DNA from: an uncultured Candidatus Thioglobus sp.
GTDB taxonomy: Bacteria > Pseudomonadota > Gammaproteobacteria > PS1 > Pseudothioglobaceae
Length of the DNA: 37,149 nt
Direction of reading: 5' to 3'
NCBI GenBank assembly: GCA_000205985.2
Contig: GG729997.1
Coordinates: 1 to 37,149 of the forward strand
Shown here: positions 1 through 37,149 of the stretch, piece after piece
Layout of the letters: each line of letters starts with the position of its first letter
How positions within the stretch are numbered: position 1 is the first letter of the stretch
Position numbers and translations under genes: made by a program
The notes under the pieces: generated by a model
Databases searched by the model: none
What the model was told of the DNA's origin: nothing
The model's input: only the letters and a program-made list of their open reading frames with translations

Positions 1-221
1 AGTTTTGATTCTAAATACCGAGACAAAACTTTGCTTATTCTTTAATGGCTGGCGGATCAACCCCTATTTCAGATGGAATTGAGCTGGAATTAATGTATAA
101 ATACGCTGACCTTGGAGATATTGAAACTGGATGGGATACATTTAACACTCCAGCAGATGAAAAGTGGGATGGTGATCTAAAAAGTAACCAGGTGTCATTA
201 GGTTTAGTTTTTAAGCTATAA
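1..221 (+). CDS. C-terminal fragment of an outer-membrane beta-barrel protein, apparently frameshifted
   Basis: The frame ending in TAA at 219-221 is open back to about position 15. It reads as alternating polar/hydrophobic strands, with segments such as GIELELMYKYADLGDIETG and a last strand SNQVSLGLVFKL, as in small porin-like surface antigens (OMP_b-brl type). Upstream this frame has stops at 12-14 and 6-8, while frame 1 reads SFDSKYRDKT from the window edge. Joining the two frames needs one extra T in the TTT run at 30-32, so the gene is frameshifted or a base was lost in sequencing. The start lies outside the window. A strong terminator follows. The family call rests on composition and strand pattern only. 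Confidence 0.5.
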
Positions 222-242
222 GTTTTGATTTTTTAAATATTT

Positions 243-267
243 AAACCCAGCCTTGGCTGGGTTTTTT
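243..267 (+). terminator. Rho-independent terminator after the outer-membrane protein gene
   Basis: The sequence AAACCCAGC, a CTTG loop and GCTGGGTTT form a 9-bp hairpin followed by further T residues. It lies 21 nt after the stop at 219-221 and fits an intrinsic terminator for that gene. Confidence 0.85.
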
Positions 268-280
268 ATCGCCCTTTATA

Positions 281-379
281 AAATTCACAAATAAACACTT
301 ATCGAAATGAGTGATTGTATTTTCGGTGTTTGAGCGTAGCGAGTTTAGAAAATACAACGAATGAGATTTAGTGTGAATT
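281..379. repeat. Intergenic inverted-repeat element
   Basis: Intergenic DNA between two genes. The ends read AATTCACA and TGTGAATT. Inside is an exact 10-bp inverted repeat, TTGTATTTTC at 315-324 and GAAAATACAA at 348-357. The loop contains TTTGAGCGTAGCGAGTTTAG, which resembles part of the structured element in the rRNA spacer at 33618-33640. No coding sequence is seen. It may be a small mobile or palindromic intergenic repeat. Confidence 0.5.
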
Positions 380-408
380 GGTAATTTTGTATGGGATGTT
401 ATCTTTTG

Positions 409-470
409 GATACTTTTCTAAACAAGTAGAAAAGTATCAGAGCCTCAAACAAAAATTTTTCAAATTTTTG
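409..470. repeat. Two consecutive hairpins downstream of the MFS gene
   Basis: GATACTTTTCTA (409-420) and TAGAAAAGTATC (427-438) are a perfect 12-bp inverted repeat with a 6-nt loop. CAAAAATTT (450-458) and AAATTTTTG (462-470) form a second, 9-bp one. Both lie just past the stop of the minus-strand MFS gene and may end its transcript. The first hairpin lacks a U tract on either strand, so it is not a classical intrinsic terminator. Confidence 0.5.
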
Positions 471-479
471 AAGAGGATT

Positions 480-1643
480 TTATTTACTTTTTAACCACCA
501 AAGTAATATAACTAGCTGTAAAGCCAATAAAGGCACTACTGAAAGTAGTACTACCTCCCATCCATAATTAAACACAAACCAGCCAGCGGACAATGCGGCA
601 ATAGCTTGTAGGCTGAAAATTAGAAAGTCATTAGCCGACTGCACCGTGTATTTTTCGTTCTCATTGTAAGATTGTGGCAAAAGACTCGTGCCACCAATAA
701 ACAAGAAATTCCAGCCCAATCCTAAAAGAATAAGTGCAATCCAGTAATTATCTAAAGCGTGGCCGGAAAGGGCAATACCGACACAAACAAAATATAGCAA
801 CACGCCAGTCAGCATCATTTTTCGTAAGCCAAAAAACGCCACAATAATGGGGGTAAATAAAGAAGGTAAGAACATGGCAATAACGTGGGATTGGATGACA
901 AATTTGGTTTGTTCTAATGAAAACCCATCAATCACATGCATGCTCATGGGTGTTGCTGTCATCAAGTAGCTCATCACCACGTAGCCAACAGCAGCACTAG
1001 AAGTGGCAACAATAAAGACAGGTTGTTTAATAATGGTTAATAATGGGCGAGTGTCGCTATGTTGTACTTCGGTTGTAATATCAGTTTGTTGATAAAACCA
1101 TAACAATCCAAAAGCAATAATAAAACAACCACTTAGTAATGCGAAAGAACCAACAAACGTGGTGTCAAATAGGTCTTTACCCAAGGTGGCAACTTCAGGG
1201 CCTAAAAAGGCAGAAACTAAGCCGCCAATAAGAACAGCAGAAGTGGCGGTGGCACTTAGATTTTGGTCAACGCTTTCAATGGCAGCAAAGCGAAACTGGT
1301 TCATGGTGGCGGTGGTTATGCCAAATAAAAAAGTGGCTATACAGAATAGATAGAAAGATTGAATTTGTAAGGCGGTGATAGCGAGTGCAATAATCGCTAA
1401 TGTATAAATACAAACGCCCAAAAATGTTTTTCGCCTGCCAAATATTGACATAACCTTATTGACGGGGATGATGCCACTTGCTGTGCCCACTACCAAAAGT
1501 GCTACTGGCAATGTAGATAAACTATCACTAGGTGCCAGAGTTTGCCCAATAATACCACCTAAGAAAATTACAAAAACACTCAGAGACATAAATAGCGATA
1601 GACTGGCCGTTAATATCCAGACGTTTCTAGGCAGTGCAAACAT
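480..1643 (-). CDS. MFS transporter
   Basis: A 387-residue, very hydrophobic protein with about 12 predicted membrane segments in two halves, typical of the major facilitator superfamily. The loop after the second segment, NKVMSIFGRRKTF, resembles MFS motif A (basic residues next to GRR). It is likely an inner-membrane exporter or sugar/drug transporter; nothing visible fixes the substrate. The ATG (complement of 1641-1643) directly follows the glmU stop (1644-1646) with no gap, so it is probably translated by coupling from the glmU mRNA. The family is confident; specificity is unknown. Confidence 0.85.
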   Translation of the reverse strand: MFALPRNVWILTASLSLFMSLSVFVIFLGGIIGQTLAPSDSLSTLPVALLVVGTASGIIPVNKVMSIFGRRKTFLGVCIYTLAIIALAITALQIQSFYLFCIATFLFGITTATMNQFRFAAIESVDQNLSATATSAVLIGGLVSAFLGPEVATLGKDLFDTTFVGSFALLSGCFIIAFGLLWFYQQTDITTEVQHSDTRPLLTIIKQPVFIVATSSAAVGYVVMSYLMTATPMSMHVIDGFSLEQTKFVIQSHVIAMFLPSLFTPIIVAFFGLRKMMLTGVLLYFVCVGIALSGHALDNYWIALILLGLGWNFLFIGGTSLLPQSYNENEKYTVQSANDFLIFSLQAIAALSAGWFVFNYGWEVVLLSVVPLLALQLVILLWWLKSK

Positions 1644-3008
1644 TTATTTTTTAATAGGTCGTTTCCAGTTGCTCATGATGACTTGTTTAGAGCGGCTAAG
1701 TGCTAGTTGATCTGCTGGCACGTCTTTAGTAATGGTAGAGCCGGCTCCAATCGTAGCATTTTTACCAATCGTAATGGGAGCAATGAGTTGCGTGTCCGAG
1801 CCAACGAACGCACCATCTTCAATGGTGGTTTGATACTTATTGGCACCGTCATAATTACAAGTAATCACCCCGGCACCGATGTTGACGTTTTCGCCCATCG
1901 TAGTATCACCGATATAACTCAGATGTGAGACTTTTGAACCTTTGCCAATGGTAGATTTTTTCACTTCAACAAAATTACCAATTTTGGCATTTTCGCCAAT
2001 GTTGGCTTCAGGGCGAATTCGGGCAAATGGGCCGATGGATGCGCCATCACCAATAACAGCATCTTCAATCACTGAGTTGGGAAGTATGGATACGTTGTTA
2101 CCAATTTGAGTGTTTTTAATGATGCAGTTTGGTGCAATGTTTGTGTTATTGCCCAAAGTGACTTTACCTTCAATGACCACATTAACATCGATTTCACAGT
2201 CTTGCCCGAAGCTTAAACTGCCTCGGCAGTCGAAACGCGCAGGGTCTTTTAAGCCGAGACCTTGCTGCATAAATTCAGTGGCTTGATTTTGTTGAAAAGT
2301 TCGTTCTAGTTCTGCTAGTTGTGCTTTATCGTTCACGCCTGCTACCTCGTATTCGTTGTTGGTAATGACTGAAGCAATGGTTTTTTTATCGCCCACCGCT
2401 GCTTCAATGATATCAGTTAAGTACAGTTCCCCTTGGGCATTGTTTGTATCGAGTCCATCCAAGTATTTTTTTAATAAATTACTGTTCACTGCCATGATGC
2501 CGGTGTTGACTTCACGTATTTTAAGCTGTTCTTTATCGCAATCTTTTTGCTCGACAATGGCTTGAATTTGATCTTCACTATTACGAATAATTCGACCATA
2601 GCCTGTGGGGTTGTCGAGTACAACGGACAACAGGGCGACCTCATTTTGTTGCGCTTGATTGATCAAATCATCCAGTGTTGATTTTTTAATCAGTGGTACA
2701 TCACCATACAGTATAAGGGAAATTGAATCGTCTTTTATGTGCGGCATGGCTTGTGCCACAGCATGCCCTGTGCCTAGTTGTTGTTTTTGTTCTACCCAGT
2801 TGACGGAATCATCATTGATGGTGTTTTGTACTTGTTCGCCACCAAAGCCGTAAACCACGTGTACCTTGTTGCAAACTTGGTGCGCTATGTATAGAACATG
2901 ACCCAATAAAGTCTTGTCGGATAGTGTTTGTAGCACCTTGGGTTTTGAGGAATTCATGCGCGTGCCTTTGCCCGCTGCAAGAATAATACCGTGGATGTTG
3001 TTAGTCAT
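1644..3008 (-). CDS. glmU: Bifunctional UDP-GlcNAc pyrophosphorylase / glucosamine-1-phosphate N-acetyltransferase
   Basis: GlmU makes UDP-N-acetylglucosamine, the precursor of peptidoglycan and lipopolysaccharide, in the cytoplasm. It acetylates glucosamine-1-phosphate and then transfers UMP. The N-terminal nucleotidyltransferase half has the signature LAAGKGTRMNSSKPKVL. The C-terminal half (from about residue 250) is a left-handed beta helix of hexapeptide repeats. The KVSHLSYIGD segment carries the histidine matching the catalytic base of E. coli GlmU, and DGANKYQT is also conserved. The length of 454 aa is normal. It lies 9 bp after the secreted-protein gene and abuts the MFS gene, so the three are likely one operon. 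Confidence 0.97.
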   Translation of the reverse strand: MTNNIHGIILAAGKGTRMNSSKPKVLQTLSDKTLLGHVLYIAHQVCNKVHVVYGFGGEQVQNTINDDSVNWVEQKQQLGTGHAVAQAMPHIKDDSISLILYGDVPLIKKSTLDDLINQAQQNEVALLSVVLDNPTGYGRIIRNSEDQIQAIVEQKDCDKEQLKIREVNTGIMAVNSNLLKKYLDGLDTNNAQGELYLTDIIEAAVGDKKTIASVITNNEYEVAGVNDKAQLAELERTFQQNQATEFMQQGLGLKDPARFDCRGSLSFGQDCEIDVNVVIEGKVTLGNNTNIAPNCIIKNTQIGNNVSILPNSVIEDAVIGDGASIGPFARIRPEANIGENAKIGNFVEVKKSTIGKGSKVSHLSYIGDTTMGENVNIGAGVITCNYDGANKYQTTIEDGAFVGSDTQLIAPITIGKNATIGAGSTITKDVPADQLALSRSKQVIMSNWKRPIKK

Positions 3009-3017
3009 AGGTTTAAA

Positions 3018-3677
3018 TCAAAAGTCTTCAACAACGGGATTTTGATTAAGATAATCTTCAGTGATGCCTGGCACAATAAAAGTCATGGTGCCGATTACTT
3101 TGCCATCTTTACGGCCAACACTGTAGGTGGCGGCACGCATTTTGATGGGCGCACCTTTAAAGACTTCTGAAAAATTTCGTGATTTACGCGATTGGGTTTT
3201 AAACTCATCTTTGCTAATAAAGGTGTATTTGATGTTGTGTTTTTGATAAGCTTCATTTTCAAAATCAGCAATGGTTTTGGTGAAGTCATTTTTTGAAAAA
3301 GTGTCGTTACTGATTTGTATGATGTCTAGTTTTTCTTTACCATTTTCGATCAAAACTAAATCGAATTGTGTTTTTAACACGTGAAACATTTTTTTGATTT
3401 TGCTGACTTTTTCCAGTGGCATCATGAGCACAATGGACACCAGTCGATCGTTTAAAAAACGAAATGCAATTTCAGCATCTTCACCTGAAAGTGAGTGATT
3501 TTGCATGCACAAAGTGCCTTTTTCATATTTAGCGGAACAGTCTTGTAGTTTGTGTGCTTTTTGTAAAAATGCTTTAGGTGTGCCAACCAGATATTGTTTG
3601 TACAGACGAATTTGTTCGGTGGCTATGGCTGAAGTGCTGAGCAGTAAAAACAAGCCAAGTAAGGTTAAACGTTTCAT
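3018..3677 (-). CDS. Secreted or periplasmic protein of unknown function
   Basis: A 219-residue protein starting with a clear signal peptide: a basic MKR, a hydrophobic core LTLLGLFLLLS, and a likely cleavage after AIA. The mature part is rich in lysine and has two cysteines about 13 residues apart (DCSAKYEKGTLC), which could form a disulfide in the periplasm. I recognise no domain. It is the first gene of the probable operon with glmU and the MFS transporter, which gives no clear hint of its job. Candidate -10 boxes (TATAAT on the minus strand) lie at 3705-3710 and 3716-3721. Confidence 0.75.
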   Translation of the reverse strand: MKRLTLLGLFLLLSTSAIATEQIRLYKQYLVGTPKAFLQKAHKLQDCSAKYEKGTLCMQNHSLSGEDAEIAFRFLNDRLVSIVLMMPLEKVSKIKKMFHVLKTQFDLVLIENGKEKLDIIQISNDTFSKNDFTKTIADFENEAYQKHNIKYTFISKDEFKTQSRKSRNFSEVFKGAPIKMRAATYSVGRKDGKVIGTMTFIVPGITEDYLNQNPVVEDF

Positions 3678-3704
3678 GTTTAATTTAATTATTTGAGTAA
3701 TAAT

Positions 3705-3721
3705 ATTATAAGAGAATTATA
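3705..3721 (-). promoter_or_regulatory. Candidate -10 boxes for the secreted protein-glmU-MFS operon
   Basis: Read on the minus strand, this short divergent region has two exact TATAAT hexamers (complement of 3705-3710 and 3716-3721), 28 and 39 bp before the ATG. No convincing -35 hexamer accompanies either one, so the choice between them is open. Confidence 0.45.
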
Positions 3722-3729
3722 AGGAGCCT

Positions 3730-3743
3730 TTGAGTAAAATCAA
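3730..3743 (+). promoter_or_regulatory. Possible FNR/ANR-like box before ccoI
   Basis: TTGAG-TAAA-ATCAA matches the FNR/ANR consensus TTGAT-N4-ATCAA at nine of ten fixed positions and is five bases before the ccoI ATG. Genes for cbb3 oxidase assembly are classic FNR/ANR targets. However, the site lies inside the expected leader rather than near -41.5, and such matches arise by chance in AT-rich DNA. Confidence 0.3.
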
Positions 3744-3748
3744 GCACT

Positions 3749-6157
3749 ATGAACGATAGCTGTTATCACTGTGGATCACCTGTTAATAAGAGCAATAGAG
3801 TGCAGGCAAAAATTAAAGACAACGTGCAAGATTTTTGTTGCGCAGGTTGTGCTAGCGTGTGCCAAACTATTCATGATGCGGGTTTAGATGCTTTTTACAA
3901 TCAACAAACTGCCTCACTATTGCCAGCGGTTGATTTAGAGTATCCGCTTGAATTTTACGATTCAGCCGTGTTTCAACAGCCTTTTTTGGAAGCGTCAGAT
4001 CTGGGCACAAAAACCATAACTTTGATCAGCGATACCATACATTGTGCAGCTTGCGTTTGGTTGATCGAGCGAGCTGTTGGTGCGCTCGATGGCGTTGTTT
4101 GGGTACGCGCTAATTTAACGGATAAACGCATTAGAGTTCGCTGGGTAGACGATCAAGTTGAGTTGTCAATCATTATGAAAAAAATGGCTGATTTGGGCTA
4201 TGCTGCCATGCCTTACGAGCAAAACGTTGCCGAGGCTAAACAGCAACAAAAAAACAAAGAAATGCTTTATCGGATAGGATTCTCAGCTTTTACGATGATG
4301 AATTTATTGTGGATTTCAGTGGCAATGTACACGGGTGCTAGCGGTGGAAAGTATCATCAATATTTTCAATGGCTTGGTTTTGCACTGGCAACACCTACCT
4401 TGTTTTACGCGGGCTATCCTTTTTTAAAAAATGCCTACATTGGTATTAAAAATCGATTCATGAACATGGATGTACCCATTAGTATTGGCGCATTGACGAC
4501 TTATTTTTATTCGGTGTACGTATTGTTTGGTTTTTCCAGTAGAGGAGAGGTTTATTTTGACACGGTGGTGAATTTTATTTTTGTCATTTTGATTGGTCGA
4601 TATCTTGAAGCCTCTGGCAAAAAATCCGCTTTGTCCGCTTCTAGTAGCTTGCAACAACTTCAACCTAAAATCGCCCTGGTTAAACTGGGCAATACTGAAC
4701 AACTAAAGCCCATTAGTGCCATTGCAGTTGGCGATGTTGTTGTTCTTAAGCCCGGTGAACGAATTGCTGTGGATGGTAGGGTGTTGTTGGGCAGCACTGA
4801 GACTGATGAATCTTTGCTCAGTGGCGAGTCTTTTCCCGTTAGTAAGAAGATAGGCGATGAGGTGTTTGCAGGTACGCTTAATATTCATGGCAGTGTCGAG
4901 ATTGAAGTTACGAAATCATTCCGGCAAACGGCGCTCAGTCAAATTGTTGACTTGGTAGAGAACACTAAAATGAACAAGAGCAAAATCGTTTGCACTATCG
5001 ATAAAATTATTCCTTATTTTGTTTGGACAACGTTGTTATTAGCGACTCTTACTTTTGTTTATTGGTACCCAAAAGATTTTGATTTGGCGTTGCTCAGTGC
5101 CACCAGCGTACTAATTATCACTTGTCCTTGTGCATTTGGTTTAGCCGCACCAATGAGCATTGCAGTGGCCAGCGGTGCTGCAGCAAAAAAGAAAATACTG
5201 ATTAAAAATGGCGATGCATTAGAAGTGTTGAGCAAGGTTAAGCACGTGGTATTTGATAAAACCGGCACACTTACTTTGGGCGAATTTAAAGTAAGTGGGT
5301 TGGAATCAAAAATTGATCGATCTGAATTTTTGAGTATTATGGCGAGTATTGAAAAGCATTCAGAGCACCCTTTGGCTAAAGCCATTGTTGATTACGCCGG
5401 CGCTAAAAATACCTTAGCAGTTAAAAACTTTAATGCAATACCGGGTGAAGGCGTGGTTGCAAAAATTAGCTCAAAGCAGTATCGGTTGGGCAATTTAAAC
5501 TACCTTGTGAGCCATGGCGCGAGCGAAGACAGTGACTTGTCTGATAATGCGAACGCACTAGAAAAACAAGGCCATACTTGTATCTGGTGCGCTGACGAGA
5601 ACAAGGTCTTAGGTTTTATTTCGCTCAGCGATGAAGTGAAATCGGATGCCAAAGCAGTGGTTAACGAACTGCATCGAATGGGTAAAACCGTTACCATGCT
5701 CAGTGGCGATAGTAAGCAGGTCGCCCAAACAGTGGCTAAGCATTTGGGCATTAAAAATGTTATTGCACAGGTATTGCCAAGTGACAAAGCCAACCACATT
5801 AAAACTTTGCAAAAAAATGGCTTAGTGCTGATGGTGGGTGACGGTATTAATGATGCACCGGCTTTGGTACAGGCCGACAGTAGTATTGCCATTGGTTCTG
5901 GCGCCGATGTGAGTGTTGGTAGTGCTGATGTGGTGGTTTTAAAAAATACACTAATCCCTATTATTGAGGCAATTAAATTGTCAAAAAATACACAAAATAC
6001 CATTAAGCAAAATATTGCTTTCGCCTTATTTTACAATGCCTTGATGGTTCCATTGGCGATGATGGCAAAGGTGACACCGCTGTTTGCCGCCATTGTGATG
6101 CCAATAAGTTCACTCATTGTGATTGGCAATGCTGCTCGATTAAGGGCTAAAAAGTAA
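3749..6157 (+). CDS. ccoI: Copper-transporting P1B-type ATPase, CcoI/FixI type
   Basis: An 802-residue heavy-metal P-type ATPase of the inner membrane that, in this subfamily, exports copper for assembly of cbb3-type cytochrome oxidase. In order: a cysteine-rich N-terminal metal-binding segment (C5, C8, C30, C31, C34, C38) typical of FixI/CcoI; an HMA domain with CAAC (C99, C102); membrane helices; the SGES actuator motif; the CPC metal site (459-461); the phosphorylated DKTGT (D503); and the hinge GDGINDAP (697-704). The ATG is forced by an in-frame TGA at 3731. The only strong ribosome-binding sequence, AAGGAG at 3721-3726, is unusually far upstream (22 nt). No ccoNOPQ, ccoG or ccoS is nearby. 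Confidence 0.93.
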   Translation: MNDSCYHCGSPVNKSNRVQAKIKDNVQDFCCAGCASVCQTIHDAGLDAFYNQQTASLLPAVDLEYPLEFYDSAVFQQPFLEASDLGTKTITLISDTIHCAACVWLIERAVGALDGVVWVRANLTDKRIRVRWVDDQVELSIIMKKMADLGYAAMPYEQNVAEAKQQQKNKEMLYRIGFSAFTMMNLLWISVAMYTGASGGKYHQYFQWLGFALATPTLFYAGYPFLKNAYIGIKNRFMNMDVPISIGALTTYFYSVYVLFGFSSRGEVYFDTVVNFIFVILIGRYLEASGKKSALSASSSLQQLQPKIALVKLGNTEQLKPISAIAVGDVVVLKPGERIAVDGRVLLGSTETDESLLSGESFPVSKKIGDEVFAGTLNIHGSVEIEVTKSFRQTALSQIVDLVENTKMNKSKIVCTIDKIIPYFVWTTLLLATLTFVYWYPKDFDLALLSATSVLIITCPCAFGLAAPMSIAVASGAAAKKKILIKNGDALEVLSKVKHVVFDKTGTLTLGEFKVSGLESKIDRSEFLSIMASIEKHSEHPLAKAIVDYAGAKNTLAVKNFNAIPGEGVVAKISSKQYRLGNLNYLVSHGASEDSDLSDNANALEKQGHTCIWCADENKVLGFISLSDEVKSDAKAVVNELHRMGKTVTMLSGDSKQVAQTVAKHLGIKNVIAQVLPSDKANHIKTLQKNGLVLMVGDGINDAPALVQADSSIAIGSGADVSVGSADVVVLKNTLIPIIEAIKLSKNTQNTIKQNIAFALFYNALMVPLAMMAKVTPLFAAIVMPISSLIVIGNAARLRAKK

Positions 6158-6179
6158 AGATATTACAAGTGAAATAGTA

Positions 6180-6185
6180 TATAAT
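6180..6185 (+). promoter_or_regulatory. Candidate -10 box of rpmE
   Basis: A perfect TATAAT lies 35 bp before the rpmE ATG in the short gap after ccoI. There is no clear -35 hexamer at 16-18 bp. It would give rpmE its own transcript with a short leader. Confidence 0.5.
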
Positions 6186-6220
6186 CCCTCCTCTTTGAGA
6201 AATACATAAAAGTTACAGAC

Positions 6221-6433
6221 ATGAAAACAGACATTCATCCTAATTATGACACCGTAAAAGTAGTGTGTTCGTGTGGCAATTCTTTTGAAACACGTTCTAC
6301 CATAGGCAAAGAAAATTTAAATCTAGACGTGTGTTCTAGTTGCCACCCTTTTTACACGGGCAAGCAAAAAATTATGGATACTGCAGGTCGCGTTGAGAAG
6401 TTTAAATCACGCTACGCTTCGTTTAAAAGATAA
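6221..6433 (+). CDS. rpmE: 50S ribosomal protein L31, zinc-binding form
   Basis: A 70-residue protein of the large ribosomal subunit. It starts [12 protein letters not shown] and has the four cysteines of the zinc-binding (C+) L31 type, in CSCG and [11 protein letters not shown], followed by the conserved [10 protein letters not shown] tail. The C+ form depends on zinc. The zinc-free paralogue rpmE2 is not in this window. A strong terminator follows, so it forms a single-gene unit, or ends a ccoI-rpmE transcript. Confidence 0.96.
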
Positions 6434-6449
6434 AGCATTGAAAATCCTT

Positions 6450-6475
6450 AAAAAGCCACGAGAGTGGCTTTTTTT
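6450..6475 (+). terminator. Rho-independent terminator after rpmE
   Basis: AAAAGCCAC, loop GAGA and GTGGCTTTT form a 9-bp hairpin followed by a continuing T tract. It lies 17 nt after the rpmE stop and separates it from hemE. Confidence 0.9.
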
Positions 6476-6501
6476 ATGCCTGATGATTACTCAAATGCCG
6501 A

Positions 6502-6507
6502 TATAAT
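6502..6507 (+). promoter_or_regulatory. Candidate -10 box of the hemE operon
   Basis: TATAAT lies 29 bp before the hemE ATG, just after the rpmE terminator. No strong -35 hexamer is visible. This would be the start of the hemE-trpA-accD-fkpB-ispH transcript. Confidence 0.5.
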
Positions 6508-6536
6508 TATTACATTCATTTTTAGATAGGAAAATT

Positions 6537-7571
6537 ATGTCATTTGATTACATTAACGCCTTATTAAAAAAACCAGTATCACGCACGCCCATTTGGGTGA
6601 TGCGACAAGCAGGGCGTTATTTGCCTGAGTATCGTGCCACACGCAAAAAAGCAGGTGACTTTATGAGCTTGTGTAAAAACCCAGAACTTGCTTGTGAAGT
6701 GACTATGCAGCCAATGGATAGATTTGATCTAGACGCGGCCATTTTATTTAGTGACATTTTGACCATTCCTGATGCCATGGGTTTAGGGCTTTATTTTAGC
6801 GAAGGCGAGGGGCCGAAATTTGAACGCCCTATCCAAACTTTGGCAGATATCGAAGCCATTCCTTCAGAAGTTAATAACGATTTAACTTATGTATTTGACG
6901 CAGTTTCTACCATTAAGTCAGCATTGGGCGCTCGTGCACCACTCATTGGATTTAGTGGCAGTCCTTGGACTTTGGCCACTTATATGATTGAAGGTGGCAG
7001 TAGCAAGACATTCGCTAAAACCAAAGCCATGTTATTTAATGACCCTAAAATGTTGCACTTGCTTTTAGATAAATTAGCAGACAGTGTTATTGCTTATTTA
7101 GACCAACAAGTACAAAGTGGTGTGGACAGTCTAATGGTGTTTGATACTTGGGGCGGTGTTCTGTCTAAATCTAATTATTTGGATTTTTCATTAAGCTATA
7201 TGCAAAAAATTGTAAACGGCGTCAAGGCCAAACATCCAAATACACCGATTACTTTGTTTAGTAAAAACGGCGGCAAGCATTTGAGCGAAATTGCGGATAC
7301 TGGTTGTGATGGTGTGGGCATTGATTGGACAGTGGAACTCAGCGAAGTTGAGCAACAAATTGGCAGTAAAGTGGCCATTCAAGGTAACTTAGATCCTGCT
7401 GTTATGTATGCCACACCTGAAGTTGTTCGAGTGGAGGTTAAAAAAGTATTGAGCCAATTTAAAGGCGACACAGGACATGTGTTTAATTTAGGCCATGGCA
7501 TTACTCCAGACGTTGATCCAGAGAACATGAAAGTACTGGTTGATAGTGTTCACGAATTTAGTACCAAATAA
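6537..7571 (+). CDS. hemE: Uroporphyrinogen decarboxylase
   Basis: HemE removes four carboxyl groups from uroporphyrinogen III to give coproporphyrinogen III in haem synthesis, in the cytoplasm. The 344-residue protein has the family signatures: the N-terminal [16 protein letters not shown] substrate loop, [15 protein letters not shown] with the key aspartate, [17 protein letters not shown], and the C-terminal [13 protein letters not shown]. Length and start are normal. trpA begins only three bases after its stop, so the two are co-transcribed. Confidence 0.97.
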
Positions 7572-7574
7572 TTT

Positions 7575-8372
7575 ATGTCACGTTTAAAAACAGTTTTTAG
7601 TCAATTACCTTCCGGTAATAAAGCTTTTATCCCTTTTATTACTGCGGGAGACAGCGGTATTGACAATACTTACGAGCTAATGCAGGTCTTGGTTGAGAAT
7701 GGCGCTGACGTGATTGAGCTTGGTGTGCCGTTTTCTGATCCGATGGCCGATGGCCCGGTCATTGCTAAGTCACACGAACGAGCGGTGGAAGGCGGTGTAA
7801 GTTTGCATGACGTACTAGACTTGGTAAAAAAATTCAGACAAACCAACGATACAACGGCCATTGTACTTATGGGCTATCTGAATCCAATTGAAGTGTTTGG
7901 TTATCAAGAATTTTCTGATGCTGCAAGCAATAGTGGCGTGGACGGTGTGCTGGTAGTGGATATGCCACCCGAAGAGGCGCAGGACTTAAAGCGGTGTTTA
8001 GATAAAAAGGACATTGACTTTATTTTCTTAGTAGCACCCACCACAACCGATCAACGCCTAGATTCTTTGGCCGATATTGCTTCTGGATTTGTTTACTTCG
8101 TCTCGTTAAAAGGCGTGACTGGTGCGGGTCATTTAGATGTAGATTCTGTTAATGACAACATAGCAAGAATTCGTAAGTATGTTAATTTGCCAATCGGTGT
8201 TGGTTTTGGTATCAAGGATGCTAAAACAGCCAAAGCTGTGTCGGCATCAGCTGATGCCGTTATTGTTGGTTCATCTTTAGTATCATTTGTTGAACAATAC
8301 GCCCATGATAGGGATAAAATGTTAGCAAGCGTTGGTGGATTATCGGCTGAAATATCAGCCGCTATAAAATAA
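7575..8372 (+). CDS. trpA: Tryptophan synthase alpha chain
   Basis: TrpA cleaves indole-3-glycerol phosphate to indole and glyceraldehyde-3-phosphate, and passes indole to TrpB. The 265-residue TIM barrel shows the catalytic glutamate E48 in [11 protein letters not shown] and aspartate D59 in MADGP. GVTGAG and GVGFGI form the phosphate-binding region near the C terminus. It begins three bases after hemE and is followed 10 bp later by accD. trpB, which often precedes trpA in gammaproteobacteria, is not adjacent here; hemE occupies that position. Confidence 0.97.
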
Positions 8373-8382
8373 AGGATCGATT

Positions 8383-9228
8383 ATGAGTTGGTTAGAAAAA
8401 ATATTACCCTCAATTGGCAGTGGGGTAAAAAAGAACATACCAGAAGGGCTGTGGAGTAAGTGCCCTAAGTGTTCCTCAACATTGTATGAGGAAGAATTAA
8501 AAAAATTAGTCTACGTGTGTCCAAATTGCGACCACCACATGAGAATATCTGCCAGAGTTCGACTTGGAAGTTTTTTGGATGTGGATGGGCAAGAGGAGAT
8601 AGCACCTAATCTAGTAGCCGTTGATCCGCTGAAGTTTAAAGATCAAAAGAAATACAAGGATCGCTATTCTCAAGCACAGAAAAATACAGGTGAAAAAGAC
8701 GCTTTAGTGGTTAAAAAAGGCACACTAAATGGCATGCCAGTTGTGGTGGCTGCGTTTGATTTTAAATTCATGGGCGGCTCGATGGGATCTGTGGTTGGTG
8801 AAAAATTTGTCCGTGCAGCGCAAGAAAGCATGGCAAGCAATTCACCCTTGATTTGTTTTTCAGCATCTGGCGGTGCGCGTATGCAAGAGGGCTTATTTTC
8901 ACTCATGCAAATGTCTAAAACATCGTTGATTTTAAAGTTGTTGGCGGATAAAAAAGTTCCTTTTATTTCAATTTTAACCGACCCTACCATGGGCGGTGTT
9001 TCGGCTAGTTTTGCGATGTTGGGCGATATCCACATTGCCGAGCCTAATGCTCTTATTGGTTTTGCCGGCCCTAGAGTGGTTGAACAAACGGTGCGTGAAA
9101 AACTGCCCGAGGGCTTCCAACGCAGTGAATTTTTGCTTGAAAAAGGTGCGATTGATATGATCGTGCACCGATCCGAATTACGCGATAAAGTTCATCAATT
9201 GCTCAGCGCTTTGATGCACAATGGCTAA
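8383..9228 (+). CDS. accD: Acetyl-CoA carboxylase carboxyltransferase subunit beta
   Basis: AccD is the beta subunit of the carboxyltransferase that, with AccA, moves CO2 from biotin to acetyl-CoA to give malonyl-CoA for fatty acid synthesis. The 281-residue protein has the N-terminal four-cysteine zinc ribbon (C27, C30, C46, C49) and the crotonase-like core with [11 protein letters not shown] and [22 protein letters not shown] before ATG gives a good ribosome site. Its end overlaps fkpB by eight bases, so translation is probably coupled. Confidence 0.97.
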
Positions 9229-9631
9229 ATACAAATTACTTTATAAGCTTAATCATGCTAACGGGGCCTTGGTTGATGAATCAGGTGACACGCCTTTTGA
9301 GTTTGAAATTGGTGATGGACAACTGGATCCTTGTTTAGAATCCTGTATTGAGAATACCAAGATTGGCAAATTGCAAACTTTTTTATTAAGTTACAATGAG
9401 GCTTTTGGCCCAAGTTACGATGAAGCAATTCAAGTGATGAATCGAGAGGAATTCCCTAAAGATATGACGATTGAGCTTGATGCTGCAGTTGAATTTGAAA
9501 CCCCTACGGGTGACGCATACGTTGGTTGTATTGATAAAATCAATGGCAACGACATCACCGTTAATTTTAATCATCCACTGGCAGGTGCTGATGTTTCATT
9601 TCAAGTAGAAATACTTGAAAAAATCGAATGA
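9221..9631 (+). CDS. fkpB: FKBP-type peptidyl-prolyl isomerase, FkpB/SlpA type
   Basis: A 136-residue SlyD-like FKBP prolyl isomerase, a cytoplasmic folding helper. It has the split FKBP fold: an N-terminal strand [14 protein letters not shown], the conserved [15 protein letters not shown], an inserted flap, then [15 protein letters not shown] typical of this family. It lacks the histidine-rich metal-binding tail of SlyD, which favours FkpB. The order fkpB-ispH, with a 4-bp ATGA overlap (9628-9631), is the same as in E. coli and supports the call. Confidence 0.92.
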
Positions 9632-10551
9632 AAGTTCTACTGGCCAATCCACGTGGTTTTTGCGCAGGTGTTGATCGCGCGATTGAAATGGTAGAGCGCG
9701 CATTAGAATTACACGGTGCCCCCATTTATGTGCGCCACGAGGTTGTGCATAACAAGTTCGTTGTTAATGAGTTAAAATCCAAAGGCGCCATTTTTGTTGA
9801 AGAAATTGATGAAGTGCCACGGGGGAAAGTGGTTATTTTTAGTGCACACGGTGTGTCACAAGCCGTGCGCAAACAAGCGCAAGACATTGGTGCTATTATT
9901 TATGACGCCACTTGCCCTTTGGTTACGAAAGTGCACAAAGAGGTAACACGTAAGCAGAAACAAAAGCACAACGTCATTCTAATTGGTCACGAAGGCCATC
10001 CAGAAGTAGAGGGAACGTTAGGGCAGTCGAGTGGCGATCAAACGGTGCAATTGGTGGAAACAATTAGTGACGTTGAAAATTTAGAAATCTCAACAGATGA
10101 TGTTTCCTATACCACGCAAACTACTTTGTCAGTGGACGATACCCAGAAAATTGTACAAGCGTTAAAAGAAAAAATTCCCAACATTCAAGCACCTAAAAAA
10201 GACGATATTTGTTACGCCACACAGAATCGACAAGACGCAGTTAAAGCTTTAATGGAGTCTTGTGATGTATTATTGGTATTAGGGTCAAATAATTCATCAA
10301 ATTCAAATCGGCTTAAAGAAATTGCTAAAAAAATGAATAAACCTGCCTATTTAATTGATGGCATCGATGACATAGATGTAGGGTGGATTGAAGGTGTCGA
10401 AACCGTGGGCGTAACGGCCGGTGCTTCAGCGCCCGAAGTATTAGTACAAGAGGTAGTTGATTGTTTGCTCGATAAGGGTGCTACTGAAGTTGTTGAGGTG
10501 AGTGGAGTAAAAGAGGATGTGCACTTCCCAGTGCCAGGAGAATTAAGATAA
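9628..10551 (+). CDS. ispH: 4-hydroxy-3-methylbut-2-enyl diphosphate reductase
   Basis: IspH (LytB) is the last enzyme of the MEP isoprenoid pathway and makes IPP and DMAPP with an oxygen-sensitive iron-sulfur cluster. The 307-residue protein has the three conserved cluster cysteines: C12 in [10 protein letters not shown]96 in DATCPLV, and C195 in [19 protein letters not shown] and [11 protein letters not shown] are also family signatures. Its start overlaps fkpB by four bases. It is the last gene of the tight hemE-to-ispH run; the next gene starts 37 bp later. Confidence 0.97.
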
Positions 10552-10588
10552 AAATACAAGATTTATAAACTATTAGGAGAAGTTAAAA

Positions 10589-11530
10589 ATGTCAAAAACA
10601 GCACTTATTTGTGGATCGTATGCCTTTGATAGCATTATGGTTTTTCACGATCATTTTAAAAACCACATTCTGCCAGATAAAGTACACATGATTAATGTGT
10701 CATTTTTGGTGCCAACCATGCGCAAAGAGTTTGGCGGTTGTGCAGGCAACATCGCCTATAATTTGCATTTATTGGGAGCTAACTCAATACCCATGGCAAC
10801 CGTAGGTGAAGATTTTGCACCGTATCTTAGTTGGATGGAGCGACACCACATGAACACCAAGCATATTAAAGTGATTGAAGATGCGTACACTGGGCAGGCA
10901 TTCATTACCACCGATATGGACGACAATCAAATCACCGCTTTTCATCCGGGCGCAATGGGCGAGTCGCATCAAAACAAAGTAAGTGACGCGAGCAATGCTG
11001 ACATTGGCATCGTTTCTCCCGACGGACGTGACGGCATGATTGAGCACGCGCAACAATTTCATGAGGCACAAATTCCATTTATTTTTGATCCGGGTCAGGG
11101 CTTGCCCATGTTTTCAGGAGAGGAGCTGATTACTTTTATTGAACAAGCGACTTACGTGGCCATGAACGATTATGAGTCACAAATGTTGCAAGATAAAACT
11201 GGGTTAGATTTAGCAACCCTTGCTTCCAAAGTAGAGGCGTTTATTGTTACTAAGGGCGGTGAAGGCTCTGAAATCTATTCGTCTGGTGAAGTGATCAACA
11301 TTGCACCGGCTAAAGCAGACGCTACTCAAGATCCGACCGGTTGTGGTGATGCCTATCGAGCAGGTTTGTTGTTCGGTATCATGAATGACTTGAGCTGGAA
11401 AGCCACAGGCCAATTAGCAGGGTTATTAGGCGCTATCAAAATTGCACACCCAGGTACACAAAATCACAGCTTTACGTTGGCAGATATTGAGAAATTGTAT
11501 CAAGATAATTATGGAGAATCTTTATTTTGA
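10589..11530 (+). CDS. PfkB-family carbohydrate or nucleoside kinase (adenosine kinase-like)
   Basis: A 313-residue ribokinase/PfkB-family kinase. Near the N terminus, EFGGCAGNIAYNLHLLGA is the substrate-side glycine motif. DPTGCGDAYRAGLLFG near the C terminus is the family's anion hole, with the aspartate of GCGD as catalytic base. The GCGDAYRAG form is seen in adenosine- and sugar-kinase-like members, but the sequence alone does not fix the substrate. AGGAGAAGTTAAAA before ATG is a good ribosome site. It lies 37 bp after ispH and may be read from the same transcript. Confidence 0.88.
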   Translation: MSKTALICGSYAFDSIMVFHDHFKNHILPDKVHMINVSFLVPTMRKEFGGCAGNIAYNLHLLGANSIPMATVGEDFAPYLSWMERHHMNTKHIKVIEDAYTGQAFITTDMDDNQITAFHPGAMGESHQNKVSDASNADIGIVSPDGRDGMIEHAQQFHEAQIPFIFDPGQGLPMFSGEELITFIEQATYVAMNDYESQMLQDKTGLDLATLASKVEAFIVTKGGEGSEIYSSGEVINIAPAKADATQDPTGCGDAYRAGLLFGIMNDLSWKATGQLAGLLGAIKIAHPGTQNHSFTLADIEKLYQDNYGESLF

Positions 11531-11598
11531 GCTTAAGGATTATTAAGGTAATAATTATTTTTTTAATAACATACTAAAATGATCGGTTATTATTAGTC

Positions 11599-11643
11599 TA
11601 TAATGAAGCTTGATTTAAAAATAAAAACCCCTCTGGACAGAGG
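11599..11643 (+). promoter_or_regulatory. -10 box and hairpin masking the ribosome-binding site of the wHTH gene
   Basis: TATAAT at 11599-11604 lies 44 bp before the ATG at 11649. CCTCT (11630-11634) pairs with AGAGG (11639-11643) across a GGAC loop. AGAGG is also the apparent ribosome-binding sequence, so the short hairpin would hide it. No clear -35 box is seen. Confidence 0.4.
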
Positions 11644-11648
11644 ATAAG

Positions 11649-11930
11649 ATGAAAGCACTAGAAAAATTATTTGAATTAAGACGCTCACTAGCGACATACG
11701 AACGTGAACTGGGTTTCGACAAATTATCAGAAGTTGAAAAGTCAGTGCTGGAATTTGTGATGCACACAGAAAATGCCAATATTACTGCCATTACTAAAGA
11801 TCAATATTTTTTAAAATATTCTTTATCCACCATTAAAAGAGCCGTTGGTACTTTACTGGATGAAAAAATGATCAATGCAAATCAGTCAAGTGTTGATAGG
11901 CGTTCAATGTTGTTGAGCTATAACAAGTAA
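11649..11930 (+). CDS. Small winged-helix DNA-binding protein
   Basis: A 93-residue protein. An N-terminal helix (LEKLFELRRSLATYERELGF) leads into a winged-helix-like region: LSEVEKSVLEFVM as first helix, ITKDQYFLKYSLSTIKRAVGTLLDEKMI as the turn and recognition helices, and a short wing with DRRS before the end. The pattern resembles small MarR-type regulators. The final DRRSMLLSY recalls the MarR wing. Target and ligand are unknown. It lies just upstream of a membrane-protein frame in the same reading frame, so the two may act together. Confidence 0.7.
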   Translation: MKALEKLFELRRSLATYERELGFDKLSEVEKSVLEFVMHTENANITAITKDQYFLKYSLSTIKRAVGTLLDEKMINANQSSVDRRSMLLSYNK

Positions 11931-12008
11931 GAGTTTATAAGTTTTCAACTTCCTCCGCACGGCGTTTATTTTGCAATTCATTCAGCACATGTATTTGCTT
12001 TTTTAGCT

Positions 12009-12515
12009 GTGTTTATCGCTAGAATGGCCATTGTTCCTTTTGATTATGCGGATTTATCCATTGGTAATTACTTATGGTTGCCAATCGGTGCCAGTATATT
12101 GTCGTACCTGTTGTTCGGCTTTAAGACATTTTTCGGTGTTTTTATTGGGTTTGCATTGGCAACTATTATTCTTAAAGGTTCTTTTGATGCAGTTTCTATT
12201 TTCAGTTGGTTAGGCAGGTTGTCCAGCAGTTTGGCGCCGATTGTTGCCATTATGATGATGAGATTTTTTCATTTATCGGACTTTTTTGACTCTAGAAAAG
12301 TCAACTTTGCTCACATTGTGTTTTTGGTGATTTTATCTTCATTGGTAAGCACATTGGCAAAATTCTTCATCTATCCAATTAATGAGGCAACAATTTCTAA
12401 TCCAGTTGTTTTTATTCAATCCTACTTGCTGGGGGATGTTATCGGTGGCATTGTGTTCATTTATATCGCCGTTAAAGTTTTTGTACCATTAATGGTTAAA
12501 AATAAGCTAATTTAG
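12009..12515 (+). CDS. MASE1-like integral membrane protein, start codon uncertain
   Basis: Read from a GTG at 12009, the product has 168 residues and about five or six membrane segments. WLPIGASILSYLLFGFKTFFGVFIG and a late LLGDVIGGIVFIYIAV resemble MASE1 sensory membrane domains, but no output domain follows. The frame stays open and protein-like upstream (LPPHGVYFAIHSAHVFAFLAVFI) back to the wHTH stop at 11928-11930, with no ATG, GTG or TTG in that stretch and no ribosome site before 12009. The true start is therefore unclear: a rare codon, readthrough, or decay. Its end overlaps the convergent mfd end by nine bases. Confidence 0.65.
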   Translation: MFIARMAIVPFDYADLSIGNYLWLPIGASILSYLLFGFKTFFGVFIGFALATIILKGSFDAVSIFSWLGRLSSSLAPIVAIMMMRFFHLSDFFDSRKVNFAHIVFLVILSSLVSTLAKFFIYPINEATISNPVVFIQSYLLGDVIGGIVFIYIAVKVFVPLMVKNKLI

Positions 12516-15500
12516 CTTTTTTAGTAAATTTTCTACTAACCCTATTCTCCTGATGTCTCCAGGCATACTTTCATGATAAATAAGCTGATCCTGCCCCTTT
12601 AATTGGTATGTTTTTGGCTGTTTTTGGATTAAATGTATGATTTTGATTGGTTCAACCGTGGTTTTCTTGTTAAAAACAAGGTGCGCCTTGTCGTCATAGA
12701 TGCTGATTTTATCAATTCCGATTTTTTCAGAAAAAAGTTTTAAGCTGCTGGCTGCAAATAGATTTTTAGTTGCATCTGGCAATAAGCCAAAACGGTCAAT
12801 CATTTCAATCTGTAAGTCTTTAAGCTCGTTGTTGTCTTTTGCACTAGCAATGCGTTTGTACAACACCAAACGCTCGTGCACATCAACCAAATAAGTATCG
12901 GGAATAATTGAAGCAATGCCAGTGTCAATTTGGATTTCATGGTTGATGGGGTCTTCTGGATTGATTTGCCTGCCTGCACGCATCGCATCAATGGTGCGTT
13001 TGAGTAGATCGTGGTACAGATTAAAACCAATTTCACTGATTTTTCCGGATTGATTATCACCTAATAAGTCACCTGCACCACGAATTTCAAGGTCGTGATT
13101 AGCGAGCATAAACCCTGCGCCTAATTCTTCTAACGACTCAATGGCATCAAGGCGTTTTTTGGCGTTTTTGCTCAGAGATTGATGCGATTTAATCACTAAG
13201 TATGCATAAGCCCTATGATGCGATCGTCCAACGCGTCCACGCAGTTGGTGCAGTTGTGCCAGACCAAAGTTTTGTGCGTTGTTGATAATAATGGTATTTG
13301 CATTGGGGATATCAATGCCCGTTTCGATAATCGTAGTGCACACTAGAATTTGAAAACGACCGTGATAAAAATCACTCATAATACGCTCAAGCTCTTTGCT
13401 AGGCATTTGCCCGTGAGCAATGCGTACGTGGATATTCGGCATCAGGTCTTTAAGTATTTGTGCCATGTTATCAATGGAGTCGATGTCATTATGCAAAACG
13501 AATATTTGCCCACCACGGTGTAATTCTCGTGAACAAGCTTCTTTGACAGTGTTGTCGTTCCATTCGTTAACAAAAGTTTGAATAGCACTGCGCCCTTGAG
13601 GTGGCGTGGCAATAATGGAAAGTTCGCGCAAAGAACCTAGCGCCATGTTTAGCGTGCGCGGAATCGGGGTGGCGGTCATGGTTAAGATGTCACTTTGTCC
13701 GCGGAATTTTTTTAGACTTTCTTTTTGTTTGACTCCAAACCGATGCTCTTCATCGATGATAACTAGGCCAAGGTTTTTGTATTTAATGCTGCCTTGAATC
13801 AGTTTGTGCGTGCCAATGATAATGTCAATTTTTCCTTCAAGCAGTAATAATTTAATTTGTTTTTGCTCTTTAGGCGTTTGAAAACGAGACAGTGAAGAAA
13901 TTTCAATTGGGTAATTAATAAATCGATCTGCAAACGACTGATGGTGCTGATTTGCCAACAACGTAGTGGGTACTAATATTGCTACTTGTTTGCCCGACTC
14001 TACCGCTATGAAGGCAGCTCGCATGGCGATTTCGGTTTTACCAAAGCCTACATCACCACACACCAAGCGATCCATGGGTTTGGTTGATTGCATGTCCGCC
14101 AAGACTTCTTCCATGGTTTTTAATTGGTCTGGAGTTTCTTCAAATGGAAAGCTGGCAACAAATGAGGAGTAAGAATCTGTAGGTTCTGGAAAAGCAAACC
14201 CTGTTTGTGATTGTCGTTTGGCATAAATTTCTAAAAGTTCGGCGGCAATGTCATGCAAAGCTTCAGATGCTTTTTTCTTAGCCTTGCTCCATTGGTTGGT
14301 GCCAAGTTTATGCAGTGGTGCGCTGTCAGGAGATGCGCCAGAGTAGCGCGAAATTAAATTAAGCGAAGTCATTGGCACCATTAGTTTTGAGCCATTGGCA
14401 TACTCAAGCATCAGGAAGTCTTGTGTTTGAGCATCAAAGGTTTGTGTTTTTAAACCTAAGTAGCGACCCACGCCATAGTTTTCATGCACAATCGGATCGC
14501 CAATTTGAATCTCGACCAAACTTTTAATGGCCTCGTCAAAGTCCTTGTGTTTAGCGCGTCGGCGTCGTTGCTGTTTAACCACATCTGCACCAAATAAATT
14601 AGCCTCAGTGACAATGGCAATGTCGTTCGTTAACAAACCTTCGCTAAGGTTAGCGTTAGTAATGCAAAGAGTTTGTTTGCAGGAGCTGAAGTCTTGCCAG
14701 TGCTTAACACTAAGAGGAGTTAACTGGTGGTTGTTGAGTAGATCAGTGAGAACGCTTTGTCTGCCTTCAGACTCGCAAACAATGAGAATTCTGCCTTTAA
14801 ATTTTTTAGTAAAGTTTAAAAATTTAGCCAAAGGATTTTTAGCCTGAGCCTCAATGCGTAACGGAGGCAATAGTTTAGAAATAAAATTTATACCGTGTTT
14901 ATTGTTTTCTAATTTTGAATTGCCAACCAGTAATTGTTGTCGCTGTTTGATTTCACCAAAGAGTTGATCTTTGTTTAAAAAAACTTGATCAAAATCCAGT
15001 GGCAGCCTGTCTAAGTTACTTTTTGCATTTTTGTGTCTTGTGTGCAGATCGCCATAAGTTTGGTCAACCAGAGTACTGAATCCCTGATTAGTGGCAACAA
15101 CAGTATTGTGCGGTAAATAGTCAAAGAGAGTATTGGTGTGATTAAAAAACAACGATAAATAAAACTCAATACCACTCGGTAATCGAGATTCACTCACTTC
15201 AGTGAAAATAAAATCATCAGTATTATTAAAAGCTTTTAAGTAATTTTTCTTAAAAACTTCAATGCTGGTTGTATCCGTTGCGAACTCTCTAGCGGGCAAG
15301 AGTGAGATTTGATCAATTAATTCAATGGAGCGTTGTGTTGAGGGATCAAACGTTCTGATGGACTCTATTTCTTGGTCAAATAAATCAATGCGGTAGGGAG
15401 ATTTGGCACCCATGGGGTACAGGTCAACCAGTGAACCTTTGATGTTAAATTCGCCGTGTTCCATTACCGTAGTAACACGATGGTAGCCAATCTTTAGTAA

Positions 15501-15938
15501 TTTTTCACTAAAATTATGCATCTCTAATTCATCACCAGATTCCAGACTAAAGCTGTATTTTTTGCTGAATTCTAACGGGCATAGGTGTTGAGACAGCGAC
15601 TCCAAAGTAGTAATTACAATCCCTTGTTTTAGGTCTTGCAGTTTTGATAGGGTCGTAAGTCGGTTGGAGGTAATGTCAGGATGCGGTGAAAAATGGTCAA
15701 AAGCAAGCACTTCCCAATTGTCAAATCTGAGTATGTCTAAATCATTATTATAAAAATTAAGCGCCTTGTACAAGTGGTTGTAATGGCCAATGTCATTGGC
15801 AATTAGCAGTACAACTTGCTGTTGAGCGCTGACGTATTCGATGAGCGCTAAGGCTTGAGCGCTACCGTACAGTGATCCCCAATATATTTTTTGTCCTAAC
15901 TGAAAGGTGTGCGCATCCTGCGAATAGAGGTGAGGCAT
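12507..15938 (-). CDS. mfd: Transcription-repair coupling factor
   Basis: Mfd removes RNA polymerase stalled at DNA lesions and recruits UvrA. The 1143-residue protein has a UvrB-like N-terminal region, an RNA-polymerase-interaction domain around IQIGDPIVHENYGVGRYLGL, then superfamily 2 helicase motifs: GDVGFGKTE (Walker A, near residue 630), IDEEH (Walker B), TATPIPRTL, and QLHQLRGRVGRS. The C-terminal TRCF domain follows. Length is normal and no break is visible. It starts two bases after maf ends, so the two are co-transcribed. Confidence 0.97.
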   Translation of the reverse strand: MPHLYSQDAHTFQLGQKIYWGSLYGSAQALALIEYVSAQQQVVLLIANDIGHYNHLYKALNFYNNDLDILRFDNWEVLAFDHFSPHPDITSNRLTTLSKLQDLKQGIVITTLESLSQHLCPLEFSKKYSFSLESGDELEMHNFSEKLLKIGYHRVTTVMEHGEFNIKGSLVDLYPMGAKSPYRIDLFDQEIESIRTFDPSTQRSIELIDQISLLPAREFATDTTSIEVFKKNYLKAFNNTDDFIFTEVSESRLPSGIEFYLSLFFNHTNTLFDYLPHNTVVATNQGFSTLVDQTYGDLHTRHKNAKSNLDRLPLDFDQVFLNKDQLFGEIKQRQQLLVGNSKLENNKHGINFISKLLPPLRIEAQAKNPLAKFLNFTKKFKGRILIVCESEGRQSVLTDLLNNHQLTPLSVKHWQDFSSCKQTLCITNANLSEGLLTNDIAIVTEANLFGADVVKQQRRRRAKHKDFDEAIKSLVEIQIGDPIVHENYGVGRYLGLKTQTFDAQTQDFLMLEYANGSKLMVPMTSLNLISRYSGASPDSAPLHKLGTNQWSKAKKKASEALHDIAAELLEIYAKRQSQTGFAFPEPTDSYSSFVASFPFEETPDQLKTMEEVLADMQSTKPMDRLVCGDVGFGKTEIAMRAAFIAVESGKQVAILVPTTLLANQHHQSFADRFINYPIEISSLSRFQTPKEQKQIKLLLLEGKIDIIIGTHKLIQGSIKYKNLGLVIIDEEHRFGVKQKESLKKFRGQSDILTMTATPIPRTLNMALGSLRELSIIATPPQGRSAIQTFVNEWNDNTVKEACSRELHRGGQIFVLHNDIDSIDNMAQILKDLMPNIHVRIAHGQMPSKELERIMSDFYHGRFQILVCTTIIETGIDIPNANTIIINNAQNFGLAQLHQLRGRVGRSHHRAYAYLVIKSHQSLSKNAKKRLDAIESLEELGAGFMLANHDLEIRGAGDLLGDNQSGKISEIGFNLYHDLLKRTIDAMRAGRQINPEDPINHEIQIDTGIASIIPDTYLVDVHERLVLYKRIASAKDNNELKDLQIEMIDRFGLLPDATKNLFAASSLKLFSEKIGIDKISIYDDKAHLVFNKKTTVEPIKIIHLIQKQPKTYQLKGQDQLIYHESMPGDIRRIGLVENLLKKLN

Positions 15939-15939
15939 C

Positions 15940-16536
15940 TTAGCTGGTTAGAATATCAACGCCTTCATTTTCCAGCATTTTAATGAGTTGAATCAAAGGC
16001 AGTCCAATCAGAGCATTTGGATCATCGCCTTCTAATCGCTCAAATAAGCCAATGCCCAATGCCTCAGATTTAAAGCTACCGGCACAGTTATAAGGTTGTT
16101 CTTTTTTAAGATAATGATTAATTTGAGTGTTTGTTAATGTTTTAAAAACCACTTTAAAAGTTTCCACAATTGTCTGTATATTGCCGGTATTTGTATTTAA
16201 AAGTGTTAAACCAGTAAGAAAAGTAACCGTATTACCAGAACTTTGTTGCAGTTGTTTGAATGCATTTTCATGAGTGATTGGCTTGGTCAGAATTTTATCT
16301 TTGGAATTCATTCCACCGGCTAAAGTGGCTACTTGATCTGAGGCGATGATTAGTCCACTTTTAGTTTTTGCCACTTCGCGTGCTTTTTCTTGACTAAGGC
16401 GATGCACTAATTGCTCAGGCGTTTCACCTGGTTGTTGCGATTCATTAATATCAGGCGCATGCGTTGAGAACTCCAAACCAAGTTTGGTTAGCAATTCTTT
16501 TCTAAAAGGCGACGATGAAGCAAGAATTAACGACAC
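15940..16536 (-). CDS. maf: Maf-family nucleotide pyrophosphatase, YceF-like
   Basis: A 198-residue Maf/HAM1-fold hydrolase. It has the N-terminal LILASSSPFRKELL signature, the QEKAREVA helix, and the catalytic ASDQVA (D67), ending with GLPLIQLIKMLENEG. The proline-rich early region (APDINESQQPGETPEQLV) is closer to YceF, which hydrolyses 7-methyl-GTP in E. coli, than to the septum-linked YhdE type. It may clear modified nucleotides. It shares a transcript with mfd. Confidence 0.9.
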   Translation of the reverse strand: MSLILASSSPFRKELLTKLGLEFSTHAPDINESQQPGETPEQLVHRLSQEKAREVAKTKSGLIIASDQVATLAGGMNSKDKILTKPITHENAFKQLQQSSGNTVTFLTGLTLLNTNTGNIQTIVETFKVVFKTLTNTQINHYLKKEQPYNCAGSFKSEALGIGLFERLEGDDPNALIGLPLIQLIKMLENEGVDILTS

Positions 16537-16592
16537 TATGAGTGATGATGTTTGTAAAATAGTTACATTTTACTTTACTTGAAGCCTCTCTC

Positions 16593-17078
16593 ATGCGATT
16601 ATCCATCATCGTTGCCATGGACGATAACCAGTTAATTGGTAAAAATAATGCTTTGCCTTGGCATTTACCTGCTGATTTGGGTTATTTTAAAAAAGTTACC
16701 ACTGGAAAAACAGTACTCATGGGCCGTAAAACTTACGAGTCTATTGGTAGACCGCTGCCTAATCGTCGCAATGTAATTGTGAGTCGTAATACTAATTTTA
16801 AAGCTGATGGTTGTGAGGTGGTGAGCAGTATTGATGCTGCTTTAAAGCTGGCTAAAGACGACAGCGAGGTCATGGTGATGGGAGGCGCTTCTTTTTATGA
16901 GCAAATGTTACCCAGTGTGGATCGACTCTACATTACTCAAATTGAGGGCGAGTATCAAGGCGATGCTCATTTTCCAAAATTTGATCGCGGTAAATTTAGC
17001 GAAGTGAGTCGAGAGTCGCACACGGCTGATGAAAAAAATCAGCACACGTATCATTTTACAATTTTAGACAGGATTTAG
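16593..17078 (+). CDS. folA: Dihydrofolate reductase
   Basis: DHFR reduces dihydrofolate with NADPH, keeping tetrahydrofolate available for thymidylate, purine and formyl-Met synthesis. The 161-residue protein has the usual N-terminal IIVAMDDNQLIGKNNALPWHLPADL, with the catalytic D28, the NADPH-binding MGRKTYESIG, and VMGGASFYEQMLP. Length is typical of chromosomal DHFR. It is divergent from maf and is followed two bases later by a small lipoprotein gene. Confidence 0.97.
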   Translation: MRLSIIVAMDDNQLIGKNNALPWHLPADLGYFKKVTTGKTVLMGRKTYESIGRPLPNRRNVIVSRNTNFKADGCEVVSSIDAALKLAKDDSEVMVMGGASFYEQMLPSVDRLYITQIEGEYQGDAHFPKFDRGKFSEVSRESHTADEKNQHTYHFTILDRI

Positions 17079-17080
17079 TT

Positions 17081-17263
17081 GTGTTGAGATTAATGTCGTT
17101 ATTGTTTGCCATGCTGTTGTTATCAAGTTGCGTATTAACTAAGGTAGTGACAGTGCCCATGAGGGTTGGCGGCGCAATTATTTCTGTTATTCCTGTTGTA
17201 GGAGAAGGCATTGACGAGGCTATTGATGACACCGCTGATGTGATCGATGCAATTCCTATTTAA
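17081..17263 (+). CDS. Small lipoprotein of unknown function
   Basis: A 60-residue product with a GTG start two bases after the folA stop. The first 16 residues are a signal peptide ending in the lipobox LSSC, so C17 is the probable lipid-bearing residue. The remainder (VTVPMRVGGAIISVIPVVGEG, then an acidic DEAIDDTADVIDAIPI) resembles a widespread family of tiny proteobacterial lipoproteins; I recall the label DUF6726 but could not check it. It is likely anchored in a membrane. Its end converges on gltB 21 bp away. Confidence 0.75.
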   Translation: MLRLMSLLFAMLLLSSCVLTKVVTVPMRVGGAIISVIPVVGEGIDEAIDDTADVIDAIPI

Positions 17264-17284
17264 TCAATGTATTCGTTGATGGCG

Positions 17285-20200
17285 CTATTTTGCTCTTTCA
17301 GCTAGAACTCGTTTAAAATCTTTAGGCATGACTTTGACAAAATGATGAAGCTCCTCATTCCAATTGTCAAGAATGTTTTGTGCCACAGCAGAGCCTGTGT
17401 ATTGAGCATGGTTTAATACGTATTTCTGTAGTTCTTTTTGTGCCTCATCATCCATAGGGTCAAGGTCGATCATGACGGGGTTGCACAGCGATTCAAAAGT
17501 TTTGTTAGGGTTATAGACATAAGCAATACCACCACTCATACCCGCACCAAAGTTACGACCTACCTCGCCTAAAATAATTGCACGACCGCCAGTCATGTAT
17601 TCACAACCATGATCGCCCACGCCTTCAACCACAGCGACTACACCCGAGTTGCGCACACAAAAACGCTCGGCGACACGACCGGACAGATAAATTTCACCAC
17701 CCGTTGCACCATAACCACAAACATTACCCGCAATGATTTCATCTTGTGCATCAAAGGTAGAGTTCTTTGGCGGATAAACAATGACTCGACCACCAGACAA
17801 GCCCTTACCGACGTAGTCATTAGCGTCCCCTTCAACTTCTAAAGTAACTCCTTTAGCCAAGAAAGCACCCAATGATTGCCCTGCAGACCCTTTAAAGTTC
17901 ACGTGAATAGATCCATCGCTTAAGTCGTTGTTGCCACGTTTTTTAACAATGTGCGAAGACAACATTGCCCCAACGGCGCGATCAACATTAGTGATTAATG
18001 AATCAAACTTAACTTTTTCATTGTCTTCAATGGCCAATTTGGATTGTTTAATCAACGAGTTATCCAGTTGTAATTCCAACTGATGATCTTGCGTAATATT
18101 TTGATAAACACAAGTATCCTTGTTTGGTTTTTGAGCCGGAGTTAATAAAGCATCTAAATTAATGGAATCTTTCTTCCAGTGTTGGATAGCCTTATCCATT
18201 TCGAGCATATCAACTCGACCGATCATCTCATTGACAGTTTTAAAGCCAAGCTCAGCCATAATCATGCGTAATTCTTTAGCCACCATGAACAGATAGTTGA
18301 CAACGTGTTCTGGCTTTCCGGTGAATTTTTTGCGCAATTCTTTGTCTTGCGTGGCAATGCCAACTGGGCATGTATTTAGATGACATTTGCGCATCATGAT
18401 GCAACCCATGGTGATCAGAGGAGCAGTTGAAAAACCAAACTCTTCGGCACCCAGTAAAATACCAATGGCTACATCACGCCCCGTTTTTAGTTGGCCATCA
18501 GTTTGAATCACTACGCGTGAGCGCAAATCATTCATGACCAGTGTTTGATGAGTTTCGGCTAATCCTAATTCCCACGGTAAGCCTGCATGCTTGATAGAGG
18601 TTAGTGGCGATGCACCGGTACCACCATCGTGACCAGCAATCACAATGTGATCAGATTTTGCTTTAGTCACACCCGCAGCAATAGTGCCAACGCCTATTTC
18701 TGCTACCAGTTTTACGCTAATACGTGCTTCAGGATTAGAGCGCTTTAGATCAAAAATTAGTTGTGACAAATCTTCAATGGAATATATATCATGGTGCGGT
18801 GGTGGTGAAATTAAGCCCACACCCGGCGTTGAATGGCGGGTTTTGGCAATGCCTTCATCCACTTTTGAACCAGGTAATTCCCCGCCTTCTCCCGGTTTTG
18901 CACCTTGCGATACTTTAATTTGAATTTCATCGGCGTTATTAAGATAGTCAATGGTGACACCAAAACGACCAGAGGCAACCTGTTTAATCGCACTTCGGCG
19001 CGAATCACCGTTTGCATCTGGTGTCCAACGTTTAGAGTCTTCTCCGCCTTCGCCAGTGTTGGATTTACCACCCAGTCGGTTCATGGCAATGGCCAGTGAT
19101 TCATGAGACTCAGCAGAAATTGAGCCAAAACTCATTGCACCTGTGGCAAAGCGTTTAACAATTTCTTTAATGTCCTCAACTTCGTCAATTGAAATTGGGT
19201 TGCCTTGCTTGAACGACATTAAGCCACGCAGTGTGCAGTTACGAGTGCCTTCTTCGTTGGCGTGTTTAGAGAATGCCCAATAAGCAGTTTCATCATTATT
19301 ACGAGCTGCTAATTGCAAGTTGGAAATGGCTTGTGGATCCCACATGTGTTTTTCACCACCACTGCGCCAATGGTAATGTCCTAAATTATCAAGATCATTG
19401 GTTTGATAAGCACGATGATGGAGTTTTTCAACTTCCTCTTGCAGTACGTCAAAACCCACACCTTTGATGCGACTGGCTGTTTCGAAAAAGCATTTTTCCA
19501 TGACTTCTGGCGCTAGACCGACGGCCTCAAATATTTGTGCACCTTTATAAGATTCAAGTGTTGAGATGCCCATTTTGGCCATGACTTTAAGCATGCCTTT
19601 GCCAACACCTTTGCGGTAAGCCTGTATGATTACATCATCACTTTCGATATCAATCATATCATCGAGTCGTGCTTGCCACAGCGCCTCAAATGCAAGGTAT
19701 GGGTTAATAGCATCGGCACCAAACCCAGTTAATAAACAGAAATGATGTACTTCTCTGGCTTCACCAGTTTCGACAATGATGCCAACTTGTGTACGCTCAT
19801 GGCTGGCGATTAAATAGCGATGTAGCGCTGAAGAGGCCAGCAGCGCACTGACAGCAGTACGGTTTTCACCCACGTTGCGATCTGATAAAATTACCAAAGA
19901 GTGCCCGTCTTTTATGGCTTGCGATCCTTGTTTACAAATATCATCCAACAGTTCAGAGGTTTTCTTGCCTTCATTAACATCGTAAGTGATGTCAATGGTT
20001 TTGCTGGTCCAACCACGGTGGTTGCAGTGCCTAAGTGCAGCAGTTTCTTCATTGGTTAGAATCGGATGGTCAATAACCAAACGATGTGCGTTTTCCGCCT
20101 TGTTACTCAGCAAGTTGCCTTCAGGGCCAATTGAACAACGCAGTGACATTACCACTTCTTCACGAATGGAGTCAATTGCTGGGTTAGTAACTTGTGCAAA

Positions 20201-21784
20201 CAGTTGCTTGAAATAATCATAAATAATACGAGACTGGTCGCTCAAACACGCAAGCGCTGAATCGTTGCCCATTGAACCAACTGGATCTCTAAGCTCACTG
20301 ACCAAAGGCAACAGCATAAATTGTAGAGTTTCAGTGCCATAACCAAAAGCCTTTAAGCGGTGAATCAGTGTCTCTGGATAAAAACCGTGCACTTCTTTTT
20401 CACAGTTAAGTTCTGACAAATTAATCTGCTGATCACTCAGCCAGTTTTGATAAGGATTTTGTGCGGCAAAATCGTCTTTAATGGCGCCGTCGTCAATAAG
20501 AACTCCTTTGTCAAAATCAACCAAAAACATTTTTCCAGGGCGCAGTCTGCCTTTAGTTTTAACCTGATCAGTGGCAACATCAACCACGCCAACTTCACTC
20601 GCCATGATGACACGATCATCATGAGTCAAGTAGTAGCGAGATGGACGCAGACCGTTACGATCAAGCACTGCACCAATATAACGGCCATCGGTAAAGGCGA
20701 TAGAGGCCGGACCATCCCACGGCTCCATCATGTTAGAAAAATATTCATAAAATGCTTTTCTAGAAGGGCTCATGTTGTCGTCATTCTGCCAAGCTTCTGG
20801 CACCATCATCAGTATCGATTCTTGTAATGAGCGGCCGTTCATCATTAAAAATTCTAAGACGTTGTCAAAACTACCCGAGTCAGAAACTTCAGTCTCAATC
20901 ACCGGCAGTGTTTTGTGCAAATCATCTTTAAATAAATCGCTTTCTAGAGCGCCTTCACGCGCTCTCATCCAGTTATAGTTGCCTTGGCGAGTGTTGATTT
21001 CACCATTGTGAGACATGTAGCGACAAGGCTGAGCCCTGTCCCAAGATGGGAAAGTATTGGTTGAAAAGCGAGAGTGCACCATGGCCAAGTAAGTTGAATA
21101 CTCAGGATTTGATAAATCTGAATAAAAATCAAGTACTTGTGATCCCATCAGCATGCCTTTATACACAATAACACTGGTGGACAGACTACACACATAGAAC
21201 AATAACGCTTGAGACAGTGATTCGTCGGCACGAACGTCGTGTGAGACCTGTTTTCTAATAATAAATAGCGCTCGCTCAAAAGCGGCATTATCGATACCAT
21301 CTGCATTGGCAATAATCAGTTGTTTAATAACTGGTTGAGATTTTCTAGCCGTGTCCCCAACATCCGCTTTAATCACGTCAATTGGCACATCGCGCCAACC
21401 AATGAGCATTTGACCTTCGTTTTCGATGGCCTTTTCTAATAAATTTATGCAATGCGTTCTCTGTGCATCGTCTTGCGGTAGGAAGATGTTGCCCACACCG
21501 TACTGACCTTGTTTAACCTCAACATCAAACAGAGTTTTAATTTCTTTTGCAAAAAAATCGTGCGGGATGTTTGTTAATATGCCTGCGCCATCGCCCGTGT
21601 TTGACTCACAACCACAACCACCGCGGTGATCCATGCGTGACAACATTTCTAATGCATCAGTGGTAATTTGATGTGATGACTTTCTTTTGATGTGAGCAAT
21701 AAAACCAACACCACAATTCTCGTGTTCATTGTTTGGGTGATAAAGCCCGTGCGGTTTAGGTAAGTGTAGTCGTTGTTCTTTCAT
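17285..21784 (-). CDS. gltB: Glutamate synthase (NADPH) large subunit
   Basis: GltB transfers the amide of glutamine to 2-oxoglutarate, giving two glutamates: the main route of ammonium assimilation with glutamine synthetase. The 1499-residue protein has the class II amidotransferase domain with nucleophile C24 in NEHENCGVGFIAHI, which becomes N-terminal after processing. A central domain is followed by the FMN synthase domain with GHDGGTGASPLTSIKHAG, the 3Fe-4S cysteines in MGCIMMRKCHLNTCPVGIA, and the C-terminal GXGXG beta helix. Length is normal. gltD is not next to it, which is less usual. Confidence 0.97.
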   Translation of the reverse strand: MKEQRLHLPKPHGLYHPNNEHENCGVGFIAHIKRKSSHQITTDALEMLSRMDHRGGCGCESNTGDGAGILTNIPHDFFAKEIKTLFDVEVKQGQYGVGNIFLPQDDAQRTHCINLLEKAIENEGQMLIGWRDVPIDVIKADVGDTARKSQPVIKQLIIANADGIDNAAFERALFIIRKQVSHDVRADESLSQALLFYVCSLSTSVIVYKGMLMGSQVLDFYSDLSNPEYSTYLAMVHSRFSTNTFPSWDRAQPCRYMSHNGEINTRQGNYNWMRAREGALESDLFKDDLHKTLPVIETEVSDSGSFDNVLEFLMMNGRSLQESILMMVPEAWQNDDNMSPSRKAFYEYFSNMMEPWDGPASIAFTDGRYIGAVLDRNGLRPSRYYLTHDDRVIMASEVGVVDVATDQVKTKGRLRPGKMFLVDFDKGVLIDDGAIKDDFAAQNPYQNWLSDQQINLSELNCEKEVHGFYPETLIHRLKAFGYGTETLQFMLLPLVSELRDPVGSMGNDSALACLSDQSRIIYDYFKQLFAQVTNPAIDSIREEVVMSLRCSIGPEGNLLSNKAENAHRLVIDHPILTNEETAALRHCNHRGWTSKTIDITYDVNEGKKTSELLDDICKQGSQAIKDGHSLVILSDRNVGENRTAVSALLASSALHRYLIASHERTQVGIIVETGEAREVHHFCLLTGFGADAINPYLAFEALWQARLDDMIDIESDDVIIQAYRKGVGKGMLKVMAKMGISTLESYKGAQIFEAVGLAPEVMEKCFFETASRIKGVGFDVLQEEVEKLHHRAYQTNDLDNLGHYHWRSGGEKHMWDPQAISNLQLAARNNDETAYWAFSKHANEEGTRNCTLRGLMSFKQGNPISIDEVEDIKEIVKRFATGAMSFGSISAESHESLAIAMNRLGGKSNTGEGGEDSKRWTPDANGDSRRSAIKQVASGRFGVTIDYLNNADEIQIKVSQGAKPGEGGELPGSKVDEGIAKTRHSTPGVGLISPPPHHDIYSIEDLSQLIFDLKRSNPEARISVKLVAEIGVGTIAAGVTKAKSDHIVIAGHDGGTGASPLTSIKHAGLPWELGLAETHQTLVMNDLRSRVVIQTDGQLKTGRDVAIGILLGAEEFGFSTAPLITMGCIMMRKCHLNTCPVGIATQDKELRKKFTGKPEHVVNYLFMVAKELRMIMAELGFKTVNEMIGRVDMLEMDKAIQHWKKDSINLDALLTPAQKPNKDTCVYQNITQDHQLELQLDNSLIKQSKLAIEDNEKVKFDSLITNVDRAVGAMLSSHIVKKRGNNDLSDGSIHVNFKGSAGQSLGAFLAKGVTLEVEGDANDYVGKGLSGGRVIVYPPKNSTFDAQDEIIAGNVCGYGATGGEIYLSGRVAERFCVRNSGVVAVVEGVGDHGCEYMTGGRAIILGEVGRNFGAGMSGGIAYVYNPNKTFESLCNPVMIDLDPMDDEAQKELQKYVLNHAQYTGSAVAQNILDNWNEELHHFVKVMPKDFKRVLAERAK

Positions 21785-21823
21785 TAGGGTAGCGCGTGTA
21801 AAAAAGTCACAAAAAATCTCTTA

Positions 21824-21829
21824 ATTATA
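21824..21829 (-). promoter_or_regulatory. Candidate -10 box of gltB
   Basis: On the minus strand this reads TATAAT, about 40 bp before the gltB ATG. The expected -35 position (around 21847-21852) holds only TTAAAA and falls inside the palindrome at 21833-21850. That would suit a promoter needing an activator or controlled by a repressor there. Confidence 0.45.
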
Positions 21830-21832
21830 ATG

Positions 21833-21850
21833 TAAAAGATGTATCTTTTA
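21833..21850. promoter_or_regulatory. Palindromic candidate operator in the gltB-yaaA gap
   Basis: TAAAAGAT-GT-ATCTTTTA is an 18-bp palindrome with perfect 8-bp arms, placed between the -10 and the upstream end of the gltB promoter. It fits a dimeric regulator site. The regulator is unknown. Confidence 0.4.
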
Positions 21851-21933
21851 ATGCTCAAATACACGCCTTTAGTGGTGTTTTTGTTAATAACATTAAGGTA
21901 GAATGCTTTTTAATAGTTTTACAATATTCACTT

Positions 21934-22686
21934 ATGCTAGCCGTTATTTCTCCTTCAAAAACTCAAGATTTTTCATCAAGTAATGTTGATGTCTTTACTA
22001 AGACGCGTCAAATTGAACAATCTCAAATATTGATCGATCTATTAAAAACGAAAACCCAGAGTGAGATTGCTTCACTGATGTCAATTAGTGATAAGTTATC
22101 GAAACTTAATTTTGACCGATTTCAAACATTTTCAACGCCATTCACACTCACTAATGCAAAACAAGCTTTGTTGGCATTTAAAGGCGATGTTTATAACGGT
22201 ATTGATGCACCGAGCCTATCAAGTCAAGATCTGGATTTTGCACAGAGCTGTGTACGCATGCTTTCGGGTTTGTATGGTGTGATTAGACCGCTGGATTTAA
22301 TCCAGCCTTATCGTCTGGAAATGGGTACTCGACTTGAAAACGATAAAGGCAAAAATCTGTACAAATTTTGGAGCGATAAAATCTCCCAAATACTTAATGA
22401 AGATGAGTCAAGCGTTATTATCAACTTGGCTTCAAATGAATATTTTAAGGGCATTGATAAAAAATCATTGAATGCTAAAATTATCAATATTGCCTTTAAA
22501 GAGCTTAAAGGTGACACGTATAAAATCATCGGTATTTATGCCAAACGTGCCCGTGGTTTAATGGTCAATTACATGATTAAAAATAGAATTACTAAGTCGG
22601 ATGATTTAAAGAATTTTAACGTTGAAGATTATAAATTTAGACAAGATATGTCTGATGAGTCGACATGGGTATTTACCAGAGGGTAG
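21934..22686 (+). CDS. yaaA: YaaA family protein (DUF328), peroxide stress response
   Basis: A 250-residue YaaA/DUF328 protein. In E. coli YaaA limits free iron and oxidative DNA damage during peroxide stress and has a DNA-binding fold. The family hallmarks are present: the start MLAVISPSKTQDF, the central GDVYNGIDA and SGLYGVIRPLDLIQPYRLEMGTR (length shortened here in reading), and NLASNEYFK before the C terminus with YAKRARGLMVNYM. It reads divergently from gltB; a weak TAGAAT -10-like box is at 21899-21904. Its end overlaps comF by 22 bases. Confidence 0.93.
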   Translation: MLAVISPSKTQDFSSSNVDVFTKTRQIEQSQILIDLLKTKTQSEIASLMSISDKLSKLNFDRFQTFSTPFTLTNAKQALLAFKGDVYNGIDAPSLSSQDLDFAQSCVRMLSGLYGVIRPLDLIQPYRLEMGTRLENDKGKNLYKFWSDKISQILNEDESSVIINLASNEYFKGIDKKSLNAKIINIAFKELKGDTYKIIGIYAKRARGLMVNYMIKNRITKSDDLKNFNVEDYKFRQDMSDESTWVFTRG

Positions 22687-23351
22687 TCAAATTACTGCCC
22701 AAGCAATCATGCGTATTGTGCCTTGAGAGTGCTGAATTTTGTGTGTGTAAACAGTGTGAATCTGGCCTTACAGATACCAGTAATCGTTGTTTATCATGCG
22801 CCACTAAACTTTCATCAGGTTTGAGTTTTTGCGGTTCGTGTTTGTCTCATGCACCCAACTTTTCTAGGGCTTATACTTTGTACGACTATTCTGATTCTTG
22901 TGCGCAGTTAATTAAGAAATTTAAGTTTGACCATCAATTGTGCATTGGCGACTATTTTGCGCATCAATTGTTTGATTTATACACTTCAATTATTGGAGAA
23001 AAAGGTGATTATAATGCAATTATCCCCCTGCCTTTAAGCAGTAAAAGGCTTAAAGAGCGTGGCTACAACCAAACCCACGAACTGTTAAGAATCATTGCCA
23101 AAAACACCAATGTACTCATTGATATTAGTAGTGTTAAGCGTATTAAAGCAACAAAGCCACTTTCATCACTTAATTTGGAAGAGCGAAAAGTTGAAATCAA
23201 AGGTGCATTTAGCGCACAGCCCATGAACTATAGTAATGTATTGTTGGTGGATGACATTATGACCACAGGTTCCAGTTTAAATGAGCTAGCAAAAACCGTA
23301 CTTAAAGCAGGTGTTGAGTCTTGTGATGTATTGACTTTAGCCAGAGCTTAG
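22665..23351 (+). CDS. comF: ComF family phosphoribosyltransferase-like protein
   Basis: A 228-residue ComF/GntX-type protein. The N-terminal zinc-ribbon region has cysteines in CVLC, CVCKQC, CLSC and CGSC. The C-terminal half is a type I phosphoribosyltransferase fold with the PRPP motif VLLVDDIMTTGSSL and the family segment LKERGYNQTHEL. In naturally competent bacteria ComF helps DNA uptake, while E. coli GntX is linked to use of DNA as food. The ATG lies inside the end of yaaA (22-bp overlap), so translation is probably coupled. Confidence 0.9.
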   Translation: MGIYQRVVKLLPKQSCVLCLESAEFCVCKQCESGLTDTSNRCLSCATKLSSGLSFCGSCLSHAPNFSRAYTLYDYSDSCAQLIKKFKFDHQLCIGDYFAHQLFDLYTSIIGEKGDYNAIIPLPLSSKRLKERGYNQTHELLRIIAKNTNVLIDISSVKRIKATKPLSSLNLEERKVEIKGAFSAQPMNYSNVLLVDDIMTTGSSLNELAKTVLKAGVESCDVLTLARA

Positions 23352-23402
23352 TAATATTTTTTTTGGACATTATTTAATCAATACTCTTGATTGCCAGTAA
23401 AT

Positions 23403-23443
23403 TTGCCTTGATTGGCATTAAGGCATAATATGCCCATTGGGCA
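23403..23443 (+). promoter_or_regulatory. Promoter and palindromic operator of the HicB-like gene
   Basis: TTGCCT (23403-23408), a 17-bp spacer and TAATAT (23426-23431) form a good promoter. TGCCCATTGGGCA (23431-23443), a 13-bp palindrome with 6-bp arms, begins at the -10 box and would cover the transcription start. GCCTT and AAGGC also pair inside the spacer. This fits self-repression of a small regulator or antitoxin. Confidence 0.5.
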
Positions 23444-23466
23444 AACAAATATTTTGAGAAAACATC

Positions 23467-23670
23467 ATGCAAACAACAATTGAAAAAGACGGCGACGGAT
23501 ATCTAGCTAAAGTAGAGGGGCATCCTAATTTATTTGCTTTTGCTTATTCAAAGCAAGAGGCTATTGTTGAATTAAAAAACGTGGTTGAGATGATTATGGA
23601 TTACCACCTTGAGCAAGTAAATAGCGAAAGAATTATCAGAAATGAATTGGCATCATATGCAATGAATTAA
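23467..23670 (+). CDS. HicB-like antitoxin-fold protein without HicA
   Basis: A 67-residue protein with the HicB partial RNase H-like pattern: IEKDGDGYLAKVEGHPNLFAFAYSKQEAIVELKNVV, where GYxA, a loop, and a helix starting at QEA match HicB N-terminal domains. The usual C-terminal helix-turn-helix or ribbon-helix-helix is missing; the tail is a short charged helix. No hicA-sized gene lies beside it. It could be an orphan antitoxin or a solitary HicB-like protein. Its promoter carries a palindrome. Confidence 0.65.
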   Translation: MQTTIEKDGDGYLAKVEGHPNLFAFAYSKQEAIVELKNVVEMIMDYHLEQVNSERIIRNELASYAMN

Positions 23671-23727
23671 GGTGACGCAACACTTAACTGATGCCAGCTA
23701 AGCCGAGCATCTGAGATGTAGAAAAAT

Positions 23728-23767
23728 TTGACATTAAAAATTAATGCATTACAATATGTATTACATT
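23728..23767 (+). promoter_or_regulatory. Promoter with tandem operator repeats for the RHH/PIN operon
   Basis: A perfect -35 TTGACA (23728-23733) is followed after 16 bp by a -10 TACAAT (23750-23755). Two adjacent 12-bp repeats, ATGCATTACAAT (23744-23755) and ATGTATTACATT (23756-23767), agree at 10 of 12 bases and cover the -10 box. They are a likely binding site for the ribbon-helix-helix antitoxin. Confidence 0.6.
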
Positions 23768-23786
23768 TGATTTTTAAGGAAATATT

Positions 23787-24026
23787 ATGCTTACGGTGCG
23801 TTTAGATAGTGAATTAGAGGCTAAGGTTGGTATTGTTGCTAAAAATATGCATGTCAGCAAATCTGAGTTGGTGAGAAGGAGTTTGGTCGAGTTTGTAAAA
23901 AATACACCTAAGCTAAGCCCGTGGCAATTGGGAAAAGAGCTGTTTGGTAAGTATGAAAGTGAAAATTCAGATCTATCTCAAAATAGAAAAATACTCATAA
24001 AATCTAAGATATCGGCAAAAACGTGA
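23787..24026 (+). CDS. Ribbon-helix-helix antitoxin (CopG-type)
   Basis: A 79-residue protein whose N terminus, MLTVRLDSELEAKVGIVAKN followed by SKSELVRRSLVEFV, is a ribbon-helix-helix DNA-binding domain. The C-terminal part (LSPWQLGKELFGKYESENSDLS, then a basic tail) resembles the toxin-wrapping region of CopG antitoxins paired with PIN toxins. Its stop overlaps the toxin start by four bases (GTGA, 24023-24026), as usual in such operons. Tandem repeats in its promoter suggest autoregulation. Confidence 0.85.
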   Translation: MLTVRLDSELEAKVGIVAKNMHVSKSELVRRSLVEFVKNTPKLSPWQLGKELFGKYESENSDLSQNRKILIKSKISAKT

Positions 24027-24433
24027 AAAGAATTTTGATCGATTCTGGCCCGTTGATTGCATTATTTAATGGCAATGATAAGTACCATAAAGCCAGTGTT
24101 GAATTTATAAAAAATAATCAATATGAGCTTGTAACAACGATTGCCTCTATTACTGAAACCCTACATTTGCTAGATTTTAATACTAATGTACAGGTGGATT
24201 TTTTAGGTTGGGCACATGCTGGTGGCCTTAGAATTGAGCCAATTGTTGCGAATGACTTTGCGACAATTCAGGCTTTAACGCTCAAATATGCAGATCTGCC
24301 AATGAATTTTGCTGATGCTTGTTTGGTGTTTTTGGCAAACAAATTACGCATTGATACGATTGCTACTATTGATAGAGATTTTGATGTTTATCGATTGGAA
24401 GGAAATCGCTGTTTTACTGTGTTAATTAAGTAA
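24023..24433 (+). CDS. PIN-domain ribonuclease toxin
   Basis: A 136-residue PIN-domain protein, by family an Mg-dependent ribonuclease. The acidic active-site residues are in the expected places: LIDSGPLIALF (D7), SITETLHLLD, MNFADACLVFLA, and TIDRDF near the end. The GTG start overlaps the antitoxin gene. Because the module has both partners, a matching antidote and a self-controlled promoter, it looks intact. It may stabilise the region or respond to stress. The RNA target cannot be read from the sequence. Confidence 0.88.
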   Translation: MKRILIDSGPLIALFNGNDKYHKASVEFIKNNQYELVTTIASITETLHLLDFNTNVQVDFLGWAHAGGLRIEPIVANDFATIQALTLKYADLPMNFADACLVFLANKLRIDTIATIDRDFDVYRLEGNRCFTVLIK

Positions 24434-25357
24434 TCAAAAAGCACTCACTCCAGCAATGCCTTGAGCGCCAATTTTTAGAGTTTCATCTAAATCATCTAAA
24501 CCCATGCCGCCCAGAAAATACACAGGAATGTTGAGCTGATCGACGACTTGTTTGGCTTTCTCCCAGCCAATTGGAACGGTATCTGGGTGGGTTTGTGTGG
24601 CTTGCACTGGCGAAATGACGACAAAATCTACACCGATTTTTTGTGCCTTGAGCGCCTCGTCTAGATTATGAGTTGAAGCACCAAGTAGTTTGTCGTCAGC
24701 GCAAGGTCTTGAATCCAGTTTGAACATTTCATTGGTGGTAATGTGCCAGCCGTCACAATAACTTTCATCAAAAGTTTTATTGGGAGTGTTTAATAGTAGT
24801 TTGACGTTATTTTGTTGGCATTGGTGGTGAAGACTTTTGACAAATGAAACGTCAAGCGGAGTTTTACTACGAAGTTGTATTAAGGTGATATCCGAAGTTA
24901 GCTTTTGTTCAAACCTGTTTATCCATTCATCGCTTTGATGGTTGCTTGATGGGGTAATCCAGTATTTATTTGGCAATACGACTGAGTTGTAAAATGCTTT
25001 CATGGTTGGTAATAATTCATAATTTGTTAATTCATCAATATTTACCCAGTTAATCTCTTGCCCTTCGGCGCCAATGGGTGAATTTTTATACTCATCGATA
25101 TTATAAATGTTTAATTCAACCATTCTATCTTTGTATTGATGGCTCATGCTTTGATTCATACTGAGTTCTATGACTTGAACGTTAAGCTCTTCATTCAGTT
25201 CTCGAATCATGGCTTGTTCTAATGACTCTCCGTTCTCAATTTTTCCGCCAGGAAGCTCCCAAAATCCAGGCATGAACTGATGGTCTTGACGTTTAGCAAT
25301 GAGTAATTGCCCTTTGGAATTATGTAAAACGCCAACAACGGCCTTGATTGTTTTCAT
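24434..25357 (-). CDS. Nudix hydrolase fused to a ThiE/TenI-like domain
   Basis: A 307-residue fusion. Residues about 1-130 form a MutT-like Nudix domain with a complete Nudix box (GGKIENGESLEQAMIRELNEEL) and are likely to clean oxidised nucleotides such as 8-oxo-dGTP. Residues about 150-307 look like a thiamine-phosphate synthase/TenI barrel (DFVVISPVQATQTHPD, YFLGGMGLDDLDE, QGIAGVSAF). This fusion occurs in many gammaproteobacteria; whether the second half is active in thiamine synthesis is unclear. The stop is adjacent to the PIN gene stop, and it diverges from gshA. Confidence 0.9.
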   Translation of the reverse strand: MKTIKAVVGVLHNSKGQLLIAKRQDHQFMPGFWELPGGKIENGESLEQAMIRELNEELNVQVIELSMNQSMSHQYKDRMVELNIYNIDEYKNSPIGAEGQEINWVNIDELTNYELLPTMKAFYNSVVLPNKYWITPSSNHQSDEWINRFEQKLTSDITLIQLRSKTPLDVSFVKSLHHQCQQNNVKLLLNTPNKTFDESYCDGWHITTNEMFKLDSRPCADDKLLGASTHNLDEALKAQKIGVDFVVISPVQATQTHPDTVPIGWEKAKQVVDQLNIPVYFLGGMGLDDLDETLKIGAQGIAGVSAF

Positions 25358-25405
25358 TGATATCGTGGATGGTAAAATAGCAGTATTTTAGCATTAGGTA
25401 CACAT

Positions 25406-26974
25406 TTGAACTTAACGGATAAAATCCAGATACTCAAACCATACAGCGCACTGCTCAAAGGCAATTTGATGGGCATTGAAAAAGAAGGGCTTCGGGTATC
25501 CAGAAAAGGCGGTATTTCCCAGGCGCCACACCCTAGTGCATTTGGGTGTGCGCTCACGCATCCAAACATTACCACGGATTTTTCTGAATCATTGATTGAG
25601 TTGGTAACTCCACCCATGCACAGTGCAGATGAAATGTTGTCTTTTTTATCAAAGACTCAACATTATCTATACCAACACTTGCCGAAAGATCAAAGTTTTT
25701 GGCCAGCAAGTATGCCTTGTGTGATTCGAGGTGAAACCTATATTCCTATTGCACAGTACGGTTCGTCCAATAGAGGAATGATGAAAACTGTGTATCGTCA
25801 TGGTTTGGCAAATCGTTACGGTAGTGTGATGCAGACCATTGCAGGCATCCACTTTAATTATTCATTCTCGGTAGAGTTTTGGGAGCAATGCCGTTTATTG
25901 TTAGCACCTAATGAAACATTAAGAGCGTTTAGTGATGATGGTTACATGAGGCTTACTCGAAATGTGGTACGTTATGGATGGCTTATTTCTTATTTATTTG
26001 GTGCCTCATCTGCAGTTTGTAAATCATTTTTACAAGGGTACCACGAGCATTCCTTGGTTGAATTTAACGATTCTACTTTGTATAAACCCTATGCCACCTC
26101 TTTGCGTATGGGCGATATTGGGTATCAAAATTTAGCTGAAGATGAGGCGGGCGTTAAGGCCAATTATAACTCTCTGAGTCATTACATTCATAGTCTTAAA
26201 GCCGGAATGCAAACCTCATGCAGTAAATATGAAGCCATTGGTTTAAAGCATCGGGGGGAGTATCAACAATTAAACACCAATATTCTGCAAATTGAGAACG
26301 AATATTATGCCTCTGTTCGCCCGAAACCGTCAGTAGAGGAGGGGAAAAAACCGTTAGATGCATTGAATGATAGTGGCATTGATTATATTGAACTTCGATC
26401 AATTGATATTAATCCATTGTCTCCTTTAGGCATTGATAAGGACCAAATTTATTTCTTAGAGGCCTTTATGTTGTTTTGTTTATTAGAGTTCTCGCCTGCT
26501 ATTTCAAGTCGTGAGCAGTTTGAAATTGATAATAACGATCGTCTGGTAGCTCATGAAGGGCGCAAGCCAGGCTTAAAATTAATGCATCAAGGCCAAAGCA
26601 CACTACTTAAAAAATGCGGTGAAGACCTGTGTAAAAAAATTGAATCTTGTGCGCAGTTATTAAGCAAAGATCATAGCAATGCCGTTAATGATATTGCTCG
26701 TCGTATTAATAATCCGGATTTAACGCCATCAGCCGTTACTCTTAGCCAGATGAAAGATAGATCACAAGGTTTTTTTGATTACATTAATTCATTTTCTAAA
26801 AAATATAGAAGAGATTTTTTATCTCATGAAGTTGACCAACAGCACTTTAATTATTTAGATAAACAAGCTCAGTTTTCGTGCGAAAAACAAGCCGAGATTG
26901 AGCGTTCAGACAACGTGAGTTTCAACCAATTTTTGGTGGATTACTTTAAACGGAGTCCTTGTGATGAGTCATAA
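25406..26974 (+). CDS. gshA: Glutamate-cysteine ligase
   Basis: GshA joins glutamate and cysteine with ATP in the first step of glutathione synthesis. The 522-residue length and sequence fit the proteobacterial type 1 family: [14 protein letters not shown] near the N terminus, [22 protein letters not shown], and [14 protein letters not shown]. The best start is a TTG at 25406, giving a normal N terminus. Its end overlaps the start of mnmE by 14 bases, so they are co-transcribed. Confidence 0.95.
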
Positions 26975-27575
26975 CGAAACAACCATTTGCGCGCTTGCAA
27001 GTAGTACAGGTCAAGGAGGCATTGGCATAGTGCGTGTGTCGGGCGCACGTTGTATTGAAATTGCAAAAAAAATGCTTGGCCATGTACCGAAGCCTCGTTA
27101 CGCGCATTATGGCTCATTTTTTAATCAAGACGGTGTTGAAATCGACAAAGGTGTGGCATTATTTTTCCCAGCGCCAAATTCATTCACGGGTGAAGATGTG
27201 CTTGAATTTCAGGGGCATGGCGGTATTTTAGTAATGCGTTCCTTGCTTGAATCAGCCATGGCCTTAGGCTCGATTGCCGCTGAACCAGGTGAGTTTTCAA
27301 AACGAGCTTTTCTTAATGGCAAGATGGATTTATTACAGGCTGAGGCAGTGGCTGATTTGATTGATGCTAGTTCTGAGCAGTCGGCTCGTTCAGCACTTCG
27401 ATCTTTATCGGGTGAATTTTCTGACCAGGTTAATGCATTGACCAAAGCATTGATTGAGCTACGTGTGTTTGTAGAAGCGACCATTGATTTTTCTGATGAA
27501 GAGATTGATTTTTCTGATGAAGAGATTGATTTTTTGAATTCTGAAGGAGTAGGACTAAAAAGTTGCTCATATTAA
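26961..27575 (+). CDS. mnmE: MnmE, N-terminal part of a frameshifted gene
   Basis: The first 204 codons match the formyl-THF-binding N-terminal domain and the start of the helical domain of MnmE, the GTPase that with MnmG makes the 5-carboxymethylaminomethyl group on wobble uridine: [51 protein letters not shown]. Near the end, 21 bases are duplicated in frame, so IDFSDEE occurs twice. The frame then leaves the family after LK and stops at 27573-27575. Dropping one A from the A5 run at 27557-27561 restores [10 protein letters not shown] and joins the frame of the second part. Confidence 0.9.
27483..27524 (+). repeat. In-frame 21-bp tandem duplication within mnmE
   Basis: Two identical 21-bp units, 27483-27503 and 27504-27524, each encode IDFSDEE. 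A third partial unit (IDF) continues normally. Typical MnmE has a single copy of this acidic segment, so one unit is extra. Confidence 0.9.
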
Positions 27576-27621
27576 AGAGTCCATTGAAAGTATTTTAACC
27601 TCTGCCGAGCAGGGAGCGATT

Positions 27622-28329
27622 TTGAGAGAGGGACTGACCGTGGTTATTGCGGGCAAACCTAATGCTGGCAAATCATCCCTTCTTAATGCACTTACTCAGC
27701 GCTCCAGCGCAATTGTTACCGACATTGCTGGTACCACACGAGACGTGCTAAAAGAAACCATTCACGTTAATGGCATGCCACTTAACATTATTGATACAGC
27801 AGGTTTACACGTAAGTGAGGACAAGATAGAACAAGAAGGCATTAAAAGAGCACACGGTGAAATTGAACGCGCCGACGTGGTTCTAATGGTTTTCGATGCA
27901 CAAGATAAAGAGCCTGATTTATCAATCTTGCCAGCCGTTGTAAAAGACAAACCTTTGCTGTTGATTAAAAATAAAGTTGATTTAACCAGTGAGTCAACGG
28001 GGATGTCTAAAGTTAATGGACGAACGCAAATTTTACTTTGTGCTAAACGCGCTGATGGTTTGGATTTACTAAGGCAAGAGTTATCCGACATTGCTGGTTT
28101 GAGCGATACGGGAGAAGGCGTTTTACTGGCTAGAAAACGCCACATCGTTGCACTGGAATCAGCACTAAAATCAATACACAGTGCTTTGGAGCAGCTGGAC
28201 AATGGTGCTAGTGAGCTAGTTGCTGAGGATTTACGCCAAGCTGGCCAGTCCTTAGGTAGTATTACTGGGGAGTTTTCATCGGATGACTTGTTGGGTGAAA
28301 TATTCTCCTCTTTTTGCATCGGTAAATAG
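27622..28329 (+). CDS. mnmE: MnmE, GTPase and C-terminal part of a frameshifted gene
   Basis: This 235-codon frame holds the G domain and the C-terminal end of MnmE: GKPNAGKSS (G1), TDIAGTTRD (G2), DTAG (G3), NKVD (G4), and the conserved terminal FCIGK with the key cysteine. Homologous sequence continues upstream in the same frame to about 27562, so the true gene is one reading frame of about 455 codons (448 without the duplication), interrupted by the A5 run. A TTG at 27622 preceded by AGGGAG could in principle start this part separately, but the frame clearly extends upstream. Confidence 0.9.
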   Translation: MREGLTVVIAGKPNAGKSSLLNALTQRSSAIVTDIAGTTRDVLKETIHVNGMPLNIIDTAGLHVSEDKIEQEGIKRAHGEIERADVVLMVFDAQDKEPDLSILPAVVKDKPLLLIKNKVDLTSESTGMSKVNGRTQILLCAKRADGLDLLRQELSDIAGLSDTGEGVLLARKRHIVALESALKSIHSALEQLDNGASELVAEDLRQAGQSLGSITGEFSSDDLLGEIFSSFCIGK

Positions 28330-28339
28330 CTAGATCTTT

Positions 28340-29824
28340 ATGAACATTAAGACAAAATTTTACATTTACTTGTTAACCACCATTGTGCTTTCACCGTTAT
28401 TGGTGGTTGAGTTAATGTTGGTTTATGAGGCTCGTAATACCATTGACATATTATTAGTAACCATCATCTTACTGGTTTATTTAGGGCTTTATTTTGCTAT
28501 CCGTAAAGATTTTTTATTGCCTTTTAGCGATTTGCAAAATTGGGTAAATAATTACAACGTTGATCAAAGTGCACGCTTAAGTGACCAGCAAAAAACCAGT
28601 TTCCAGCCTGTAGCAAGTGCGATTAATCACCTGATTGAAGAGAACCAACATTTGTACGATGACATGGAAGATATCCTTAATAAGCAGATTCAACGGTTGA
28701 GTCAAAAATCAGCTTCTTTAGAAACCCTTTACAGTGTTTCTTCAAAACTTAATAAAATTCATTCAACCGATGAGTTGTTTGAATATTTTTTAGACATCTT
28801 TATTAACATGACGGGCGCGTCTTCAGGAGCAGCGAGAAAGCTTGGTGATGAAGGTGAACTGCATTTAGTGGCAGAGCGCGGTGTTATTGATCCAAAAGGT
28901 CAAGTGACCGACGTGTTGAGTGCCGATTGTTTTTGTGGCGAGGTCGCCATGGCGAGTGATGTTTGTGTGCAGTTTAGTGTGCATACTTGCGCTAAGTGTG
29001 TAGGCGAAAAATCACAAGCTCAAGCGAGCGTGGGTACCATTGTTATTCCACTGCGTTATCACGGAAAAACATTAGGCATATTTAATTTATTTTTTGATAC
29101 CGAGCCATCACTCGCTTTTGATGAACGTGCCTTGTTAGAATCCATCGCGGACAACATTGCTATTGCGCTAGATAAAGCCAGATTGGATGAGCAAACTAAG
29201 CGCATGGAGCTTTCACAAGAGCGCTTATTTCTCTCGCAAGAAATACACGATTCTTTGGCACAAACTATTTACAGTTTAAAGTTACAAGTAACGGTGTTAG
29301 GCGATATGCTTAAAAAAGGCGATCGATCAGATGCCAGTGATAAAGTGACTGGGTTGCAATCTAACATCACCCAGGCCAATCAAGAGCTCAGGGAGCTAAT
29401 GTGTAATTTTCGTGTGCCACTTGACCCTAAAGGCATCGAAGTATCGTTAAAGAATCTTGTGAATCGATTTAAGGCTGAAGAGGGTATTGCAACTTATTTA
29501 CAAGTAAAGGGAAAGCTTAAGATTCCCCCTGAGGTGGAAATGCAAATTATGCGCATTACTCAAGAAGCATTGTCCAATGTACGTAAGCACGCCCAGGCGC
29601 GTAATGTGCGTATTTTGTTATCAGCTAAACCACACTGTCAATTATTAATCGAAGACGACGGTATTGGGTTTAAAAAAGACAAGAACGAAAGTGAAATAAT
29701 GGGGAATAATATTGGCATGAACATTATGAAAGAGCGTGCCGATAGAATCGGTGCGAGCATTGAGATTGAATCGGAGGCCGATGAAGGCACTCGAATCATT
29801 GTGTCGTTTAAGGAAGACTCATGA
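28340..29824 (+). CDS. NarX/NarQ-like histidine kinase with a GAF domain and a cysteine cluster
   Basis: A 494-residue sensor kinase. Two membrane helices (about 9-29 and 34-54) are separated by only about five residues, so there is no periplasmic nitrate-binding domain. A HAMP-like linker, coiled coil and GAF-like domain (about 130-285) follow. The GAF part holds C197, C199, C209, C217 and C220, recalling the cysteine cluster of NarX-type linkers. HisKA_3 has H303 in SQEIHDSLAQTIYSL, and the ATPase domain has QEALSNVRKHA and EDDGIGF. It overlaps the regulator by 4 bp. It probably senses a cytoplasmic redox or gas signal (inference). Confidence 0.88.
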   Translation: MNIKTKFYIYLLTTIVLSPLLVVELMLVYEARNTIDILLVTIILLVYLGLYFAIRKDFLLPFSDLQNWVNNYNVDQSARLSDQQKTSFQPVASAINHLIEENQHLYDDMEDILNKQIQRLSQKSASLETLYSVSSKLNKIHSTDELFEYFLDIFINMTGASSGAARKLGDEGELHLVAERGVIDPKGQVTDVLSADCFCGEVAMASDVCVQFSVHTCAKCVGEKSQAQASVGTIVIPLRYHGKTLGIFNLFFDTEPSLAFDERALLESIADNIAIALDKARLDEQTKRMELSQERLFLSQEIHDSLAQTIYSLKLQVTVLGDMLKKGDRSDASDKVTGLQSNITQANQELRELMCNFRVPLDPKGIEVSLKNLVNRFKAEEGIATYLQVKGKLKIPPEVEMQIMRITQEALSNVRKHAQARNVRILLSAKPHCQLLIEDDGIGFKKDKNESEIMGNNIGMNIMKERADRIGASIEIESEADEGTRIIVSFKEDS

Positions 29825-30450
29825 AGCTTTATATTATCGATGATCACGCACTGTTTCGTAACGGCTTGATCTCCCTTTTAGAATCGAGACAAATTAGCGC
29901 TCAAGCAGCCTCTTCTCCTGAACAGGGATTACTGGAAATACCAAACCTTTCGCTGGACGTTATTTTACTTGATTTGCGTATGCCAACCATGTCGGGCGTT
30001 GAGGTGTTAAAGTCACTTAAATCGAAAAATATTCAAACCCCTATTGTCATGCTGACCACTAGCACTGAGGAAAATGACTTGCGTAATTGTTTAAAGCACG
30101 GTGCTCAAGGTTATCTATTAAAAGACATGGATCCTGATGAGTTGGTCGATGCTTTGAATGAAGTATCTAAAGGTTCAATTGTAGTAGCGCAAGACATGAC
30201 ACATGTATTGGCTAAAGTATTGCGCAATGAATTAACCGACAGTGAGCCTTCTTTTGATTCGCTCACCAATCGGGAAAAAGAAGTGTCCTGTCAGGTGGCT
30301 ATCGGCCACAGCAATAAAGTAATCGCCAGAGAATTAGGAATTTCAGATGGTACGGTAAAATTACACGTGAAATCAATTCTCAAAAAACTCTCACTCAGTT
30401 CACGAGTTGAAGTGGCAGTCATGGTAACTGAAAAGGGCTACTGCAAGTAA
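29821..30450 (+). CDS. NarL/FixJ-family response regulator
   Basis: A 209-residue two-domain regulator. The receiver has the acidic pocket IIDDHALFRNG (D7, D8), the phosphorylated aspartate D51 in LLDLRMPTMSGVE, and the conserved lysine in YLLKDMD. The C-terminal LuxR-type helix-turn-helix reads LTNREKEVSCQVAIGHSNKVIARELGISDGTVKLHV (long motif; key residues REKEV and DGTVKLH). The 4-bp overlap with the kinase makes them a cognate pair. Targets are unknown. Confidence 0.93.
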   Translation: MKLYIIDDHALFRNGLISLLESRQISAQAASSPEQGLLEIPNLSLDVILLDLRMPTMSGVEVLKSLKSKNIQTPIVMLTTSTEENDLRNCLKHGAQGYLLKDMDPDELVDALNEVSKGSIVVAQDMTHVLAKVLRNELTDSEPSFDSLTNREKEVSCQVAIGHSNKVIARELGISDGTVKLHVKSILKKLSLSSRVEVAVMVTEKGYCK

Positions 30451-30912
30451 ATGGACGGGTATCAAAGATTGGTTGTCAAGGCATTAAGAGAAGTGGATGA
30501 GGTTTTGCCATGGGACTTGGAAGAAGAAATAGAGCAGGATTTAAATCTGATTGTATTGGATATCAGAGAACAAGATGAGTTCGACATGATGCACATTAAA
30601 AATTCACTTCACGTTCCTAGAGGTCGCCTTGAAGGCGCCTGTGTTTGGAATTACGATGATACAATCCCAATATTAGCTCAAGCTAGAGATCAAAACATTG
30701 TGGTTGTGTGCCGATCCGGCAATCGGTCGGTCCTTGCAGCACTCACCATGCAACAGATGGGCTTTAGTCAAGTGCGCTCACTTAAGTTAGGCATTAAGGG
30801 CTGGAACGATAACGACCTAGAGATGTTGAACAATCAAGGGAATATTGTTGATATTAATAAAGCCGATGAATGGCTTAATAAGGCCGTTGCAAAAGACAAG
30901 CTAAAACCTTAA
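30451..30912 (+). CDS. Rhodanese-domain protein
   Basis: A 153-residue single rhodanese domain. The active-site loop CRSGNRS starts at C87, and LIVLDIREQDEFDMMHIKNSLHVPRG is the usual entry to the fold. A short N-terminal helix precedes it. By family it carries sulfur as a cysteine persulfide. The ATG directly follows the regulator's stop, with no gap, so it is co-transcribed with the two-component pair, which suggests a shared link to sulfur or redox state (inference). Confidence 0.9.
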   Translation: MDGYQRLVVKALREVDEVLPWDLEEEIEQDLNLIVLDIREQDEFDMMHIKNSLHVPRGRLEGACVWNYDDTIPILAQARDQNIVVVCRSGNRSVLAALTMQQMGFSQVRSLKLGIKGWNDNDLEMLNNQGNIVDINKADEWLNKAVAKDKLKP

Positions 30913-30956
30913 TTATCTGCGTTAGTAATTATTTAAGAAAAAAATCAAAATAGTGC

Positions 30957-30984
30957 TTGACGCACAAAATATTCTGAGTATAAT
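30957..30984 (+). promoter_or_regulatory. rrn promoter P1
   Basis: TTGACG (30957-30962), a 16-bp spacer and TATAAT (30979-30984) lie about 240 bp before the 16S. An AT-rich stretch upstream (about 30919-30950) looks like an UP element, and the region after the -10 (CCACCTTTCACCGCG) contains the GC-rich bases usual in growth-controlled rRNA promoters. The gap 30913-31220 holds only this promoter and the rRNA leader. Confidence 0.85.
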
Positions 30985-31034
30985 TTCCACCTTTCACCGC
31001 GTCAGAAAACAGTTTTATTTTTTTGGTTGTGGTA

Positions 31035-31045
31035 GCTCTTTAAAA
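31035..31045 (+). promoter_or_regulatory. boxA antitermination site in the 16S leader
   Basis: GCTCTTTAAAA matches the boxA consensus (GCTCTTTAACA) that loads the Nus factors on rRNA transcripts. A second copy lies before the 23S. Confidence 0.8.
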
Positions 31046-31049
31046 ATAT

Positions 31050-31077
31050 ATCAAACAACTTGTGTGGGCACTCGTAC
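31050..31077 (+). other. 5' arm of the 16S RNase III processing stem
   Basis: This stretch (CAAACAACTTGTGTGGGC and following bases) is almost fully complementary to 32772-32800, just after the 16S end. The helix would bring the two ends of 17S precursor together for RNase III. Confidence 0.75.
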
Positions 31078-31220
31078 AATAAAAATTGTGCAGTGCACAC
31101 GAAACAATTGCATTTATTTGTAGTTGTTCCGACAAAACAAAAGCAGATAAGCTTTTAAAAAAATTGAACGCAAAGCGCACTTATTTATAAGTGTTGCCAA
31201 TGTTCTAAATAGTTAGAATT

Positions 31221-32765
<1,545 letters not shown>

Positions 32766-32771
32766 AGAAAA

Positions 32772-32800
32772 GTATGAGTGTCCACAACAAGTTGTTTGAT
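32772..32800 (+). other. 3' arm of the 16S RNase III processing stem
   Basis: Complementary to 31050-31077 with few mismatches and one bulge. It sits seven bases after the mature 16S end. Confidence 0.75.
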
Positions 32801-32858
32801 AAAATTTAATGAGAAGAAAGACCAAGTGATCCCTTCTAAACTAGTAATAGTTTTATTC

Positions 32859-32935
<77 letters not shown>

Positions 32936-33086
32936 CTTTTTCATTTTACGGCGTTAAAAGTTCAGTCGTTTACCTAGTTGTAAGCCCCATTACTTTTGCC
33001 TTGTATAATAAAAAAGACTTATATATAGGGCTAGCTTAAAATAGAGTAATCGATATAATATGATTAGTCTGTTATTTTTCTTTTAG

Positions 33087-33159
33087 GTGAGGCGCATGAC
33101 AAATAAATGCGGGAGTGTAGTAAATCTACATGACCAAATGCAAGAGGAATGCAACAAAG
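33087..33159 (+). repeat. Structured spacer element, copy A
   Basis: Located between the two tRNAs. Order: GTGAGGC, 18 bases, GGAGT, a 4-bp hairpin GTAG-TAAAT-CTAC, ATGAC, and AACAAAG near the end. Copy B at 33607-33678 has the same order and spacing but a different stem sequence. Flanks (GTTATTTTTCTTTT at 33071-33084 and AAAAGAATAAC ending at 33179) can also pair. The tRNA-tRNA gap of 248 bases holds nothing else I recognise. Confidence 0.6.
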
Positions 33160-33183
33160 CATAAAAGCAAAAGAATAACTAAT

Positions 33184-33259
33184 GGGGCCATAGCTCAGCT
33201 GGGAGAGCGCTTGCCTTGCACGCAAGAGGTCGGGAGTTCGATCCTCCCTGGCTCCACCA
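33184..33259 (+). tRNA. tRNA-Ala(TGC)
   Basis: A 76-nt tRNA starting GGGGCCATAGCTCAGCTGGG, with anticodon TGC at 33217-33219, T loop GAGTTCGATCC, and a genomic CCA. The second tRNA of the 16S-23S spacer. Confidence 0.98.
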
Positions 33260-33343
33260 CTTAATCTTTCACTTAAAAACTTAAACAAGATAATGTTAAT
33301 CGTTACTTTGTTTAAGTTTTTATACCGCGCCTTCGGGTGTGGA

Positions 33344-33358
33344 GCTCTTTAACAATTT
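33344..33358 (+). promoter_or_regulatory. boxA site before the 23S
   Basis: GCTCTTTAACAATTT, a nearly consensus boxA, lies in the spacer about 370 bp before the 23S start, as in other gammaproteobacterial rrn operons. Confidence 0.85.
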
Positions 33359-33400
33359 AATACATGAAGTAAAGTTTGTAAATATACAATATAACAACGC

Positions 33401-33551
33401 GATGACTGTTGTGATGACAGTCATCATTGGTGTATTGCATTGACACAACAATTTCAAAAAATATGGATTCTCATTGAGAGATTAATTTCTCTCATTGAAA
33501 AATAAAAAGAATTCACCGATTGAGATTTATCTCAATTTGTGACTTCAAGGT
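33401..33551 (+). repeat. Cluster of hairpins in the 16S-23S spacer
   Basis: Several inverted repeats in a row: GATGACTGT/ACAGTCATC (33401-33409, 33417-33425), TGAGAGA/TCTCTCA around 33475-33500, ATTGAGAT-TT-ATCTCAAT around 33520-33537, and CACC/GGTG flanking it. Also 33430-33447 pairs with the 23S-5S spacer (36684-36700). The gap 33260-33726 has no gene. Confidence 0.55.
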
Positions 33552-33606
33552 GAAATACGAAACCTTATAACCTTTATAGGTTTGAGATTTTAGATTTTGT
33601 TTGGAT

Positions 33607-33678
33607 TTGAGGCATTTTTTGAGCGAACGCCGGAGTTTGGTTAATCCAAATGACAAGTGAGCGAAGAAAATAACAAAG
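33607..33678 (+). repeat. Structured spacer element, copy B
   Basis: Order: TTGAGGC, 18 bases, GGAGT, a 4-bp hairpin TTGG-TTAAT-CCAA, ATGAC, and AACAAAG. The frame and spacing match copy A at 33087-33159, while both sides of the stem have changed and remain paired. Confidence 0.6.
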
Positions 33679-33726
33679 AAGACAAATAAAAGATAGAAGA
33701 TACAAGCAGATAATTTGGGGTTATAT

Positions 33727-36627
<2,901 letters not shown>

Positions 36628-36821
36628 TATAACACCCAAATTATTTGAATAATTTATTATTCAATTCATAGTTTTTGTGTTGATGTGTCATGCAATACAC
36701 TGATGTACAGTGACAAACTTATTACATGTATTAATTGTTATATCTTCTGATTGTTTACAATCAAGGTATAAAAACTTTTTAATTCGCAAGTACTGCATAA
36801 ATGCAGCACTTGCAACCAGTT
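36628..36821 (+). other. 23S-5S spacer with processing stems
   Basis: Contains the 3' arm of the 23S precursor stem (36628-36647), a second arm (36684-36700) that pairs with 33430-33447 in the 16S-23S spacer, and a 13-bp hairpin with one mismatch (GCAAGTACTGCAT/ATGCAGCACTTGC, about 36786-36813) just before the 5S. No tRNA is present. Confidence 0.6.
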
Positions 36822-36940
36822 TGCTTAGTGACAATAGCGAGTGTGACCCACCTGATCCCATACCGAACTCAGAAGTGAAACCACTTAGCGCCGATGGTAG
36901 TGTGGGGTCTCCCCATGTGAGAGTAGGACATTGCTAGGCT
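36822..36940 (+). rRNA. rrf: 5S ribosomal RNA
   Basis: About 119 nt. The conserved core CCGAACTCAGAAGTGAAAC, CGCCGATGGTAGTGTGGGGT and CCCCATGTGAGAGTAGG is clear. The ends TGCTTAGTG and TTGCTAGGC pair with some G-U pairs. Exact ends are within a few bases. Confidence 0.95.
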
Positions 36941-36950
36941 TTAAATTCAA

Positions 36951-36989
36951 AATACCCCAACATTTCAATGAGTGTTGGGGTATTTTTTT
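36951..36989 (+). terminator. Rho-independent terminator of the rrn operon
   Basis: AATACCCCAACA (36951-36962) and TGTTGGGGTATT (36973-36984) form a perfect 12-bp hairpin with a 10-nt loop followed by a T tract. Confidence 0.93.
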
Positions 36990-37027
36990 GTTTAAAATAA
37001 ACATATTAATAACTTTAAGAGGGTGAT

Positions 37028-37149
37028 ATGAATACTGTAGAAGTCTTAAATGAAGCAATTAATCTTAAATCAAAAGAGCGTTTTATACTTGTTGAAGGTA
37101 TATTAAAAAGCCTTGATAAACCTGGTGGTCCCCCGGTCCCACTCAAACT
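37028..37149 (+). CDS. Start of a ParE-cognate addiction-module antitoxin-like gene (partial)
   Basis: From ATG 37028, with AAGAGGGTGAT as ribosome site, 40 codons run to the window end: MNTVEVLNEAINLKSKERF, ILVEGILKSLDKP and then GGPPVPLK. The first part matches the short addiction-module component family (TIGR02574-like), in which LSPEER...LVEALLxSLD is typical; such proteins are usually antitoxins next to a RelE/ParE toxin. The last eight residues, encoded by unusually GC-rich DNA, do not match the family and may be a sequence end artefact. Confidence 0.6.
   Translation, partial: MNTVEVLNEAINLKSKERFILVEGILKSLDKPGGPPVPLK

What the first reader, a model, noticed from the sequence alone, without database searches (positions are those of the whole stretch)
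33087..33678. Two copies of a structured element in the rRNA spacer, with compensatory changes in the stem
Seen: copy A (33087-33159) and copy B (33607-33678) share TGAGGC, exactly 18 bases, GGAGT, a 4-bp hairpin with loop TwAAT, ATGAC, and AACAAAG, over 72-73 bases. The stem is GTAG/CTAC in A and TTGG/CCAA in B, so three positions changed on both sides while pairing was kept. That points to selection on structure, or to a mobile palindromic family. The 16S-23S spacer is also long (about 960 bp), partly because of these elements. Inference: they may be a small repeat family that inserted twice, or an RNA motif acting in rRNA processing or antitermination.
Basis: partly seen in the sequence, partly recalled or inferred. 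Interest (0 to 1): 0.62.

Follow-up and report, generated by a model that had tools for sequence, protein, structure and literature searches.

The report
ERIC-like mobile hairpins in rRNA spacer

Summary
Both copies share the stated blocks, and the stem keeps pairing while its bases change, though at two of four pairs, not three. A covariance model built only from other organisms finds copy A at E=2e-18, copy B at E=5e-14, and a third, reversed copy at 32937-33014. This genome holds about 16 copies. The spacer sites are empty in several sister species, so the copies are best read as insertions. The architecture is a ~125-bp hairpin with conserved GAGGC/AACRAAG and GGAG/UGAC internal loops and covarying stems. 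Models that contain no E. coli sequence pick out a known E. coli ERIC repeat as their only hit in 40 kb. Related multicopy elements occur in Legionella, Kangiella, Zooshikella, Campylobacter, Bacteroidales and Clostridia. In the Legionella-type branch, 11 of 27 copies with recognisable ends carry exact 5-bp target duplications. Best reading: non-autonomous, MITE-like mobile hairpins of an ERIC superfamily. A native role in rRNA processing is not, but elements recur in rRNA spacers of unrelated gammaproteobacteria, so co-option remains open. The mobilising transposase was not found.

The parts
33068..33178 (+). Copy A: ERIC-like palindromic element in the tRNA-Ile/tRNA-Ala spacer; model cores 33077-33171 (R1) and 33057-33191 (R2)
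   Evidence: R1 68.9 bits E=2.4e-18; R2 87.9 bits E=2.3e-17; outer limits taken from the palindrome arms
33088..33159 (+). Copy A conserved core TGAGGC...AACAAAG
   Evidence: sequence
33112..33134 (+). Copy A apical hairpin GGAG-UGUAG-UAAAU-CUACA-UGAC with tandem G.A pairs
33588..33700 (+). Copy B: ERIC-like element between the boxA-like sequence and the 23S processing stem; model cores 33597-33690 (R1) and 33577-33710 (R2)
   Evidence: R1 54.5 bits E=5.2e-14; R2 54.5 bits E=6.9e-10; fold
33608..33678 (+). Copy B conserved core TGAGGC...AACAAAG
   Evidence: sequence
33632..33654 (+). Copy B apical hairpin GGAG-UUUGG-UUAAU-CCAAA-UGAC
32937..33014 (-).
   Evidence: R1 22.4 bits E=2.8e-4; R2 43.3 bits E=2.1e-7; homologous reverse copies in G017 and G011
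32859..32935 (+). tRNA-Ile(GAT), spacer context
33184..33259 (+). tRNA-Ala(TGC), spacer context
33344..33354 (+). boxA-like GCTCTTTAACA, conserved in sister spacers
   Evidence: sequence and alignment; name from general knowledge

Best explanation
Copies A, B and the reversed third copy A' are insertions of a dispersed, non-autonomous mobile element: a ~110-135-bp imperfect palindrome of the ERIC type (an ERIC superfamily). Shown: one strand folds into a long hairpin with covarying stems and two conserved non-Watson-Crick internal loops (GAGGC or CAAGGC opposite AACRMAG; GGAG opposite UGAC). It is multicopy in this genome and in many others, mostly intergenic, and absent from several sister loci. 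Inferred: it moves in trans by a DDE-type transposase that recognises the ends. The support is exact 5-bp target duplications in the Legionella-type branch and ERIC-like TATACTC...GAGTATA ends in other gammaproteobacteria. Also inferred: the inner loops are kept because the folded strand (RNA or single-stranded DNA) matters to the element itself, for example for mobilisation or for being tolerated inside host transcripts. In the rRNA spacer the copies would be co-transcribed and fold as side hairpins between the tRNAs and between boxA and the 23S processing stem, where they are tolerated.
For: Model R1, built from 34 sequences of other organisms, finds A (E=2.4e-18), B (5.2e-14) and A' (2.8e-4). 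R2 finds all three and 16 copies in this genome. Covariation on A1: 86.7% of cells paired against 59.6% in shuffles, score 0.686 against 0.189. On 18 rRNA-spacer copies: 91.4% against 71.0% (that alignment is fitted to the model structure). Sister-genome empty and filled sites. Hits in 41 of 91 relatives and 69 of 274 sampled Gammaproteobacteria genomes. Copy numbers: Marinilabilia 96, L. waltersii 79, a Bacteroidales MAG 52, a Clostridiales MAG 34, Campylobacter gastrosuis 14. 5-bp target duplications in 11 of 27 Legionella-type copies, shuffled mean 0.49, maximum 4. Mostly intergenic with no orientation bias. E. coli ERIC is the only hit of R1 (E=0.0036) and R2 (E=6.9e-6) in 40 kb. Wobble pairs are G.U rather than A.C: 47:19, 33:6, 58:10.
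Against: No transposase with matching ends was found (exact TIR search). Target duplications could not be read for the window's own copies, whose ends look eroded. Copy B sits at the same site in several genera, so it is probably an old insertion, and its persistence could reflect function. The elements are over-represented in rRNA spacers. Empty sites could in part be losses. Homology across phyla rests on a short structured core and could be convergence.
Confidence: 0.87

Rival explanations
1. The hairpins are functional RNA parts of the rRNA precursor (processing, folding or antitermination), native or co-opted from the mobile element.
For: Enrichment in spacers: 3 of 16 own copies lie in one 961-bp spacer, and 3 of 9 element-bearing genomes outside the family with a detectable 23S carry copies in the spacer, two of them just upstream of 23S as copy B is. 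Copy B is at the same site in several genera. G.U wobble preference in spacer copies.
Against: Both sites are empty in G010, G028, G021, G026, G004 and others. Loops have decayed at the B site in G024/G029/G033, where R1 finds nothing. A' is in the opposite orientation. Most copies are outside rrn operons.
Confidence: 0.12
2. The covariation comes from quasi-palindrome correction (template switching at hairpins during replication), which changes both arms in one event, and not from selection for a fold.
For: Long AT-rich palindromes are known targets of such mutation (general knowledge); stems vary freely in sequence.
Against: The two internal loops, which are mismatched and would be erased by such correction, are the most conserved parts, also in CM-found copies not chosen by pattern. 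G.U outnumbers A.C on one strand, which a strand-symmetric mutational process does not predict.
Confidence: 0.12
3. The elements are mobile palindromes but unrelated to ERIC; the GGAG/UGAC core is convergent, for example a stable apical fold that arises repeatedly in MITEs.
For: Nucleotide identity to ERIC is low; R1 scores ERIC only 18.8-20.2 bits. Ends differ between branches (CAGGACTTACG in Legionella, TATACTC elsewhere).
Against: R2, without E. coli sequence, aligns ERIC over its full 136 positions at E about 5e-6, sole hit in 40 kb. Both lower and upper loops lie in register. G088 and Zooshikella elements share ERIC's TATACTC...GAGTATA ends.
Confidence: 0.2
4. Chance similarity of two hairpins in an AT-rich spacer.
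For: Loose core pattern with 3 mismatches is at chance level in the window.
Against: Exact matches only at A and B; E-values from an independent model; 16 genomic copies.
Confidence: 0.01

Closest known systems
ERIC (enterobacterial repetitive intergenic consensus, also IRU or RU-1)
   Same: Length about 127 bp, long imperfect hairpin, GGAG-stem-loop-UGAC apex, AAGGC opposite AACGCA-type lower loop, end-proximal AAG..GACGAG, intergenic dispersion; the only model hit in 40 kb of E. coli. Published traits: 7-bp TIR, TA at the termini, TSD (PMC2229807).
   Different: Primary sequence is mostly different. The window copies lack clear TATACTC/GAGTATA ends. The hosts lie outside Enterobacteriaceae and Vibrionaceae, the two families named for ERIC in a 2024 review (PMC10969869).
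V_AS5 RNA (Rfam RF02818, Vibrio)
   Same: Rfam's V_AS5 model matches E. coli ERIC over its full length, although below the gathering score (E=3e-8), so it looks like a Vibrio ERIC.
   Different: It is not among the matches to the spacer (33000-33740) at E<=10.
Other bacterial MITEs such as Correia/NEMIS, RUP, Coxiella QMITEs
   Same: Small, palindromic, non-autonomous, intergenic, thought to be moved in trans by transposases (PMC2229807, PMC10969869).
   Different: No relationship of sequence or core motif was tested; named from reviews only.
REP/RAYT repeats and integron attC sites
   Same: Folded single-strand elements with conserved mismatches.
   Different: Different size and consensus: no GTAG/CGTC tag, no R/L boxes seen. 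Considered from memory, not tested with models.

Membership tests
ERIC | Imperfect palindrome of about 127 bp that folds as one long hairpin | tested here: met
   A about 111 bp of palindrome, R2 span 135; B R2 span 134; folds. A' is shortened (78 nt in R1).
ERIC | Central GGAG-stem-loop-UGAC core and AAGGC / AACGCA-type lower loop | tested here: met
   GAGGC and AACAAAG in the window, GAAGGC and AACGCAG in E. coli ERIC.
ERIC | Detectable similarity to E. coli ERIC | tested here: met
   By covariance model only: R2 37.4 and 36.7 bits, E about 5e-6; R1 20.2 and 18.8 bits; sole hit in 40 kb. Rfam V_AS5, which does match ERIC, does not match the spacer.
ERIC | 7-bp terminal inverted repeat with TA at the ends and TA target duplication | tested here: inconclusive
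   Not clear in A, B or A'. Other copies in this genome end in TAC...GTA. G088 and Zooshikella copies have TATACTC...GAGTATA. Empty-site comparison of copy B does not resolve a TSD.
ERIC | Dispersed, intergenic, multicopy | tested here: met
   16 copies in the 1.17-Mb assembly; 72 of 80 classed pattern matches from other genomes intergenic.
ERIC | Host range Enterobacteriaceae and Vibrionaceae (as described) | tested here: not met
   The window genome and hits are elsewhere in Gammaproteobacteria and in other phyla. This is a published distribution, not a mechanistic definition; it is why I say ERIC superfamily and not ERIC.
MITE | Short, no coding capacity, terminal inverted repeats | tested here: met
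MITE | Target-site duplication | tested here: met
   For the Legionella-type branch only: exact 5-bp duplications in 11 of 27 copies, against 0.49 expected. Not shown for the window copies.
MITE | Autonomous partner with the same ends | tested here: inconclusive
   No pair of exact CAGGACTTACG ends around a transposase-sized interval in three Legionella drafts; drafts may collapse IS copies.
Rfam RNA families | Match above the gathering score | tested here: not met
   only rRNA, tRNA, lysine riboswitch and SRP RNA.
Native rRNA-processing or antitermination motif of the spacer | Conserved presence in the spacer of relatives | tested here: not met
   Absent from many sister spacers.

The most novel reading that the evidence does not exclude
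ERIC is one branch of a bacteria-wide superfamily of mobile hairpins (Gammaproteobacteria, Campylobacterota, Bacteroidota, Clostridia, Bacteriovoracaceae). Its members share a strand-specific fold with two conserved non-canonical loops. The shared fold, not the ends, defines the family and serves the element's own spread. The ends have been exchanged between branches, so different transposases move the same hairpin cargo. Copies are preferentially kept in rRNA spacers.
Probability: 0.4. Interest if true: 0.82.

Novelty: new variant of a known kind. Interest (0 to 1): 0.6.

Why it matters
ERIC has been used for strain typing for decades, and PMC2229807 says of such small mobile sequences that there is no experimental support yet for how they are moved. 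A shared fold across phyla gives many more natural examples. The Legionella-type branch, with intact ends, near-identical copies and 5-bp duplications, makes the mobilisation question directly testable. The repeated presence in rRNA spacers shows that long hairpins are tolerated, or perhaps used, in one of the most constrained transcripts of the cell. It also warns that 16S-23S spacer length, used in typing, can be driven by mobile repeats.

Tried and rejected
Rfam at gathering and permissive thresholds: no known RNA family for the window or for 18 related loci. Native spacer motif: rejected because sister spacers lack the hairpins at clean sites. Orientation-dependent host regulation as the general role: no bias relative to genes, 18 against 22 and 14 against 18. 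tRNA-gene targeting: 3 of 13 own copies outside the spacer touch a tRNA gene, but only 2 of 24, 4 of 26 and 3 of 108 in the other sets, so not pursued. Autonomous partner by exact ends in three Legionella genomes: none. The contig-end repeat next to several L. waltersii copies led to an IS110-like transposase, apparently a separate element that inserts at these palindromes. Papers: no description found of the wider family or of the Legionella ends; subscription papers are not held. A genome-wide model search of the E. coli genome was not possible and was replaced by one 40-kb stretch.

Full report
What is there. The window holds an rRNA operon: 16S 31221-32765, tRNA-Ile 32859-32935, tRNA-Ala 33184-33259, 23S from 33727, 5S 36824-36939. 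Two details need correction. Two, not three, of the four stem pairs changed on both sides, and the apical stem has two further pairs (G.U and U-A). Each copy is the centre of a longer imperfect palindrome of about 110 bases. In RNA folding it forms one long hairpin with regularly spaced small internal loops.

Not chance. A pattern made from A and B matches this 1.17-Mb draft genome only at A and B, with no match for the reversed control. A looser pattern found the same design elsewhere in this genome and in relatives, and 11 close copies in one other gammaproteobacterium, G088. By my estimate a handful of these are chance matches. L118 (Rhodobacteraceae) looks like one and was left out.

An independent model. 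From 34 of these foreign sequences, none from the window or its family, I built covariance model R1. Outside the bases fixed by the search pattern the stems covary strongly: 86.7% of cells pair against 59.6% in shuffles, and sliding the partners by one base drops this to 36-40%. R1 then finds copy A at 68.9 bits (E=2.4e-18), copy B at 54.5 bits (E=5.2e-14) and a third copy on the minus strand at 32937-33014 (22.4 bits, E=2.8e-4), with nothing else in the window up to E=10. A second model R2, from 24 gammaproteobacterial sequences found by R1 and not by pattern, gives 2.3e-17, 6.9e-10 and 2.1e-7 for the three copies. R2 includes five copies from other species of the window's own family. It finds 16 copies in this genome, all at E<=2.6e-4; two of these (C17 and C28) are identical with their flanks and may be one locus assembled twice. 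E-values are rough because calibration is shortened.

Insertions. In sister genomes of the same family the spacer without elements is about 600-640 bp, against 961 bp here. Copy B's place is occupied in G017, G002, G015, G011 and G031 (two in tandem), decayed in G024, G029 and G033, reduced to a remnant in G022 and G005, and empty in G010, G028, G021, G026, G004, G019, G020, G013, G034 and G003. Copy A is absent from its nearest relatives in the tree (G021, G026, G004) and from G017. Elements also occur in the 16S-Ile spacer of G002, G005 and G022 and in the Ile-Ala spacer of G011, G022, G005 and G018, in both orientations. Copy B therefore looks like an old insertion kept by some genera and lost by others; loss against recurrent gain was not settled. 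Copy A looks younger. The loops of copy B degenerate in the g2 genomes, as expected of an element no longer under selection there.

Relation to ERIC. The core recalls ERIC, and I tested this. R1 finds the ERIC repeats between ybhJ-ybhI and pgk-fbaA at 20.2 and 18.8 bits; R2 finds them at 37.4 and 36.7 bits, aligned over the full length. In 40 kb of E. coli around pgk-fbaA, the ERIC repeat is the only hit up to E=10 for both models. E. coli ERIC has the GGAG/UGAC apex, an AAGGC/AACGCAG lower loop and TATACTC...GAGTATA ends. The same ends are seen in G088 and Zooshikella elements, and TAC...GTA ends in most other copies of this genome. Rfam's V_AS5 matches ERIC below its threshold but not the window. 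Published descriptions place ERIC in Enterobacteriaceae and Vibrionaceae with a 7-bp TIR, TA termini and a target duplication (PMC2229807, PMC10969869). I therefore place the window copies in an ERIC superfamily, not in ERIC itself.

Mobility. Direct evidence comes from the Legionella-type branch, whose ends are CAGGACTTACG...CGTAAGTCCTG. Of 27 copies with recognisable ends, 11 have an exact 5-bp duplication of the flank, against a mean of 0.49 and a maximum of 4 in shuffles, and no excess at other lengths. Copy numbers reach 96 in Marinilabilia, 79 in L. waltersii, 52 in a Bacteroidales MAG and 34 in a Clostridiales MAG. Copies are mostly intergenic (72 of 80) and show no orientation preference relative to genes. 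I infer movement in trans by DDE-type transposases. The enzyme was not found.

Why the fold is kept. In three alignments the non-Watson-Crick pairs in the variable stems are G.U rather than A.C: 47 to 19, 33 to 6 and 58 to 10. That points to folding of one particular strand, as RNA or as single-stranded DNA, and argues against purely strand-symmetric correction of palindromes. Two caveats: MAFFT and model-fitted alignments lean towards the structure, and related sequences are not independent. What the fold does is inferred, not shown. For ERIC in Yersinia, effects on upstream mRNA stability through an RNase E site, dependent on orientation, are reported (PMC2229807, PMC10969869).

Why the rRNA spacer. 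Three of 16 copies in one 961-bp spacer is more than a random spread gives. Outside the family, nine element-bearing genomes had a 23S detectable with my query. Three of them (G103, G231, G236) carry elements in the spacer, and in G103 and G236 one copy lies about 50-70 bases upstream of 23S, as copy B does. The sample is small, and the spacer is a long non-coding target. Insertion preference, better retention or co-option would all fit. I give co-option or a native role about 12%.

Verdict. The kind of thing, an ERIC-like mobile palindrome, is known. Its breadth, its strand-specific shared fold and its recurrence in rRNA spacers were not found described in the open literature available here.

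Noticed in passing
L214:2502-3935 (Legionella waltersii) and L134, L087, L148, L164: Several L. waltersii ERIC-like copies are cut at AAGCATTTCAAGCACAAAGTGCTCC and joined to an 80-nt repeat; at one such repeat (L214) the next gene is a 477-aa transposase that looks IS110/IS1111-like (by eye, no family search), suggesting that this IS targets the palindromes.
   Followed up: partly
L117:155-615: Four ERIC-like hairpins in tandem, about 120-150 bp apart, in a Bacteroidetes MAG contig.
   Followed up: no
L049 (G031) Ile-Ala spacer, about 697-1341: In relative G031 the tRNA-Ile/tRNA-Ala spacer is 645 bp and holds a sequence that reads like a small lipoprotein gene (ATGAAAAAGAAAAATTTATTTTTAGTTATTG...).
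   Followed up: no
own genome C17:12546-12685 and C28:4829-4968 (L253, L254): Two identical element copies with identical near flanks on different contigs: a recent duplication or an assembly duplicate of the draft genome.
   Followed up: no
L034 (G017:C9) 3-867: The 16S of G017 is only 86% identical to the window's 16S while its spacer and 23S are 91-98% identical, which suggests a chimeric or contaminated MAG contig.
   Followed up: no
L167:259-382: Rfam V_AS5 (Vibrio RNA AS5, RF02818) matches E. coli ERIC repeats over its whole length at E=3e-8, so that 'antisense RNA' family is probably a Vibrio ERIC element.
   Followed up: partly
window 37029-37149: An open reading frame at the window end begins MNTVEVLNEAINLKSKERFILVEGILKSLDKPGGPPVPL, resembling a short addiction-module antitoxin (by eye only).
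   Followed up: no
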